Of a stretch of 64,000 nucleotides of DNA, positions 1 to 64,000 are shown one piece after another. The DNA is from Albibacterium bauzanense (GTDB taxonomy: Bacteria; Bacteroidota; Bacteroidia; Sphingobacteriales; Sphingobacteriaceae): contig NZ_SMGO01000001.1 in the NCBI RefSeq assembly GCF_004339765.1, forward strand, positions 744,001-808,000, read 5' to 3'. The notes beneath the pieces are model-generated. The model was given only the letters and a program-made list of their open reading frames with translations. It was not told the origin of the DNA and made no database searches. The position numbers and the translations under genes were made by a program. Position 1 is the stretch's first letter; each line of letters opens with the position of its first letter.

Positions 1-41
1 AGTAAAGGATTTTTATATCGATAGAAGAAAGAATTATCCAT
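1..41 (-). CDS. RND efflux pump, first 13 codons only (partial, cut by window edge)
   Basis: An ATG on the minus strand at 41-39 opens a frame that stays open to the window edge and begins MDNSFFYRYKNPL. It lies directly after the adaptor gene. A tripartite efflux operon would have its inner-membrane RND permease here, and RND permeases start with a short cytoplasmic segment before the first membrane helix. The identity is inferred from context plus this short fit; the rest of the gene is outside the window. Confidence 0.45.
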   Translation of the reverse strand, partial: MDNSFFYRYKNPL

Positions 42-46
42 AGCGT

Positions 47-970
47 TTATTCCTTAATCAACCTAACTTTTGCAGTATCAGCCAATCCATAATTACCACT
101 GATCAAAATCAGATCTTGAGGACTGAACTGAGGTGATATAATCTCCACACGCGAACCAGTTTCCAGGCCCTTATGAATTGGTGTACGAACAGCTGTTGAA
201 TCATTCTGCATCTTCATAACCCAGAAATTCTGCTGTTGCTCATCAGAAAGAACTGCCTCCTTTGGCAAAGAAGGGTACTGTGCGGTCTTTTTAACTAACA
301 AAACTTTGGCTATCAAATTTTCAGGAATATTAGCAGCGTCACTAACTTTTATAAGTACCCTCTGTGTTTGAGAAACTGAATCTACACTGGGCATGGTTTG
401 CGAAATAATACCTCGCAAAACTCGCTCGTCTGGCAATACCAACTCAATCAACTTATTATCTTTCAGCAATTGATTATACTCATAAGGCAAATTCATAATA
501 AATCCAAAGCTGCTTTGGTCAGACAACTGCGCCAAAGATTCACCATCCTGAACATAATCTCCTACCTGATGATTTAATTGAACAATATAACCACTGGCGG
601 AACTCTTGACCTGAGTAGTTCCGGAAAAATTAAAAGAAGTATCCAGCTTAGTTATCAGCTTACCGAGGCTCTCCGCCTCCTTTGTTTTAATAACAAAAAG
701 CGTCTGCCCTCGATTTATCCAATCGCCCACCTCAATGTTCGATGAAGTTATATAACCAGTTGTATTAGCTTTTACAAAATTCTTAAGCAGAAAAACAGCT
801 GTAGCATTCAGCTCAATCTTCTCCTGTAATAAAGCAGAATCAATACTTATTGCAGTTACAGGTGTAGCTGCAGCCGCAGGAGCTTGCTCGGCAGCTGCAG
901 GGTCGCTTACCTGACAAGCATTGATGCTTAAACAAAATATCAATAAAGAATAAATTGATAAGTACCTCAT
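47..970 (-). CDS. RND efflux periplasmic adaptor (membrane fusion) lipoprotein
   Basis: Periplasmic adaptor expected to join an inner-membrane RND pump to the outer-membrane channel encoded just upstream. The N-terminus is a lipoprotein signal with lipobox SINAC (Cys about residue 19). Two lipoyl/barrel-sandwich half motifs are visible: TGYITSSNIEVGDWINRGQ (about 70-90) and SGYIVQLNHQVGDYVQDGES (about 125-145). The usual alpha-helical hairpin between them is very short, giving 307 aa against the more typical 350-400. A beta-barrel and membrane-proximal region follow. The start lies 3 bp after the TolC-like gene, so the two are co-transcribed. Substrate unknown. Confidence 0.85.
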   Translation of the reverse strand: MRYLSIYSLLIFCLSINACQVSDPAAAEQAPAAAATPVTAISIDSALLQEKIELNATAVFLLKNFVKANTTGYITSSNIEVGDWINRGQTLFVIKTKEAESLGKLITKLDTSFNFSGTTQVKSSASGYIVQLNHQVGDYVQDGESLAQLSDQSSFGFIMNLPYEYNQLLKDNKLIELVLPDERVLRGIISQTMPSVDSVSQTQRVLIKVSDAANIPENLIAKVLLVKKTAQYPSLPKEAVLSDEQQQNFWVMKMQNDSTAVRTPIHKGLETGSRVEIISPQFSPQDLILISGNYGLADTAKVRLIKE

Positions 971-972
971 AG

Positions 973-2217
973 CTATTGAATTAACAAATAATTAAGCTGA
1001 TTAATAAGTTGCTCTTGATTAACGTAATTCTGAATAATAGCAGACCTCAAATCCAGGTAATTATTAACAGAAAGAACAAAATCAACTACACGTACATCCC
1101 CTTTTTGCAACTGCAAGGCATTGGCTTGCACCAAGGTCTTTGAATATTGTATTTGCTCTTCTGCTAATTTTAAAATATCATTATACTGTTCTACTTGCTG
1201 CTGAATTTGCAATATTTGCTGTTGATACTGTTGCTTTGAAAAATCACGATTAGCAACAGCAGTTGATTCAATCAGTCTGTTTTTTGCCAAAGCAATCCTC
1301 CTTTGTCCACCATCATAAATAGGAATTGAAAGATTTAGCCCAACACTAAAACCCATATTTTTATAAGCGTGCGTAATCAACGGTGACTGATAACCGGCAT
1401 CTGCAAAAACGCTTAATTTAGGTTGATATGATTGCAAAATCAACTGCTCATTATTGCTATTTTTAAGACTGTCGACTTGAAAGCTCTGATAATAAATACT
1501 GTTCTGAAAGGAAGTCTCATCCAGCTTCTTAATAGCAGGTTTTTCTAAATGTTGAAGAGTTGTGTCTACAATTCCACTTAAATAATTTAACGTTGCCAAA
1601 TCATTAAGATACTGTCCATGCAACTGTTTATGAGCTAATTCGCGCTGTTTCAAAGTCACATTAAAGGTCAAATATTCAGTTTGCGTAAACACAGCCTTTT
1701 GAGTTAAAAGCTTTAAAACCTGATCTTCTCCATAAAGCAGATCCATTATTTCAGAAGAAAGCAAAAGCTGCTCCTGTTCGCCATAAACAAGCACATATTG
1801 TTCGGTAATACTTTTTCTTAAACTAGCTCCAGCTAGTTTATATTGATTATTTAATGCGTTCTTATCAAGCTCAACACCCAATAATTGAGCATTTAATTTC
1901 TTACGACCAACAAGTTCCTTGTTAACAGTTACCAAAGCACTTACCAGCTGCCCATTTGTGATAGCATCATCATAACCATAACCGTTAATAACCGGGGCAT
2001 ACATTAAATTAGATCCTGCAGAAACTTGCGGTCCGTAAGAAGATTTTATTTGCTGATTATCCAAGTCTAATGACTGGATTTGATTTTGGAGGTCTACAAA
2101 AACAGGGCTATTTCTCTCAGACGCATTAATAAAGTAATTTAAATCTTTATCCTGAGCGGATACAGATAAGCTCCATACAATTAATAATAAATTAAATATG
2201 CTTATCCCAATTTTCAT
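973..2217 (-). CDS. TolC-family outer membrane efflux protein
   Basis: Outer-membrane channel component of the efflux operon. It starts with a Sec signal peptide ending near SVSAQ, then has two long helical repeats rich in Gln and Leu, as in the TolC/OEP family. The internal segment GFSVGLNLSIPIYDGGQRRIA is the characteristic beta-strand region of the second repeat. At 414 aa it is a normal length. It is first in the adaptor-pump operon, 39 bp after the GtrA gene, so read-through from the membrane genes upstream is possible. Confidence 0.88.
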   Translation of the reverse strand: MKIGISIFNLLLIVWSLSVSAQDKDLNYFINASERNSPVFVDLQNQIQSLDLDNQQIKSSYGPQVSAGSNLMYAPVINGYGYDDAITNGQLVSALVTVNKELVGRKKLNAQLLGVELDKNALNNQYKLAGASLRKSITEQYVLVYGEQEQLLLSSEIMDLLYGEDQVLKLLTQKAVFTQTEYLTFNVTLKQRELAHKQLHGQYLNDLATLNYLSGIVDTTLQHLEKPAIKKLDETSFQNSIYYQSFQVDSLKNSNNEQLILQSYQPKLSVFADAGYQSPLITHAYKNMGFSVGLNLSIPIYDGGQRRIALAKNRLIESTAVANRDFSKQQYQQQILQIQQQVEQYNDILKLAEEQIQYSKTLVQANALQLQKGDVRVVDFVLSVNNYLDLRSAIIQNYVNQEQLINQLNYLLIQ

Positions 2218-2256
2218 AACCGAAAACTAGCTATGAAATCTGAATACTTTCTGAAT

Positions 2257-2664
2257 TTATTTCAGTGCTTCACCTTTTTTAAACACCCAATAAGTTTGTA
2301 AGGTATAATTGAACCCAAGTGAAACTAGAATATCTGTCATAATCCTGCTTATCTTATAATCAATTCTCAACCAATTGGTAAACAGGTAGGTACCTGCAGA
2401 TTTCAAGAACACGCTACCAACAACAACCACAACAAACTTTAATAATTGGCCTTTTACTTCCAGCTTATCCGCACGGTAAGTCCATTTTCTATTAATAGAA
2501 AAATTAACAATGGCACCAATAAAGCCGCTAATAACAATTGAGATCGTATAATGAATATGGATTATCTCGGTACAGATTATCATGATTGAATAATCTACCA
2601 GCCCTCCAATGAAAGCTGATGCCTGAGCTTTTATGAAAACAAGAAAGGAAGATTTCTTCTTCAA
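2257..2664 (-). CDS. GtrA family membrane protein
   Basis: A 135-aa protein with four predicted membrane helices and the GtrA pattern: FIGGLVDYSIMI in helix 1, GFIGAIVNFSINRKWTY after helix 2, and a C-terminal FNYTLQTYWVFKKG. The family is thought to take part in moving polyprenyl-phosphate-linked sugars across the inner membrane for glycolipid or surface-glycan modification. It follows the CDP-alcohol phosphotransferase gene by 30 bp on the same strand, which fits a shared envelope-lipid role. The exact substrate cannot be read from sequence. Confidence 0.85.
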   Translation of the reverse strand: MKKKSSFLVFIKAQASAFIGGLVDYSIMIICTEIIHIHYTISIVISGFIGAIVNFSINRKWTYRADKLEVKGQLLKFVVVVVGSVFLKSAGTYLFTNWLRIDYKISRIMTDILVSLGFNYTLQTYWVFKKGEALK

Positions 2665-2694
2665 AATAACTATTTAAAATAAACAGGTATATTC

Positions 2695-3405
2695 TTAATC
2701 AATAAGCTTATTTAATTCCTTAACCTTTCTATCTGCAATATCCCGGTCATCACCCAATTTCAAGAGTTTTCGGGTATCAATAATATTAATGATAAAGAGA
2801 ATAACACAAATACCACCAACGAAAAAGTGAATTGTATTAAAGAATAACATTTCAATCAAAATCATTAAAGCGATAACGATCCGTATCTCTGTAGGCCCCA
2901 TCAAGCCGGCATCAATGGTATAAACATCTGTAATCCGGTATCGAAGCTGTGATATGATCATTGCCCAGCCATATAGCACTACAAAGAGAAAAGCAAGCAC
3001 CTCATAACCGTCTTTGGCATAAAAGAAGTAACCCATACCGATCAATACCGTACCCACCCAGTCCATGACAATATCAAGCGAAAAGCCATACCATTTCCTC
3101 GGTATATTCCTATAATAAGCAATTCTGCCATCGAGCGAATCTCCAAACCAGTTAATAAAAAGTCCGGCTACGCCCAATAAAAGAAAAAGCTGACTACCAT
3201 AATATGCCAGTATAAAACCCAGCATAACCAGTAATGAACCAAACAGGCCAATAGCCGTAAGCCTATTAGGTGTTATAAATGCAGGTATTCTCGCAACCAG
3301 AAAAGAGATGAATGTTTGCTCCGGGCCACTCAAAATATTAGTCCGTTTTCTATCTTTAAATAGCTTTTTTTTCTTTGCCCTTTCAGCCACTTCTAAATCT
3401 GTCAT
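2695..3405 (-). CDS. CDP-alcohol phosphatidyltransferase family protein
   Basis: Integral membrane enzyme family that transfers a phosphatidyl group from a CDP-alcohol to an acceptor such as an inositol, glycerol phosphate or serine. The catalytic motif lies near residues 88-114: DSLDG, then A, then GFSLD and IVMD. All four aspartates and both glycines are in place. The Arg that normally follows Ala (DGxxAR) is Tyr here. The protein is 236 aa with about six membrane segments. It is first in a minus-strand group with GtrA. The acceptor alcohol is unknown. Confidence 0.82.
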   Translation of the reverse strand: MTDLEVAERAKKKKLFKDRKRTNILSGPEQTFISFLVARIPAFITPNRLTAIGLFGSLLVMLGFILAYYGSQLFLLLGVAGLFINWFGDSLDGRIAYYRNIPRKWYGFSLDIVMDWVGTVLIGMGYFFYAKDGYEVLAFLFVVLYGWAMIISQLRYRITDVYTIDAGLMGPTEIRIVIALMILIEMLFFNTIHFFVGGICVILFIINIIDTRKLLKLGDDRDIADRKVKELNKLID

Positions 3406-3461
3406 TGTTTCATCCTAATTTTGCCTGCAAATATACACAAACAGAAGTATCTACAATTACA

Positions 3462-3495
3462 ACTAATAAACTAGTTGCGAAACTAGGACATTAGT
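3462..3495. promoter_or_regulatory. Paired operator for the BlaI-type repressor
   Basis: Two ACTA-N6-TAGT palindromes lie in tandem at 3462-3475 and 3482-3495, with centres exactly 20 bp apart (about two helical turns). Between them the inner halves form a perfect CTAGTT-GCGA-AACTAG inverted repeat at 3471-3486. They overlap the predicted -33 box and sit between the divergent phosphotransferase and BlaI genes. Assignment to BlaI is an inference from position and dyad geometry. Confidence 0.6.
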
Positions 3496-3505
3496 ATTAT
3501 ATTTG
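3475..3505 (+). promoter_or_regulatory. Predicted Bacteroidota promoter for the BlaI-M56 operon
   Basis: TTG at 3475-3477, 20 nt, then TATATTTG at 3498-3505. This matches the Bacteroidota consensus (TTTG, 19-21 nt, TAnnTTTG). The -33 box lies inside the double palindrome, so a bound repressor would block it. Confidence 0.6.
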
Positions 3506-3600
3506 ATTATATGAAATATCCATGTAGCACAGGCTGCACAAACACGGATGAAAACACATTGGATATTCCATATGACCATTAAAGGTCAAATTATTTACAT

Positions 3601-3984
3601 ATGAAACACACCATGGAAATCAAAGAATTAACAAGAGCCGAAGAGGAAATTATGCAAAAGTTATGGGTACTGGAAAAAGCTTTTGTAAAAGATATTATTA
3701 AAGAGCTTCCTGAACCTAAACCAGCTTATAATACGGTGTCTACCATTATCAGAATCTTAGAAACGAAAGGTTTTGTAGCTCATGAAAGCTTCGGAAAAAG
3801 CCACCGTTACTATCCACTTGTTTTAAAAGATGCCTATAAAAACTTTGCATCAGGCAAGCTGATATCTTCTTATTTCGACAATTCTGCACAAAACATGCTC
3901 TCCTTCTTTCTTAAAAAAGAAAAGCTGAATGTCAAAGAAATGGATGAGATCCTTAAAATAATTGAAGACGCAAAAAAGAAATAA
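3601..3984 (+). CDS. BlaI/MecI/CopY family transcriptional repressor
   Basis: A 127-aa winged-helix repressor of the penicillinase-repressor family. The N-terminal segment LTRAEEEIMQKLWVLEKAFV and PKPAYNTVSTIIRILETKGF are the typical DNA-binding helices. The C-terminal part is the dimerisation region that BlaR1-type peptidases cleave. It lies 20 bp before an M56 peptidase gene, the standard pairing. Met5 (3613) is an alternative start. The double palindrome upstream suggests autoregulation. Actual inducer and target genes are not evident; no beta-lactamase is nearby. Confidence 0.9.
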   Translation: MKHTMEIKELTRAEEEIMQKLWVLEKAFVKDIIKELPEPKPAYNTVSTIIRILETKGFVAHESFGKSHRYYPLVLKDAYKNFASGKLISSYFDNSAQNMLSFFLKKEKLNVKEMDEILKIIEDAKKK

Positions 3985-4004
3985 ACAATTAAAACCCCAA
4001 GGTT

Positions 4005-5264
4005 ATGGAATATCTATTATGGGCAAATGCCTACCTGGCAATCTTTTACGGATTCTACTGGTTCTTTTTACGAAAAGAAACCTTCTTTCAATTAAACAGA
4101 TTGTATTTGATAGGCAGTACGTTATTTTCCTTCATTATTCCCCTCTTAGATCTGAAAATATTTAAAGCCAGTTCAGAATTATTCTCTACCGTTCTTCCTA
4201 TTTCTGCAGTACTTCCTTTAGCCGAAATTAATCCGGCTACTGTATCTTACAGCAATTCCGAAAGCGGTTTATCAGCCTTAACTACCATCTATACTATCGG
4301 TTGCTCACTATCCATTCTATGGCTTTTATACCGACTTTTCATCTTTAAAAAGAACTTAAATAAACCGGCTTCAGGCGATGCCTACTCCTTTCTTAACTTT
4401 GTAAGGGTTGACCCGAATATAGATGGATATGCTAAAGTTGTAGCGCATGAGGATATTCATGCTCAAGAATACCATAGCCTGGATATCTTATTTTTTGAAT
4501 TCATCCAAATCATCAATTGGTTTAACCCACTCGTTTATTTTCTGCTTCGATCTGTCAAGCTCAATCATGAATACATTGCAGATGAAAAAGCTACTAGCAC
4601 CAATGACGACCGAATTAATTATGCGAATTTATTAGTAAGTCACGCTTTTTCTACTCCCGTACATTCTATCATGAACAATTTCTTTAATAAACCATTTTTA
4701 AAAAGCAGGGTTACGATGTTATTTAAAAACAAATCAAAGAAATCAGTATTGATACGGTTCTCACTTCTAATTCCAGTCATGCTAATAGCATTCGCTCTTC
4801 AATCTGGGAAATCGATTGAAACAAGCGCAAAACCTCTTGTCACCCTAAATAACCCTGTAACATCGCCCTTAAATACTATAGAAGAAACTAGCGGAGAGAA
4901 TTCAAAAGCAACCAATGAACCTACTGACACACACATTTTCACATCTGTTGAAGAGCCTCCTGAACCTATTGGCGGATTAGAAGAGTTCTATAAATACATA
5001 GGTGAAAACGCCAACTTTTCAAAAGAAGCCTATCCAGCTAGCGACAGTAACTCGAATGTTAGAGTACTCGTTAGCTTTATTGTGGAAACAGATGGTTCTC
5101 TATCAACTATAAAAAGTCTGCGAGATCCTGGTCATGGAACCTTTGAAGAAGTAAAACGCTTATTAGAAAACGCACCGAAATGGAAACCAGGCATACAAAA
5201 CACAAGACCAGTCCGCGTACAATTTACCTTACCTATACAACTTAACAGCTTGGCTAAATCTTAA
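4005..5264 (+). CDS. BlaR1-like M56 metallopeptidase with C-terminal TonB domain
   Basis: Inner-membrane sensor protease of 419 aa. About four membrane helices flank the zinc motif HEDIH (residues 148-152) with the further M56 signature HSLDILFFE. The last 90 residues (about 330-415) match the TonB C-terminal fold, including VLVSFIVETDGSLS and FTLPIQL. The penicillin-binding sensor domain of staphylococcal BlaR1 is absent; Bacteroidota often replace it with a TonB domain. Role by analogy: senses an envelope signal and inactivates the BlaI partner encoded 20 bp upstream. The signal is unknown. Confidence 0.88.
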   Translation: MEYLLWANAYLAIFYGFYWFFLRKETFFQLNRLYLIGSTLFSFIIPLLDLKIFKASSELFSTVLPISAVLPLAEINPATVSYSNSESGLSALTTIYTIGCSLSILWLLYRLFIFKKNLNKPASGDAYSFLNFVRVDPNIDGYAKVVAHEDIHAQEYHSLDILFFEFIQIINWFNPLVYFLLRSVKLNHEYIADEKATSTNDDRINYANLLVSHAFSTPVHSIMNNFFNKPFLKSRVTMLFKNKSKKSVLIRFSLLIPVMLIAFALQSGKSIETSAKPLVTLNNPVTSPLNTIEETSGENSKATNEPTDTHIFTSVEEPPEPIGGLEEFYKYIGENANFSKEAYPASDSNSNVRVLVSFIVETDGSLSTIKSLRDPGHGTFEEVKRLLENAPKWKPGIQNTRPVRVQFTLPIQLNSLAKS

Positions 5265-5288
5265 ATATAAAATCTCTATATTTAATGC

Positions 5289-6356
5289 ATGTCAATATTA
5301 TTCAGTCCACTTAGCGTAAGAGAAGTAACGTTCAAAAACAGAATCGTTGTTTCTCCCATGTGTCAATATTCTGCTCAGGATGGTTTTGCAAACGACTGGC
5401 ACCTGGTTCATCTTGGAAGCCGTGCTGTAGGCGGAGCCGGACTAATTATCGCAGAAGCCACTTCCATAACGCCTGAAGGCAGAATTTCACCAGAAGATCT
5501 GGGCATCTGGAAAGATGAACACATCCCTGAATTAAAAAGAATAACTAATTTCATTCATCAACACGGAGCAGTTGCCGGTGTTCAACTGGCACATGCAGGT
5601 CGAAAAGCAAGCAGCTCTTCTCCCTGGAATGGTGCTACACAACTCTCTCTTGAAGAAGGTGGCTGGCAAACTTTAGCACCCAGTGCAATAGCATTTAACA
5701 GCAATAACCGCCCTCCCCTTGCTCTGGATAAACAAGGTATCGAAAGAATTATCAGCAGCTTTAAAGATGCTGCCGAACGTGCTCTGGAAGCCGGATTTCA
5801 ATTGATCGAAATTCATGCAGCACATGGCTATTTAATAAACCAATTCTTATCACCACTCAGTAACCAACGCGAGGATGAATATGGCGGATCTTTTGAAAAC
5901 AGAATCCGTTTATTGCTGGAAGTCATTCAAGCTATCAGAGAAGTCTGGCCCGAAAGCTATCCACTTTTTGTTCGCATATCAGCCACCGATTGGGTTGAAA
6001 ATGGCTGGCAGATTGAAGACTCCATCGATCTGAGCAAAATCTTAAAAACAAAAGGAGTTGATTTAATCGATTGCTCATCGGGAGGAGTAATCTCCGGAGT
6101 AAAAATTCCGCTAGTTCCTGGCTATCAATCGCCCCTTGCAGAAGCAATAAGAAAGAATGCAAATATCTTAACCGCTGCAGTCGGGTTAATTACTGATGCT
6201 GAACAAGCCGAACAACTTTTACAAGATGGCAAAGCCGACCTAATTCTATTTGCCCGCGAATCATTACGCAACCCCTATTTACCACTCATTTTTGCACAAA
6301 AACTAAACGCAGAAATAGACTGGCCACTTCAATACGAACGCGCTAAACCCAGATAG
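5289..6356 (+). CDS. Old yellow enzyme, YqjM/NamA-type NADH:flavin oxidoreductase
   Basis: FMN-dependent ene-reductase of 355 aa reducing activated C=C bonds with NAD(P)H. The YqjM-type features are visible: Cys25 in PMCQYS (Cys26 in YqjM, tunes the flavin), HAGRKAS, and the substrate-binding His pair in HAAHGYLINQFLSP followed by NQREDEYGGS. FMN phosphate-binding residues are in the C-terminal LILFARESLRNP. It starts 24 bp after the M56 gene, so partial read-through is possible, but function does not suggest a link. Physiological substrate unknown. Confidence 0.9.
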   Translation: MSILFSPLSVREVTFKNRIVVSPMCQYSAQDGFANDWHLVHLGSRAVGGAGLIIAEATSITPEGRISPEDLGIWKDEHIPELKRITNFIHQHGAVAGVQLAHAGRKASSSSPWNGATQLSLEEGGWQTLAPSAIAFNSNNRPPLALDKQGIERIISSFKDAAERALEAGFQLIEIHAAHGYLINQFLSPLSNQREDEYGGSFENRIRLLLEVIQAIREVWPESYPLFVRISATDWVENGWQIEDSIDLSKILKTKGVDLIDCSSGGVISGVKIPLVPGYQSPLAEAIRKNANILTAAVGLITDAEQAEQLLQDGKADLILFARESLRNPYLPLIFAQKLNAEIDWPLQYERAKPR

Positions 6357-6404
6357 ATTCAACGACACTGCTTTCAGAAAAGCTTAGTTATATTTTAACC
6401 ACGA

Positions 6405-7061
6405 TTACATTTCAACCGCTCCGAGATAAACACTATCCGACTGGTTGCTCCTATCAAATGCTGAAAACGCAGCATAAATATGATAGGTTTTATTTGGGCT
6501 AAAACTATCCGGAGATATACTTAATGTATCGCTTCCTGTTTTCCTAAACTGACCAGTTAGGCTAAAGAATGCATTTCCGCTGTTTACCTCGTCCTCTTTC
6601 TCTATATTGTAAGCCAACAGCATGATCTGATCATCAGGATAAGCACCTTTAACCCTATCCGGATTCCAGGTAAAAAGAAGTTCTGAATCACTGATCTTCT
6701 CAAACTGTATATCTTCGGATAATGGCAAATCGCCATAGCTCACTTTTACAAATGCCGGATTTACTGTCGTTTCAAACCCCTCTCCTTCTAATGCATTTCT
6801 CGAGAGATAAGATTTTGCTGCAGAGAATCCTTCAAAAGTTTCGGTATATCCTTTAAACCCTGCCCTAACAAATACCAATAATGGACGAAGCCATAACTGC
6901 GAAAGTCCAAACCTAAATCGATTCTTTAATTCGTTCTCTGTTGGTGGTTTCTTCCTATCAGGTAAACTTTTAATATAATCGATCCCATTCCAACTACTAC
7001 CCACAACGTCCCCTACCTTACCAGATATAGGTCCATTTATTCCCTTTTTCAATCTCGCCAT
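6405..7061 (-). CDS. DUF6266 family protein
   Basis: A 218-aa protein starting MARLKKGINGPISGKVGDVV, the N-terminal signature of DUF6266. This family is found almost only in Sphingobacteriia and relatives and has no known function. The rest contains a conserved hydrophobic block (LSQLWLRPLLVFVRAGFKGY) and a beta-rich, Ig-like C-terminal half. There is no signal peptide. It is a single gene whose upstream region carries a striking inverted and tandem 11-mer repeat. Confidence 0.8.
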   Translation of the reverse strand: MARLKKGINGPISGKVGDVVGSSWNGIDYIKSLPDRKKPPTENELKNRFRFGLSQLWLRPLLVFVRAGFKGYTETFEGFSAAKSYLSRNALEGEGFETTVNPAFVKVSYGDLPLSEDIQFEKISDSELLFTWNPDRVKGAYPDDQIMLLAYNIEKEDEVNSGNAFFSLTGQFRKTGSDTLSISPDSFSPNKTYHIYAAFSAFDRSNQSDSVYLGAVEM

Positions 7062-7143
7062 TGCCTTACATTTAAATTTGATAAAACCTTAAGATAGCCA
7101 ATACTTTATGCATAAGCTAATTAAAGCAGGATTTAGCAAGAAC

Positions 7144-7207
7144 CAAACAAGGTTCAAACAGGGTCGATATGACTGTTTTGCCCCTGTTTGAACCTTGTTT
7201 GAACCTT
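7144..7207. repeat. 20-bp perfect inverted repeat containing tandem 11-mers
   Basis: Arms at 7144-7163 and 7182-7201 are exact reverse complements with an 18-nt loop. The right side is built from the 11-mer TGTTTGAACCT repeated head-to-tail (7185-7195 and 7196-7206). The left arm holds one exact inverted copy (7150-7160) and a degenerate one before it. It lies 83 bp upstream of the DUF6266 start and 123 bp before the lipoprotein gene. There is no U-tract, so terminator function is not obvious. Confidence 0.75.
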
Positions 7208-7329
7208 ATTTAAGCAAATCGAGATATGAACGATTTTCTAATCTGCATTATGCAATAATTTATTAAATTGTAGCAATTCAATATCAGCTTCCGTTCTAAA
7301 AATACCTGATACCAAAACGATAAACCATT

Positions 7330-7977
7330 ATGAAGAACAAACAACCAGTTTTATACCTATTGGGTATATTCATGTTAATTATATGGGGATGTAAGAAGGA
7401 AGATAATAGCAAAATCCGTAATGGAGAACGTTATTACTATTATGGATTCGAAGAAAAGATTTATATAAACAAGCTGAACAACAAATTGGCAGTCAAATAC
7501 AACGATAATGAAGCTGCTAAAAAGTCAACTTCAGATATAGCTTCTTTTGCGAAAGGAGCAGAATTTCTATGGCATAATGAGCGTACAGTTGTTATAACTC
7601 TGAACCCGAATGTGGTGAACAACGTTATGACACTTTTAACTAAAGATAACAATGTTATTTCAGCTAACCCAGTTTATATCTTAGCTTCAGGTTCCGATTC
7701 AGAAATGTTTTTCACAGATGAATTTGCTGTAAAATTTAAACCAACTACTTCTCCGGCTGAAATAAAGAAAATTAATGATCGATATGGTGTTCGAATTATT
7801 GAAGAAACGGATATATATACTTTGTTAACTGTACCCAGATTGGCTGATGCACTGGAAATAGCAAATAAATACCAAGAAAGTGGTTTAGTTGTATATTCAG
7901 AACCCAATTTCTATATGAAGATTGAATTTGGTTCAACTGCCGAATATTTACCTAAAGAAACGTTTAAGGATTTGTAA
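7330..7977 (+). CDS. Lipoprotein resembling a stand-alone subtilase (S8) prodomain
   Basis: A 215-aa protein with lipobox IIWGC (Cys about 21). The C-terminal 75 residues (FAVKFKPTTSPAEIKKIND, then YGVRIIEETDIYTLLTV and ALEIANKYQESGLVVYSEPNF) match the inhibitory/chaperone prodomain that precedes the catalytic domain of fervidolysin-like S8 proteases. No Asp-His-Ser catalytic domain follows; the frame stops and the opposite-strand VanZ gene begins 33 bp later. It may be a genuine orphan inhibitor or chaperone lipoprotein, or a protease gene cut short. The family resemblance is by eye. Confidence 0.6.
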   Translation: MKNKQPVLYLLGIFMLIIWGCKKEDNSKIRNGERYYYYGFEEKIYINKLNNKLAVKYNDNEAAKKSTSDIASFAKGAEFLWHNERTVVITLNPNVVNNVMTLLTKDNNVISANPVYILASGSDSEMFFTDEFAVKFKPTTSPAEIKKINDRYGVRIIEETDIYTLLTVPRLADALEIANKYQESGLVVYSEPNFYMKIEFGSTAEYLPKETFKDL

Positions 7978-8010
7978 AGATGCCCAATAGTACTTCGTTA
8001 GCTATAAACA

Positions 8011-8526
8011 CTACATTCTAAACATGAAAAGTTTATTTATTTTTAGAAATAATAGCAACGAAATCATTAAGATAGTCCCTATTGTTGCAATTATATTGAT
8101 GAGCTTTTGTGCCTTAACACTATTTCCAAATGCTCTCTTAAGGCCTTTGAATATCAGTAATCCAATTATTCCACCTAAAGTGTTAGTAATTATATCTGTA
8201 ATATCAAAAGCTCCCAATATCAAAATAAATTGAAGGACTTCAATTAATAAACTGATCAAGAAAACAAAGAAAAGTTGTTTTCCAATAGTCCACCTTTCAA
8301 ATAGGGCTGCCGCATAGATACCAAGTGGTACAAAAATCACTATATTCAATATCATTTCAGCAAATGAAATTTTACCATTTAATACTAAAGGTTGATTAAA
8401 CGGAATTAGATTTACACTTCTGGTATTTCCCATATAAGAGAATTGCACATTAAATTTGAATAGGATGATCCAAAATAATGCAATCAAATAGATTACGAAT
8501 AACACACTGGTTAACTTATTTGTCAT
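8011..8526 (-). CDS. VanZ family membrane protein
   Basis: A 171-aa protein with about five membrane helices. VanZ-type features: the N-terminal segment with SVNLIPFNQP, the second block EMILNIVIFVPLGIYAA, and the C-terminal DITDIITNTLGGIIGLLIF. VanZ raises teicoplanin resistance in enterococci, but most homologues have no known role. No van genes are nearby. It converges on the prodomain-like lipoprotein gene. Confidence 0.85.
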   Translation of the reverse strand: MTNKLTSVLFVIYLIALFWIILFKFNVQFSYMGNTRSVNLIPFNQPLVLNGKISFAEMILNIVIFVPLGIYAAALFERWTIGKQLFFVFLISLLIEVLQFILILGAFDITDIITNTLGGIIGLLIFKGLKRAFGNSVKAQKLINIIATIGTILMISLLLFLKINKLFMFRM

Positions 8527-8630
8527 ATTATTATCTTCTCTAATGTCTGATGCATCATCTTGTTTTTCGCACTTTGCTCACACTTTCATCTGTGAAGAAA
8601 GAACGGCATGCCCATGATGGTTTCTTATCA

Positions 8631-9065
8631 TCAATGAATTTCAGTATATTTTTTGAAGTTATCTAATATCGATTGCCAGCCATCTTTTTGCATTTCAAGC
8701 GAGTTGGTCTTTTCTGCTTCAAATGTTTCAACAATTTTTGTGTTTTTGCCTTGGTCGCTAAACGATATCATGACCTTTCTTCCATCACCAGTTGTATATG
8801 TAATGGTTTCATGATGTTTAACTTCAGTGTATACGCCATTAAAATCAAAGCTGAAGCTTTTATCTTTTGCTGACATGGTCGTACTAAATTTCCCTCCTAC
8901 TTTTAAATCGTTTTCGGCTGCCGGAACATACCAATCGTCGGAAGCTGAACACCAATTCTGAATATGAGAGGGTTCTGTCCAAAATTTCCAAACCTTTTCA
9001 ATAGGTGCTGCTACTATTGCCTCCACTGTGATGCTTGGTTTTTCGTTTTTTGTTGATTTATTCAT
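8631..9065 (-). CDS. SRPBCC (AHSA1-like) domain protein
   Basis: A 144-aa single-domain START-like protein. The N-terminal ITVEAIVAAPIEKVWKFWTEPSHIQNWC and C-terminal KDGWQSILDNFKKY bracket the helix-grip fold, as in the AHSA1/YndB group. These bind hydrophobic ligands in a central cavity; the ligand here is unknown. It is a monocistronic minus-strand gene with no functional link to its neighbours. Confidence 0.87.
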   Translation of the reverse strand: MNKSTKNEKPSITVEAIVAAPIEKVWKFWTEPSHIQNWCSASDDWYVPAAENDLKVGGKFSTTMSAKDKSFSFDFNGVYTEVKHHETITYTTGDGRKVMISFSDQGKNTKIVETFEAEKTNSLEMQKDGWQSILDNFKKYTEIH

Positions 9066-9185
9066 TTCTCAATAATTTATGTTTCATAATCTAAGGCTAA
9101 ATTAACGCCTTTCTATAGATATAAGCTATTGATATTACGACAAATTAAGAGGTTAATTACGACAAGAAAATAAATAAATGTGAGT

Positions 9186-9650
9186 TTAAGAGAGTAGTTT
9201 TTGACGAAGTAAAAACTCTAACTGGGAATTAGTAATTGAGAGTTCTTTATTTTCATTCATGATTTCAATCTTTTTAAGATAAACATCATAGGCCTCTTCA
9301 ATAATTCTTGACATTTCCTTATCATCCCAGGGCTTGTTCAAATAATGATAGATATTTCCTTTGTTTACGGCTGCTATGATAGCAGACATATCTGTATAGC
9401 CCGTTAAAAGGATACGAATGGGGGCCGGATGTGTTTCAATAACCTTTTCAAGAAACTCTACCCCGGTCATATTGGGCATACGCTGATCTGTAATAACAAT
9501 ATGTATTTCGTTTTTATCCAGAATCTCCAATCCTTCAGCACCACTAATAGCTGTAAAAATATTATACTTGGATCGATACACAGCGCGAAAAGACAATAGA
9601 TTAATCATCTCATCGTCTACATATAATATTGATATTACCTTCTCTGCCAT
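9186..9650 (-). CDS. Response regulator, receiver domain with short C-terminal helix
   Basis: A 154-aa CheY-like receiver. Acidic pair DDE follows SILYV, the phospho-acceptor Asp is in VITDQRMPN (about residue 55), Thr is in LLTGYTD, and Lys is in YLNKPWDDKEM. The NKPWDDKEM end of the receiver is typical of RpfG-like and 'hybrid' receivers. After the receiver there are only about 30 residues, probably helical, with no DNA-binding or enzymatic domain. It is divergent from the operon carrying a 7TMR-DISM kinase (11693-13858), its most likely partner; the pairing is an inference. Confidence 0.88.
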   Translation of the reverse strand: MAEKVISILYVDDEMINLLSFRAVYRSKYNIFTAISGAEGLEILDKNEIHIVITDQRMPNMTGVEFLEKVIETHPAPIRILLTGYTDMSAIIAAVNKGNIYHYLNKPWDDKEMSRIIEEAYDVYLKKIEIMNENKELSITNSQLEFLLRQKLLS

Positions 9651-9840
9651 AAATATATTCCTTCTAAAAACAATTCACTTCCTAAAGTTAATACTAAATT
9701 AATGTTTTTTGCAAAAAAACTTAATGAAAGGGTCGCTATTTTGCAGGAACCCCAATTATATTAAATTAATAAGTTCATGACAAAGAACTGTTTTCATAGA
9801 AAAAGAAAGTATCTTTATTGATACTAAAACCTATTCTAAC

Positions 9841-10977
9841 GTGCACAAAACAATTAACCAATTACATTCAATCTATAAACCTTTGTTTTATAGGCTGAAT
9901 AACCTTCACGATGAAGAAGCTTTTCAAGAGCTATTACGTTCTACCGACAATATAAAACAATACGATACAATTTACAATCAACTTACCGAGCTCATAAAAT
10001 TATCAAATCCAACAGAAAGATTGAGTAAAGAGGCTATGGATAATTTGATAAAAGATCATGTTCAAATACGGGATCTAAGCAAATACGGTGTTTGGGTGTA
10101 CTATCCCTGGTCTAATAATTTAGTCCACTTATTAGACGAAGAAGAGTTTATTAAGGTGCGAACCAATAGAAACATGTATAAAATAGCTCCGGAAGAGATT
10201 GAGCTTTTAAAAGGCAAGAAGATAGGAATCATCGGACTATCGGTAGGACAAAGTATTGCGCTTACGCTTGCAATGGAACGTACTTGTGGTGCACTTCATT
10301 TAGCCGACTTTGACGACATTGAGTTAAGTAATATGAACCGACTAAGAGTAGGCGTGCAGGATTTGGGGATGAGCAAAGTAGTTATTGCTGCGCGACAGAT
10401 TGCAGAATTAGATCCTTTTGTTAAAGTAAGCTGCTTTATGGAAGGTTTAACGAGCGATAATATTGCAAGCTTCTTTACTGACAATGGTTCGATCGATATT
10501 TTGGTAGAAGAGTGCGACGGACTGGAGATTAAAGTATTAAGCAGGATTATGGCTAAGAAATATCAAATACCAGTTGTGATGGATACCAACGACCGCGGAA
10601 TGCTGGATGTAGAACGGTTTGATTTGGAGCCAGATAGACCTATCTTTCATGGCAGAACAAAAGAACTTGAAAATTTAACACCTGAAGAATTAATTGCTAA
10701 ATTTGCAGGCCTGGCTGTTGAACATAAAATATCTTTTCTGGCACAAATCATCGGTATTGAAAACGTTTCTTCAAAAATGAAGCAATCCTTAGCTAATATG
10801 AATAAAACGATTGTAGGTTGGCCGCAATTAGCATCGGCTGTAACCTTAGGTGGAGCAATGGTGACTGATACTTGCAGAAGAATTTTATTGGATCATTTTA
10901 AAGATTCAGGAAGATATTTCGTTGATTTTGACGAACTGATAACAGCAGATAACAATAAAGAAAACCAACCTTCATAA
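9841..10977 (+). CDS. E1/ThiF-like adenylating enzyme, resembles N-terminal half of Rv1355c/MoeY
   Basis: A 378-aa protein with an N-terminal helical region (about 1-90), a segment YGVWVYYPWSNNLVHLL, and a ThiF/E1 Rossmann fold from residue 128. It has the nucleotide loop GIIGLSVG (129-136), DFDD (156-159), Arg167 in NMNR and Lys179, matching the ATP-binding residues of MoeB/ThiF. The usual catalytic Cys and CxxC zinc motifs were not found. Such enzymes adenylate a carboxylate, typically a protein or peptide C-terminus. Mycobacterial Rv1355c carries a nitroreductase domain after this part; it is missing here. GTG start; no upstream Met fits. Twelve bases separate it from the GNAT gene. Substrate unknown. 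Confidence 0.72.
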   Translation: MHKTINQLHSIYKPLFYRLNNLHDEEAFQELLRSTDNIKQYDTIYNQLTELIKLSNPTERLSKEAMDNLIKDHVQIRDLSKYGVWVYYPWSNNLVHLLDEEEFIKVRTNRNMYKIAPEEIELLKGKKIGIIGLSVGQSIALTLAMERTCGALHLADFDDIELSNMNRLRVGVQDLGMSKVVIAARQIAELDPFVKVSCFMEGLTSDNIASFFTDNGSIDILVEECDGLEIKVLSRIMAKKYQIPVVMDTNDRGMLDVERFDLEPDRPIFHGRTKELENLTPEELIAKFAGLAVEHKISFLAQIIGIENVSSKMKQSLANMNKTIVGWPQLASAVTLGGAMVTDTCRRILLDHFKDSGRYFVDFDELITADNNKENQPS

Positions 10978-10988
10978 ATTTTCTAAAA

Positions 10989-11696
10989 ATGATTCAGATA
11001 AGAACCTTTAGAGCCCCGGATGATCCTGAAGCTTGTGAGAAATTTATTGTCGGTCATAAAAAACTGCTTGAGATTTTTGGAATAACCAAGATTACATCCA
11101 ATAGGCAAGAGTGGGTGGATGACTATAATACGAACGTTATTTTAGTAGAAGATCAAAAGACGAAAATAGTATATGGGGGTGCGAGATTACAGGTTGTTAC
11201 AGGGCACTATAGTTTACCTATTGAAGATGCATTAGGAAAATATGATGATGGGATTTTTAAGATGGTGAAAGAGGATCAGCTATCGGGCGGCACCTGTGAA
11301 CTTTGCGGCCTTTGGAACTCCAGAGAGGTTGCAGGAATGGGAATTGGGAGTTATATCCTATCTCGTGTAGGAGCGGCCATTGCATCCCAACTATCTTTAA
11401 AAAGCATCTTTGTTTTATGTGCGCCGATTACAGTAAGGATGGGAAAACGAGTGGGTGCAGTTGTTGAGGAATCTTTGGGAGATAAGGGACTTTTTTACTA
11501 TCCAAAGGATGATTTGATTGCGACTGCTATGCGATTAAGGAATATTTATGATTTAAGTACGGCAGATCCAACAGAGCGAGAAAAGATTATTTCTCTGCGA
11601 AATGATCCTCATCAATTTATAATGGAAAAAGGCCCCAAAGGCACCTTTGAAGTAGAATACAACTTAAAGATACCTAATCTAGAAAAGCAAATATGA
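10989..11696 (+). CDS. GNAT-fold acyltransferase, resembles LuxI/FeeM autoinducer or N-acyl amino acid synthases
   Basis: A 235-aa protein. Visible features: N-terminal IQIRTFRAPDD, then a strand IVYGGARLQVVTGHYSLP, and an acetyl/acyl-donor loop region NSREVAGMGIGSYILSRVG followed by VRMGKRVGAVVEE. The layout (V-G-G-A-R-L, E...W...R, then a helix and R-x-G) recalls FeeM- and LuxI-type synthases more than ordinary GNATs. A CELC pair lies at residues 103-106. It overlaps the kinase start by four bases (ATGA, 11693-11696), implying translational coupling. Donor and acceptor are unknown; the assignment is motif-based. Confidence 0.6.
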   Translation: MIQIRTFRAPDDPEACEKFIVGHKKLLEIFGITKITSNRQEWVDDYNTNVILVEDQKTKIVYGGARLQVVTGHYSLPIEDALGKYDDGIFKMVKEDQLSGGTCELCGLWNSREVAGMGIGSYILSRVGAAIASQLSLKSIFVLCAPITVRMGKRVGAVVEESLGDKGLFYYPKDDLIATAMRLRNIYDLSTADPTEREKIISLRNDPHQFIMEKGPKGTFEVEYNLKIPNLEKQI

Positions 11697-13858
11697 GTAT
11701 TAAAAAATATTATCTGATACTAGTATTGCTACTCTTTAATAGCGGTGTTGGTTATGCTAGCGATGGTAGAGTCGATTATATTTTTGATAATGAGCAAGTA
11801 CTTTTCGGAATAGATAAAGGTGTTGGTGTATACATTGATGAAACAAAAGAGTTATCAATAACAGATGTTGTTAAAAAACAGTTCCTCTTAGATATTGATT
11901 CAAATCTCAATTTTGGAATTACAGACTCCAAGGTCTGGGTTAAATTTCAAATCAAGAATGAAACGCAAGAGGAAAATCTCTTTTTAATGGCTTCGCAACC
12001 TTCTATTGATAAGATTAGCCTTTATACTCAAGACCTTTCAGGTAAGTGGGATAGTTTGGAATTAGGGGAATATAAAACTTATAAAGAACGTTTTAGAGAA
12101 AGCCCTAATTACATTTTTCCTGTAAAAATTCCATATAATACTTCCCGTTATTTTTACATCAGTATCCAGTCGAAGGATCAGCTGCAGACTGCTTTTTATT
12201 TGGGTAATGAATCAACAATATCTCATTGGGAATCAACAAGAGCTATTATAACCGGGATCTATATTGGAATGATCCTTATTATGGCTTTTTACCATATTTT
12301 TATTTATTATACCGTAAAAAACGTCAGCTACATCTATTACATTTTCTTTATTTTATGTGTTGGATTGGTTCAGATAAATTTTCATGGATTCGCATTCAAA
12401 TACCTGTGGCCTGATACGCCCTTCTTGGCATTAAATAGCACTTTTTTAGTCCCGATGCTATCGGGTTTGTCGACTGCCTTCTTCGTCAAAAAGTTTTTAC
12501 ATACGCGTTCTTTTACACCGAAACTAGATACTGGCATCAACATCTATATCTTTTTATGTATTAGTGCCACTATTATAGGAATGGCAGGCTTTAATGTTTT
12601 TGGAGTAAAAATACTTCAACTTATTGCTTTGGCAGGTGCAATATATGCGATGTTTGTTGCTTTTGTTATTATGCGAATGAATTACAGGCCGGCTAAATTT
12701 TTCTTAATAGCCTTTGCTTTGTTCTTTGTTTGTATTATCATTTTCGTTTTAACAAACTTCACGATCCTTATCCCCTATAGCACATTCTCTCCTTACATTT
12801 TGATGCTGGGATCTGTTATTCAAATTGTACTGCTTTCTTTTGCTCTAGCTGATGAAATAAATACGTATAGAAAAGAGAAGGAAGCTTCACAAACAGAGGC
12901 TTTAAATACTTTAAAAGAAAACGAAAGAATTATCAGGGAACAAAATGCTTTCCTTGAAAAGGAAGTCAATAAAAGAACGTTGGATCTGAGCAAATCAAAC
13001 GATGATCTTCAGAAGTCACTGCTTGATTTAAAACAGGCACAGACTCAATTGATAGAGACAGAAAAGCTGGCTTCTCTGGGTATGTTAACTGCAGGTATTG
13101 CACACGAAATTAACAACCCGATTAATTTTGTTACAGCCAGCATAACTCCTCTAAGAAGGGATATTGACCAGACCTTTCAAGCTCTTACTGAAATGGAACG
13201 AATTAGTTTATCTTCATCATCCGTATTTGATAAAAAGGATGATATAAGTAAAGTTAAAGAGGATTTAGAGATCGAATATATAAAAGAGGAAATTCAATCT
13301 CTTTTAATGGGAATTGAGGAAGGGGCTAACAGAACTGCAGGGATTGTGAAGAGCTTGCGTATCTTTTCTCGCGTTGATGAAGACGATTTGAAAATGGCCG
13401 ACATTAACTTAGGTATGAAATCAACCTTGGTGATTCTTGATAGCTCATTGAAAGATACGATTAATATAAAGACAAACTATGGCAAATTACCTCTCATAGA
13501 ATGTTATCCGGGCAAGCTTAATCAAGTGTTTTTAAATTTGCTAACAAATGCGTCTTATTCTGTAAAAAAGAAATTTGGCAGCAAGCATGGAGCCGAATTA
13601 GAAGTAAATACTTATCAAGAAGGCGAATTTGTTTATATCCAGGTTAAGGACAATGGCTTTGGCATTGATGAGGCGATACGCGGTAAAATTTTTGATCCTT
13701 TCTTTACAACGAAGGATGTTGGAGAAGGAACGGGCCTTGGTTTATCGATTGTTTATCAAACTATATTAAAGCATCAAGGAGAAATTATCGTCAACTCTGT
13801 ACTTGGAGAAGGCTCTGAGTTTACGGTAAAGATACCTGTTAAACAAAGTGATATTTAA
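11693..13858 (+). CDS. 7TMR-DISM sensor histidine kinase
   Basis: A 721-aa membrane receptor kinase. Order: signal peptide, extracellular 7TMR-DISMED2-like beta-sandwich (about 30-175; [20 protein letters not shown]), seven membrane helices (about 185-395), a coiled coil (about 400-460), a HisKA box with phospho-acceptor His471 in GIAHEINNP, and a HATPase domain with DNGFGIDE and [10 protein letters not shown]. The DISMED2 domain is thought to bind carbohydrates or other small ligands. There is no receiver fused to it; the single-domain receiver across the divergent promoter is a candidate. Coupled by ATGA overlap to the acyltransferase gene. Confidence 0.92.
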
Positions 13859-13860
13859 AC

Positions 13861-14325
13861 ATGTATTTAACATTATTGACCTTACATTCCTTAGTTCGAT
13901 GGTTTGTATTGATAAGTTTAATTGTTTCTATTTACCTCGCCTACAGAGGATGGTTAAAGAATAAGCCTTATACTAAATCTGATAGAATAATAAGGATTAT
14001 CACGGTTTCTATTGCTCATACACAGCTAATTATCGGTTTATGGCTTTATTATATTAGTCCGATAGTTGATTATTTTCTTCATAACTTTAAGGAGAGCATA
14101 CATCAAACTCAACTTAGATTTTTTGGTATGGAGCATATAACGATGATGCTCATAGCTATGACGCTTATAACTGCAGGTGCAGGAATAGCCCGAAGAAAGA
14201 AGGTTGATAAAGACAAGTTTAAGTCAACAGCTATCTGGTATTCTATAGCGCTATTAATTATTTTCACATCCATCCCTTGGGAATTTTCTCCGTTTACCAG
14301 TAGGCCGTATTTTAGGTTTTTTTGA
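13861..14325 (+). CDS. Small four-helix membrane protein (cytochrome b-like)
   Basis: A 154-aa protein with four predicted membrane helices and several membrane-embedded His: LHSLVRW in helix 1, IAHTQLIIGLW in helix 2, GMEHITMMLIAM in helix 3. The spacing could bind haem, and homologues in Bacteroidota are often labelled cytochrome B, but haem binding is not demonstrated by sequence. It begins two bases after the kinase stop codon, so it belongs to the E1-GNAT-kinase operon. Confidence 0.65.
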   Translation: MYLTLLTLHSLVRWFVLISLIVSIYLAYRGWLKNKPYTKSDRIIRIITVSIAHTQLIIGLWLYYISPIVDYFLHNFKESIHQTQLRFFGMEHITMMLIAMTLITAGAGIARRKKVDKDKFKSTAIWYSIALLIIFTSIPWEFSPFTSRPYFRFF

Positions 14326-14478
14326 GTAAGGTAAATCTATTTAAATATTGAAAGCGAAAATAGCAACTCAATACCTAAAATAGGTATGGCTTGTAATTAT
14401 ATAAAAAGTTTATCTGATGTTAACGAACATGTAGTAACTTTAATAATGAAAGCCACTATTAATACTTAAAATCAACCT

Positions 14479-14958
14479 ATGAAAAACATTAAAATTGAAA
14501 TCAAATGGGCGATAATTTTTCTAATAGTAACTTTTGCTTGGATGTTCATGGAGAAATTGATTGGGTTACACGATCAATATATTAAACATCATGAAATTAT
14601 CACGAACCTTTTTGCTATCCCCGCTATTGCAATTTATGCGTTTGCTTTATTAAATAAACGAAAGAAGTTCTATAATGGCGTAATGACTTATAAACAAGGT
14701 TTTATGAGTGGGCTCATTATCACCGTTATATTGACGATACTGGCACCTCTTACACAATATATTGTTTCTGTATTTATTACCCCTGACTATTTTGATCAGG
14801 CTATTAAATATGCAGTAGAAAACAGAAAAATGACCTTGTCAGAAGCACAAGATTATTTCAATTTGAAAAGCTACATTGTTCAAAACTCTATCGGCACACC
14901 TGTTATGGGAATTATAACAACAGCAATAGTTGCTTTCTTTTGCAGGACAAGAAATTAA
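14479..14958 (+). CDS. DUF4199 membrane protein
   Basis: A 159-aa protein with three to four membrane helices and the DUF4199 layout: WAIIFLIVTFAWMFMEKLIG, a basic loop NKRKKFYNGVMTYKQGFMSG, and a C-terminal helix GTPVMGIITTAIVAFF preceded by a periplasmic helical loop. Function unknown; the family is common in Bacteroidota. It is a single gene with 150 bp upstream and a convergent terminator downstream. Confidence 0.82.
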   Translation: MKNIKIEIKWAIIFLIVTFAWMFMEKLIGLHDQYIKHHEIITNLFAIPAIAIYAFALLNKRKKFYNGVMTYKQGFMSGLIITVILTILAPLTQYIVSVFITPDYFDQAIKYAVENRKMTLSEAQDYFNLKSYIVQNSIGTPVMGIITTAIVAFFCRTRN

Positions 14959-14989
14959 TAGCCATCAGATTTAATTATGAGAATAATAA

Positions 14990-15020
14990 AGGCGTCAGAT
15001 TTAATTATATATTGACGCCT
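14990..15020. terminator. Bidirectional terminator between DUF4199 and DinB genes
   Basis: Stem AGGCGTCA (14990-14997) and TGACGCCT (15013-15020) with an AT-rich 15-nt loop, between convergent stop codons. Confidence 0.55.
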
Positions 15021-15031
15021 GAATTGTACAC

Positions 15032-15511
15032 TTATCCTCTCTCCCAAAAGAATGGAGGTTCGATTCCCAGGATTCTCAAATAAACATAACCTTGTCCGCG
15101 ATGATGAATTTCATTATCAATAAAATAGAAAATATTTTCAATAACCGGGAATTCATACTGTCCGAAAAGATTAAAAGTCTGACTAAAGTTCTCATCTTTT
15201 AGTTGGCGCCAATAGTTGTTAATCTCTTCAGTAGCTTCATCCCATTTTTCAAGATATTGTGCCTTGGTGCTTAGTTTTTTGGAGGCTTCGTCATAGGGTT
15301 TTCCTTCTCGATTTACGATTTCTTTCATAGCGGGAGCTCCGATAGCAAGAAGCTCTGAAGTTAATTCTGAAAAAGGTCTCATTCCTCCAATAGAGAATTC
15401 GAAAAAGTCTTTTTCTGGGAATGCTTCAATCACACGACGAGTTAAACTTCTATGTCCTTGCCAGTGTTTTAATAGATCTTTTGAACTAATGATTTGGGTT
15501 GCTGTATTCAT
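15032..15511 (-). CDS. DinB-like family protein
   Basis: About 159 aa if started at the Met at 15511 (MNTATQIISSKDLLKHWQGH), which fits the family N-terminus; an in-frame Met 17 codons upstream (15562) is less likely. DinB/YfiT four-helix-bundle features: LLKHWQGHRSLTRRVIEAFP, ENIFYFIDNEIHHRGQGYVYLR with the conserved HHRGQ, and a C-terminal PPFFWERG. The His residues form a metal site. Members are metal-dependent hydrolases or bacillithiol/mycothiol-type transferases; the substrate is unknown. Confidence 0.82.
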   Translation of the reverse strand: MNTATQIISSKDLLKHWQGHRSLTRRVIEAFPEKDFFEFSIGGMRPFSELTSELLAIGAPAMKEIVNREGKPYDEASKKLSTKAQYLEKWDEATEEINNYWRQLKDENFSQTFNLFGQYEFPVIENIFYFIDNEIHHRGQGYVYLRILGIEPPFFWERG

Positions 15512-15693
15512 AATATATTTTTTTATTGTTTTGTAAAGCAAAATTAAAATGGGATGTGACAACAGTATGTCAGCAGCATTTTTGAAGGTTGTAGATATCT
15601 ATACATAGAATTGTATTGAGAAAGAACTATCTTAGATTAGATAATTTTATATTCCAGAATAAAATACATCATCAGAATTAAAAGCTTAATATT

Positions 15694-16320
15694 TTGTTAA
15701 GATTAACCAATATCAGTAAAAAATACGGCAGTAATGAAGTATTAAACTTCAACACATGGGAAGTAGAAAAGGGAATACACTGGCTAAAAGGTGGAAATGG
15801 AACTGGGAAATCGACCTTATTCCGAATCATTTCTGGACAAATACCTTTTAATGGAGAAGTGGAATTTAAAGGGATCAATTTAAAAAAGCAACCCATATTA
15901 TTTCGTTCCAAAATCAGCTTTGCCGAAGCAGAACCGCAGTATCCTTTATTCATAAAGGGAAAAGAATTCATTGATTTCTATCAGGAAATCCGAGAAGCTG
16001 ATACTAAAGAAGTAGAATACCTTGTTGATCACTTCGAGATGACTGCTTTTCTAAATAACAAAATAGGTGGTTACTCGAGTGGAATGTTGAAAAAGTTATC
16101 GCTGATTTGTGCTTTTATTGGAAATCCAGATCTATACATCTTGGATGAACCTTTAATTACAATTGATACGGTTTCTTCAGATAAGCTTTATGGTTTAATC
16201 AAAACAAAAGCTTTAGAAGGGAAAAGTTTTTTATTGTCCTCACATCAGGATATTAATATTAACAAATTAAGCTTGGATACAACATTCCAGATTATTGATA
16301 AACAAATCGTCAAGCTATAG
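15694..16320 (+). CDS. ABC transporter ATP-binding protein
   Basis: A 208-aa ATPase. Walker A GGNGTGKST (about 33-41), signature region YSSGMLKKLSL (about 131-141), Walker B LYILDEPL, and switch His in SSHQD. It begins with TTG at 15694 (LRLTNISKKYGS), the only start fitting the family N-terminus. It directly abuts the membrane-protein gene (stop at 16320, ATG at 16321), so the two form an exporter-type ABC system. The signature is GYSSGM rather than LSGGQ, which is usual in this short-ATPase group. Substrate unknown. Confidence 0.88.
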   Translation: MLRLTNISKKYGSNEVLNFNTWEVEKGIHWLKGGNGTGKSTLFRIISGQIPFNGEVEFKGINLKKQPILFRSKISFAEAEPQYPLFIKGKEFIDFYQEIREADTKEVEYLVDHFEMTAFLNNKIGGYSSGMLKKLSLICAFIGNPDLYILDEPLITIDTVSSDKLYGLIKTKALEGKSFLLSSHQDININKLSLDTTFQIIDKQIVKL

Positions 16321-17412
16321 ATGTTTAAATTACTGGTCAATAGTTTAGCAAAGGAATTTTATAAACAACATGCAGGATTATTCCTTTTTGGGTTTTATAT
16401 TTTATTTGGGGTTGTTGAGGCTTCTCAATTAATTGAATTCCATCAAGCTTTATTACTAATGAGCCTTTCTTCTCCTCTGGGAATAATGCTTGTATCGATT
16501 TGCTGGCTCTTATATTGTGCGAAAGTTCATTTATACATCAGTCAGAAACTTAGTTTAGAGCAATACAACTTCACAAAAGAAATAGGTTCACGAGAAAAAA
16601 ATTTTCAGTTAAAGCTATGGCTAAAGTTGTATTCGATCTTTCTTTTACCAATTCTCATCTACGTTGTTTTGCTAATTATACTTGGTTTAAAATTCCAATT
16701 GTATAGCAGCGTAATTAGTATTGTATTAATCTTTCTTACTTTATCAGTTCTATTAGCCTGGCTGCGGTTTCATTCTTTAACTTTCAGCTTTTTAAAACAG
16801 GAAAACCGACAGGTAAGATTCAACCTTCAAATAAAACGACCGTTCTTTAGCTGGCCAATATTTTATCTTTTCAATGAACAGCTAGTGATGTTGTTGATGT
16901 GCAAAATTATATCCGCTATTTTATTTAAAGGTGTTTTATGGATGTTTGCTGACGTTGGAAATGATATTAAAGTTTTACTTACTGCTCTGTTGGCAGCAAT
17001 AATATGCCACTCGGCCTTAGTACTGAGCTTATTAAGATTTGAAACTGAACAGATGAACTTCGTTAGAAGTTTGCCCATTAAAATCACTAAAAGACTATGG
17101 AATTGGCTATTGCTTTTTGCTATCATTTTGATTCCGGAATGGACGCTTTTTACGATGGCAGCAGACTATAATCTATATGCAATTGCTAATGGCTTCTTGT
17201 TTGGACTTTCTGCATTACTTTTCTTAGTAACTATTTTAAATATGATTAAATTAAATACTGAGACCTATTTGAAGTTCCTTCTATTTTTCTTTTTCATAGC
17301 CTTGTATGTCATACTAGGTAGCTACTATATCGTGTTTAGCATTTTAATGATTACTTGTTCTTTGATGTTTTACCTTTTTAGGTTTAATAAAACCGACTTA
17401 AGAGAGATCTAA
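16321..17412 (+). CDS. ABC exporter membrane subunit, unassigned family
   Basis: A 363-aa, very hydrophobic protein with about ten predicted membrane helices and basic loops (KRPFFSWPIFYLF, RSLPIKITKRLWN). No standard ABC-2 motif is recognised, but it starts on the base after the ATPase stop codon, so it is very likely the permease partner. What it transports is not evident. Confidence 0.7.
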   Translation: MFKLLVNSLAKEFYKQHAGLFLFGFYILFGVVEASQLIEFHQALLLMSLSSPLGIMLVSICWLLYCAKVHLYISQKLSLEQYNFTKEIGSREKNFQLKLWLKLYSIFLLPILIYVVLLIILGLKFQLYSSVISIVLIFLTLSVLLAWLRFHSLTFSFLKQENRQVRFNLQIKRPFFSWPIFYLFNEQLVMLLMCKIISAILFKGVLWMFADVGNDIKVLLTALLAAIICHSALVLSLLRFETEQMNFVRSLPIKITKRLWNWLLLFAIILIPEWTLFTMAADYNLYAIANGFLFGLSALLFLVTILNMIKLNTETYLKFLLFFFFIALYVILGSYYIVFSILMITCSLMFYLFRFNKTDLREI

Positions 17413-17507
17413 TTTTGCAGTATTATCGAATGCATATTTGCTTTTTATTTAACTTAGCAGGTTAAAATTAAGAGCAAAGAAAAATAAATCAAAAAACAAG
17501 AAACATT

Positions 17508-18485
17508 ATGAATGATATTTTAAGAGTTGGTATTGTAGGTTATGGAAATTTGGGGAAGGGCGTAGAATTAGCAATTTTGCAGAATCCTGATATGGAGTTA
17601 ATTGCAATTTTCACAAGAAGGCAGCCAGATGATTTGAATACCAATTCTAAAGTGATTTCTATTTCAAGGATAGAAGATTTTAAAGGTAAAATTGATGTAA
17701 TGATTCTTTGTGGAGGATCTGCGAAAGACTTGCCAGAGCAAGTAATAGTGATTTCTAAATTATTTAATACAGTAGATAGCTATGATACACATGCGAAGAT
17801 CCCGGAATATTTCAAACTGGTTGATGAAACTTCCAGATCCAGCAATAAATTGAGCCTTATTTCTACAGGCTGGGATCCGGGGTTATTCTCAATGGCTAGA
17901 TTGCTTGGTCAGAGCATTTTACCGCAAGGTGAAGATTATACTTTTTGGGGTAAAGGCCTAAGTCAAGGCCATTCAGATGCTGTAAGGCGTGTTCCTGGTG
18001 TTAAAAATGGAGTTCAATATACAATACCCATTGATAGTGCGATAGAAAGGGTTCGGGCTGGTGAAAACCCACAACTTTCGACTGCGGAAAAACATCAAAG
18101 GGTTTGTTATGTTGTTGCAAATGAAGGTGCCAATTTATCTGATATAGAAAACAACATTATTAAAATGCCTCATTACTTTGATGAATATCAGACTACTGTT
18201 AATTTTATTAATGAAGAAGAGTTATTAGCGAATCATTCGGGAATGCCTCATGGAGGGGTTGTTTTTCGTTCAGGCATTACGGGCAATGGTTCAAAACAAA
18301 GAATTGAATTCAGTTTAGCCTTAGAAAGCAATCCAGAATTTACAGCCAGCGTTTTAGTAGCTTATACAAGAGCTGTAGGAAAAATGGCGAAAGAAGGGCA
18401 AATAGGTGCTCGGACTGTTTTTGATATTCCTTTAGGATATTTATCTCCTAAGTCGCCTGAAGAGCTTAGAAAGTCTTTATTATAA
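17508..18485 (+). CDS. ddh: meso-diaminopimelate D-dehydrogenase
   Basis: A 325-aa NADPH enzyme that makes meso-diaminopimelate from tetrahydrodipicolinate and ammonia in one step, for lysine and peptidoglycan. Family features: N-terminal VGIVGYGNLGKGVE dinucleotide fold, STGWDPGLFSMARLL, and the substrate-site region WGKGLSQGHSDAVRRVPGV. Length matches the characterised Corynebacterium enzyme (about 320 aa). Single gene with its own upstream region. Confidence 0.93.
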   Translation: MNDILRVGIVGYGNLGKGVELAILQNPDMELIAIFTRRQPDDLNTNSKVISISRIEDFKGKIDVMILCGGSAKDLPEQVIVISKLFNTVDSYDTHAKIPEYFKLVDETSRSSNKLSLISTGWDPGLFSMARLLGQSILPQGEDYTFWGKGLSQGHSDAVRRVPGVKNGVQYTIPIDSAIERVRAGENPQLSTAEKHQRVCYVVANEGANLSDIENNIIKMPHYFDEYQTTVNFINEEELLANHSGMPHGGVVFRSGITGNGSKQRIEFSLALESNPEFTASVLVAYTRAVGKMAKEGQIGARTVFDIPLGYLSPKSPEELRKSLL

Positions 18486-18525
18486 TCTAGTCTGGTAAAT
18501 TTCATTTACATATACATAAGGTGGG

Positions 18526-18567
18526 ATTGAAAAAACACATTCTTTATTGATTAATTGTTTTTTCAAT
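18526..18567. terminator. Putative bidirectional terminator between ddh and uxuA
   Basis: Arms ATTGAAAAAACA (18526-18537) and TGTTTTTTCAAT (18556-18567) with an 18-nt loop lie between convergent genes; the right arm is inside the last codons of uxuA. The stem is AT-rich, hence modest confidence. Confidence 0.4.
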
Positions 18568-19710
18568 TCCCAACTCAAGTCCTCTTAATTCAGCTAAACC
18601 TTTTAATCTTCCAATAGCTGAGTAACCAGGATTGGTGATTTTATTTAAATCATCAAGCATTTGATGCCCATGATCAGGCCGAAAAGGAATAGGCACCTCT
18701 CTTTGTTGATTAATTGCTATTAATTCTTTCATTACGCCGTGCATATCTACATCACCAGTGAGATGATCAGATTCATAAAAATTCCCATCTGCATCTTTTT
18801 TTACGTTTCGTAAATGTGCAAAATAAACTCTATGTCCTACTGCTTTCAGTATTTCTACAGGATCATTATTGCTATTTGCACCCAGAGATCCTGTACATAA
18901 ACAAATACCGTTTGAAGGGTGATCTACAGATTCGATAATGTGCAATAAATCCTCTTTGGAACTTGCTATCCGAGGTAATCCAAGAATAGAATATGGTGGA
19001 TCGTCTGGATGAATCGTCATTTTAATATTCAATTGCTGACAAGTATCCATAATAGACTGCAAGAAGTAGGCTAAGTTTTTACGTAAGCCATCGAATCCAA
19101 TCTTTTTATATATTTCAATACTTTCTGTCAATTGATCAATGGTAACGCCTCCTTCAGTAGGAACACCCATTAGTATATTTTCTTTAAGTACTTGAACTTC
19201 AACTGGAGTCATCTTTGCAAACTTACTCTGTGCCTGCTGAACTACTTTTTCGGGATAGTCACGATCTGCATTTTCTCTCTTCAAGATAAATAAATCAAAA
19301 ATGGACAGATCAACCCAATTAAAGTACAACGCTTTTGCGCCATTGGGCAACATATAGTCTAATTCGGTGCGTGTCCAATCAAGAACAGGCATAAAATTAT
19401 AACATACTGTTTGAAGTCCACAAGCAGCCAGGTTTTGTAGAGTTTGCCGATAATTAGACAAATATAATTCACAATTGCTGCCTCTCGTTTTTATCTCTTC
19501 ATGTACGGGTACACTTTCTACTACTACCCATTGAAGTCCGGCCTTCTCTATAATTTGTTTTCTTTCTGATATTTCTTCAATAGACCATACTTCGCCATGT
19601 GCTACTTGATGCAATGCAGTCACAATACCTTCTGCGCCTGCTTGTTTAATATCTTGTAAAGTTACCGGATCGTTTGGACCATACCATCTCCAACTTTGTA
19701 ATAAAGCCAT
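18544..19710 (-). CDS. uxuA: Mannonate dehydratase
   Basis: A 388-aa TIM-barrel enzyme converting D-mannonate to 2-keto-3-deoxygluconate in glucuronate catabolism. UxuA signatures: WRWYGPNDPVTL at the N-terminus, VVESVPVHEEIKTRG, NFMPVLDWTRTEL, KMTIHPDDPPY, and the C-terminal RNVKKDADGNFYESDHLTG and FRPDHGHQML with metal-binding His and Asp. It follows the SDR gene by 30 bp in one operon. A 14-bp LacI-type operator lies upstream of the pair. Links directly to the glucuronic acid released by the GH67 and GH115 enzymes next door. Confidence 0.95.
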   Translation of the reverse strand: MALLQSWRWYGPNDPVTLQDIKQAGAEGIVTALHQVAHGEVWSIEEISERKQIIEKAGLQWVVVESVPVHEEIKTRGSNCELYLSNYRQTLQNLAACGLQTVCYNFMPVLDWTRTELDYMLPNGAKALYFNWVDLSIFDLFILKRENADRDYPEKVVQQAQSKFAKMTPVEVQVLKENILMGVPTEGGVTIDQLTESIEIYKKIGFDGLRKNLAYFLQSIMDTCQQLNIKMTIHPDDPPYSILGLPRIASSKEDLLHIIESVDHPSNGICLCTGSLGANSNNDPVEILKAVGHRVYFAHLRNVKKDADGNFYESDHLTGDVDMHGVMKELIAINQQREVPIPFRPDHGHQMLDDLNKITNPGYSAIGRLKGLAELRGLELGIEKTINQ

Positions 19711-19740
19711 GTTCGTTAAATTATATATGTAATATAGCTT

Positions 19741-20562
19741 TTAAACACCACTATAGGCATTAAAGCCCCCATCTACTAATATTGTTTCTCCACTAACAAA
19801 ACCAGAAGCGTCGCTTAACAGGTAAATGAGCGTTCCGCTTAACTCTTCGGGTTTTCCCAAACGCTGATAAGGGGTATTATTTATATAGCGCATTGTTCTA
19901 TCTGTATAAGTGCCGTCAGAATTAATTAACAAATCTCGGTTTTGGTCTGTAAGAAACACTCCGGGAGCAATAGCATTTACTCTCACTCCTCCCCCATACC
20001 TTAAGGCAAGTTCAGTAGCCATCCATTTGGTATAAGCTTCAATAGCCGATTTTGCCATGGTATAGCCCAAAACACGAGTAATGGATTGCTGAGCAGCTAA
20101 GGAAGATATATTCACGATAGAACCTTTCCCCTTTTCTGCTATTACTTTTCCAAAAATATGTGTCGGAATCACTGTTCCAAATAAATTCAAGTCAACGGCC
20201 TGACGCGTATATTCGATCTTTGCATCAAACAAATTTTGATCAGGCTGAATAACCGCACCTGCAATATTGCCACCAGCAGCATTGACCAGTCCATCAATTG
20301 TACCCCAAGTGTTTATAATTTGCTCTTTGGCAGCATAAATCTGCTCTTCTATTAAAACATCCGCCAATATAGAAAACGCTTCTCCACCTATTGCCTTTAT
20401 TGCGGCTACTCTTTGATCTGCACGTTCTCTATTTCTTCCCAATACTACAACCTTCGCTCCTGCCCTGGCTACATCCAATGAAAATGATGCACCTAATATT
20501 CCCGTTGCTCCAGTAATTACAATTACCTTATCTTTCAACGAGAACTGATTTAACTCTTCCAT
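19741..20562 (-). CDS. SDR oxidoreductase, probable fructuronate reductase (UxuB role)
   Basis: A 273-aa short-chain dehydrogenase: TGATGILG cofactor loop (about 18-25), NAAGG, catalytic Tyr and Lys in GYTMAKS, and a C-terminal DGGFNAYSGV. It is unlike the long-chain UxuB of E. coli. In Bacteroidota and Bacillus relatives, an SDR next to uxuA takes the D-fructuronate to D-mannonate step. Its position as first gene of a uxuA operon under a LacI operator supports this. Alternative: a KduD-like or gluconate-5-dehydrogenase activity. Confidence 0.8.
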   Translation of the reverse strand: MEELNQFSLKDKVIVITGATGILGASFSLDVARAGAKVVVLGRNRERADQRVAAIKAIGGEAFSILADVLIEEQIYAAKEQIINTWGTIDGLVNAAGGNIAGAVIQPDQNLFDAKIEYTRQAVDLNLFGTVIPTHIFGKVIAEKGKGSIVNISSLAAQQSITRVLGYTMAKSAIEAYTKWMATELALRYGGGVRVNAIAPGVFLTDQNRDLLINSDGTYTDRTMRYINNTPYQRLGKPEELSGTLIYLLSDASGFVSGETILVDGGFNAYSGV

Positions 20563-20652
20563 GTTTTTCTTAATCGATTTTTATTTTCCTATAAACAACA
20601 ATAGCAATTCCTTTAAATTAATAAATCTACATCTATATCTTTTATACAGCCT

Positions 20653-20666
20653 TGCAACCGATTGCA
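20653..20666 (-). promoter_or_regulatory. LacI-family operator upstream of SDR-uxuA
   Basis: TGCAACCGATTGCA, a TGCAA-N4-TTGCA palindrome with the CG centre typical of LacI/GalR regulators. On the minus strand it reads into a possible promoter: TTG at 20657-20655, then 19 nt, then TAGATGTA, a weak -7 match. Confidence 0.75.
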
Positions 20667-20882
20667 TAAAAGTATAACATTTATTTAAAATAACAAAGAA
20701 CGAATTAAATATTCCGTTCGTATTTTCTGATAATGAATTGAAAGTTTTAACAACTAATATAATGTTTACCTTGCTCTATTCTAAAGATTTTTATACTTTA
20801 ATAAAAACATTTGGACATAACACCTAACTTACCCGAGGCCTTTGCAATATAATTTAAGTAAATATAAGAAAACATTATTTTA

Positions 20883-20896
20883 TGCAATCGGTTGCA
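20883..20896 (+). promoter_or_regulatory. LacI-family operator upstream of lacI
   Basis: TGCAATCGGTTGCA, the exact reverse complement of the site at 20653, 52 bp before the lacI start codon. Suggests autoregulation of lacI-GH67-GH115. Confidence 0.8.
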
Positions 20897-20922
20897 AACA
20901 ATCATTATTCTTTGTACTTTTA
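20892..20922 (+). promoter_or_regulatory. Predicted promoter of the lacI-GH67-GH115 operon
   Basis: TTG at 20892-20894 (inside the operator), 20 nt, then TACTTTTA at 20915-20922 (consensus TAnnTTTG). The susC promoter near 32356-32386 has the same geometry relative to its operator. Confidence 0.6.
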
Positions 20923-20948
20923 AAACGTGATACTAACCAATTAACCAT

Positions 20949-21989
20949 ATGGCTAAAAAAGAAATAACAATATATGATATAGCTAAACAGCTAAACATTT
21001 CGCCGACAACAGTAAGCAGAGGTTTAAATGATCATCCGGCTATAAATATAAAAACTAAAACTAAGATAATGGATCTTGCAAAAGAATTAGATTATAGATC
21101 TAATAAGTTTGCAAGTAACCTAAGAAAACAGAGTACAAATACGATTGGAGTTATCGTTCCAAAGTTAGACAGTATGTTTATGTCTTCTGTAATTTCAGGA
21201 ATTGAAAAGATAGCTAATAATGCAGGATATAATTTGATTATCAGTCAATCATTTGAATCTGAAGAGAAAGAAAAAAACAATGCTGTCACTATGTTTAATA
21301 GCAGGGTTGATGGACTTATTGTTTCTTTATCTAATCAGACTAAAGATTTTAATCATTTTAAAACATTCATTAAAAAGGGTGTCCCCTTAATACTTTTTGA
21401 CCGTATTGCTGAAGACCTCCCGTCAACAAAGGTTATAATTGATAATTTCAAAGCCGGGTATACTGCAACCAAACATTTGATAGAACAAGGATGCAAGAAC
21501 ATTCTTCATATAACAAGTGACTTAAATAGAAATGTTTATAAAGACCGTTTTGAAGGTTATAAAAAAGCTCTTCTTGATCATGAAATAAGCTATAAACCAG
21601 AACTGTTTATTACAAATGACTTGAGTGAATCAGCAATCATCGATTGCTTCAAAAACGATGTACTAAAGAGGAAGACTTTGCCCGATGGTATTTTTATAAC
21701 CAGCGACTTTGCTGCTGCCCTGGCTATTACAACATTAAAACAGGCAGGCATCAGAGTTCCAGAAGACATTGCTATTATTGGCTTCAACAACGATTTGATT
21801 TGTAAAGTAACTGAACCGACTATCAGCACAATTAATTACCCGGGTAAAGAAATGGGTGAAAGTGTAGCACGCATCCTTGTAAATCATTTAAAAGGAAATG
21901 GGGATCTGGGTATTACAAATACAGTTGTATTAAATACTGATCTGGTTATTCGCAAATCTTCTTTAAAAAAGAACAAAAATAAAACCTAA
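20949..21989 (+). CDS. LacI-family transcriptional regulator of the glucuronoxylan locus
   Basis: A 346-aa regulator. The N-terminal helix-turn-helix ITIYDIAKQLNISPTTVSRGLN and hinge NKFASNLRKQSTNTIGVIVPK are followed by a periplasmic-binding-protein-like core ending with PTISTINYPGKEMGES. It probably binds the three TGCAAYCGRTTGCA sites at 20653, 20883 and 32382 and releases them on binding a uronate intermediate; the effector is inferred from the regulated genes. It is first in an operon with GH67 (5 bp gap). Confidence 0.9.
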   Translation: MAKKEITIYDIAKQLNISPTTVSRGLNDHPAINIKTKTKIMDLAKELDYRSNKFASNLRKQSTNTIGVIVPKLDSMFMSSVISGIEKIANNAGYNLIISQSFESEEKEKNNAVTMFNSRVDGLIVSLSNQTKDFNHFKTFIKKGVPLILFDRIAEDLPSTKVIIDNFKAGYTATKHLIEQGCKNILHITSDLNRNVYKDRFEGYKKALLDHEISYKPELFITNDLSESAIIDCFKNDVLKRKTLPDGIFITSDFAAALAITTLKQAGIRVPEDIAIIGFNNDLICKVTEPTISTINYPGKEMGESVARILVNHLKGNGDLGITNTVVLNTDLVIRKSSLKKNKNKT

Positions 21990-21993
21990 TAAT

Positions 21994-24129
21994 ATGAAAG
22001 CTACAAAACTCATTTTCTTACTTACTTTGTTAAACTTATCTGCCTTTGCTGATAATGGGTACCGATTATGGTTAAAATACGATGCAATAAATCAGACAAA
22101 AATTTTAGAAAATTATCGTGAAGAGATAAGTTCTATTTATTCATTCAAGTCGTCTGAAACTATCTCTATAGCTATAAACGAATTAGAAAATGGATTAGAA
22201 GGCCTTTTACAAAAGAAAGTTCAAAGCGACCCAACTATAAAACCAGGATCTATTGTTCTCCTTAAAGAAGAGGATCAGCCAACTCATAAAATAACTGTCG
22301 ATGTTCCGGATCACGAACATGGATATATCATTAAAAATACAATTATCGATCAGAAACCGGTAATTCTTATTAGCTCCAAATCTGATATAGGGATTTTATA
22401 TGGTGTTTTTAACTTTTTAAGAATACTGCAACAAGAATTACCTATAGAAAATCTATCTATTACAGAAGAGCCGAAAATAGAAAATAGAATCTTAAATCAT
22501 TGGGATAACCTGGACCGGACAGTTGAAAGGGGTTATGCAGGATTCTCTTTATGGAATTGGCAGACGCTTCCTGGCCATATAGAACAACGTTATATTGATT
22601 ATGCAAGAGCAAATGCATCAATCGGAATTAATGGTACGGTATTAACAAATGTTAATGCTAACTCAACCATATTGACGCCTGAATGGATTAAGAAAGTGAA
22701 AGCTCTAGCAGATACTTTCCGTCCATATGGTATAAAAGTTTACTTGCCAGCTCGGTTTAGCTCCCCTATTGAGCTTGGAAAATTGCCTACAGCCGATCCT
22801 TTAGATCCACAAGTGATTGAATGGTGGGAAAAGAAGGTGGCAGAAATTTATAAAGTAATCCCTGATTTTGGTGGTTTTATAGTGAAAGCAAATTCTGAAG
22901 GTCAGCCTGGTCCTCAAGATTATGGTCGCAATCATGCGGATGGTGCCAATATGTTAGCAAAAGCCGTGGCTCCTTTTAATGGTATCATTATGTGGAGAGC
23001 ATTCGTCTATAGTAACGAGGTTCCAGATGATAGGGCGAAACAAGCATACAATGAATTTAAACCTCTTGATGGGAAATTCGACAAGAACGTATTAGTCCAA
23101 GTTAAAAATGGAGCTATTGATTTTCAGCCGAGAGAGCCTTTTCATCCATTATTTGGAGCAATGCCTAATACTCCTTTAATGGTGGAACTACAAATAACAC
23201 AAGAATACTTAGGAATGTCTACCAACTTGGCTTATTTAGCAACCTTATTTGAAGAGAACTTAAAAGCTGACACTTATGCAAAAGGGAAAGGCTCAACCGT
23301 AGGGAAAATTACTGCTGGTAAGCTAGACAATCATTCGCTGTCGGCAATCGCCGGAGTTGCAAATATTGGTAATGATATAAATTGGACCGGCCATCCTTTT
23401 GCACAATCTAATTGGTATGCCTTTGGCCGTCTTGCCTGGGATTATGAGCTCAGTTCTGAAGAAATTGCTGACGAATGGATCCCAATGACTTTCAATACTG
23501 ACAAAGCTTCTGAAGACTCGATTAAAAACATGATGATGGGTTCCAGAGAAACTATTGTTAATTATATGACACCTTTGGGTCTTCATCATATAATGGGATG
23601 GAGTCATCATTATGGTCCGGGACCATGGATTAAAGATAAACCTAGAGCTGATTGGACATCAGTTTATTACCATCAAGCCGATAATAAAGGAATTGGTTTT
23701 GACAGAACTGCAACAGGAAGTAATGCTGTAGCGCAATATTTTCCAGAAGTGGCCCGACAGTTTGCCAACTTAGATACTTGTCCGGAAGAATACTTATTAT
23801 GGTTTCACCATCTTCCTTGGGACTATAAACTTAAATCGGGTGACATTCTTTGGGACGGAATTGTAAAGCATTATTATTTAGGAGCTGAACAAGTGAAAGG
23901 AATGCAAAATACCTGGAATGCTTTGGAAGGAAAAGTGGACGCAGAATGGCATCGCTCAGTTAAACAACTATTAGCCATTCAATATGAAGAAGCTGTATGG
24001 TGGAGAAACTCTTGTGTTTTATATTTCCAATCTTTCTCTAACAGGCCGATTCCTGCCGGTCTTCCTAAACCAGACCACGATTTGGAATATTATGAAAGTT
24101 TAGAATTTAAATATGTACCTGGCAATTAA
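21994..24129 (+). CDS. aguA: GH67 alpha-glucuronidase
   Basis: Secreted or periplasmic 711-aa enzyme removing (4-O-methyl-)glucuronic acid from the end of xylo-oligosaccharides. A signal peptide ends near LSAFA. The catalytic residues of characterised GH67 enzymes align well: Glu302 (KANSEGQPG) as acid, Asp376 (NGAIDF) and Glu404 (QITQEYLG); the Asp-Glu spacing of 28 equals that of the Geobacillus enzyme. C-terminal motifs HHYGPGPW and WFHHLPWDYKL are also typical. Four bases after lacI and 43 before GH115, so one operon. Confidence 0.95.
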   Translation: MKATKLIFLLTLLNLSAFADNGYRLWLKYDAINQTKILENYREEISSIYSFKSSETISIAINELENGLEGLLQKKVQSDPTIKPGSIVLLKEEDQPTHKITVDVPDHEHGYIIKNTIIDQKPVILISSKSDIGILYGVFNFLRILQQELPIENLSITEEPKIENRILNHWDNLDRTVERGYAGFSLWNWQTLPGHIEQRYIDYARANASIGINGTVLTNVNANSTILTPEWIKKVKALADTFRPYGIKVYLPARFSSPIELGKLPTADPLDPQVIEWWEKKVAEIYKVIPDFGGFIVKANSEGQPGPQDYGRNHADGANMLAKAVAPFNGIIMWRAFVYSNEVPDDRAKQAYNEFKPLDGKFDKNVLVQVKNGAIDFQPREPFHPLFGAMPNTPLMVELQITQEYLGMSTNLAYLATLFEENLKADTYAKGKGSTVGKITAGKLDNHSLSAIAGVANIGNDINWTGHPFAQSNWYAFGRLAWDYELSSEEIADEWIPMTFNTDKASEDSIKNMMMGSRETIVNYMTPLGLHHIMGWSHHYGPGPWIKDKPRADWTSVYYHQADNKGIGFDRTATGSNAVAQYFPEVARQFANLDTCPEEYLLWFHHLPWDYKLKSGDILWDGIVKHYYLGAEQVKGMQNTWNALEGKVDAEWHRSVKQLLAIQYEEAVWWRNSCVLYFQSFSNRPIPAGLPKPDHDLEYYESLEFKYVPGN

Positions 24130-24172
24130 GCTTTCATATTAATGAGATTTAGTGGCATCCAATTAAATTCTT

Positions 24173-27025
24173 ATGAAAAACTTACTATTTATATGTTTAT
24201 TAATTATTGGAAATACTTTCAATCTAAAGGCTGGCAGCGATCCATTTATATCTGATTATTATTCAAAAGGAAGCTTCGCAATTGCCCAAAAAGGAAAAGT
24301 AAGTCCGATAATAGTAAGTGACAATGATTATAAGGGTGTACTTAGAGCTGCAATAGATCTGCAAACAGATATTGAAAAAGTAACTGGAATAAAGCCAGGG
24401 TTAAACACCAATAATGCTAGCTATGCTATCATTATTGGTACTATTGGACATAGCGATGTTATTGACCAGCTAATTCGAGACAACAAAATAGATGTAACTG
24501 GTATAGCAGGTAGGTGGGAAAGTACACTCATTGAAGTTGTTAAAAATCCATTACCAAACGTGGATAGCGCATTAGTAATCGCGGGTAGTGATAAAAGAGG
24601 ATCCATTTATGGAATCTACGAAGTTTCTTATCAGATAGGCGTTTCTCCTTGGTATTATTGGGCTGATGTTCCTGTAAAGAAGCAAGATAATATTTATGCT
24701 TTAGCCGGCCGCCATCTTATAAATTCGCCTGCTGTGAAATACCGCGGTATTTTTTTAAATGATGAAGCACCAGCATTAACAGGCTGGGCGAAAAAAGAGT
24801 TTGGAGGCTTCAATCATCAATTTTATGAAAAGGTTTTTGAGCTTATACTTCGGTTAAAAGGAAATTATTTATGGCCGGCAATGTGGGGAAGCGCATTTAA
24901 TGATGACGATAAACTTAATCCGGTTAAGGCTGAAGAATATGGGATTGTAATAGGAACTTCTCATCATGAACCTTTAACCAGAGCGCATGATGAATGGAGA
25001 AGATATGGTTCTGACGAATGGGATTACAGTAAGAACTCTGAAAAATTGAAAGAATTTTGGGAGAGCGGCTTAAAAAGAACAATTGGTAATGAGCAAGTTA
25101 TCACAGTAGGAATGAGAGGTGACGGGGATGAGCCAATGACACAAGGAACAGCCACTGCCCTGTTAGAAAAGATTGTATCTGATCAAAGAGAGATCATTGA
25201 AAAGGTAAGTGGTAAACCTGCTAATGAAACCCCGCAAGTATGGGCATTATATAAAGAAGTTCAGGATTATTATGAAAAGGGAATGCGAGTTCCTGATGAT
25301 GTAACTCTTCTTTTATGTGATGATAATTGGGGAAATATACGAATGCTTCCAAAATTAAGTGAGGCACCACGAAAAGGTGGGTATGGTATTTATTACCATT
25401 TTGATTATGTTGGCGGACCAAGAAATTACAAATGGATTAACACCAACCCTATTCAAAAGGTTTGGGAACAGATGAACTTGGCTTATCGATACGATGCCAA
25501 CCAATTATGGATTGTCAATGTTGGAGATCTAAAACCAATGGAATTCCCTATTGAGTTCTTTTTGGATTATGCCTGGGATCCAGATGCTTTGCCTTATGAA
25601 AGGCTTATGGAATATACTATTAAATGGGCTAATAAACAATTCGGGAAGGAATATGCTTCTCAAATTGGATATCTAATAAACGAATACACCAAATATAATG
25701 GAAGAATAAAACCCGAACTTTTAAACGAAAACACATATAGCCTTGTAAATTACAATGAATTTGGTAGAGTTGTGAATGACTATAACCTTTTAGTAGACCA
25801 AGCAAATTTTATCTATAATAAAATACCAGAGGATCAAAAGGATGCTTTTTATCAATTGGTTCTTCATCCGATCTTAGCTTCTGCAAACTTAAATGAGCTT
25901 TATTATACGGTTGCAAAAAATCATTTATATGCAAAACAAAGAAGAAATAGCACAAATGAATTAAGTCAGAAAACAACGGAGCTTTTTGAAAAAGATTCAA
26001 TCATAAGTCATTATTATAATAAGGTTTTAGCGAATGGCAAATGGGATCATATGATGGATCAAACTCATATTGGATATACTTATTGGCAGCAACCTCCGGT
26101 AAACGTTATTCCAAAAACTGAAAAAATAGAAGTAACAAATAAAGGGGAAATGGGAGTAGCAATTGAAGGTAGTGAAACTTCATGGACGGGCAGAACAGAA
26201 ATAAACGAGGCTTTTCCTACTTTCTATTCAGTAAAAAATAAAAATCATTATATAGAGCTTTTTAATAAAGGGGTTCAACCTATTACGTACACTATCCAGG
26301 GACCAGATTACATTAATATTAGCCATCCAAAAGGCCAAATTACTGAAGAACAAAGAGTTCAATTAAGTATTAATTGGACCAAGGCACCCAAAGGCACCAA
26401 TTTATCAAAATTGACTATCAAAGGAAGTGATAATTCTGTTGTGGTGCTTACTATCCATACTGATAACACTGATGGTAATAGCCATCAAATCAATACCTTT
26501 ATAGAACAAAATGGTTATGTGTCAATGGAGAGTGTAAATTACAGCAAAGCTGTTAATAGCCGACCAATTTTTTGGAAAACACTTACTGATTATGGTAAAA
26601 CTTTAGGAGGAATGACTACTTTCCCTGTAACTACAAGCCCTCAAGAATTAACTAAAGACTCCCCTCATTTGGAATATGCGATTTATTTAAATAAATCCGG
26701 GAATTTCACTCTTCATAGTTATATATCTCCAACTATAGATTTTACGAACAGTGATGGATTAAAGTTTGCAGTTTCAATAGATGATGAAGAGCCTGTAATT
26801 GTTAATATTAGTGAAGATTATCAAGATAATAAAGCTTGGGGAAAGTCGGTTGCGGATAACATTAAGATATTCAAAACAAAGCTTCACTTCAATAAGCCAG
26901 GAAAACACACAATCAAATACAGGATGGTAGATGCTGGCGTTGTATTGCAGAAGCTAGTATTAGATACTGGTGGGTTGAAATCAAGCTTCCTTGGTCCGGA
27001 AGAGACCTTTGTAAGTATTCCATAG
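24173..27025 (+). CDS. GH115 xylan alpha-1,2-glucuronidase
   Basis: A 950-aa secreted enzyme (signal peptide ending near NLKA) that, unlike GH67, can remove glucuronic acid from internal xylose units of polymeric xylan. Family signatures: KRGSIYGIYEVSYQIGVSPW, the block YRGIFLNDEAP, LKGNYLWPAMWGSAF, MRGDGDEPM, and YHFDYVGGPRNYKW. The C-terminal part (about 650-950) is the usual pair of beta-rich domains. It ends the lacI-GH67-GH115 operon, just before a strong terminator. Confidence 0.94.
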   Translation: MKNLLFICLLIIGNTFNLKAGSDPFISDYYSKGSFAIAQKGKVSPIIVSDNDYKGVLRAAIDLQTDIEKVTGIKPGLNTNNASYAIIIGTIGHSDVIDQLIRDNKIDVTGIAGRWESTLIEVVKNPLPNVDSALVIAGSDKRGSIYGIYEVSYQIGVSPWYYWADVPVKKQDNIYALAGRHLINSPAVKYRGIFLNDEAPALTGWAKKEFGGFNHQFYEKVFELILRLKGNYLWPAMWGSAFNDDDKLNPVKAEEYGIVIGTSHHEPLTRAHDEWRRYGSDEWDYSKNSEKLKEFWESGLKRTIGNEQVITVGMRGDGDEPMTQGTATALLEKIVSDQREIIEKVSGKPANETPQVWALYKEVQDYYEKGMRVPDDVTLLLCDDNWGNIRMLPKLSEAPRKGGYGIYYHFDYVGGPRNYKWINTNPIQKVWEQMNLAYRYDANQLWIVNVGDLKPMEFPIEFFLDYAWDPDALPYERLMEYTIKWANKQFGKEYASQIGYLINEYTKYNGRIKPELLNENTYSLVNYNEFGRVVNDYNLLVDQANFIYNKIPEDQKDAFYQLVLHPILASANLNELYYTVAKNHLYAKQRRNSTNELSQKTTELFEKDSIISHYYNKVLANGKWDHMMDQTHIGYTYWQQPPVNVIPKTEKIEVTNKGEMGVAIEGSETSWTGRTEINEAFPTFYSVKNKNHYIELFNKGVQPITYTIQGPDYINISHPKGQITEEQRVQLSINWTKAPKGTNLSKLTIKGSDNSVVVLTIHTDNTDGNSHQINTFIEQNGYVSMESVNYSKAVNSRPIFWKTLTDYGKTLGGMTTFPVTTSPQELTKDSPHLEYAIYLNKSGNFTLHSYISPTIDFTNSDGLKFAVSIDDEEPVIVNISEDYQDNKAWGKSVADNIKIFKTKLHFNKPGKHTIKYRMVDAGVVLQKLVLDTGGLKSSFLGPEETFVSIP

Positions 27026-27040
27026 TTCAATTAACTAAGA

Positions 27041-27093
27041 AACACAAACAAGAATGGCCATTCAATAATTGAATGGCCATTCTTGTTTGTGTT
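27041..27093. terminator. Strong bidirectional terminator between GH115 and susD
   Basis: Perfect 25-bp stem (27041-27065 with 27069-27093), core AATGGCCATT, A-tract on the left and T-tract on the right. It serves the convergent GH115 (+) and susD (-) units. Confidence 0.85.
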
Positions 27094-27112
27094 AAAACTC
27101 AGAGTTCCGGAA

Positions 27113-29071
27113 TTAGTTATATCCCGGATTCTGATATTTCTCTTTTTCATCCGGAGTCATTAACATTGACTCTATCTGACCTTGAGGAATAGGTCTAAGG
27201 TAATGGTATGGTTCAATAGTTCTAGTAACTGTTACTGCAGTATGATCTCCTTTTGCAGTTCCTGCTATTTTATAAGAAGAAGCTAAATCATTCCATTTCT
27301 GAGTACGTACCAGATCATACCAGCGATAACCTTCTCCATAGTATTCGCGTGAACGTTCAGCCAAAATATAATCAATGGTGATGTTAGCCGGAGTAAGTGC
27401 AGTCATAGCCGCACTATTATCTTCAACCTTAGCAACGTTTCCATTATTATCCCAACTCCATTTACCAGCTCTTGCTCTAATAACATTAATAAGCTCTCTA
27501 GCACTCTTACCAGATTTTACATTAGCACCTTTCACTGCGGCCTCTGCAGCTACAAAATAAAGCTCAGAAAACTTAGCAATATTAAAAGGACGTGTACTTG
27601 CAGCATTTGGCTGTCCTAATCCATCACCATTGTCAGTACGATAAGGTCCAAGTTTCCAAAGTCCCGGATACACAATTCTGCTTATTCCTTGTGGCCCCAC
27701 TACGTAATCTGATCTTCCAGGTAATGTTCCTGCCCCAATATTACTAGTCCCTTCATTACTTGGATAAACAATAGGAGTAATTGGTTCTTCATTCAAGAAA
27801 GTTAAAATTGCATCTCCAGGTGAAACCGGTAAATTGTTTGCGTTATACAATACTGTATTTGAGACACCTCCTTTTGGCCAATTACCTCTATAAACGCTAA
27901 CAAAAGTACCATCGTATCTAGAATCGAGTGTTTTATCAGCAAAGGTATTTACAATTGCACCAATTGTAGGAGCCATACGAGTCCACGGACGACCTAAATG
28001 TTGATCTGCTTCCCGCTGAACAGAACTTGTAGCACCACTTCCGTCTGCATTTGCCCCACTCCTAATATCTGTGTAGTTCCATGTCATCATCCATCCAGCG
28101 AAATTTTCAGGTGCACCTCCATTGGAATATGTAAGGCTACTTGCATTATAAAATTCGCTTGTTTCTGTATGATCAGCATATAGAAGAATCTCATTATTCC
28201 GGTCATTTGTACCAACATTTACATCATAGTAAGTTGCCTGTAATCCAAAAGGTCCGGGATTATCGATCGCCTCAGCTGCTATATCATATGCTTGTTGAAA
28301 ATACCATTGAGCATTATGTCCATCCGGATCTGTTCTGTCAGCTTGTGGATAGGTAGGTATATTATTTGGATTTTCTAACCACCATGCATAAGTAAGGTAA
28401 GCTTTTGCCAAATAAAGACGGGCAAGGGTTTTTGTAGCCCCACCGGTAACTCTTCCAACCATTGGTAAATCATCCACTGCTTTTATTAGGTCTGGAAATA
28501 CCCCTTTAGTATAAACTTCAGGAACGGTATTACGAACAGATGTTCTTGCAGGTTTATCATTAGGCATCAGCTCTCCTGAGCCTAAATCTAATGGAACCCC
28601 ACCAAAAGTCTGTACTAATTGAAAGTAGTCAAATGCTCTGAAGAACCTTGCTTCTGCAACAAGCGCATCAGATACACCCACTTCACTTGCATTCTCGATA
28701 ATACCACTGGCCGTATTTATATTTGATAAAGCAGCACCCCATAATACATCAGCTCGGCTACTCGAAGGTGTGAGCTGTCCTATACCAGAAAGGTCCATAT
28801 CTTTAAAGTTAGCATCAGCACTTTGAGCATAGGTTACTTCATCTGTACCTGTAAGTGTAGCATTATAGTAGTAGGCTTGGCCATATATATAGCGTAAATG
28901 AGCATACATAGATGTTATTCCACCCCTGATTCCTTTCTCAGTTTTGAAGAAGCCTGGTTCGTAAATGCTTCGCGGCTGCTCTTCTAAAATCTTTTTACAG
29001 CTTGGTGATAACATACAAATCACAGCTACTGCTATTAATGTCTTTATATTTATATATTTCATGATCATCAA
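27113..29071 (-). CDS. SusD/RagB nutrient-binding outer membrane lipoprotein (glucuronoxylan locus)
   Basis: A 652-aa surface lipoprotein that binds glycans and lids the SusC channel. The lipobox is MLSPSC and it ends in the typical SusD phrase EKYQNPGYN. Typical TPR-like regions: EARFFRAFDYFQLVQTFGGVPL and LARLYLAKAYLTYA; C-terminal YILAERSREYYGEGYRWYDLVR. The start at 29071 or Met4 at 29062 are both possible. It lies 3 bp after susC. Predicted ligand: glucuronic-acid-substituted xylo-oligosaccharides, inferred from the locus. Confidence 0.93.
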   Translation of the reverse strand: MMIMKYINIKTLIAVAVICMLSPSCKKILEEQPRSIYEPGFFKTEKGIRGGITSMYAHLRYIYGQAYYYNATLTGTDEVTYAQSADANFKDMDLSGIGQLTPSSSRADVLWGAALSNINTASGIIENASEVGVSDALVAEARFFRAFDYFQLVQTFGGVPLDLGSGELMPNDKPARTSVRNTVPEVYTKGVFPDLIKAVDDLPMVGRVTGGATKTLARLYLAKAYLTYAWWLENPNNIPTYPQADRTDPDGHNAQWYFQQAYDIAAEAIDNPGPFGLQATYYDVNVGTNDRNNEILLYADHTETSEFYNASSLTYSNGGAPENFAGWMMTWNYTDIRSGANADGSGATSSVQREADQHLGRPWTRMAPTIGAIVNTFADKTLDSRYDGTFVSVYRGNWPKGGVSNTVLYNANNLPVSPGDAILTFLNEEPITPIVYPSNEGTSNIGAGTLPGRSDYVVGPQGISRIVYPGLWKLGPYRTDNGDGLGQPNAASTRPFNIAKFSELYFVAAEAAVKGANVKSGKSARELINVIRARAGKWSWDNNGNVAKVEDNSAAMTALTPANITIDYILAERSREYYGEGYRWYDLVRTQKWNDLASSYKIAGTAKGDHTAVTVTRTIEPYHYLRPIPQGQIESMLMTPDEKEKYQNPGYN

Positions 29072-29074
29072 TCT

Positions 29075-32000
29075 TTAAAATGTTAAATTAATACCAACTA
29101 AATAGCTACGAGTTGCCGGAGCATTTGTACCTATTGTTAGCAACCTCCTTAAGTTCTGAGAATATGCAACTGCCGCATTTTCATTACCATACGAGTTAGT
29201 TTCAGGATCCATACCAGATTCTTTCTTGTAAGGAGAGAATAAAACAAATGGATTTTGAGCAGTTAAATAAACACGAAGTCTGCTAACACCGATATCCTTT
29301 AACCAATTATTATTGTCAAAGTTGTAACCCAATGATAGCGTTCTTATTTTTAAGTATGATGCATCAAAATAACCCAAAGTACTTCCATATTTCGGATTAT
29401 CACTGCTTGTAATTCCACCTGGTTTAGGGTATGTAGCATCTGTATTTTCAGGAGTCCAATAATCTATTTTCACATTATTTCTACGTCCGCTCATCATATT
29501 AAGATAACCAGCCGAAGAATAAAGAGTACTGATTAATGTACCACCGCTTTTAAATGAACCAATAGCTGATAAATCAAAACCTTTATAAGAAACACGTGTA
29601 TTTAAACCCCCTTGAAACTTAGGTTCTATACTCATGATTTGTCTATCATCTGCGCCTATTGATCTAAGCGGTGTACCGTCTTCCGCATATTCACCGGTAT
29701 ATTTTACTTTAATCATACCTACATTTCCACCTGGTTCAAGTGTGCTTAAGTAAGGGTCACCTTCTTGCCAAAGACCAACTTTTTGATAATCGTATACTAC
29801 ATCAATAGGATGACCAACAAACCACCAGTTACCTTCATCTCTAGTAGCTCCAGATGCCAATGCAACCAGCTCATTTCTATTTGCATAAAGGTTAAAACCA
29901 GCTTCCCAAGTCCATCCATTATTATTGTCCACAATTACACCATTAAGAGAAAGCTCCAAACCTTTATTACGAGTTTGGCCAACGTTGGCAGTATAGCTGC
30001 CAACTCCTGAAGTAGAAGGTAAATTAACTCCTAAAAGAAGGTCTTTTGTGTTTGTAGTATAGTATTCGATTGTACCTGACAAGCGATTATTTAATAATGC
30101 AAAATCAACACCATAGTTAAATGTTTCTGAATACTCCCATCCTAAATCAGCATTCGGCAATTCAGTTACATAGTATCCTGTAGAATATTCGTCACCAAAG
30201 TTATATGGGCGGGTACTTAAACGTCCAAGTGTAGCATATGGCGCAACAGACTGATTAGATGTTTGTCCATAACCAGCTCTTAATTTTAACATGTTTATGA
30301 ATGAAACGTCTTGCATAAATGATTCATTGCTGATATTCCAACCGGCAGAAACAGCAGGATATGTATGCCATTGATGTCCTTTTGCTAACCTTGATGAACC
30401 ATCAGAACGTAATGTAGCAGATATCATATATCGGTTGTCATAAGAATACATTACCCTTCCCATCCAAGACATCAAACCGCTTACGCGATAGTTTTGTTCA
30501 TTCGGATTAACAGTAATCTCTCCGGCAGCTTGTCCTAAATTATAGAATTGGAAAGCATCAGCAGGAATATCTTTCGCTGAAATTCTAGAATCATTAAAAC
30601 GATTCTCTGAAGCAGAATATAATGCAACTACATTAAAATCATGTTTCTCGGCAAAAGTACGATCGTAGGTTACTAAATTCTCAATCGTCCAATCAGTAGT
30701 CATTGCATTACTAATAGATGCAGTTGATACCGTTTCAGGGTTAGAACTATTTATTCCAGTACCTGTGTAGCTACCACCATTAGCCTGACGATAGTTTAAG
30801 CCTAAATTAGCTCTGTATTTCAAACCTTCAACACCAGGTATTTTAACTTCACCATATAATGTATTATATGTTCCGTATGCTCTATTCTGACTTAACCATT
30901 CATCTTTTAAACTATTTACAATATCTCTTGAATAAGACCATGTCTCATCTAAAGGCATTCTAATAGTTCTTTTCCAGCTTCCATCTTCATTATAAGGATT
31001 TGCAATAGGAGACATACTTAATGCACCATATATACCTACATTAGATCCTTGAGTAACATTGAAATTACTGTTTGTAGTAAAACCAACACGGAAATATTCA
31101 CCAATTCCCTGATCAATGCTACCACGAATAGAATAACGTTTATATCCTTGAGTAGGAATTACTCCTTGATCTTCAAAGTAACCTGCATTAAAATAGTAGG
31201 TACCTTTTTCTGTTCCACCAGAAACACCAAAATCATGGCTTGTTGTCATTCCGGTTCTGTATAATAAATCTTGCCAATCGGTATTTGTATCATCCGACTC
31301 ATCTAATGAATTGGTGTATTGACCTGCAGCTTTACGCAAAGCAGCAAATTCAGAACCGTTCATCATTGGAAATTTAGCAAACAAATCTTTAGTACCAACA
31401 TAGCTATTATAGCTAAACTTAGCCTTTTGACCAATCTGACCTTTATTAGTTGTTACTATAATAACCCCATTAGCACCTCTTGAACCATAAATAGCAGTTG
31501 CCGATGCATCCTTCAAAATATCAATACTCTTGATATCATTAGAGTTAATATCTCCGATAGATCCTGCGAAAGGTATTCCATCCAACACAATTAATGGATC
31601 ATTACTTGCAGATAGAGAACGAGAACCCCTTATTCTAATCTGCATGGCCGCCCCTGGCTGAGATGAAGTTTGTGAAAGCTCCACTCCGGGTAAACGACCC
31701 TGTAAAGCCTGAGAAATATTAGCAGCGGGAACCTCTCGTAACGCATCTCCTTGTATAGAGGAAACGGAACCGGTAACTGCTTCTGCCCTTTGTGTTCCAT
31801 AACCTACAACTACAACATCCTGTAAACTAGTGCTCTCAGACTCCAGAACAACAATTACCTGCGATTCACCAGCAATGTCTACATCCTGGCTAATAAAACC
31901 AATAAAAGACACAACCAAGGTTGTTTCTCCTGTTGGAACAGCAATCGTAAAAGTTCCATCATTTGCACTAAGCGTACCTATAGATCCATTCTTGAGCTGC

Positions 32001-32149
32001 ACACTTGCATTGGTTAGAGGAGTTCCATCCTCACTTATTACTTTCCCCGTAACCGTCCTTTGTGCAAGGAGAAAGCAAGGTGTAAACACTACCAAAAATA
32101 AGGCTAGTGCTATACCCTTTAAATAACTTTTTTGTTTAGTTTTTTTCAT
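29075..32149 (-). CDS. SusC/RagA TonB-dependent outer membrane transporter (glucuronoxylan locus)
   Basis: A 1024-aa TonB-dependent importer. Signal peptide; an N-terminal carboxypeptidase-regulatory-like beta-sandwich (about 30-110); TonB-box region around LQDVVVVGYGTQ; plug domain with the SusC phrase LKDASATAIYGSRGANGVII; and a beta-barrel ending in VGINLTF. Normal length for SusC. First gene of the susCD unit, with a LacI operator and promoter about 210 bp upstream, leaving a long 5' untranslated leader. Cargo inferred from neighbours. Confidence 0.95.
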   Translation of the reverse strand: MKKTKQKSYLKGIALALFLVVFTPCFLLAQRTVTGKVISEDGTPLTNASVQLKNGSIGTLSANDGTFTIAVPTGETTLVVSFIGFISQDVDIAGESQVIVVLESESTSLQDVVVVGYGTQRAEAVTGSVSSIQGDALREVPAANISQALQGRLPGVELSQTSSQPGAAMQIRIRGSRSLSASNDPLIVLDGIPFAGSIGDINSNDIKSIDILKDASATAIYGSRGANGVIIVTTNKGQIGQKAKFSYNSYVGTKDLFAKFPMMNGSEFAALRKAAGQYTNSLDESDDTNTDWQDLLYRTGMTTSHDFGVSGGTEKGTYYFNAGYFEDQGVIPTQGYKRYSIRGSIDQGIGEYFRVGFTTNSNFNVTQGSNVGIYGALSMSPIANPYNEDGSWKRTIRMPLDETWSYSRDIVNSLKDEWLSQNRAYGTYNTLYGEVKIPGVEGLKYRANLGLNYRQANGGSYTGTGINSSNPETVSTASISNAMTTDWTIENLVTYDRTFAEKHDFNVVALYSASENRFNDSRISAKDIPADAFQFYNLGQAAGEITVNPNEQNYRVSGLMSWMGRVMYSYDNRYMISATLRSDGSSRLAKGHQWHTYPAVSAGWNISNESFMQDVSFINMLKLRAGYGQTSNQSVAPYATLGRLSTRPYNFGDEYSTGYYVTELPNADLGWEYSETFNYGVDFALLNNRLSGTIEYYTTNTKDLLLGVNLPSTSGVGSYTANVGQTRNKGLELSLNGVIVDNNNGWTWEAGFNLYANRNELVALASGATRDEGNWWFVGHPIDVVYDYQKVGLWQEGDPYLSTLEPGGNVGMIKVKYTGEYAEDGTPLRSIGADDRQIMSIEPKFQGGLNTRVSYKGFDLSAIGSFKSGGTLISTLYSSAGYLNMMSGRRNNVKIDYWTPENTDATYPKPGGITSSDNPKYGSTLGYFDASYLKIRTLSLGYNFDNNNWLKDIGVSRLRVYLTAQNPFVLFSPYKKESGMDPETNSYGNENAAVAYSQNLRRLLTIGTNAPATRSYLVGINLTF

Positions 32150-32572
32150 AATTAAGAGTTTAAAGTGGTTTTTCAGTATCTGATATTAGTCAGATCTAAT
32201 TAAAGGTTTAATTAAAAAGTCACTGTCGGGAATAAAGGTTGACGGCAACTATTCTGCGTTCAGAAATGTATTTGTGCTTCATAAATGTTATAATTTAATG
32301 GTTAAAAATATGTGCTATTATTGTATATGTTTTACAAAATAAGCATGCGATAAATTAAAGGTATCAATTAATATTATATTTTGCAACCGATTGCATTAAT
32401 TTATATTAAGAAAATCAAAATTATGCTAATAACAGGCTTTAATGAATACCATACTAATGCTATCGATTGTATTTATGAGAGAAATATTTTAACTATTTCA
32501 AACCAATAGGATACTAGGTAGATTTAACAACTACATAAATTATTGAAGGCTCAGAATATTGCCATGAGATAT
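32150..32572. other. Leader and control region upstream of susC
   Basis: 423 bp without a gene. Contains the LacI operator (32382-32395) and a predicted promoter; the roughly 200-nt transcribed leader shows no riboswitch that I recognise. The remainder, 32400-32572, is AT-rich with nothing evident. Confidence 0.6.
32356..32395 (-). promoter_or_regulatory. LacI operator and predicted promoter of susCD
   Basis: Operator TGCAACCGATTGCA at 32382-32395, identical to that at 20653. On the minus strand: TTG at 32386-32384 inside the operator, 20 nt, then TACCTTTA at 32363-32356, the same layout as the lacI promoter. Confidence 0.75.
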
Positions 32573-33271
32573 TTAAACTTTCATTTCTTGGAAAACAAAT
32601 CCAACTCCATAAATATTATTGATTTGAATTCTTTTGGAAGGAGATAACACCTTACGAAGCCTGGAAATAAAAACATCTAAACTTCGACCCATGAAATAAT
32701 CATTTTCACCCCATAAGTTCGTTAATATTTCTTCTCTAGAAAGAACTCGATTGCTAGAACGATATAAATAGAGTAATAGCTCAGCTTCTCTAATTGTAAG
32801 AGACACTTCCTCATTGTTTGGAAAAGTCAACCTTAAAAGATCTTGATTAAAAACAACATCACCGATTTTCAGACAAGCCGGATTATCTGAAGGAATTTTT
32901 TCAGTGCTTCTTCTAAGAATATTATTAATCCTTAACACCAATTCATCAATGTCAAAGGGTTTAGTAATGTAATCGTCTGCTCCAAGCTTTAATCCGGTAA
33001 GCCGATCGTGTTTTTCATTTCTTGCTGTTAGAAACACAAAGTATTGATCTTGATTTAACTTTAAGACCTTATTCACAAGATCAAAACCGTTACATCCAGG
33101 AAGATGAATATCTACCATAAGAAGGTCAAAATCATTATCTTTTAAATACATTCTATAAGCAGATTCTGCAGTTTTGAACCAACTCACCTTAAATCCTACA
33201 AGCTCCAAATATTGCTTGACTACATTGCCAAGATCATCCTCATCTTCAACATAAAGAATATTTTTTGTCAT
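32573..33271 (-). CDS. OmpR/PhoB-family response regulator
   Basis: A 232-aa regulator if started at the ATG at 33271 (MTKNILYVEDEDD); the frame extends further upstream but only into the kinase gene. Receiver: acidic pair EDED, phospho-acceptor Asp in LLMVDIHLPG, Lys in YITKPFDIDE. Winged-helix output: LTIREAELLLYLYRSSNRVLSREEIL and RSLDVFISRLRKVL. The start overlaps the kinase stop as ATGA, so they are translationally coupled. Likely target: the CATTA repeats before the divergent susC at 34826. Confidence 0.92.
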   Translation of the reverse strand: MTKNILYVEDEDDLGNVVKQYLELVGFKVSWFKTAESAYRMYLKDNDFDLLMVDIHLPGCNGFDLVNKVLKLNQDQYFVFLTARNEKHDRLTGLKLGADDYITKPFDIDELVLRINNILRRSTEKIPSDNPACLKIGDVVFNQDLLRLTFPNNEEVSLTIREAELLLYLYRSSNRVLSREEILTNLWGENDYFMGRSLDVFISRLRKVLSPSKRIQINNIYGVGFVFQEMKV

Positions 33272-34662
33272 AGCGTTGTTTTCTTTATAATGATACAGAA
33301 TGTAGTGTAATGTCCTTCCTTGCTCTGAATTTCCAATTGCCATTCATGCATTTTTATAATTTCGTTTACATAAAATAACCCTAAACCCAAACCACCGTTA
33401 CTTTTTCTAATATCTGCTTGATAGAATTTTTCAAAAACTTTTTTACGTAAATTTTTAGGAATTCCTACACCATTGTCAGTTATATAAAGTCGTATTTCAT
33501 TATTATTCTTTTTTATGCCAAAGTGAATTAATTTAGATGAGGAGAGATTATGCTTGATGGCATTATCAATAATATTATTTAATAAAGTTATCAGCAAAAA
33601 ACGATCGGCTTTAATAATAACTCCTTCATAATTATCAAAATTATTACTGAATACCACATTCCTATCCTTCTTTAATTCATATTCTTGCGTTATTTCATTT
33701 ATGAATCCTATTAGTTCTAGGTTTGTTTTTTTTATTTGTTTTTTATTAAACTTAACGGTGTCTACTACTTGACTTACAAAAGTTTTTAATCGCAAACTTT
33801 GACGCTCAATAACATTAGTTAACAACGTTTTATTATCATCATCAATATTTTTCCTTTGTAAGCTTTTATTAGCAACAAGAATGGTGGCAATTGGTGTGTT
33901 AAACTCATGTGTTATGTTATTTATAAAGTCTGATCTTATTTCAGAAAGTGCTTTTTGCTTTAACCAGTTTTTATACGTTAAAAAATAAATACCAATAACT
34001 AAAACGATGGAAATAAAAGACAGAATAAATGTTGATAAAGAGCTTTTCAAAATCGCCTGAATTCTATTTTTTGTATCCACATGTAATAGAAAAACAAGAG
34101 AATAAGTATTAGGTTCTGCGCTACTTACCTTTAATGAGGTTATTAGATTCTGTGGATTAAGGTCAATTAAATCACCACTAATTACAGACGACAATTCATT
34201 CGATGGCTTTCTATCAAATAAGTCTATAAACTCAGTTCCGTCAAAGGTTATTTTTAATTTTTCAATAACTAAAGCATAATGAAGGTCTTCCTTTAACTGG
34301 TTCTCAATAACAATATGTCTAATTACCCTATCCATATTGCTTGATTGTCGAAGTTTCTGAAAAAGACTATCACTAATCAATTGTGCTTTTTTAGTGAATT
34401 CTTTTCGATTATTATAATAGAGAAACTCTAGTTCTGGCAGTTTAGGGTTAATATAACCATCTATGATGCTTTGTCCTCCTGGAAAAAGCTTGTCATTGTG
34501 AATAATCTGATTATAGCTTTCGCTAATTGCGGCTTTTTCATTTAAGTAATATTGTTTGTTATTTAATATAACGGTATTGTAGACCAATCTAGATTGAACA
34601 AAGATCAATATTGCTAGACTTAACAAAGCAATAACTTTATATAGTTTGATGGTTGAACTCAT
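33268..34662 (-). CDS. Sensor histidine kinase of the second nutrient locus
   Basis: A 464-aa membrane kinase: helix 1 (about 7-28), a periplasmic sensor region of about 180 residues with no recognised domain, helix 2 (about 208-228), HisKA with His252 in NITHEFNTP, and HATPase motifs NNIIDNAIKHN, DNGVGIPK and GGLGLGLFYV. It is divergent from the SusC2 operon (163-bp gap) and overlaps its regulator gene downstream. By location it probably senses the substrate imported by the divergent SusCD pair. Confidence 0.92.
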   Translation of the reverse strand: MSSTIKLYKVIALLSLAILIFVQSRLVYNTVILNNKQYYLNEKAAISESYNQIIHNDKLFPGGQSIIDGYINPKLPELEFLYYNNRKEFTKKAQLISDSLFQKLRQSSNMDRVIRHIVIENQLKEDLHYALVIEKLKITFDGTEFIDLFDRKPSNELSSVISGDLIDLNPQNLITSLKVSSAEPNTYSLVFLLHVDTKNRIQAILKSSLSTFILSFISIVLVIGIYFLTYKNWLKQKALSEIRSDFINNITHEFNTPIATILVANKSLQRKNIDDDNKTLLTNVIERQSLRLKTFVSQVVDTVKFNKKQIKKTNLELIGFINEITQEYELKKDRNVVFSNNFDNYEGVIIKADRFLLITLLNNIIDNAIKHNLSSSKLIHFGIKKNNNEIRLYITDNGVGIPKNLRKKVFEKFYQADIRKSNGGLGLGLFYVNEIIKMHEWQLEIQSKEGHYTTFCIIIKKTTL

Positions 34663-34725
34663 TTTTAGATTATGGGAATAACTAAAATTAGAGAATATTC
34701 TTTAAGGAAAATCATATTAAGTATC

Positions 34726-34752
34726 CATTAACAATTCATTAGGAATTCATTA
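34726..34752. promoter_or_regulatory. Three CATTA direct repeats with 11-bp period, candidate response-regulator site
   Basis: CATTA occurs at 34726-34730, 34737-34741 and 34748-34752; the last two are inside the longer repeat ATTCATTA (34734-34741, 34745-34752). An 11-bp direct-repeat period is typical of OmpR-family binding. The site lies in the 163-bp gap between the divergent kinase and susC genes. Confidence 0.5.
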
Positions 34753-34825
34753 ACAGGCCCCTCAGCCTATAATATCTAATTTTATCCAACAGTTAACCAA
34801 TCATTTACAGGATAAATCAAATTCT

Positions 34826-37816
34826 ATGAAAAATTTATTACAAAAAGAGAAACTGGTATTTCTTAAATTAAAACCATTCTTTACTTTATTAAGTTTTTTT
34901 CTGATTCTTAATTTAAATAATGCCTATTCACAACAAAATTCTATTACAGGAATCGTGAGAAATGGAGCTGACCAAGAGACATTGCCAGGTGTCTCGGTGA
35001 ATGTTAAAAACTCCAACAGAGCTACTTCAACAAACGATGAAGGGCGCTTTACGATTGAAGCTTCACCTGAAGAAGTCTTAGTGTTTTCTTACATAGGTTT
35101 CTTATTAAAAGAAGAAAAAGTAGGAAATCGTACTTTAATTAACGTTGTAATGCAGGAGGACAAAAAGGCTTTAGATGAAGTAGTCGTAATTGGTTATGGA
35201 ACTCAAAAAAGAAGCGAAGTTACTTCCGCAGTTGCTACAGTAAAAGCAGAAGACTTTAATCAAGGTGGTTCAAGATCTGCCATGGATTTAATACAGGGAA
35301 AAGTAGCTGGTTTAAACATTACCAGAACGGAGGGGAGTAATCCGAATTCAGGTACGGCTATACAACTTAGAGGAATTACTTCACTCACCGGAACACGTGA
35401 ACCACTCATTGTGATCGATGGTATTCCTGGCGGAAGTCTGGATTTACTGCAACAAGAAGACATAGAGTCTTTTGATGTTTTAAAAGATGGATCAGCAGCA
35501 GCAATTTATGGTACACGAGGAAATGCGGGAGTAATTTTAATCACGACAAAAAAGGGAAAATCAGGCGATCCAATATATGAATATTCAACTTATTTTCAAC
35601 GCGAATTCATCGATAAGAAGCCTGCCTATTTAAATGCAGATCAATTTAGAAATTTAATTAAAGACGGAGTGATTAACAGCTCTCAAGATTTAGGTTCTTC
35701 TACCGATTTATATGACCTTCTGGTCGATAAAAATAATCTGAGTCAATACCACACTCTGGCAGCCTCCGGAGGAACAGCGAAAGCCAACTACAGAGCATCT
35801 GTGTTTTATAATGATGCAAATGGAATTGCTGTTCAGAACGGGCGTAAACAATTTGGTGGTCGATTAAATTTTAATCAAACAGGTTTACAAGATCGCTTAA
35901 AATTACAAATAAATGTGGCAACAAATTTTAACAAAGCCAATCTTTTAGGAGGTGATCGCGGTTATTTTGAACAAGCAATTCAACGTAATCCTACTGCACC
36001 AATTTATAATGAGGATGGCACTTTTGTTGAAACTCAAGCCTACAATAACTACAACCCTCTTTCTCGTCTGGCAAATAGAATTAATGAGCGAAATCAACAG
36101 ACTTTTTCTGGCGACGCAAAATTATCTGTTGAAATAATTGAGGGATTAACTGCTTCTGCTTTTGGATCATACGTTAGAAACAATTTTAACGACAGGCAGT
36201 TTAGATCAAAAAATGATTGGGATCAACGTCCTACCTCCGACTATCAAGGAATGGGTTATGCCTATAAAAGCAACTTTCTAGATTGGACTCAAACTTTTGA
36301 ATCTACGGTAGATTATAGTAAAACCTTTGCAGAGGTTCATGCTTTGAGCGCGGTGTTGGGTTATAGTTATCAATACAGTTCTGAAGAAACCTTTAATGTT
36401 AATAACAATGGATTTACAACCGATGGTTTTTTAGACTGGAATTTAGGTGCAGGAAGTGCAATTAATAATGACCAATTACCTAGACCTGGCATGGGTAGTA
36501 ATAAGTTCGACAACCGTTTAGCTGCCTTTTTTGGACGGGTTAATTATGCCTATGCTGGAAAGTATTTTGCACAAGTTATCTTACGTAGAGAAGGTTCTTC
36601 TCGTTTTGGTGCTAATCATAAATGGGGTAATTTTCCTGCAATGTCTCTAGGATGGACACTTTCAGAAGAGGAATTTCTTCAGGAAATTCCAGCTATCAAT
36701 AATTTAAAGCTTCGTGTAGGATATGGTGTAACAGGCAACCAAGGTATTCCAAATTACCAATCCTTGGTAACTCTTGGTACTGGAGGAGTATATCCGATTG
36801 ATGGTGTTTATTATCAAACCTACGGTGCAGCAAGAAACCCTAACCCCGATTTGAAATGGGAACGTAAAGCAGAATGGAACTTCGGTTTAGATTTTGGTGT
36901 TCTTGAAAATCGCATTACTGGATCGTTGGATGTATATAAAAGAAAAACAACAGATTTACTGTATCAGTACAATGCACAACAACCTCCATTTGTTAGAAAC
37001 AGCCTATATACCAATGTTGGTTCTATTAGTAATAAAGGAGTAGAACTTTTACTATCAGCAACACCTATTCAAAATGACAACTTTAGTTGGAATGTAAACC
37101 TAACTGCAAGTTCCCAGTTTAATAAGCTTACCAAATTATCGAACGATGTTTTTAAAGCAAACTATTTAGAGTTTTACGGACTTCCATCGCCGGGTAATTT
37201 AGGAAATGCATTCAGATTGGAAGAAGGTGGAGAAGTAGGAAATTTTTACGGAAAACGCTTTGCAGGATTTACTGATGAAGGGAAATGGCTTTTTTATAAA
37301 GCAGATGGAAGTCAGGCATTAGCAAGTGAAATGAATAACGACGATTTGGCAATAATTGGAAACGGCGTTCCAAAATACCATGCAGGTTTAAGTAATACCA
37401 TTAACTATAAGAATTTCGACTTAACAATATTTTTCAGAGGAAAATTTGATTTTGACATCTTAAATACCAAAGAACTTTACTTCGGAAATAAAAAATGGTT
37501 ACCAAATAACGTATTAGAAAGTGCTATAGGGAAAAACAGTGAACTAAATGATGATCCACAATATTCTGATTACTATTTGGAAAGAGGAAGTTTCGTAAAA
37601 CTGGATAACCTGACATTAGGCTATCGATTTAATTTGAAGACTCCTTATATCCGAAATATGCGCTTGTATATTTCCGGAAGAAATTTAGCAACAATAACAG
37701 GATATAGCGGAATAGATCCAGAATTGCAGGATACTGGATTTGAAACTGGAGTAGATCGGAGAGATTTCTACCCAAGAACAAAATCTTGGACTATTGGATT
37801 AAACGTCGGATTCTAA
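34826..37816 (+). CDS. SusC/RagA TonB-dependent outer membrane transporter (second locus)
   Basis: A 996-aa SusC protein: signal peptide to about residue 36, carboxypeptidase-regulatory-like domain (ITGIVRNGADQETLPGVSV), TonB-box region ALDEVVVIGYGTQKR, plug with LKDGSAAAIYGTRGNAGVIL, and a beta-barrel ending SWTIGLNVGF. It is clearly diverged from the SusC at 29075, so it should import a different ligand. First gene of a four-gene operon with SusD, DUF1080 and cytochrome genes. Divergent from its probable two-component system. Confidence 0.95.
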   Translation: MKNLLQKEKLVFLKLKPFFTLLSFFLILNLNNAYSQQNSITGIVRNGADQETLPGVSVNVKNSNRATSTNDEGRFTIEASPEEVLVFSYIGFLLKEEKVGNRTLINVVMQEDKKALDEVVVIGYGTQKRSEVTSAVATVKAEDFNQGGSRSAMDLIQGKVAGLNITRTEGSNPNSGTAIQLRGITSLTGTREPLIVIDGIPGGSLDLLQQEDIESFDVLKDGSAAAIYGTRGNAGVILITTKKGKSGDPIYEYSTYFQREFIDKKPAYLNADQFRNLIKDGVINSSQDLGSSTDLYDLLVDKNNLSQYHTLAASGGTAKANYRASVFYNDANGIAVQNGRKQFGGRLNFNQTGLQDRLKLQINVATNFNKANLLGGDRGYFEQAIQRNPTAPIYNEDGTFVETQAYNNYNPLSRLANRINERNQQTFSGDAKLSVEIIEGLTASAFGSYVRNNFNDRQFRSKNDWDQRPTSDYQGMGYAYKSNFLDWTQTFESTVDYSKTFAEVHALSAVLGYSYQYSSEETFNVNNNGFTTDGFLDWNLGAGSAINNDQLPRPGMGSNKFDNRLAAFFGRVNYAYAGKYFAQVILRREGSSRFGANHKWGNFPAMSLGWTLSEEEFLQEIPAINNLKLRVGYGVTGNQGIPNYQSLVTLGTGGVYPIDGVYYQTYGAARNPNPDLKWERKAEWNFGLDFGVLENRITGSLDVYKRKTTDLLYQYNAQQPPFVRNSLYTNVGSISNKGVELLLSATPIQNDNFSWNVNLTASSQFNKLTKLSNDVFKANYLEFYGLPSPGNLGNAFRLEEGGEVGNFYGKRFAGFTDEGKWLFYKADGSQALASEMNNDDLAIIGNGVPKYHAGLSNTINYKNFDLTIFFRGKFDFDILNTKELYFGNKKWLPNNVLESAIGKNSELNDDPQYSDYYLERGSFVKLDNLTLGYRFNLKTPYIRNMRLYISGRNLATITGYSGIDPELQDTGFETGVDRRDFYPRTKSWTIGLNVGF

Positions 37817-37850
37817 CATATTATTTTTCCAACATTTTAAATAGATATCA

Positions 37851-39485
37851 ATGAAGAAATATATAAATAAAGCCCTTTTCATAAGCATCGCAAGCTTATT
37901 TATGGCATCGCTAAGTAATTGTACGAAACTAGATGAAAAATTGTACAATGAATTGAACGAAAAGAATTTCTATAATAATAAGCTTGAAGTAATGCAGGCC
38001 TCCTTAAGACCCTTTACTCACATGCAAGCTTGGATTGCTCCAACTGGCCAAAGTGCATATTATTATCATTCTGAGTTATCATCCGATCAGTTGGCATGGC
38101 CTCAAAAAGGCCGTCATGGTTACGATGGTGGAGATCATTTTCGCCAACATTACCATACTTGGACCCCCAATGAGGGCAGAATGCGTGGAACCTGGGAATT
38201 AATGTGGACTGGAGTAGGTTATGTAAATTCGGCGATAGAAGATCTATCAAAATTAGATTACGTCAAATTAGGTATGACAGAAACTGAGATGAAATCAATT
38301 TTAGCCGAATTGAAGGTATTGAGAGCATTTCATTATATGAAAATTATGGATTTATGGGGCAACGTACCTATAGTGACTACTGTAGCTGAACCTTTAAACC
38401 CACCAACACAATCTCGCAAAGAAGTATTTGAATTTGTTCAAAGTGAATTGGAAACCTATGTTCCCGCTTTACAACCCTATTCAAATGCATTAATTGGTAG
38501 AGTTTCACAAGCTGCTGGCTATGCCATGTTATCAGAGTTGTATCTGAATGCAGAAAAATGGCATGGAACTCCTATGTGGGACAAGTGCATTGAAGCATCC
38601 GATAAAATAATTAGCGGATCGGCAGGTGGTATTAATGGTGGACCTAAATTAGCTCCTGATCTCGAATTAAATTTCAGCAATGTTAATAAAACCTCACCTG
38701 AAGCTTTATTTCAGGTTGCTTATAGTCGTAAAGGAGGCTTTGAGTTCGGTTGGGGTGGCTTCTTTATGGGATACGATTCAATGAAAGAAGTACTAAATGT
38801 AGGATACGGAGGTTGGAATGCTTTTGTAGTAATTCCTAGCGCATTTGATGCCTATTCAGACAATGATTTACGTAAAAAAGAATGGTTCCTTTTTGGCCCT
38901 CAATACAAGTACGGAACAACAACTCCAGTTATGGGAAGTGAAGAATGGAGCGGAAAACCACTTGTTTTTGTAAACAGCATTCGTCGTGAAAGTGAAGGCG
39001 ACTTAACTAGTGAAGGCAGTATGGCTGAAGGAGAAGAAAACAGTGGAGCACGTTTCAATAAATATAAATCTGGAACTCTAGATGATCCTAATTATTTAGA
39101 AAATCATTATATTCTCTATCGCTTAACTGAAATTTACTTTAATAAAGCAGAAGCTATTATGCGAAAAAATGGCGGTTCAGCAACTTCTGAAGCAGTTGAA
39201 TTAATTAATGAAAGTAGAAAGAGAGCATTTTCTGCTGCTGATTGGCCTGCAGAACAATATACAACCGCTTCTTTAACTTTAGATGAATTACTTGCAGAAC
39301 GAGGTAGAGAGTTTATCTTTGAAGGGAAAAGAAGGACAGATTTAATTCGATTTGGGAAATATATTAATGGAGCGTGGTGGGATCATGAGCCAACAGGAGA
39401 TATAAATAAAGAGGTTTATCCTATTCCTCATACACAAATTGCAGCAAATCCTAATTTGATTCAAAATCCAGGATATGAAAATTAA
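37851..39485 (+). CDS. SusD/RagB outer membrane lipoprotein (second locus)
   Basis: A 544-aa SusD partner. Lipoprotein signal with ASLSNC (Cys about 24), the SusD phrases LRAFHYMKIMDLWGNVPIVT, AAGYAMLSELYLNAEKW and LLAERGREFIFEGKRRTDLIRFGKY, and the C-terminus NPNLIQNPGYEN. It follows susC by 34 bp. Ligand unknown; the downstream DUF1080 and cytochrome genes point to a sugar that is handled oxidatively in the periplasm. Confidence 0.94.
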   Translation: MKKYINKALFISIASLFMASLSNCTKLDEKLYNELNEKNFYNNKLEVMQASLRPFTHMQAWIAPTGQSAYYYHSELSSDQLAWPQKGRHGYDGGDHFRQHYHTWTPNEGRMRGTWELMWTGVGYVNSAIEDLSKLDYVKLGMTETEMKSILAELKVLRAFHYMKIMDLWGNVPIVTTVAEPLNPPTQSRKEVFEFVQSELETYVPALQPYSNALIGRVSQAAGYAMLSELYLNAEKWHGTPMWDKCIEASDKIISGSAGGINGGPKLAPDLELNFSNVNKTSPEALFQVAYSRKGGFEFGWGGFFMGYDSMKEVLNVGYGGWNAFVVIPSAFDAYSDNDLRKKEWFLFGPQYKYGTTTPVMGSEEWSGKPLVFVNSIRRESEGDLTSEGSMAEGEENSGARFNKYKSGTLDDPNYLENHYILYRLTEIYFNKAEAIMRKNGGSATSEAVELINESRKRAFSAADWPAEQYTTASLTLDELLAERGREFIFEGKRRTDLIRFGKYINGAWWDHEPTGDINKEVYPIPHTQIAANPNLIQNPGYEN

Positions 39486-39511
39486 TCACACAAAAAATAA
39501 AACTAATCACT

Positions 39512-40903
39512 TTGAAAAAAAACACAATTAGCGTCTATCTATTAATGCTGAGTACCACCTTGGTTTTGACTGCCGAAATAAATGCAGTATATGGACAAGA
39601 AAAGTCAAACCAAATTCCATTAAATGACCTTACTGCCTTTAATGATCCAGGTAAAAGTTGGGCTATTGTTGAAGATGTAAACGGAAATATTAATGTAGCC
39701 AATAGCCTTACGGGCGTTACAGGAACAGGCGTATTACTTAATTTACCCAGTAAAAAAGTGAAGGGAACTGATCTTTATACTGTACTTGAATATGGTGATG
39801 TAGATATTGAACTGAAGTTTTTAATGTCTAAAAACGGAAATTCAGGCATTTACCTACAAGGTCGTTACGAAGTACAATTAGAAGATTCATGGAATTTAAC
39901 AAAAAGCACTTCGGCTAGCAATGGTGGAATTTATAACTTGAAAGCGCCTCGCATCAATGCATCAAAAGCGCCAGGTCTATGGCAAGATCTGAAAATTTCT
40001 TTTCAAGCACCGCGTTTTAATTCTTCAGGAGAAAAAATCCAAAATGCCAGATTCTTAAAAGTATTGTTAAATGGAGTAGTAGTTCAGGAAAACGTAGAAC
40101 TGTTTACACCCACTCCCGGGGCAGTCAGTAATCAAGAAGTAGCAAAAGCCGCATTACGTATTCAAGGAGATCATGGTGCTATTGCATTTAAAGATCTCGT
40201 TATTTCAGAAATAAAAGAGAAGAAGGTAGACGAGAATGAAGGTTATGCTGCTGATCCTATTCTAGTAGAAGCAAATGAAAATACGATATTAAGAAGCTTC
40301 ATGGATTTAGATCAAGGTGTTCGAGTAGTGCATGCAGTTTCTGTAGGTAGCGCTAATAACGTTCATTATACCTATGACATGGATCATGGCATGTTGGTGC
40401 AGGCATGGCGTGGCCAGTTTTTGGATGCAACACCCATGTGGGATGGTAGAGGAAATGGCACCTCCCTCCCCATGGGTGCTATCCAGTATTTTGGCCAACC
40501 AGCTTTAGAAGTTGTGAAGTTAGCAAACCAACAAGAAGCTTGGCCTGTAGATACTGTGAATTCACATTACAAACCCGATGGATATGTAGTAGATTCAGGC
40601 GGTATTCCCACCTTCGTTTACAAAGTTTCCGACTCAGAAGTTAGAGATAAATTAAGTGTATTAGATGATGGAAGTGGCATAAATCGAGAAATTACGGTTG
40701 AAAACGGGAATAATATGTATATGAGATTGGCAAAATCTACACAGATCTTAGAAATTAAAAAAGGGCATTATCTTATCGGCGATAAAGAGTATTATTTGCA
40801 ATTACACGATCCGAAGGCTCAAGTTATATTACGAGATGTAAATGGTGAGAAAGAGTTGATCGCTCCAATTAAGGATCACATTACTTATTCAATATCATTT
40901 TAA
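39512..40903 (+). CDS. DUF1080 (3-keto-glycoside hydrolase-like) secreted protein
   Basis: A 463-aa exported protein; the best start is the TTG at 39512 (KKNTISVYLLMLSTTLVL signal peptide). Residues about 35-235 form a DUF1080 lectin-like fold: LNDLTAFNDPGKSWAI, YGDVDIELKFLMSKNGNSGIYLQGRYEVQLEDSW and AALRIQGDHGAIAFKDLVI. DUF1080 members include hydrolases/lyases acting on 3-keto-glucosides. The second half (about 240-463), with DMDHGMLVQAWRGQFLDATP, is a separate region I cannot assign. Co-transcribed with SusD (26 bp) and the cytochrome gene (20 bp). Confidence 0.75.
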   Translation: MKKNTISVYLLMLSTTLVLTAEINAVYGQEKSNQIPLNDLTAFNDPGKSWAIVEDVNGNINVANSLTGVTGTGVLLNLPSKKVKGTDLYTVLEYGDVDIELKFLMSKNGNSGIYLQGRYEVQLEDSWNLTKSTSASNGGIYNLKAPRINASKAPGLWQDLKISFQAPRFNSSGEKIQNARFLKVLLNGVVVQENVELFTPTPGAVSNQEVAKAALRIQGDHGAIAFKDLVISEIKEKKVDENEGYAADPILVEANENTILRSFMDLDQGVRVVHAVSVGSANNVHYTYDMDHGMLVQAWRGQFLDATPMWDGRGNGTSLPMGAIQYFGQPALEVVKLANQQEAWPVDTVNSHYKPDGYVVDSGGIPTFVYKVSDSEVRDKLSVLDDGSGINREITVENGNNMYMRLAKSTQILEIKKGHYLIGDKEYYLQLHDPKAQVILRDVNGEKELIAPIKDHITYSISF

Positions 40904-40923
40904 TCGAAATCAAATAAAACACA

Positions 40924-42885
40924 GTGTATATGCTATCGAATATTATCCAATATTATACTAAATTCATTCTAACAAGCCTCCTTTCTTTTGTCACACTCTT
41001 CACATTTGCACAAGAAACACCTAAGGAGGAAGATTTTTACAAAATAGTTAAGCTGCCTGCTCCGGAGCATGTTCTACTTGAAGTAGGTGGTTTGGTTACT
41101 TTACCGAACGGAAACTTAGGCGTATCAACCCGAAGAGGTGATATTTATATAGTTGAAAATCCAACCAGTGCTAAACCTTATTTTATAAAGTTTGCATCAG
41201 GTTTACATGAAATTCTAGGATTAGCCTATAAAGATGGGGCATTTTATGCAGCCCAACGTGGCGAGCTTACTAAACTGACAGACACTGACTTAGATGGCAA
41301 GGCGGATGTCTATAAAACCATTTACTCATGGCCCCTTTCAGGACATTATCATGAATACAGTTTCGGTCCTAAAATAGCACCTGATGGATCATTTTTTGTA
41401 ACCGCCAATGTTGCTTTTGGTGATGAAGAATGGTGGCGTGGTGAAAGTAAAGTGCCATGGAGAGGCTGGACAATGCAAATCTTTGAAGATGGAACAATGA
41501 AGCCTTGGGCAACTGGTATGCGCTCTCCTGCTGGACCTGGCTTTATTAATGGAGAATTTTTCTATGCCGAGAATCAAGGCGATTGGATTGGGTCAGGAGG
41601 ACTTTGGCAGGTTCCTAAAGGCGCATTTACAGGACATCCAGCTGGATTAGTATGGACTGGAAAAGAAAATTCTCCACTAAAACTAAAGCAGCAAACTCTA
41701 TTTGATCTAATTGATGAACGTAGAATCAGAAACGATAATGGAAGAGCGGTAAAGCCTGAAAATATTATTCAAGGAGAATTTAAAACTATGGCCGAAGCAA
41801 AGATTGAAGTACCAGAACTTCAACTTCCGGCGGTTTGGCTTCCACATGCAATTCTAGGCATTTCAAATTCTGAACCCATCGAGATCCCAGAAAATACCTT
41901 CGGCCCCTTTGCCGGTCAGATTTTAATAGGAGATCAAGGGATGAGTATGATATCTCGCATTATGTTAGAAAAAGTAAATGGCGAATATCAAGGTGCAGCA
42001 ATTGCATTAAGAAGTGGCTTCCGTTCTGGAATACTGCGTTTAGCTTGGGCAAAAGACGGCTCCTTATTTGTTGGAGAAACGAACAGGGGTTGGGGTTCTG
42101 CTGGCGACGCAAATGAAGGTTTACAACGTTTAATTTTCAATCAAAAAGATATGCCTTTTGAAATGAAAAATATAAAAGCGATGCCAGATGGTTTTGAAAT
42201 AGAATTCACATTACCTGTAGACAAAAATTCGGCAGAAGATATCGCTTCTTACTCACTAGAAACGTTTACCTATAAATATAACTCGGTGTATGGTAGTCCG
42301 CCCGTCGAGCAAGAAACCGCCAAGATTAAAGGTGTAAAACTATCAAGTGATGGCTTAAAAGTTCGAATTGTAACAGATGGCTTAAAAAAACATTTTATAC
42401 ATACCCTTACTTTAAATGGAATACGCTCTGAAGAATCATTTTATTCTTTAATTCACCCTACAGCCTATTACACCTTGCATAATATTCCAAGCGGTCCAAA
42501 ACTAGCTATAGAAGAATTAAGTACAAAAGATTCTTCTATCCCTTTGGAAGTCAAAAAACCCATAGCAAAATCAGTAGCTAAGACAGCACCAGAAAAGAAA
42601 ATTGAAACAACAGTAAACGTAGAAAGGGTACCCACATTTTCAGAAGTACAAGGATTATTAGCTAAAAACACTTGCATTGCATGTCATAACGCTGATACTA
42701 AACAAGTAGGTCCGGCCTTTAAAGAAATTGCAAAAAGAAAATACAGCAATGAAAAAATTGTCGAATTAATCTATAACCCAAAACCGGAGAATTGGCCCGA
42801 CTACCCAACTGAAATGCCACCCATGCCTCAAGTATCAAAGAATGAAGCATTAAAAATAGCTGCTTGGATAAATTCTCTAAATTAA
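40924..42885 (+). CDS. Beta-propeller (sorbosone dehydrogenase-like) protein with C-terminal cytochrome c domain
   Basis: A 653-aa periplasmic protein. Signal peptide (GTG at 40924 or, equally, ATG at 40930); residues about 40-430 form a six-bladed propeller of the GDH/L-sorbosone dehydrogenase type (VSTRRGDIYIVENP, YAENQGDWIGSGGLW, IGDQGMSMISR); a linker; then a class I cytochrome c domain with one haem motif CIACH (about 580) and axial Met in PPMPQ. Such fusions oxidise sugars or related alcohols and pass electrons to the respiratory chain. Quinone cofactor binding is not provable here. Last gene of the operon. Confidence 0.82.
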   Translation: MYMLSNIIQYYTKFILTSLLSFVTLFTFAQETPKEEDFYKIVKLPAPEHVLLEVGGLVTLPNGNLGVSTRRGDIYIVENPTSAKPYFIKFASGLHEILGLAYKDGAFYAAQRGELTKLTDTDLDGKADVYKTIYSWPLSGHYHEYSFGPKIAPDGSFFVTANVAFGDEEWWRGESKVPWRGWTMQIFEDGTMKPWATGMRSPAGPGFINGEFFYAENQGDWIGSGGLWQVPKGAFTGHPAGLVWTGKENSPLKLKQQTLFDLIDERRIRNDNGRAVKPENIIQGEFKTMAEAKIEVPELQLPAVWLPHAILGISNSEPIEIPENTFGPFAGQILIGDQGMSMISRIMLEKVNGEYQGAAIALRSGFRSGILRLAWAKDGSLFVGETNRGWGSAGDANEGLQRLIFNQKDMPFEMKNIKAMPDGFEIEFTLPVDKNSAEDIASYSLETFTYKYNSVYGSPPVEQETAKIKGVKLSSDGLKVRIVTDGLKKHFIHTLTLNGIRSEESFYSLIHPTAYYTLHNIPSGPKLAIEELSTKDSSIPLEVKKPIAKSVAKTAPEKKIETTVNVERVPTFSEVQGLLAKNTCIACHNADTKQVGPAFKEIAKRKYSNEKIVELIYNPKPENWPDYPTEMPPMPQVSKNEALKIAAWINSLN

Positions 42886-42910
42886 TTGAACAATCCTGAC
42901 ACTAGTATAA

Positions 42911-42944
42911 AAGAAGCCTGTAATCTTTCGATTACAGGCTTCTT
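42911..42944 (+). terminator. Terminator of the second SusCD operon
   Basis: Perfect 15-bp stem AAGAAGCCTGTAATC / GATTACAGGCTTCTT with a 4-nt loop followed by TTTATATTT, 25 bp after the cytochrome gene. Confidence 0.85.
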
Positions 42945-43114
42945 TTATATTTCGATTACCATTACTGCCTCTACCCTTCCACTAAATAAATATCAAATAC
43001 TTCTGTATTCTTACCGTAAAACATCGAAGAAGAACGGAGACACAACGGAGAGAAGACCCGAGGAGCACGGAAGCATCTTAACCAAGTCTTAAGTAAAGCT
43101 ATAGCTTTAGATTC

Positions 43115-44137
43115 TCAACGCCAACTCAATCCAGGTGCAACATGCTCCAAAATAGCAGATAGCATGTGTATATTGTAATCAACGCCTAGCGTATTAGGTA
43201 CCGTCAAAAGAAGTGTATCGGCTTCCTGTATGGCTTCATCTTGTGCCAACTCTTTGATAAGTTGATCTGGTTCCGCAGCATAACTTCTTCCGAAGATGGC
43301 CCGTTTGTCCTTTTCGATAACACCTGTTTTATCTTGTCGATTGGCTTCCTGACCAAAGTAATAGTGGTCTTGGTCGTTTACCAGTGCAAAAATGGATCGG
43401 CTTATTGATACTCGGGGTTCGCGTTGGTGGCCTGCTTTTTTCCAGGCATCTTTATATAACCTGATCTGCTCTGCTTGCTGTACATGGAAAGGCTTAAAGC
43501 TTTCATCCTCTTTAAGAGTAGAACTTTGTAAGTTCATTCCGTTCTCGGCTGCCCAAATAGCTGTGGCATTGGAACCTGCACCCCACCAGATTCGTTCGCG
43601 CAATCCTTCAGAGTGTGGCTCCAGACGTAATAAACCTGGTGGATTCGGAAACATCGGGTTTGGACTGGGTTGAGCAAATCCAACGCCTTTCAGCTTTTCT
43701 AGAAACTCCAATGCCTTACGGCGGCCCATAGCTGCGTTATCTTCCCCTTCTGCCGGCTCATAACCAAAATAACGCCAACCATCAATAACCTGTTCTGGCG
43801 AACCTCTACTAATGCCCAATTGCAAGCGTCCCTCTGAAATTAAATCAGCAGCTCCGGCATCCTCAACCATGTATAAAGGGTTTTCATAACGCATATCAAT
43901 AACGCCGGTTCCAATCTCAATTTTGCTAGTTTTAGCACCGATTGCAGAGAGCAATGGAAATGGCGATGCCAATTGTGCTGCAAAATGGTGTACCCGGAAA
44001 TATGCACCATCCAAACCAATTTCTTCGGCAGCGACAGCCAAATCAATGGATTGAAGCAAGGTATCACTTGCCGAGCGAGTTTGATATGAGGGATGAGTGC
44101 CCCAATGTCCAAATGATAAAAATCCTATTTTCTTCAT
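43115..44137 (-). CDS. Luciferase-like (LLM class) flavin-dependent oxidoreductase
   Basis: A 340-aa TIM-barrel flavin enzyme. LLM features: EIGLDGAYFRVHHFA near residue 40, SPFPLLSAIGAKTSKIEIGTG, VEDAGAADLISEGRLQLGISRG, and a C-terminal TLLLTVPNTLG. The family uses FMNH2 or F420 to oxidise varied substrates; in this phylum FMN is more likely. Single gene, no operon partner; preceded on the other strand by 233 bp and a DHFR-like gene. Substrate unknown. Confidence 0.87.
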   Translation of the reverse strand: MKKIGFLSFGHWGTHPSYQTRSASDTLLQSIDLAVAAEEIGLDGAYFRVHHFAAQLASPFPLLSAIGAKTSKIEIGTGVIDMRYENPLYMVEDAGAADLISEGRLQLGISRGSPEQVIDGWRYFGYEPAEGEDNAAMGRRKALEFLEKLKGVGFAQPSPNPMFPNPPGLLRLEPHSEGLRERIWWGAGSNATAIWAAENGMNLQSSTLKEDESFKPFHVQQAEQIRLYKDAWKKAGHQREPRVSISRSIFALVNDQDHYYFGQEANRQDKTGVIEKDKRAIFGRSYAAEPDQLIKELAQDEAIQEADTLLLTVPNTLGVDYNIHMLSAILEHVAPGLSWR

Positions 44138-44370
44138 ATATTAATTCAATTCAGATGGTACATACAAATTTACATGAAGTTTTCCGAAACCACGCACAAA
44201 GGGAATAACCAAAGTCACAAGACTAAAATCCATTCTGTTAAAGTTTGTTGGTATAAACTTTGTGCATTAGCACCAAAAAATATAAAACCGTTTGAATTTC
44301 TATATTTGGGTCTTAAAGTCATTACAATAAACGAACTTCAAAGATTAAATACCTTAGAAATACTACAAGA

Positions 44371-44928
44371 ATGAAAAAAGTAATTTTAGACTTAGCCGTA
44401 ACCTTAGATGGATTTATTGAAGGCCCTAATGGGGAAATTGATTGGTGCATTATGGACGACGATATGGACTTTGATGGTTTTCTATCTACCATAGACACTA
44501 TATTTTACGGCAGAGCAAGCTATGATGCCTGGGGTAATTTTCAACCAGATATGGACGTCAGTCAAGCGGAAAAGATGCTATGGAATGAAGTACATTCAAA
44601 GAATAAATTTGTTTTCTCGCATCAAAATAGACAAGATGACAAAGCCTCCTTCATAAGTTCTGATATAGTTAATAAAGTAACAGAAATTAAAAAACAGGGA
44701 GAAAAAGATATTTGGTTGTATGGTGGCGCCAGTCTTATTAAAACCTTTATTCAATCAAACCTTATTGATATATACCGTATATCAATACATCCTATAGCTT
44801 TGGGTAATGGCAAGCCCTTGTTTGAAGATTTAAAAGAACGTTTAGAGTTAAACTTAATTAAAACCAATATTTTCAAATCGGGCGTTGTACAACTTATTTA
44901 TGAAGCAAAAAATAAAACAACGAACTGA
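44371..44928 (+). CDS. Dihydrofolate reductase-like (RibD C-terminal) family protein
   Basis: A 185-aa protein with the RibD_C/DHFR fold: VILDLAVTLDGFIEGPNGEIDW at the N-terminus, TIFYGRASYDAW, and KQGEKDIWLYGGASLIKTFIQSNLIDIYRISIHPIALGNGKPLF. This small group is distinct from true FolA and is of unknown reaction, usually assumed to be an NADPH reductase. Single gene. Confidence 0.86.
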   Translation: MKKVILDLAVTLDGFIEGPNGEIDWCIMDDDMDFDGFLSTIDTIFYGRASYDAWGNFQPDMDVSQAEKMLWNEVHSKNKFVFSHQNRQDDKASFISSDIVNKVTEIKKQGEKDIWLYGGASLIKTFIQSNLIDIYRISIHPIALGNGKPLFEDLKERLELNLIKTNIFKSGVVQLIYEAKNKTTN

Positions 44929-44961
44929 CTATACCATTACACCAATGCTTTAACACATCCT

Positions 44962-45837
44962 TTATTTTCTTCGTTCACTATAAAAATTTTGCTGCAAATA
45001 AACTTTTAGATCAGTAGGTTTTCTGCCTAGCAAATTCTTTAGATCATTACCTGGAAGGTCGAAATCTCCATCGCGCATCGCTATTGAAAATCCACTGGCA
45101 ATCTGCGCCATATGTTCCGGCAAGCCTGAGGCCTTAAGCGAATCGATGTAACTGTCTTGATTGGGGTTAGTATAAATAATTTTTTTCTTAGCCAGCTCTG
45201 ACAGGATATCTGCCATGTCTTGAAAAGAATAATTTACATCATTGGCAATATTGTAGCTTTTGTTTTCATGACCTTCACTAATAAGTACATTAGCATTAGC
45301 TTCGCCCATCTCATCGCGCAGAGCAAAGGGTACACGGCCTTCACCTGCAGGAAAAACAATACCCTTGTCCAGTACTTGACGCCCTATATACAATGGAATC
45401 ATTTCTGCGTACAAGTTATGGCGCATGAAAGTATAGGCCATGCCGCTTTCCTTTAGGTAATCTTCAGTCTGAAAATGATCTTCTGTAAAGTGTTTCAGCA
45501 CCGAGGTATTCACATTCTTTAGACTGATACCAGTGTAAGTAAAATGGCTTACGCCTGCTGCCTTTGCGGCATCAATGACATTTTTATGCTGGCCGAAACG
45601 GTCATTGAAATCACTCGAACTGACCAATACTGCTTTGTGCACATCTACAAAAGCAGTAGCCAAGGATGCGGGATTATGGTAATCACCCATACGGATAATA
45701 ACACCTGCTTCTTTAAACATAGTAGCTTTCGCTTCGTTGCGAACCAGGGCGATAATTTGATTAGCTGGTATCTTTTTTAATAAATGTTGAATGATCGAGC
45801 TGCCTAAGTGTCCGGAAGCTCCTGTTACTAAAATCAT
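44962..45837 (-). CDS. NmrA-like SDR, probable NAD(P)H:quinone oxidoreductase
   Basis: A 291-aa atypical SDR of the QOR2/NmrA group: MILVTGASGHLGSSII cofactor loop, IIALVRNEAKAT, MGDYHNPASLATAF, and FTYTGISLKN. It lacks the classical YxxxK and fits NADPH-binding quinone reductases related to E. coli YtfG. It is divergent from an HxlR regulator, a common pairing in which the regulator responds to quinone or electrophile stress and controls the reductase. Confidence 0.87.
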   Translation of the reverse strand: MILVTGASGHLGSSIIQHLLKKIPANQIIALVRNEAKATMFKEAGVIIRMGDYHNPASLATAFVDVHKAVLVSSSDFNDRFGQHKNVIDAAKAAGVSHFTYTGISLKNVNTSVLKHFTEDHFQTEDYLKESGMAYTFMRHNLYAEMIPLYIGRQVLDKGIVFPAGEGRVPFALRDEMGEANANVLISEGHENKSYNIANDVNYSFQDMADILSELAKKKIIYTNPNQDSYIDSLKASGLPEHMAQIASGFSIAMRDGDFDLPGNDLKNLLGRKPTDLKVYLQQNFYSERRK

Positions 45838-45921
45838 GTCTTTAAATTTTTAGATTAATGAATTTTTAAGTAGACAAATTTAAATCGAACCTTACAAAAG
45901 GTTACTATAGGTTTCATTGAG

Positions 45922-45933
45922 GTAACTGGTTAC
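45922..45933. promoter_or_regulatory. Candidate HxlR operator
   Basis: Palindrome GTAAC-TG-GTTAC with a further GGTTAC at 45900-45905, in the 137-bp gap between the divergent SDR and HxlR genes, just before the predicted -7 box TATCTTTG at 45960-45967. Confidence 0.5.
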
Positions 45934-45974
45934 GTTGATGAAACTATATCGATATTCAATATCTTTGCAATACT

Positions 45975-46340
45975 ATGGAGGTGAATAAACAACAATTAGT
46001 ATCAATCGAATGTGGAAAGGACGGCTTACTTGCTATCAAAGATACAATGGTTTTATTGTCCGGAAAATGGAAGATTCAAATTATCGGCTGCCTAATGATG
46101 TATGGTACTATGCGTTTTATGGATATGAGGCGGCATATAGAAGGAATTGCCGCAAAGATGCTTTCCAAAGAATTACAGGAATTGGAACAAAATAAATTGA
46201 TTAGACGCAATGTTATGAATACCCGGCCAGTTACAGTAGAATATGAACTAACTGAACATGGTGCCAGCTTACTGAATGTAATCAGTGAAATCAGAGAGTG
46301 GGGTGTAGCCCACCGCCAATACTTATTCCATAAAATATAG
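45975..46340 (+). CDS. HxlR-family transcriptional regulator
   Basis: A 121-aa winged-helix protein: Cys13 in SIECGKDG, LLSGKWKIQIIGCLMMYGTMRFMDMRRHIEGIAAKMLSKELQ (recognition helix region), then RRNVMNTRPVTVEYELTEHG (wing). HxlR members often sense thiol-reactive compounds through the N-terminal Cys. It is divergent from the quinone-reductase-like SDR and likely regulates it. Confidence 0.92.
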   Translation: MEVNKQQLVSIECGKDGLLAIKDTMVLLSGKWKIQIIGCLMMYGTMRFMDMRRHIEGIAAKMLSKELQELEQNKLIRRNVMNTRPVTVEYELTEHGASLLNVISEIREWGVAHRQYLFHKI

Positions 46341-46393
46341 TACTGATCTTTTGCCAAGATTTTAGCATACTATTTTGGATAGAGTTTGAGCGA

Positions 46394-46430
46394 AAAAAGC
46401 CTTCAAAATCAATGACTTTGAAGGCTTTTT
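46394..46430. terminator. Terminator at the left chromosome-element border
   Basis: Perfect 14-bp stem AAAAAGCCTTCAAA / TTTGAAGGCTTTTT, T-tract on the right and A-tract on the left. It serves HxlR and may be the original tRNA-Lys terminator displaced by the element, because it abuts the left direct repeat exactly as the present terminator abuts the tRNA. Confidence 0.75.
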
Positions 46431-46431
46431 A

Positions 46432-46450
46432 TTTTGTGATCCCGCTGGGA
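46432..46450. repeat. Left terminal direct repeat (attL-type)
   Basis: TTTTGTGATCCCGCTGGGA, identical to 50333-50351 inside the tRNA-Lys 3' end; flanking bases differ on both sides. Confidence 0.85.
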
Positions 46451-46510
46451 ACACAAAAATTGCGTTTAATTAATTCATATTTAGCTATTTAGATAAACCT
46501 CTTTACGATT

Positions 46511-46534
46511 GGTAACCGAATAGGTCACCGGATA
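46511..46534. repeat. Left arm-type recombinase sites
   Basis: GGTAACCGAAT (46511-46521) and GGTCACCGGAT (46524-46534), each one mismatch from GGTCACCGAAT found three times at the right end; the same 13-bp period as there. Confidence 0.65.
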
Positions 46535-46633
46535 GCATGATTTGATTTGATCTAATTCGACAAAGAACTTCTTATTTCAAAGATAAGAAAAGAATCCTAC
46601 AGACATCAAGTGATGATGAAAAAATAAAAATCT

Positions 46634-46785
46634 TTCGACATTACACTTCTCCTCCTGTATTTATTTCGACATGAAAATATTTATATGTTGAAATATATCC
46701 GTATTTTCGACATGAATATTATTTCATGATGAGTCAATCGACATAAGTAAATGATAAAGATGAAATTCTGATAAAGTTTCGACAT
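46634..46785. repeat. TTTCGACAT iterons
   Basis: Exact copies at 46634-46642, 46665-46673, 46706-46714 and 46777-46785 and a weaker partial copy near 46737. Start-to-start distances of 31, 41 and 71 bp are close to 3, 4 and 7 helical turns, so all face one side of the DNA. The last copy abuts the ATG of the Fic stub. Confidence 0.7.
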
Positions 46786-46890
46786 ATGGCATATAATAAA
46801 GACATTCCCTATAATGACCTTCCAGATTTACCCCCGGTAACTTTTATGGAGTCTAATGAACTATTAAGACATTTTGTAATCTTCCCCTAA
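46786..46890 (+). pseudogene. Fic/DOC family N-terminal fragment
   Basis: Thirty-four codons beginning MAYNKDIPYNDLPDLPP, the conserved opening of Bacteroidota Fic-domain proteins (IPYNDLPxLPP). The frame ends after FVIFP and no HPFxDGNGR motif follows, so only the N-terminal tip remains. Fic proteins transfer AMP or similar groups to target proteins. The downstream part was probably lost when the AraC-containing segment was joined. Confidence 0.6.
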
Positions 46891-46940
46891 TTCTATTGCG
46901 TATATATATAAGTTATGTGCAACTTAAGACATACTGACAA

Positions 46941-47804
46941 TCATAATTTTTCTAGTTTAGCAAAACCTACTGTCTTTCTATAATTATCGGGAGAAACACC
47001 TACTTTCTTCTTGAAAAACCTACTAAAATAAAATTCATCGTCATACCCAAGATTAGCTGCGATTTGTTTCAAAGGTTTTGAGGTTAAATATAGTTCGCGT
47101 TTAGCCTCTATAATAATTCTATTAGAAATTAACGAACTAGGTGTTTGCTGTAAATATTTTTTCACAATTCCAGCCAATGTTTTAGTGCTAACACATAAAA
47201 CATCTGCATAATCTTTCGGAGAGTGTAACTCAGAATAATTCTTCTCAATAGAATCTACTAAATTTTGCAATATTTCAGATTGATCATCAGAAAATTTTGG
47301 CACTATATCTTTATTGGATTGTTTTTTTTGTCTCACAACTTCTATTAAAAACACCTTTAAAAAAGCCACAAGAACCTCATGCTGAGCAATAGAATCTCTA
47401 TCCATTTCTTTTGAAATTTGATCTATAAGGTTAAAAAACAACGCTTCTTCAGAAATTTTAAAATGTGGTAATCCATGAAAGTTGTTAAAAAGAATGCCCT
47501 CTGTTTCAATTTCATTTTGATGTCGATATGTGCAAAAAAAGTCAGGGTGAAAATTTAATAACCAGCCTGAACAAGACTCTTCAGAAGAAATCATAAATGG
47601 TTGATAAGGTGACAAGCAAATCATTTGGTTGCCTTGTAATTCATAATTAGAAACATCTACATTTATCTTGTAATTGTTTCCTTTTAGTAAAATAATAGAA
47701 TAATAATTTTTTCGCTGTAAATGGTCAAATTGATTAAGATTTTCAAACCTTTCTAGTCTAAATGCCAGTTCACCATTTTGCTTATCAATAATAATTTGAG
47801 CCAT
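46941..47804 (-). CDS. AraC-family transcriptional regulator
   Basis: A 287-aa regulator: an N-terminal cupin-like ligand region (about 1-170) and a C-terminal double helix-turn-helix with SPKDYADVLCVSTKTLAGIVKKYL and LKQIAANLGYDDEFYFSRFFKKKVGVSPDNYRK. It lies 76 bp downstream of the ABM-domain gene on the same strand but is separated from it by a terminator. It is part of the tRNA-Lys element and probably controls the ABM gene; this is inferred from proximity. Confidence 0.9.
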   Translation of the reverse strand: MAQIIIDKQNGELAFRLERFENLNQFDHLQRKNYYSIILLKGNNYKINVDVSNYELQGNQMICLSPYQPFMISSEESCSGWLLNFHPDFFCTYRHQNEIETEGILFNNFHGLPHFKISEEALFFNLIDQISKEMDRDSIAQHEVLVAFLKVFLIEVVRQKKQSNKDIVPKFSDDQSEILQNLVDSIEKNYSELHSPKDYADVLCVSTKTLAGIVKKYLQQTPSSLISNRIIIEAKRELYLTSKPLKQIAANLGYDDEFYFSRFFKKKVGVSPDNYRKTVGFAKLEKL

Positions 47805-47840
47805 AAGAGTCTATTTCTTCTTTAATGTTACGTATTAAAA

Positions 47841-47869
47841 AGAAAGGAGTGTTTGTTACACTCCTTTCT
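47841..47869 (-). terminator. Terminator of the ABM-domain gene
   Basis: Perfect 12-bp stem AGAAAGGAGTGT / ACACTCCTTTCT, 5-nt loop, and a T-tract on the minus strand, 12 bp after the stop codon of the ABM gene. Confidence 0.8.
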
Positions 47870-47880
47870 AAAGATAACAA

Positions 47881-48600
47881 TTATTTCGAAGCTATGATGT
47901 CTATTTTTTGAATTGCTGATGCTTCAAAACCATCTAAAAGAACAGGCGCATTTTCCATAAGTGCTGCTGCAACTTTCCCTGTTAAATGTGTATCTCTACC
48001 AGAATCATCTGCAAAAGTATCAAAGATTGCATATGTAGTAGCATCTATTTTTATAGCACACCAAGATAAAGTTTTTGGCTCGTCACCAACTAATTGTTTG
48101 CCGACATTAAGGAAGTTTTCAACATCTGTTGTCTTTGCTTCTTTAGATTTCATAATAACAAGCAAACCCTTGTTTTGCAATCCGGATTTATGATTAGATG
48201 CTAATACATCTACTGCTTGAATATCTGTGCTAGGATCAAAGTTCTCTAATAAATCACCTGCATTTGCTAATAATGCCTTCGCAACTTCGCCTGTTAAATG
48301 TGCTTGTCTTCCTTCTTCTACTTCAAAAGTATCATAAATACCAAAAGTATTATTATCTATTTGAAAGGCAAACCAAGATACTGTTTGAGGTTCTTGATTT
48401 ACTAATGCTAATCCACCAAGTAAGAAGTTTTTGACGTCTTGTTCTTTTCCTGTTTTTGCTTTCATAATTACTAATAATCCGATAGTTTCTTTTTTTGTAC
48501 TGTTCATAATGTTTGTGTTTTTAGATTTTGAAAATGTTTGAATTGTAAATCCTAGTAGAAAAACTAGGAATGCTAATTTTAATGGAACTTTAGTTTTCAT
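47881..48600 (-). CDS. Exported protein with two tandem antibiotic-biosynthesis-monooxygenase (ABM) domains
   Basis: A 239-aa protein. An N-terminal hydrophobic segment (LKLAFLVFLLGFTIQTFS) looks like a signal peptide, although Met32 (MNSTKKE) could start a cytoplasmic form. Two homologous ABM-like repeats follow: GLLVIMKAKTGKEQDVKNFL (about 42-135) and GLLVIMKSKEAKTTDVENFL (about 147-238), each with a T(V/L)SW(F/C)A strand, a YDTF/FDTF strand and GRxxHLTG. Most ABM proteins are one domain acting as dimers, so this may form an intramolecular pair. Family roles range from quinol oxidation to haem degradation; specific activity unknown. Cargo of the tRNA-Lys element. Confidence 0.8.
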   Translation of the reverse strand: MKTKVPLKLAFLVFLLGFTIQTFSKSKNTNIMNSTKKETIGLLVIMKAKTGKEQDVKNFLLGGLALVNQEPQTVSWFAFQIDNNTFGIYDTFEVEEGRQAHLTGEVAKALLANAGDLLENFDPSTDIQAVDVLASNHKSGLQNKGLLVIMKSKEAKTTDVENFLNVGKQLVGDEPKTLSWCAIKIDATTYAIFDTFADDSGRDTHLTGKVAAALMENAPVLLDGFEASAIQKIDIIASK

Positions 48601-48725
48601 CGTTTCTTGTTTATTTGTTACAGTGCAAATTTGAGACGAAACAAAAGACTATGGAATGGATGTTTATTACTAACGCATGGACAATTTTCAAAAAAAGCAA
48701 TACTATTGAATCCAGTATGCACATA

Positions 48726-48795
48726 ACAACGTATATAAAAAATACGCCAGCTTTCGTTATATTTGAGTTCTCGCCACTTTATAACAAAACGTTGT
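48726..48795. repeat. Imperfect 70-bp inverted repeat with ACAACGT/ACGTTGT ends
   Basis: ACAACGT (48726-48732) and ACGTTGT (48789-48795) bracket an AT-rich segment with a TATAAA near the left end and CTTTATAAC near the right end. It looks like the recombination-site-like repeats that flank hypothetical genes in some Bacteroidota, but it does not match the integron attC boxes. The rest of the 244-bp gap 48601-48844 shows nothing else. Confidence 0.4.
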
Positions 48796-48844
48796 GAAAC
48801 CCTCCCAATTTTCGGACTGGCATCCGGGCGATTATCTAAATGCT

Positions 48845-49072
48845 CTATTGGTCTTTCTCTTTACTGGTGTTTTTGGCAATTTGATCCAATTTACTGGCTA
48901 TATAATTCATCCATTCTATTTGTTCCTTTTGTTGGTTGACAATTTGGTTTATTTTCCAATACCATAAAAAGATCCCTCTGAAAACAAAGAATATAGCAAC
49001 AAGGAAGGCTAAGGAAATAAGTAAGGGAATTAAACTGGGAATACCACCCGTTCCAGCTTGCAGGATAATTTT
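48845..49072 (-). pseudogene. Small membrane protein, N-terminally truncated fragment
   Basis: On the minus strand from about 49072 a frame without start reads KIILQAGTGGIPSLIPLLIS and then a membrane helix, GIFLWYWKINQIV and a helical tail ending TSKEKDQ at the TAG at 48845-48847. It resembles a small Bacteroidota membrane protein of unknown role. It overlaps the integrase end in another phase, with no ATG, so the two genes were fused at about 49075 and both were truncated. Confidence 0.5.
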
Positions 49073-50112
49073 AGATAGCCGTTATACCTCGCATTGGAAT
49101 CAATGGGCATCAATCGGTTATTAATGATGCATCTGGGGTGATTCCGATACTTCTTGATCAAATCATTCACAATGGGTAGTACTGGAACCATTTCAGACAC
49201 ACCTGTTTTGCCCCGGTCTTTGATTAACCACTTTTCCTTAGCTGTTCCGACGCGAACAATATTTTCTGGTGTAAGCCCGTAAATATCCTGATAAGCAAAG
49301 CCAGTGAAACATTGGAAAACAAAGGAATCACGTACTTCATTCAAACGGTCAATACCAAAATCCTTATTGTAGATAGTATCAACCTGATGGAGCTCTAAAG
49401 GCAGGATCTGCGTATCGTCACCACCGCATTTAAAGTCCTCAATGGGGTTGACTGTAATTAGCTTCTTTTTTACACCTGATTTAATAATCTGTTTAGTGTT
49501 TTTGATATGTTTCTTAGCCGAGGGTTCGGCCAGAGGAACTTTTACTTCAAGGGTAAGGTAATCATAGAAATGATCACCGAAGGTAGGGTCAATTCTATTT
49601 AGTGCTATATCCTTCGCTCTGTACTTATGTACTAAAAATGATTCAACCTTCTTTTTGGTGGTACGCCAATGCTTGAGTGTATCATAGGAGCGGAGCCCTT
49701 TATCTACCATTTTTTCGAAACGCTCAATAAACTCGTCAAAAGCAAACAAGATGGTATTCTTGCCCTTTTCTGATTTCTCTATCTTGGATTTTGCATCCAA
49801 CTTACCCAAGTAGGCATTCTTTACCATATCGGGTGTTACTCGATCTTCTTGAGATAGTAAGCCATTAAAGTGCCGATCTAAATCAACCTGAACTTGAATA
49901 ATTTTGGAATTAATAGCCTTATAAGAAGGCTCTGTCTTTTTGACCCGCTTGGATTTAATATCCCAGTCTATTGGATTAATTTTTACTCCTAGCGATATTT
50001 CCTTAGAAATACCGTCAATGGTCACTCGGATGTACAAAGGTGCTACATCATTTTTCGTTTGACTTCTGCGTATCCAAAGCAGAAGATCCATGTTTTGTTT
50101 GATTTTCATCAT
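49030..50112 (-). pseudogene. Tyrosine recombinase (integrase), C-terminally truncated
   Basis: A 360-aa remnant of a Bacteroidota site-specific integrase. The N-terminal arm-binding domain (WIRRSQTKNDVAPLYIRVTIDG), SAM-like core-binding domain (about 110-215) and first catalytic part with FVFQCFTGFAYQDIYGL are intact. It stops after SNARYNGYLKLS with a 12-residue foreign tail. The HxLRHxxAT block and catalytic Tyr of the family are missing; intact relatives are about 400 aa or more. It lies beside the tRNA-Lys gene, as expected for the element's own integrase, but is probably inactive. Confidence 0.85.
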
Positions 50113-50184
50113 CCCACATTAAAAGGTTAACAAATAAATATTTGAGAGTTCCTTTTGTCCAATTCGCCTCATCAAACCCGTCTA

Positions 50185-50239
50185 ATTCGGTGACCTAAAT
50201 TTACCATTTAAAATAGGTCACCGAATAGGTCACCGAATG
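50185..50239. repeat. Right arm-type recombinase sites
   Basis: GGTCACCGAAT at 50216-50226 and 50229-50239 (13-bp period) and an inverted copy ATTCGGTGACC at 50185-50195, between the integrase start and the tRNA. Matches the repeats at the left end (46511-46534). Confidence 0.7.
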
Positions 50240-50310
50240 ATATGCTATAGAATGATATTAAATGAATCGCTTTTTTGTAAAAATCGCAGTAAACAGACTC
50301 GTTTAACGAA

Positions 50311-50336
50311 AAAAGGCGCAATTTCTTGCGCCTTTT
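50311..50336 (-). terminator. Terminator downstream of tRNA-Lys, carried by the element
   Basis: Perfect 11-bp stem AAAAGGCGCAA / TTGCGCCTTTT with a 4-nt loop, directly at the 3' side of the tRNA. Its sequence differs from the terminator at the left border, implying the element brought its own. Confidence 0.75.
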
Positions 50337-50351
50337 GTGATCCCGCTGGGA
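50333..50351. repeat. Right terminal direct repeat (attR-type) in the tRNA 3' end
   Basis: TTTTGTGATCCCGCTGGGA, identical to 46432-46450; it includes the acceptor-stem 3' half and part of the T-arm of tRNA-Lys, so integration kept the tRNA intact. Confidence 0.85.
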
Positions 50352-50410
50352 TTCGAACCCAGGACCCATACATTAAAAGTGTATTGCTCTACCAGCTGAG
50401 CTACGGAATC
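50338..50410 (-). tRNA. tRNA-Lys (anticodon TTT)
   Basis: Read on the minus strand, 73 nt: acceptor GATTCCG pairs with CGGGATC (one G-U), D-arm GCTCAGCTGGTAGAGC, anticodon stem ATACA/TGTAT with loop CTTTTAA, T-arm CTGGGTTCGAATCCCAG, discriminator A. The CCA is not encoded, as is usual in this phylum. Integration target of the element to its left. Confidence 0.97.
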
Positions 50411-50590
50411 CTTTATTAATTTTCTTTCCTTTTCCAGAAAGTGATGCAAAGATAGAATTCTTAGCTATACTGTCCAAAAATAATTGGAGTTTAATTTAAA
50501 ATTAAGTTTAACTACTTAAACTTCAGAGATAAAAGATTGATTAAAGATGATTATTTTCTCTTATTAATCATCAAACACTCTTCAATAAAA

Positions 50591-50628
50591 GCAGAATGGC
50601 CGTTCCAATAATGAAACAGCCATTCTGC
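50591..50628 (-). terminator. Terminator of the MFS transporter gene
   Basis: Stem GCAGAATGGC-GTT paired with AAC-GCCATTCTGC, one mismatch, 24 bp downstream of the MFS stop codon on the minus strand. Confidence 0.65.
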
Positions 50629-50651
50629 AATTTATAAAAATTATTATTCTA

Positions 50652-51887
50652 CTATGCTGTAGCTAATGTTTCTGCATCTGTAGCTTTTGATTTCTTTTGC
50701 CATAAAAAGAAGATTATAAACAAAACAATCAATATAACTGGGAAAGTAACCATCTTCGATAACGTATCCTGACCGGCAACCAATTCTAATTGAGAACCGG
50801 TTAAGCCAGCAGCAGCATTTTCAGCTGTTGCGACATCAATCCATCTACCAATAATTGGTTGGAAAATAGAGGTAGAGAACATACCCACACCACCAATAAT
50901 AGACATTCCTAATGCACCACTCAATGGTACTCGTTGAGCTACTGCACCAACCATAGTTGGCCAGAAATAACAAACTCCTATAGCAAATAATACTGCTGCA
51001 ACATATACCATAGGGCCTGTAACTGTACTAAATAAATAGATACCGATAGCTGCGAATACTGCTGAAGTTAACAATACACCAGTCTGACCAAATACTTTAG
51101 TAACAGGGCCACCGAAGAACCTACCCACTGCCATCAATCCGGTTACTGATGCTAAAATTAACATCGGACTAGCTCCGCTACTGCTCATTATAATACCAAC
51201 CCATTGTTGAGTACCAAACTCTGTAATTGCAGTCATAGCCATACAACAGAACAAGAAGATATAAAGAGGTGTTAACATTGCTTTAAAGTTTTTAGAAAGC
51301 GATGTAACTCCTTCTGTTGTCGGTTTTGGAAAAGTTTTTCCATAAAAAAGGACAGCATAAATAACTGTAGGAATCATAAGAACCCACATTTGAATTTGCC
51401 AGCTCAACCCAAAATCAGTCATAAACTTAGAGATTAAACTGCCTAGAAAGATACCTCCTGGAAACCACATATGGAATCTGTTCAACATCTTATTCATTTT
51501 CTCACCTGAATACATGTCAGCAATCATAGGATTACATGCTGCTTCTGTACATCCGTTACCAAAACCGATGAAAAGTGTAGAAATTAACAAGCCTGTATAT
51601 CCTCCGGAATAAATGGTCATAATAATTCCAATGGTGTGAGCAACCAATGCTACTCTCATAATATTCTTTGGACCAACCGAGTGATAAACAAGTCCCCCGA
51701 TAACCATAGATATAGGAAACCCTAAGAACCACATTGAGTTAATAAATCCAAGTTGTTCTGCAGTTAAATTAAATTCCTCACCCAGCTGAGGCAAAATTCC
51801 TGCCCTAATGGCAAATGTAAAAGCGGTTGTAATTAGTGCAAAACAACTTCCGTTAAATAATGCACTTCTGTTAATGTTTTCGTTCAT
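50652..51887 (-). CDS. MFS transporter, probably sugar/nucleoside type
   Basis: A 411-aa permease with twelve predicted membrane helices. The N-terminal half has GFINSMWFLGFPISMVIGGLVYHSVGPKNIM (motif A-like loop), then GNGCTEAACNPMIADMY and RFHMWFPGGIFLGSL, as in the fucose-permease-like sugar MFS group of Bacteroidota. The C-terminal tail KKSKATDAETLATA is cytoplasmic. Single gene outside the element; it could serve monosaccharides or uronates from the loci here, but nothing in the sequence links it to them. Confidence 0.82.
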   Translation of the reverse strand: MNENINRSALFNGSCFALITTAFTFAIRAGILPQLGEEFNLTAEQLGFINSMWFLGFPISMVIGGLVYHSVGPKNIMRVALVAHTIGIIMTIYSGGYTGLLISTLFIGFGNGCTEAACNPMIADMYSGEKMNKMLNRFHMWFPGGIFLGSLISKFMTDFGLSWQIQMWVLMIPTVIYAVLFYGKTFPKPTTEGVTSLSKNFKAMLTPLYIFLFCCMAMTAITEFGTQQWVGIIMSSSGASPMLILASVTGLMAVGRFFGGPVTKVFGQTGVLLTSAVFAAIGIYLFSTVTGPMVYVAAVLFAIGVCYFWPTMVGAVAQRVPLSGALGMSIIGGVGMFSTSIFQPIIGRWIDVATAENAAAGLTGSQLELVAGQDTLSKMVTFPVILIVLFIIFFLWQKKSKATDAETLATA

Positions 51888-52088
51888 TGATAATTAGATT
51901 TAATCAGTTAGTTAATACTTAAAACAATCATAATTTAGTTTGCTAGTTTAAAACTACTAAAGTTTATCGAAGCTAGCAAAATAAATATAGATGTCTGAGA
52001 AATAAATTGCAACCTGCTCTATCCTGACTACTGATATCTTAACCTAAACAAGGAGGTTTAATGGCTTTAAATAATTGAATATGTGCTA

Positions 52089-52952
52089 TTAAGCCAAAAT
52101 CGCGGATATCATACGATCATGACTACTGATATCTTTCCTTAATTGGGTATGCTGAAAACCTTTTTCATTTAACATGGCAATAATCTGGTTGCCATATAAC
52201 TGATTGATTTCAAAATAAAGTTTCCCATTCGGATTGAGGTTCTTTACGGCAAAATCCGCGATAGCATTATAAAAAACAAGAGGATCATCTTCTTCAACGA
52301 ATAAAGCAATATGCGGTTCAAACTCCAATACATTATTATGCATTAATAGTTTTTCCTTTGGAGTAATATATGGCGGATTGCTTACAATTATATCAAACTT
52401 TTGCCTGGCTTCTATAAATAAAACTTCCTCTTTAAGAATATCTAATTGAATGAAATCTACCTGACAGGCTAAAAAATCAGCATTTAATCTGGCTATATTC
52501 AATGCTTCTTGAGATATATCCACTCCAACCACTTCAGTGCCTCTTGAAAGATGTTTTTTTAATGAAATAGGGATACATCCACTACCTGTACCAATGTCTA
52601 AGACCCGTAAGCCTTTCTCTGTGTTTTCATTTAATATCAAAGAAACTAATTCTTCGGTTTCAGGTCGAGGAATCAATACCGCTTCACTTACTATAAACTT
52701 TTGATTATAGAACCATGCATATCCTAAAATATACTGAATTGGCCTTCCCGTCTGCAATTCATTAAGTATATAATTAAATATTGACTGTTGGCTTTCTAAT
52801 AGATTAACCGATTGCTTCAACTTTAATTGAAGTCGTGAAATTTGTAGAATATGTTCCATACTCATCCAAAACAATTCAATAGATTCATCAACTCCATAAT
52901 TGGAACTTAAATGCCTTATAAATCGTTGTTTCAGATGTTTAATTTCAATCAT
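52089..52952 (-). CDS. prmC: Peptide chain release factor N5-glutamine methyltransferase
   Basis: A 287-aa SAM-dependent enzyme that methylates the GGQ glutamine of RF1 and RF2. N-terminal helical substrate domain, then the SAM fold with LDIGTGSGCIPISL and the catalytic VSNPPYIT motif (about 190). The family phrase RPIQYILGYAWFYNQKFIVSEAVLIPRPETEELV is present. Divergent from ribD with an 86-bp gap, a common arrangement in Bacteroidota. Confidence 0.95.
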   Translation of the reverse strand: MIEIKHLKQRFIRHLSSNYGVDESIELFWMSMEHILQISRLQLKLKQSVNLLESQQSIFNYILNELQTGRPIQYILGYAWFYNQKFIVSEAVLIPRPETEELVSLILNENTEKGLRVLDIGTGSGCIPISLKKHLSRGTEVVGVDISQEALNIARLNADFLACQVDFIQLDILKEEVLFIEARQKFDIIVSNPPYITPKEKLLMHNNVLEFEPHIALFVEEDDPLVFYNAIADFAVKNLNPNGKLYFEINQLYGNQIIAMLNEKGFQHTQLRKDISSHDRMISAILA

Positions 52953-53038
52953 TAAAAGACTTAAGAGTAGGCTAATTTGTATTATAATTTTATTAGATCA
53001 AATCTACATAAAATAACTAAAGGGAGTATATTTGCAAT

Positions 53039-54088
53039 ATGCAAGAGCACGAACTTTATATGAAACGCTGCCTGGATTTAGCAGCCTTGGGTGCAGGAAA
53101 AGTAAGTCCGAACCCAATGGTGGGGTGCGTAATTGTGCATAACAATCAGATCATTGGTGAAGGATGGCATCAAGAATATGGAAAAGCTCACGCTGAAGTT
53201 AATGCGATCAATCAGGTCTTAGAAAATTATCCTGCGGAGGCGGATAAACTATTAAAAAATAGCACCATATATGTAAGTTTAGAACCTTGTGCCCATAAGG
53301 GAAAAACTCCTCCTTGTGCTGATCTGATTATAAGGCACGATATTCCAAAGGCTGTAGTTGCATGTCGCGACCCTTTTAAAGCAGTAAATGGACGTGGAAT
53401 AGACCGTTTAACAAATGCAGGTGTATCAGTTATCGAAGGCGTTTTAGAAGAAGAAGCCCTCCATCTTAATCGTCGCTTTTTTACCAGGGTAAAAAAACAA
53501 AGACCTTATATCATTCTAAAATGGGCAGAAACAGCTGACGGTTTCTTTGCGCCGGATAATCAAAAACAACAGTGGATTAGTGGTAAGCAAGCTCAGCAAT
53601 TGGTTCACCGTTGGCGAGCAGAAGAAGATGCTATACTTATTGGAAAAAACACAGCTTTTATTGACGATCCTCGATTAAACACGAGATTATGGCCAGGTAA
53701 AAATTCAAAACGAATCGTGTTAGATCGAAACCTGGAATTGCCTAAGAGTTTGAATATTTTTGATAATAGCATTGAAACAATTATTCTCAACGAGAAAGAC
53801 ACCACAATAGAAGGATCTACAAAATATATCGCTTTAGAGAGTTTTGACTTCTATTTGGCAGAGAGTATTTGTTATCAATTATTTTTATTTGATATACAGT
53901 CTGTCATTATTGAAGGAGGCGCAAAAACCCTTAATCTATTTCTAGAAGCCGGGATATGGGACGAAGCCCGTATATTCGTATCGAATTCTAAATGGGGACA
54001 AGGTCTTTACGCACCTACAATTAAACAATCAGCCGAAGAAAAAATAGTACTGGGAAATGATGTCCTTTCAATTTACTATCATTTATGA
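53039..54088 (+). CDS. ribD: Bifunctional riboflavin deaminase/reductase
   Basis: A 349-aa enzyme doing two steps of riboflavin synthesis: deamination of the pyrimidine ring, then ribose side-chain reduction with NADPH. The N-terminal deaminase has the zinc site HAEVNAI and PCAHKGKTPPCADLI; the C-terminal half (about 150-349) is the RibD_C reductase, PYIILKWAETADGFF and EGGAKTLNLFLEAGIWDEARIF. The stop overlaps the next gene's start (ATGA at 54085-54088). Confidence 0.95.
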   Translation: MQEHELYMKRCLDLAALGAGKVSPNPMVGCVIVHNNQIIGEGWHQEYGKAHAEVNAINQVLENYPAEADKLLKNSTIYVSLEPCAHKGKTPPCADLIIRHDIPKAVVACRDPFKAVNGRGIDRLTNAGVSVIEGVLEEEALHLNRRFFTRVKKQRPYIILKWAETADGFFAPDNQKQQWISGKQAQQLVHRWRAEEDAILIGKNTAFIDDPRLNTRLWPGKNSKRIVLDRNLELPKSLNIFDNSIETIILNEKDTTIEGSTKYIALESFDFYLAESICYQLFLFDIQSVIIEGGAKTLNLFLEAGIWDEARIFVSNSKWGQGLYAPTIKQSAEEKIVLGNDVLSIYYHL

Positions 54089-54948
54089 TTTTTGTCCTTT
54101 TAAGCATCTTTTGTAGTGTTTTAGTATCTGTTATACTAAAATTATCCAGACGCTATGAAATACCTACCAACCAATTAATTGCCTGGAATTATCCTACCGC
54201 TTTATTACTAAATATACTCTTTTATAAGCCCGACATACAAGCTATATCATTTAACCTTGGCAATACCAGCCTTTATCTTGTATTGGGATTTTTACTTCCT
54301 GCCTTATTTTTAGCTATTGCTGCATCTATTCGCTATACAGGTATTGTCAGAACAGAAATAGCTCAACGTATTTCTATTTTTATTCCTTTAATAGCTGCAT
54401 TTCTAATTTTTAATGAAACACCTACTTCACGTTCAATACTTGGAATTGCAATCGGATTATTAGCAATCTTTTTCTCTATACGCTGGGTTGCAGATAAACA
54501 GTCAAAAAACAATTTATGGCTATACCCATTAATTATATTTCTGGGAATGGGCATTATTGACATATTGTTTAAGCAAGTTGCACAACATACAGAAGTACCT
54601 TATACATCATCTGTTTTTTTTATATTCCTAACTGCACTTATTATTTCATTTGGCTATATTGGCATTAGAATTTATAAACAGTATGAGAAACCTAGCTTAT
54701 CCGCTTTCTTTTGGGGTATAGGCCTCGGAATATTTAATTTTGGAAATATTCTATTTTATTTAAAAGCCCATAATGCAATTCCTGAGAATCCATCAATTGT
54801 CTTTTCTGCAATGAACGTAGGGGTTATTGCTTTGGGAGCGCTTGTAGGACTCGTTATTTTCAAAGAGAAATTAACTGTCTTAAACAAGATAGGAATCTTG
54901 CTTGCCATCTTAGCAATTCTTATAATTGCAGGCAATGAGTCTATTTGA
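54085..54948 (+). CDS. EamA/DMT-family membrane transporter
   Basis: A 287-aa protein with ten predicted membrane helices in two EamA-like halves: ILKLSRRYEIPTNQLIAWNYP and RISIFIPLIAAFLIFNETPTSRSILGIAIGL in the first, VIALGALVGLVIFKEKLTVLNKIGILLAIL in the second. Coupled by overlap to ribD and overlapping the YigZ gene downstream, though a riboflavin role is not implied by sequence. Substrate unknown. Confidence 0.83.
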   Translation: MIFVLLSIFCSVLVSVILKLSRRYEIPTNQLIAWNYPTALLLNILFYKPDIQAISFNLGNTSLYLVLGFLLPALFLAIAASIRYTGIVRTEIAQRISIFIPLIAAFLIFNETPTSRSILGIAIGLLAIFFSIRWVADKQSKNNLWLYPLIIFLGMGIIDILFKQVAQHTEVPYTSSVFFIFLTALIISFGYIGIRIYKQYEKPSLSAFFWGIGLGIFNFGNILFYLKAHNAIPENPSIVFSAMNVGVIALGALVGLVIFKEKLTVLNKIGILLAILAILIIAGNESI

Positions 54949-55552
54949 AGATCAATATAAAACAATTAACGAGCCTTCTGAAGGTGTTTTTCGAGATAAG
55001 GGAAGCAAGTTTATTGCCTACTCCTACCCTTTTACGGATGAGAACAAGCTAAAAGATATTTTAGGTGATGTAAAAAGTACCCACCCAAAAGCCAGACATC
55101 ATTGCTATGCCTATCGTTTAGGTATGGACAGATCCGTTTTTAGGATAAACGACGACAATGAACCTTCAGGCTCTGCAGGAAGACCTATTTTAAACACATT
55201 GTTATCAAATGATTTAACGAATATCCTCGTTATTGTGGTACGTTATTTCGGCGGAACACTTTTAGGCATCCCCGGGCTAATAAATGCTTATAAATCGGCA
55301 GCTCAAGAATCAATTAACAATGCCACGATCGTTGAAAAATATCAAAAAGATATTTACAGAATTGATTTCGATTATTTACAAATGAACAATGTAATGCGAA
55401 TAATAAAAGATGAAGACCTTGATATTCTAAGCCAAACCTTTGACAACAATTGTAAAATGGAGATTACAATCAGAACATCCCTGGTCAATCGGGTAACTGC
55501 TAACCTATCTACATTGCCAGACCTCAAGTTCAAGTACTTGAAAACAATATAA
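54935..55552 (+). CDS. YigZ/IMPACT family protein
   Basis: About 205 aa starting at the ATG at 54935 (MSLFEDQYKTINEPSEG); a TTG three codons earlier is less likely. The first domain (about 15-125) is the UPF0029/IMPACT fold with GVFRDKGSKFIAYSYPF, HPKARHHCYAYRLG, NDDNEPSGSAGRPIL and RYFGGTLLGIPGLI. A small C-terminal domain follows. The family includes mammalian IMPACT, an inhibitor of the Gcn2 pathway; the bacterial role is unclear. Overlaps the transporter end by 14 bp. Confidence 0.9.
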   Translation: MSLFEDQYKTINEPSEGVFRDKGSKFIAYSYPFTDENKLKDILGDVKSTHPKARHHCYAYRLGMDRSVFRINDDNEPSGSAGRPILNTLLSNDLTNILVIVVRYFGGTLLGIPGLINAYKSAAQESINNATIVEKYQKDIYRIDFDYLQMNNVMRIIKDEDLDILSQTFDNNCKMEITIRTSLVNRVTANLSTLPDLKFKYLKTI

Positions 55553-55671
55553 TTACTCAGGTAAAGATTCCAAATACAATATTCAAAGCTTCCTTAAACT
55601 TTTAATTTAGTTAAACAGGTATTTGTAATACAAAGCTTCTTTTTGAGTAAACATTTACGATATTTACGCAT

Positions 55672-57996
55672 ATGTTTAGAAGAATCAAGAATAAGCCTTT
55701 GCGCTATATAGTCCTATTTATCTACTTCTTTATTATATTTATATGTGCAATTGAGATAAACTTTCTAAACCTTTTTGGATACTCCCCTAACAGAAATGAT
55801 ATCCTAATGCCTAATCTAAATATAGCCTCTGAATTATATACAGCAGATGGCAAGTTATTAGGCAGATACTTCAAAGAAAACCGTAATCCTGTCGAATACA
55901 AAGAGATCCCTGGTGCACTCATAAATACATTAGTATCAACAGAAGATATTCGTTTTTTTAAACATAATGGAGTTGACTTTATTGCAGTTTTTACAAGTTT
56001 ATTCTCAACTTTTCAAGGTGATAGAAGAGGTGCAAGTACCATAACCCAGCAATTAGCAAAGAACCTTTACCAAACACGATATGATAAATCAGCCGGTTTG
56101 TTAGGTAAAATTCCAGGTGTAAGATTAATAGTTATTAAGATAAAAGAATGGATCACTGCTTATAAACTAGAAACCAAATACAGTAAAGAAGATATTCTAA
56201 CCATGTATTTAAATACGGTTTCCTTTGGAAATAATAATTATGGGATCAAAACCGCTGCAAAGTATTATTTCAATGTAATACCAGACTCATTAAATGTACC
56301 GCAATCAGCTCTTTTAATAGGAATGCTAAAGGGTACCACATTATACAACCCCATTCGAAACCCCGAGAATTCAAAAAACCGTAGAAATGTGGTTTTATCT
56401 CAAATGGAGAAAGCCAATTTCATCACAAAAGAAGAGTTAACTAAATTCCAAAGTTTACCGATCGGCCTCTCTGTAAATGAAGCCAATGAAGATTCTAGTG
56501 AAGACTCCTATATTCGGGCAGCGGTATTACGTTTCTTGAACGACTGGAGCAAAGAAAGTGGTTACAATATCTATGAAGATGGATTAAAGATTTATACAAC
56601 CATCGACTCTAAAATGCAGTCTCACGCAGAAGAAGTGGTTTCCGGACAAATGAAAATTTTACAAAACAGGTTTAATAATGTCTGGGGCAATGATTTACCT
56701 TGGCGAGATTCTGAAGGAAAAATAATTGATAACTTTTTAGAGAATTTAGCATCCAAGACGCCTTTCTATACTTTCCTAAAGGAAAAATACAAAGGGAATA
56801 CAGATAGCATTAATTACTATCTGAATCAGAAAAAGGAAATGGAGGTTTTTACCTGGAATGGAATGAAAGAAATGAATTATTCCACATTAGATTCCATTGC
56901 ACATTATGCTAAAATGCTTAATACAGGCATGATGTCCATGGATCCTTTTACTGGTGAAATCAAAGTTTGGGTGGGTGGTATTAATCATAAATATTACAAA
57001 TTTGACCACATAGACCAGGCAAAAAGACAAGCAGGTTCCACCTTTAAACCCTTTGCTTACTTAACTGCCATTGAGCAAGGAATGGCACCCTGCGATATAT
57101 TTACCGATAAACCAGTTAAAATAAACTATACTGAGGATGGCAAAGAGATGGAATGGGAACCCAAAAATGCAGACTGGAATTTTACTTATCAAGACATGTC
57201 GCTAAGATGGGCTATGGGTCGTTCTGTTAACTCAATAACAGCACAAATAACAGAAAAGGTAGGCTGGGATAAAGTAGTAGAAACTGCTCATCGATTAGGA
57301 ATCGAGAGCCCGTTAAAAGCAGTACCATCTGTTAGTTTAGGACCCAATGATGTAAGTGTTTTTGAAATGGTAAAGGCATATTCAACTTTCTTAAATAAGG
57401 GAAATAGTGTTGCTCCTATTTTAGTTTCAACTATTAAGGACCGTGATGGAAAAATAATAGCTGAATTTAAAACTAAGAGCAAACGCGTATTAAGTGAAGA
57501 AAACGCATGGCTAATGATGTATATGTTACGCGGCACAATGGAAGAACCAGGTGGAACATCACAAGCATTGTGGGAATGGGATTTATGGAAAAAAGGGAAT
57601 CAAATTGCTGGCAAAACTGGTACTTCTTCAGATTACGTAGATGGCTGGTATATGGGATTAACAAAAGATCTTGTGACAGGTGTATGGGTAGGAAATGATG
57701 AACGAAGCATTCATTTCAAAAGTTCATCGACAGGAGAAGGAGCTCATACTGCCTTACCAATCTTTGGTAAGTTTATGGAGAAATTATATCAAGATGAAAG
57801 TAGTGGATATACATATGGACCATTTCCAGAGCCTGATGTAGAAATAACAAAAAAATATTATTGCCCTACTCCCAGACCAGTTCAACCTAGCCCTACCGAT
57901 TCAACTATTTTTAGAATTGATTCCATTCCATTTTTGGATAATATAGATATAGACAAAGTAATAGAAGAATCTAAACAAGCAGTACCACGATTTTAA
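55672..57996 (+). CDS. Class A penicillin-binding protein (PBP1A-type)
   Basis: A 774-aa bifunctional peptidoglycan synthase. One N-terminal membrane anchor (about 12-35); GT51 transglycosylase with VSTEDIRFFKHNGVD (catalytic Glu) and GASTITQQLAKNLYQTR; then the transpeptidase with catalytic Ser in AGSTFKPFA (about 454), SVNS, and KTGTSSDYVDGWY. A C-terminal Pro-rich tail (CPTPRPVQPSPTDS) ends the protein. Single gene; makes and cross-links the cell-wall glycan. Confidence 0.95.
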   Translation: MFRRIKNKPLRYIVLFIYFFIIFICAIEINFLNLFGYSPNRNDILMPNLNIASELYTADGKLLGRYFKENRNPVEYKEIPGALINTLVSTEDIRFFKHNGVDFIAVFTSLFSTFQGDRRGASTITQQLAKNLYQTRYDKSAGLLGKIPGVRLIVIKIKEWITAYKLETKYSKEDILTMYLNTVSFGNNNYGIKTAAKYYFNVIPDSLNVPQSALLIGMLKGTTLYNPIRNPENSKNRRNVVLSQMEKANFITKEELTKFQSLPIGLSVNEANEDSSEDSYIRAAVLRFLNDWSKESGYNIYEDGLKIYTTIDSKMQSHAEEVVSGQMKILQNRFNNVWGNDLPWRDSEGKIIDNFLENLASKTPFYTFLKEKYKGNTDSINYYLNQKKEMEVFTWNGMKEMNYSTLDSIAHYAKMLNTGMMSMDPFTGEIKVWVGGINHKYYKFDHIDQAKRQAGSTFKPFAYLTAIEQGMAPCDIFTDKPVKINYTEDGKEMEWEPKNADWNFTYQDMSLRWAMGRSVNSITAQITEKVGWDKVVETAHRLGIESPLKAVPSVSLGPNDVSVFEMVKAYSTFLNKGNSVAPILVSTIKDRDGKIIAEFKTKSKRVLSEENAWLMMYMLRGTMEEPGGTSQALWEWDLWKKGNQIAGKTGTSSDYVDGWYMGLTKDLVTGVWVGNDERSIHFKSSSTGEGAHTALPIFGKFMEKLYQDESSGYTYGPFPEPDVEITKKYYCPTPRPVQPSPTDSTIFRIDSIPFLDNIDIDKVIEESKQAVPRF

Positions 57997-58053
57997 TAGA
58001 CGTAGAGTAAGAAAAATAATTAACTTTAACTATTGACTAAAATTCAGTGAATT

Positions 58054-61000
58054 ATGAAATACATGGATACAAGAAATTTCGATCATCGGCTTCTCGTGCG
58101 CTTCTCCTTAAGTTTTCTCTTTCTTATCCTTACGTTTAGTGCGCATGCCCAATATTTTGGTCAAAATAAGATGCGTTATAAAAAACTAGATTTCAAAGTA
58201 TATGAAACCCCGCATTTTGACCTTTATTATTATTTAAAGAACGACTCGTTAATAAAAAACATAGCGAAAGAAAGCGAAGTTTGGTATGAATTGCATCAAC
58301 AGGTTTTCAGAGACACATTTACCAATAAAAATCCGTTAATTATCTATAATAATCATCCCGATTTTCAACAAACAACTGCCATACAGGGTACTATAGGAGT
58401 TGGAACAGGTGGTGTCACCGAAGGTTTCAAAAATAGGGTTGTAATGCCAATCATGCAAATTAACAGTCAGACCCGACATGTTCTTGGCCATGAAATGGTC
58501 CATGCTTTTCAATATCACTCACTGATAGAAGGAGATTCTACTCAATTAGAAAACATCGCAAATCTGCCATTATGGATGGTAGAAGGTATGGCTGAGTACC
58601 TTTCAATTGGCAAAAAGGATGCTTTTACTGCTATGTGGATGCGTGATGCTTATTTAAACAAGGATATTCCATCTTTAAGAGATTTAACAGAAAGCAATAA
58701 ATATTTCCCATATCGATATGGTCAGGCATTTTGGTCTTATATAGGCTCAACCTATGGCGATACTGTAATTGTACCATTATTTAAAGCCACTGCAAAATAC
58801 GGCTATCAAATGGCTATTCAGCAGGTATTTGGATACAATGAAACTACCCTCTCAAACCTCTGGAAAACTGCTATCGAGAATACATATAAACCTTTATTGA
58901 CGGACACTGCACAAGTGCCGATAGGAAAAATAATTATTGATAAAAATAATGCCGGTAATACCAATGTATCTCCGGCGGTTTCTCCAGATGGTAAATATGT
59001 AGCCTTTCTTTCAGAAAAAGATCTGTTAAGTATTGATTTATATCTAGCAGAAGCTGAGACAGGAAAAATTATCCGGAAACTAACCAGTCGAATCTCGAAT
59101 AGCCATATTGATGAATTTAGTTACATCGAATCTGCAGGAACATTTTCGCCAGATAGTCGAAAGTTTGCATACAGCGTCTTCTCTGGAGGACGAAATAAGC
59201 TATTGATCACTGACGTAACAAATGGTAAAACCCTATTCTTAGAAGGCATGGGCGATGTGGCAGAGTTTAGTAATATTGCATGGGCTCCTGATGGAAATTC
59301 AGTTGTTTTTTCGGGGCTAAAAGAAGGACAAAGCGATTTGTATCAATATATGTTTCAAAATAAAGAATTGAAACAGTTAACCAATGATGCCTATTCAGAG
59401 TATCATCCGGCGTTCTCACATAGCGGAAAATTACTAGTCTACAGTACAGATCGTGGCAGCTTTTCCCGCGACGATAAAACGGCAGATATTAGTTTCAACC
59501 TATCTATTATGGATATGGCAAGCAATGAAACAAGAGATTTAGGTGTATTCCCTTTGGCTAACAACTTAAATCCTCAGTTTTCTGGAGATGATAGCCAAAT
59601 ATATTTCTTATCCAATCGCGATGGTTTTAGAAATATGTACCGTTACACAATTGCCACTAACTCTACAGAACAGCTGACAGATTACTTTACCGGAATAAGC
59701 GGTATTACCGAGTATTCGCCTGCACTAAGTGTTTCAGCAAATGATGATATCATATATTCTTATTACCGCTCTCAAACCTATACGATTTATAATGCCAAGG
59801 CTAACGATTTTCAAGCTAAAGCCGTAAATAATGAGGATGTTGACTTCGCTGCAGCAATGATCCCTCCTTTCCAAACATATGGTGTAGATGTGATTAATAC
59901 CAATCTTAGAAACTTCAATAATTTTTCCAGGATCGATACTTCTTTAATAAATCACATCCCATATACGCCTAAATTCAAGCTAGATTATCTGGCGAGCAGC
60001 GGAATGGGGGTTTCTGTAGGAAGCAGATACGGTTCAGGGTTAGCAAGTGGAGTTCAAGGAATATTCTCTGATATCTTAGGACGAAACCAGATCTTTGCAG
60101 GCTTATCAATTAATGGAGAAATTTATGACTTTGGAGGACAAGTTGCCTACATTAACCAAAGTAGCCGTTTAAATTGGGGTGGAGCGGTTTCACACATTCC
60201 ATTCATTTCAGGATTGGTTTCTTATTCTATTGATCCTAACTCAACAGCTTCACCTACAGGAGTGGCTTACTTAGACAACTATGATATTATCAGAACCTTC
60301 CAAGAACAGGTAGAAGGCTTTGTTGCCTACCCTTTCTCTCGTACTACACGCTTAGAAGCAGGAGCTGCATTCTCACATTATAGCTATCGTATTGATCGAT
60401 ATACAAATTACTACGCTGCAGATGAGTCAGGATATCCTTTATACTTTATAGGTGGAAACCGTCACAAATTATCATCAGAAGAAGCCAAAGATACTTATAA
60501 CAGTAGTTTTGATTCATTTACCATACAGCAATTAAATACTGCATTCGTTGGTGATAATTCAGTATTTGGGGTTGCTGCTCCTTTAGATGGCTACCGCTAT
60601 CGATTAGGAGTTGAACAGTATTTCGGGGATTATAATTTTAGAGGCTATACAGTTGATTTAAGAAAATACCATCGCATGAAACACGTTACGCTTGCTGCAA
60701 GGGCATATACTTATATGCGTGTAGGCAAGGACGATGATAAGCTATATCCTTTATTCTTAGGATATCCATACTTAATACGTGGTTATGAGTCGGCTAGCTT
60801 CTATAACGATAGAACCGGAGCAGCCTCCAATTTCAATTATAATCAATTAACCGGAACACGGATTGCAGTTGCGAATTTCGAAGCCCGCATTCCATTTACT
60901 GGTCCTGAACGTCTATCTTTGGTGAAATCCAGCATGCTTTTCTCCGATTTAAATATATTCTTTGATATGGGTTTAGCGTGGAGTGAAGGTGATAAAATCG

Positions 61001-61221
61001 CATTTAAAAGTCAGCCTGATCTGTTAGAAACAATTGCAGACCCTAATAATCCTAACAACTTTATAGCTATATATGAACGAGTACCAGCTATGAGTGCTGG
61101 TGTATCACTACGGATTAATATGTTTGGGTATTTTGTAATAGAACCCTATTATGCGATTCCTTTCCAACGAAAGGATGTTAAATTTGGAACCTTCGGAATT
61201 AACTTTGCACCGGGCTGGTAA
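58054..61221 (+). CDS. Metallopeptidase-like / TolB-type propeller / beta-barrel protein
   Basis: A 1055-aa exported protein (Met4 is an alternative start; signal peptide ends near SAHAQ). Residues about 40-285 are a peptidase-MA-like gluzincin: HEMVH at 146-150 with third ligand Glu177 in MVEGMAEY. Residues about 295-620 are a WD40/PD40 (TolB-like) propeller with repeats such as VSPDGKYVAFLSE, WAPDGNSVVFSGL and FSHSGKLLVYSTD. Residues about 640-1055 are a surface-antigen-like beta-barrel ending in an aromatic residue (INFAPGW), the outer-membrane insertion signal. The three parts suggest an outer-membrane protein with a protease-like domain. Substrate unknown. Confidence 0.78.
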   Translation: MKYMDTRNFDHRLLVRFSLSFLFLILTFSAHAQYFGQNKMRYKKLDFKVYETPHFDLYYYLKNDSLIKNIAKESEVWYELHQQVFRDTFTNKNPLIIYNNHPDFQQTTAIQGTIGVGTGGVTEGFKNRVVMPIMQINSQTRHVLGHEMVHAFQYHSLIEGDSTQLENIANLPLWMVEGMAEYLSIGKKDAFTAMWMRDAYLNKDIPSLRDLTESNKYFPYRYGQAFWSYIGSTYGDTVIVPLFKATAKYGYQMAIQQVFGYNETTLSNLWKTAIENTYKPLLTDTAQVPIGKIIIDKNNAGNTNVSPAVSPDGKYVAFLSEKDLLSIDLYLAEAETGKIIRKLTSRISNSHIDEFSYIESAGTFSPDSRKFAYSVFSGGRNKLLITDVTNGKTLFLEGMGDVAEFSNIAWAPDGNSVVFSGLKEGQSDLYQYMFQNKELKQLTNDAYSEYHPAFSHSGKLLVYSTDRGSFSRDDKTADISFNLSIMDMASNETRDLGVFPLANNLNPQFSGDDSQIYFLSNRDGFRNMYRYTIATNSTEQLTDYFTGISGITEYSPALSVSANDDIIYSYYRSQTYTIYNAKANDFQAKAVNNEDVDFAAAMIPPFQTYGVDVINTNLRNFNNFSRIDTSLINHIPYTPKFKLDYLASSGMGVSVGSRYGSGLASGVQGIFSDILGRNQIFAGLSINGEIYDFGGQVAYINQSSRLNWGGAVSHIPFISGLVSYSIDPNSTASPTGVAYLDNYDIIRTFQEQVEGFVAYPFSRTTRLEAGAAFSHYSYRIDRYTNYYAADESGYPLYFIGGNRHKLSSEEAKDTYNSSFDSFTIQQLNTAFVGDNSVFGVAAPLDGYRYRLGVEQYFGDYNFRGYTVDLRKYHRMKHVTLAARAYTYMRVGKDDDKLYPLFLGYPYLIRGYESASFYNDRTGAASNFNYNQLTGTRIAVANFEARIPFTGPERLSLVKSSMLFSDLNIFFDMGLAWSEGDKIAFKSQPDLLETIADPNNPNNFIAIYERVPAMSAGVSLRINMFGYFVIEPYYAIPFQRKDVKFGTFGINFAPGW

Positions 61222-61248
61222 TTAAATATTAAAAAGATCTAATATTAA

Positions 61249-61294
61249 AAAGACTGGTTTCTACTACACTCTTAAGAAGCAGAAACCAGTCTTT
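61249..61294. terminator. Bidirectional terminator, partly within the GIY-YIG gene end
   Basis: Perfect 14-bp stem AAAGACTGGTTTCT (61249-61262) and AGAAACCAGTCTTT (61281-61294) with an 18-nt loop; its right arm encodes the final residues of the convergent GIY-YIG protein. Confidence 0.7.
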
Positions 61295-61613
61295 CATATT
61301 TATCTGAACCGTTCATCAAACCGAATGTGGCATAAGGTTGAATACTCAAGTCGTTCCAATTATTATTAAGAAGTCTGATCAATCTCTCTTTCTGAACCCG
61401 CGTGAATACGCTCACCTCCTTAAATCTTTCCAGGGCAGATTCTAAAGATACAAGTTCCTCAAAATAAACCAACCTGGAAACTTTCTTATTGCCATCAAAA
61501 AACAACGAATGCATTTCCTTATAATAATTCATTGTATATACCAAATCATGCGTCAAACCAACGTGAAGACTCTTACGATTACTGTCTGTTAAAATGTAGA
61601 TAAACTGTTTCAT
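61272..61613 (-). CDS. Degenerate GIY-YIG family protein
   Basis: A 113-aa URI-like GIY-YIG fold: FIYILTDSNRKSLHVGLTHDL corresponds to the GIY...YVG core, then LVYFEELVSLESALERFKEVSVFTRVQKERLIRLLNNNWNDL matches the family C-terminus. The second Tyr (YIG) is His, and the usual DLxRRxxEH stretch with its catalytic Arg reads DLVYTMNYYKE, so nuclease activity is doubtful. Single gene convergent with the large propeller gene. Confidence 0.75.
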   Translation of the reverse strand: MKQFIYILTDSNRKSLHVGLTHDLVYTMNYYKEMHSLFFDGNKKVSRLVYFEELVSLESALERFKEVSVFTRVQKERLIRLLNNNWNDLSIQPYATFGLMNGSDKYERLVSAS

Positions 61614-61636
61614 ACGCTAATATTTGACTAACTTTT

Positions 61637-61667
61637 TTGGTGAACCGGATATTAATTGCTAACTTTA
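61637..61667 (+). promoter_or_regulatory. Predicted promoter of the XRE-S24 regulator
   Basis: TTG at 61637-61639, 20 nt, TAACTTTA at 61660-61667. Confidence 0.6.
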
Positions 61668-61679
61668 ATTGCACAATGA

Positions 61680-61696
61680 TACTAACTAATTTAGTA
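61680..61696. promoter_or_regulatory. Candidate operator of the XRE-S24 regulator
   Basis: Dyad TACTAA-N5-TTAGTA, with inner palindrome ACTAATTTAGT, placed just after the predicted start of transcription and 21 bp before the coding start, consistent with autorepression. Confidence 0.45.
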
Positions 61697-61716
61697 AAAA
61701 CAAAATTATTTTAAAA

Positions 61717-62487
61717 ATGTCTAATATTGCACCAAATCTAAGGTACCTACGTAGGAAAAAAGGCTTAACCCAACAGAAATTCGCTGATTTAATAGGAATA
61801 AAGCGTTCTCTTGTTGGAGCATATGAAGAATACAGAGCAGAGCCTAAATACGATTTGCTAAAAAAAATGGCAACATTCTTTAACCTTAGCATGGATGAAC
61901 TTGCACAAGATTTGATTGATGATGAATGGAAACCAAAAACAGTCAGAGATAGCTCCTCTCTACGAATTCTAAGTATTACTGTCGACAAAAAGAATAAAGA
62001 AAACATCGAATTGGTACCGCAGAAAGCAAGTGCTGGCTATCTAAATGGATATGCGGATCCGGAATTTGTTAAAGAACTACCTCGTTTCAGCCTTCCATTA
62101 TTTAAAGATGGAACCTTTCGTGCCTTTGAACTCAAAGGCGACTCAATGCTACCATTAGATACGGGAACAATTATTATTGCCGAATATGTAGAACATTGGA
62201 ACGATATTAAGGTTGGTAAAACTTATGTTGTCGTGTCTAAATCTGAAGGTATCGTTTATAAGCGTCTAGGCAATAAAGCTAATAATGAGAAAGGATTAAA
62301 AATATATTCCGACAATAAGAGTTATCCACCCTATTGGATTGAACTTGATGATATACTTGAAATATGGCAAGCTAAAGCTTATTTAAGCACAGACTTCCCC
62401 GAAGCCCAAAATGGACCTACCATTGACGACATATCAAATATGATGCTTGATATGCAAAAGAAATTAAGTGATTTAAAAAAGAGATAA
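61717..62487 (+). CDS. XRE-family regulator with S24 (LexA/CI-like) peptidase domain
   Basis: A 256-aa repressor. N-terminal XRE helix-turn-helix (RYLRRKKGLTQQKFADLIGIKRSLVGAYEEY, about 8-40), linker with a possible cleavage site Ala-Gly in KASAGYLNGY, and an S24 domain with catalytic Ser in KGDSMLP and Lys in IVYKRL. Bacteroidota carry this type as a LexA-like or phage-repressor-like chromosomal regulator; it is usually a single gene, as here. DNA damage response is plausible but not shown. Confidence 0.9.
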   Translation: MSNIAPNLRYLRRKKGLTQQKFADLIGIKRSLVGAYEEYRAEPKYDLLKKMATFFNLSMDELAQDLIDDEWKPKTVRDSSSLRILSITVDKKNKENIELVPQKASAGYLNGYADPEFVKELPRFSLPLFKDGTFRAFELKGDSMLPLDTGTIIIAEYVEHWNDIKVGKTYVVVSKSEGIVYKRLGNKANNEKGLKIYSDNKSYPPYWIELDDILEIWQAKAYLSTDFPEAQNGPTIDDISNMMLDMQKKLSDLKKR

Positions 62488-62592
62488 ACCTAAAACAACG
62501 AACAACTCAAACCAAATTAACATTATTTAACATTTCGACTATTAAACCTTGTTAGAATAATCTACTCTATCCATATAACCAACACGGATATT

Positions 62593-63072
62593 ATGGTAAC
62601 GAAAAGATTAATGACATTATTTATCGCTTTTATGATAAGTGGATTTGCTTTCGGGCAGAATGTAGATCAAAAGACCACCGAAAGGACGCAAAGAACTCCT
62701 GAAGAAATGGCAAAAGCATCTACTGATAGATTATCACAAAGACTTCAATTAAGTGCAGATCAACAAAAAGAAGTCTATGCACTAACTCTTGAACAAGCTA
62801 AAAAGGCAGAAGAAAGAAAAGAGCTGAATAGAACTAGAATGGAAGAAATGCTCAAAGAAAGAGATGCCCAGCAAGAAAAACTTAAAAGTATTCTGACGCC
62901 AGAGCAGCTAAAAACATTTGATGAATCAAGAGCATCTGCAAGGAATAATAATCGAAGAACAGACAGGTTCAGAAGAGGATCAAATATGGCCAACAGGCGT
63001 TCAATGGATGACAATCATTCAATGAATAATAAACGAGATTCAATTCGTAACGAACAACCAAGGAGAAAATAG
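62593..63072 (+). CDS. Secreted Spy/CpxP-like helical protein
   Basis: A 159-aa exported protein with signal peptide ending near FAFGQ. The middle is a charged helical region: TDRLSQRLQLSADQQKEVYAL and LKSILTPEQLKTFDESR, the two-helix LTxxQ pattern of Spy/CpxP/DUF4890-like periplasmic chaperones. The tail (about 110-159) is Asn/Arg-rich and low in complexity. Probably an envelope chaperone or metal-stress factor; the role is inferred. Confidence 0.7.
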   Translation: MVTKRLMTLFIAFMISGFAFGQNVDQKTTERTQRTPEEMAKASTDRLSQRLQLSADQQKEVYALTLEQAKKAEERKELNRTRMEEMLKERDAQQEKLKSILTPEQLKTFDESRASARNNNRRTDRFRRGSNMANRRSMDDNHSMNNKRDSIRNEQPRRK

Positions 63073-63150
63073 TCCGAATCAATACAATAGAATAATTTCA
63101 TTTTTTAGGTTTAAGTTTAGTAAAGCTCGTATAGGGTTTCGAGCTAATCG

Positions 63151-63178
63151 ACGGTCCACTACTCATACAGTGGGCCGT
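63151..63178 (+). terminator. Terminator after the Spy-like gene
   Basis: Stem ACGGTCCACT / AGTGGGCCGT (one T-G pair) with an 8-nt loop and TTTTTTTT directly after. Confidence 0.85.
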
Positions 63179-63216
63179 TTTTTTTATTACATTAGAGAAT
63201 CAATATCTAAATCAAG

Positions 63217-64000
63217 ATGAAAAACATTACAATTATTGGATCTGGAACAATGGGCAATGGTATTGCTCATACATTTGCACAACATGGCTTTCAGGTATCA
63301 TTGATAGACATAAACCAAAAAGCATTAATTGAAGCAACTAAAACGATCAATGCCAACCTCGACCGACAATTAAATAAGGGAGTCATAAGTTTTGATTTAA
63401 AAGAGCAGACTCTTAAAAACATCAAAACTTTCACAAGTATTAAGGAAGCAGTATCAAATGCAGATTTAGTAATAGAAGCAGCAACCGAAAATATAGATAC
63501 AAAACTTTCCTTATTCCAGGAACTAGATAAATTATGCAAGCAAGAAACTATTCTCGCTTCAAATACTTCCTCTATTTCGATCACAAAATTAGCATCTGTA
63601 ACAAATCGTCCAGACAGAGTGATCGGAATGCATTTTATGAACCCTGTTCCAATTATGATATTAGTTGAAGTTATTCGTGGATACAACACAAGTAAAAGGG
63701 TAACCGAGACAATTATGGAGCTGTCAAAAAGCCTTGGAAAAACTCCCGTTGAAGTCAATGATTATCCAGGATTTATTGCAAACAGAATATTAATGCCTAT
63801 GATCAATGAAGCCATTTATGCTTTATATGAAGGAGTTGCCGGTAAGGAAGAAATAGATCAAGTAATGAAACTAGGCATGGCTCACCCAATGGGACCTCTT
63901 CAGTTAGCAGACTTTATAGGCTTAGATGTTTGTTTAGCAATCATTAAAGTTCTTCAAGATGGTTTTGGTAATCCTAAGTATGCCCCCTGCCCACTTTTAG
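63217..64000 (+). CDS. 3-hydroxyacyl-CoA (3-hydroxybutyryl-CoA) dehydrogenase, partial at right edge
   Basis: Begins with ATG at 63217 and stays open to the window end (261 codons). N-terminal NAD fold IGSGTMGNGIAHTFAQHG, substrate-site segments ASNTSSISITKLA and GMHFMNPVPIM with the catalytic His, and VNDYPGFIANRILMPMINEA plus the C-terminal helical domain start GMAHPMGPLQLADFIGLD. Length and sequence fit the approximately 295-aa short enzymes of butanoate, fatty acid or phenylacetate metabolism; which pathway cannot be told here. The last codons lie outside the window. Confidence 0.93.
   Translation, partial: MKNITIIGSGTMGNGIAHTFAQHGFQVSLIDINQKALIEATKTINANLDRQLNKGVISFDLKEQTLKNIKTFTSIKEAVSNADLVIEAATENIDTKLSLFQELDKLCKQETILASNTSSISITKLASVTNRPDRVIGMHFMNPVPIMILVEVIRGYNTSKRVTETIMELSKSLGKTPVEVNDYPGFIANRILMPMINEAIYALYEGVAGKEEIDQVMKLGMAHPMGPLQLADFIGLDVCLAIIKVLQDGFGNPKYAPCPLL

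Follow-up and report, generated by a model that had tools for sequence, protein, structure and literature searches.

The closest described counterparts of the gene set analyzed here are the TrzAS, TyzACB and OxzAB oxazolone pathways of Mycobacterium, Rhodococcus and Pseudoalteromonas, in which an N-acyltransferase resembling FeeM and AHL synthases adjoins a ThiF cyclase that shares its family with the one in our locus (PMC12856293; PMC10404671). FeeM and BjaI are the published hits for TyzA (PMC10404671), and the function of N-acyl oxazolones is considered a major unresolved question (PMC12856293). A sensor kinase that adjoins a signal enzyme is also found in PhcBSRQ of Ralstonia (PMC8578825), although this is a likeness of architecture only. 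The ComQXP(A) pherotype locus of Bacillus, as the locus described here, combines variable synthesis genes with an otherwise conserved locus (PMC4408185); the signal there is a lipidated peptide, whereas the signal considered here would be an acyl amino acid derivative. In the open-access literature, we found no described quorum-sensing system with the gene set reported below, and the system is apparently undescribed in Bacteroidota.

All five ORFs originally proposed in the window (the whole stretch of 64,000 nt that was analyzed) were confirmed as real at their coordinates, namely, a receiver (RR1), a ThiF/E1-like protein, a GNAT, a sensor kinase and a small membrane protein with four transmembrane segments (4-TM protein; Table 1). 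The coordinates also bear out the 4 bp ATGA overlap between the GNAT and kinase genes and the 2 bp gap between the kinase and the 4-TM protein genes, whereas the gap between the ThiF and GNAT genes is 11 bp instead of 12 bp.

Table 1. Features of the locus, with coordinates in the window.
Feature	Coordinates	Strand	Evidence
RR1, divergent single-domain receiver, 154 aa	9186..9650	-	Pfam PF00072 (Response_reg), 3.8e-18
Divergent intergenic region, 190 bp, presumed promoters of RR1 and the operon	9651..9840	no strand	coordinates only
ThiF-type cyclase (tailoring enzyme), 378 aa, GTG start	9841..10977	+	NF005901 profile match
Invariant Asp226 codon, C-D motif of the adenylation site	10516..10518	+	27 homologues
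GNAT resembling N-acyl amino acid synthases, 235 aa	10989..11696	+	predicted structure and profile comparison
Invariant Glu104 codon, strand motif CELCGLW	11298..11300	+	26 diverse homologues
7TMR-DISM sensor histidine kinase (putative receptor), 721 aa	11693..13858	+	Pfam PF07696, PF07695, PF02518
Extracellular 7TMR-DISMED2 domain of the kinase	11819..12202	+	PF07696, residues 43-170, 7e-26
7TM sensor domain of the kinase (7TMR-DISM_7TM)	12242..12853	+	PF07695, residues 184-387, 4e-42
Phosphoacceptor His471 codon, HEINNP motif	13103..13105	+	motif position and sequence
HATPase_c catalytic domain of the kinase	13514..13843	+	PF02518, residues 608-717, 1e-20
4-TM small membrane protein, judged outside the system	13861..14325	+	orthologues unlinked to the cassette

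For the survey of relatives, about nine Bacteroidota families of at least two classes contributed 49 non-duplicate loci. In all 48 loci with enough contig, the acyltransferase gene adjoins the same 7TMR-DISM kinase, so that a signal-enzyme gene is conserved beside a sensor kinase, and the scattering of the set in other genomes, which would have refuted the original prediction, was not observed. RR1 adjoins the set in most of the loci surveyed. Because the set of receiver, ThiF protein, GNAT and kinase recurs across about nine families, it is not a chance arrangement. The tailoring gene varies: it encodes a ThiF protein in 25 of the 48 loci, a ThiF-flavin oxidase fusion, as in the oxazolone pathways, in 13, a SAM methyltransferase in 8, and an ICMT carboxyl methyltransferase in 2. 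All four types can act on a carboxylate. The 4-TM protein, originally counted as a member of the set, does not belong to it: its orthologues are located away from the cassette in relatives, and in a congener of the host (G001) it is present near the orthologue of the block at positions 2257-5264, with the cassette absent. We judge it to be an accidental downstream neighbour, which may be co-transcribed. A congener of the host lacks the GNAT.

The ThiF protein is matched by NCBIfam NF005901 (Rv1355c family) with E = 3e-133 over model positions 5-347 of 722, and by Pfam ThiF with 1.9e-18; it shares 43% identity with a Rhodococcus TrzS homologue over 288 aa. C225-D226 and the GLSVG loop are invariant; Asp226, invariant in 27 homologues, aligns with the D of the ThiF-fold enzyme TcdA, at the position where enzymes of this fold carry their ATP-binding Asp. 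Thus, the adenylation motif of this member of the TrzS/TyzB/OxzB clade is intact. Judged from these matches, the protein corresponds to the N-terminal, cyclase portion of oxazolone synthases of the Rv1355c/TrzS family, without the flavin-oxidase domain. The E1/ThiF-like fold of the original prediction therefore holds, but the generic activating or conjugating enzyme gives way to a known lipid-cyclase clade. Unlike in the Oxz/Tyz/Trz pathways, no match to the flavin oxidase domain was detected anywhere in the host genome, whereas 11 of the 60 genomes searched do match. Therefore, we class the locus as a variant, not a member, of the N-acyl oxazolone pathway, from which it differs further by a dedicated kinase and receivers in the locus and by a tailoring step that is exchangeable with methyltransferases.

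None of the family libraries searched recognized the GNAT from its sequence, and no solved structure matched it in sequence. In its AF2 model (mean pLDDT 90), the best VIA Z scores were those of FeeM (15.8), LasI (15.1), RpaI (14.7) and BjaI (14.5), with some ordinary GNATs reaching 15.0; 168-195 residues were aligned for FeeM and the AHL synthases compared with about 138-164 for ordinary GNATs. By this model, LuxI/FeeM synthases appear to be the closest folds (Z of 14-16), at an identity of only about 10-12%. The ranking favours the likeness to FeeM and LuxI noted at the outset, and a housekeeping acetyltransferase, the fold that had been named as speaking against it, was rejected on the absence of a sequence match among solved structures and on the first rank of FeeM and the AHL synthases. 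A comparison of single TrzA and GNAT sequences was too weak; therefore, a more diverse profile with a shuffle control was used, and the GNAT profile scored 42.4 against two TrzA homologues, compared with a maximum of 22.2 in 100 shuffles. On this profile evidence, the GNAT and the TrzA N-acyltransferase are distantly homologous, and profile score and adjacency together place a TrzA/TyzA-type enzyme next to the ThiF gene. No homologues of the GNAT were found on plasmids; the protein encoded beside a ThiF gene on a plasmid of Streptomyces is another GNAT.

In the kinase, DISMED2, 7TM and HATPase_c match above the curated cut-offs, and the HisKA match is weak. We know of no ligand for most 7TMR-DISM kinases. 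In contrast to systems with LuxI/FeeM synthases, the set includes no LuxR-type receptor, and the membrane kinase would be the receptor. RR1, which is single-domain and divergent as originally described, retains D55 (the phosphoacceptor), T83 and K106 and a conserved C-terminal tail, LEFLLRQKLLS, in an alignment of 47 relatives. Among NCBIfam models, RR1 matches the receiver of NF053512 (NosR) best, and Pfam detects no DNA-binding domain in it. Most relatives encode a PhcR-like REC-kinase and a PhcQ-like REC, both without a DNA-binding domain, and some use a methyltransferase, as does PhcB. Compared with PhcBSRQ, however, an N-acyltransferase is added here, the sensor is of the 7TMR-DISM type, and the window contains a cyclase but not the PhcR-like REC-HisKA-HATPase protein. 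The latter is present in 43 of the 48 relatives and was lost from the window; elsewhere in the host genome, the best full-length match has only 26% identity and belongs to another family.

We consider it probable that the locus encodes a self-sensing (quorum-sensing-like) system of cell-to-cell signalling, in which a small lipid signal derived from an N-acyl (fatty-acyl) amino acid is read by the adjacent, dedicated kinase. The GNAT would acylate an amino acid, and the ThiF protein would, following the chemistry of TrzS/TyzB, use ATP to adenylate the product at its carboxylate and cyclize it to a 5(4H)-oxazolone. Because no flavin oxidase is present, the product here is probably a saturated oxazolone; in cells with TrzAS pathways, no saturated oxazolone was detected, which counts against this product. 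The neutral product would cross, or partition into, membranes and, as suggested by co-evolution, could be recognized by the 7TM domain of the adjacent kinase, perhaps also by DISMED2, resulting in altered phosphorylation of RR1. No output regulator was identified, which counts against self-sensing, as do the loss of the REC-HisKA-HATPase protein, the missing oxidase and the congener without the GNAT. In relatives, the ThiF step gives way to ThiF with an oxidase or to a methyltransferase, each with an apparently matched sensor. Since the ThiF step is exchanged together with the sensor, the carboxylate cap appears to set the identity of the signal. NAMEs are the product expected for the relatives of the methyltransferase type, although for NAMEs neither the synthase genes nor the receptor are known. 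The original proposal, a small molecule made by the two enzymes and detected by the kinase, is largely supported, by linkage, by homology to TrzA and TrzS and by co-segregation with the 7TM domain, with one gene too many, and the predicted chemistry can now be named more exactly, as conversion of an N-acyl amino acid to an oxazolone.

The methyltransferase loci form one clade in the tree of 7TM sensors (SH-aLRT 99.9), whereas their monophyly is rejected for the kinase domain (AU p 8e-40) and for the GNAT (AU p 4e-5). The tailoring type changes 7 times on the 7TM tree, 9 times on the ecto tree and 15 times each on the kinase-domain and GNAT trees, compared with about 19.9 times after shuffling. 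In a tree with outgroups, one row of which (L144) was on the wrong strand, a single clade of system sensors was not rejected. Among ThiF loci only, the partial correlation for the 7TM domain is similar to that for the kinase domain. Parapedobacter provides a case in which the synthase, the tailoring gene and the sensor have all been replaced in place between conserved flanks: identities are about 85% in the flanks, 86-87% for RR1, 78-84% for RR2 and 76-77% for the kinase domain, versus 43% for the GNAT and mostly 18-38% per segment compared for the sensor, and the tailoring genes are non-homologous. A similar case is found in family f15. By analogy, this is the pattern of quorum-sensing specificity cassettes; in ComQXP(A), the sensor part of the kinase varies together with the synthesis genes.

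In many loci, the tailoring gene lies immediately next to the part of the kinase gene that encodes the sensor (the 5' end), and part of the co-segregation could therefore be due to linkage. In the extreme, the tailoring gene and the 5' part of the kinase gene would travel on a single recombination tract, without any functional matching. In the loci with the GNAT gene first, the kinase gene is indeed directly 3' of the tailoring gene, and the co-segregation test does not discriminate when restricted to the 22 loci that have the GNAT gene between the two. However, not a single mismatch (a methyltransferase with a ThiF-type 7TM domain, or the reverse) occurs among 44 dereplicated loci, the tracts repeatedly end near the linker between sensor and kinase in distant families (L030, L034 and L062) rather than at random, and in L030 the exchange also included the GNAT, which is separated from the kinase gene by the tailoring gene. 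We therefore regard adjacency without matching as improbable; the co-segregation, part of which physical linkage could account for, supports specificity matching between enzyme and sensor.

It is somewhat less improbable, but still unlikely, that the locus is a regulated biosynthetic cluster, the enzymes of which make a secreted or membrane lipid (an oxazolone, antimicrobial or stress lipid), whereas the kinase senses another ligand and only controls production. Biosynthetic genes commonly have regulators alongside, N-acyl tyrosine derivatives can be antimicrobial, and the physiological role of oxazolones is unresolved, with a role in stress proposed (PMC12856293). However, what tracks the tailoring enzyme is the sensor portion rather than the whole kinase, and the receivers lack a DNA-binding domain for direct control of the adjacent operon. 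That the locus encodes ubiquitin-like conjugation of the bacterial kind or an E1 system against phages is highly improbable. The E1 fold is common to the ThiF protein, and PADLOC reports E1-E2 matches, but these are weak (best 6e-8), as are those to Bil-type conjugation; the TrzS family explains the ThiF protein far better, no E2, Ubl or JAB genes were seen in the set, and methyltransferases take the place of ThiF in relatives.

Returning to self-sensing, we give about even chances to a more general proposal, namely, a modular pheromone system of Bacteroidota. The carboxylate of an N-acyl amino acid core would be capped by interchangeable, non-homologous enzymes (cyclized, cyclized and desaturated, or methyl-esterified), each cap would be recognized by a dedicated version of the 7TM domain, and cap enzyme and sensor would be exchanged together as a specificity cassette, the kinase and receiver output staying constant. 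The exchanges would provide natural matched pairs of enzyme and sensor for mapping the ligand specificity of 7TMR-DISM domains. With a candidate receptor linked to oxazolone-type enzymes across dozens of genera, the question of oxazolone function becomes directly testable. If the proposal is true, it would provide the first receptor and function for oxazolone lipids and a native small-molecule quorum sensing for Bacteroidota.

The five ORFs of the original prediction lie where it had placed them (see table), and its 4-bp ATGA overlap and 2-bp gap are correct, whereas the first gap is 11 bp and not 12 bp. The junctions are thus, in order, 11 bp, a 4-bp overlap and 2 bp, and 190 bp separate the operon from the divergent receiver RR1. 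RR1 consists of a REC domain alone, with D55, T83 and K106 intact, and an alignment of 47 sequences showed that its tail, LEFLLRQKLLS, is conserved and common to its relatives (pattern LEFxLRQxLLS). RR1 and RR2, a REC-HisKA-HATPase protein found at other loci, have the same best family, the NosR receiver, and may therefore be paralogous; neither RR2 nor the third small receiver occurs in the window. The kinase comprises DISMED2, 7TM, HisKA (weak) and HATPase_c domains, and its HEINNP motif holds His471.

Positions of the genes discussed, in the window and at surveyed loci (L) of other genomes
Feature	Sequence	Position (nt)	Strand
Receiver RR1	window	9186-9650	-
ThiF-like enzyme	window	9841-10977	+
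GNAT	window	10989-11696	+
7TMR-DISM kinase	window	11693-13858	+
Small membrane protein (4 TM)	window	13861-14325	+
Region with orthologue in congener	window	2257-5264	
M56-peptidase-like protein	window	4005-5264	
RR2	L021	11847-12926	
ThiF and neighbour, Streptomyces plasmid	L078	6965-8763	
ThiF and neighbour, Streptomyces plasmid	L080	5164-8078	
GGDEF protein and TrzA/TrzS homologues, Rhodococcus plasmid	L077	3829-8031	
ThiF-oxidase in two ORFs	L056	9858-12166	

In the set formed by the window's own genome and its relatives, 30 of the 60 genomes carry the GNAT; in a phylum-wide draw of 395 genomes it was found in 13, one of them from another class. Among 49 non-duplicate loci that were read, 48 had enough contig for a neighbour call, and in all 48 a 7TMR-DISM kinase adjoins the GNAT, so that the predicted pairing recurs in other genomes. 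RR1 is also present at most surveyed loci, RR2 (about 361 aa) at 43 of the 48, and a third small receiver at many. The small membrane protein had been counted as a member of the set. Its homologues occur in 45 of 60 genomes, some of which lack the GNAT, and in a congener its orthologue lies near that of the upstream region listed in the table, without the cassette in between. By this distribution and position, it is only a neighbour. The upstream gene follows one of BlaI size and encodes a protein that resembles M56 peptidases and has a TonB-like C-terminal portion (domains named by eye); in the congener, the block around it forms the ancestral neighbourhood of the membrane protein.

By sequence, the window GNAT matches no family and no PDB entry. 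Its AF2 model (pLDDT 90) matches FeeM with Z 15.8, 176 residues being superposed at 3.0 A, and LasI (15.1), RpaI (14.7) and BjaI (14.5) are also among the best matches; two ordinary GNATs score close to these (15.0 and 14.6), with fewer residues aligned. FeeM and BjaI are likewise the relatives reported for TyzA (PMC10404671). A profile of 26 GNATs scored 42.4 over 163 columns against two TrzA homologues (Rhodococcus and Nocardia), and 100 column-shuffled controls reached at most 22.2.

The window ThiF matches the N-terminal 347 of the 722 model positions of NF005901, the Rv1355c family (3e-133), and is 43% identical to a Rhodococcus family member over 288 residues. Rv1355c is TrzS, a flavin oxidase fused to a ThiF cyclase, which together with the acyltransferase TrzA yields N-acyl tryptazolones (PMC12856293); TyzACB and OxzAB are equivalent pathways that use tyrosine or phenylalanine (PMC10404671). 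The oxidase half is missing from the window protein, and no relative of it was found in the genome. Because of these family, fold and profile matches, ThiF and GNAT are read as a TrzA and TrzS-cyclase pair without the desaturase, with activities predicted from homology. As the oxazolone pathway is defined to include the oxidase, the locus is not a member. In strains with TrzAS, no saturated cyclised product was detected in vivo, and the window product, made without an oxidase, may therefore be labile or different.

Relatives of this cyclase also occur elsewhere. On Streptomyces plasmids, ThiF genes of the same family, with no adjoining oxidase annotated, lie beside an unrelated Acetyltransf_3 GNAT or a beta-ketoacyl-ACP synthase III, and represent further pathways built on it. 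On a Rhodococcus plasmid, a GGDEF protein adjoins the TrzA/TrzS homologues, and the published trzAS locus adjoins c-di-GMP genes, which hints at a link between oxazolones and signalling in Actinomycetota too. One genome has the ThiF-oxidase in two ORFs that overlap (545 and 227 aa), owing to a split of the gene or to a frameshift.

Four kinds of gene occupy the slot beside the GNAT: ThiF alone at 25 loci, ThiF fused to the oxidase (about 770 aa) at 13, a class I SAM methyltransferase at 8, and at 2 a carboxyl methyltransferase of the ICMT family, an integral membrane protein. The ThiF reaction closes a carboxylate onto an amide, ICMT esterifies a carboxylate, and a carboxyl ester would fit the soluble methyltransferase. 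We infer a shared logic, in which the acid of an N-acyl amino acid is capped to give a neutral, membrane-permeant molecule, resembling acyl homoserine lactones and methyl 3-hydroxymyristate.

The kinase was divided into extracellular, 7TM and kinase parts, and each was compared among the 44 loci left after dereplication. Once the divergence of the kinase domain had been removed, the extracellular and 7TM parts diverge more across than within tailoring types (permutation p 0.001 and 0/2000); the GNAT shows no such excess (p 0.22). Because permutation removes relatedness only partly, trees were added. In the 7TM tree, the eight methyltransferase loci form one clade (SH-aLRT 99.9), an arrangement that is rejected on the kinase domain (AU p 8e-40) and on the GNAT (AU p 4e-5). 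Tailoring type changes 7 times on the 7TM tree, 9 on the extracellular tree, and 15 each on the kinase and GNAT trees (about 19.9 when shuffled). In a distant methyltransferase locus (L062), the closest 7TMs are all of methyltransferase type, and the GNAT and kinase domain are closest to ThiF types; in a ThiF locus (L034), the GNAT shares 82% identity with the GNAT of a methyltransferase locus, and the 7TM is closest to ThiF types. The sensor of the kinase thus follows the tailoring enzyme. A possible cause is that the tailoring gene was transferred together with the end of the kinase gene that encodes the sensor, because the two frequently abut. The 22 loci with the GNAT between tailoring gene and kinase require four changes on all trees and do not discriminate, and partial correlations within ThiF loci do not separate sensor and kinase domain.

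One chromosomal site is common to a methyltransferase locus of Parapedobacter indicus (L030) and two ThiF loci (L042 and L049), probably also from Parapedobacter. Between the types, identity averages about 85% in the flanks and is 86-87% in RR1, 78-84% in RR2 and 76-77% in the kinase domain; the GNATs are 43% identical, the tailoring genes are non-homologous, and the sensors mostly reach 18-38% per 40-residue window, climbing towards the linker. The two ThiF loci share 75% (GNAT) and 69% (7TM). In another family with three loci at one site, the kinase domains are 80-84% alike, and one locus differs from the other two in GNAT (44-46% identity) and 7TM (36-38%). A genus-level group (L094, L096, L098) carries two divergent synthase/7TM alleles at the same site with the same tailoring type, as expected of pherotypes. 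In ComQXP, pherotype co-variation takes in the 5' part of comP. The in-place exchange described here follows the pattern of the ComQXP pherotypes, whose polymorphism is documented (PMC4408185).

The open-access literature describes the enzymes, and no signalling set of this composition was found there; the set is apparently new, built from known enzymes. The locus is best read as a self-sensing signal system of N-acyl amino acid synthase, capping enzyme, matched 7TMR-DISM receptor kinase and phospho-receiver. In its way of working, and for Phc without a claim of common descent, it is likened to the Phc, Cqs and Com systems. The putative GNAT synthase would make an N-acyl amino acid, the tailoring enzyme would cap its carboxylate, and the adjacent kinase would be the receptor matched to the capped product, with the phospho-receiver as a further proposed component.
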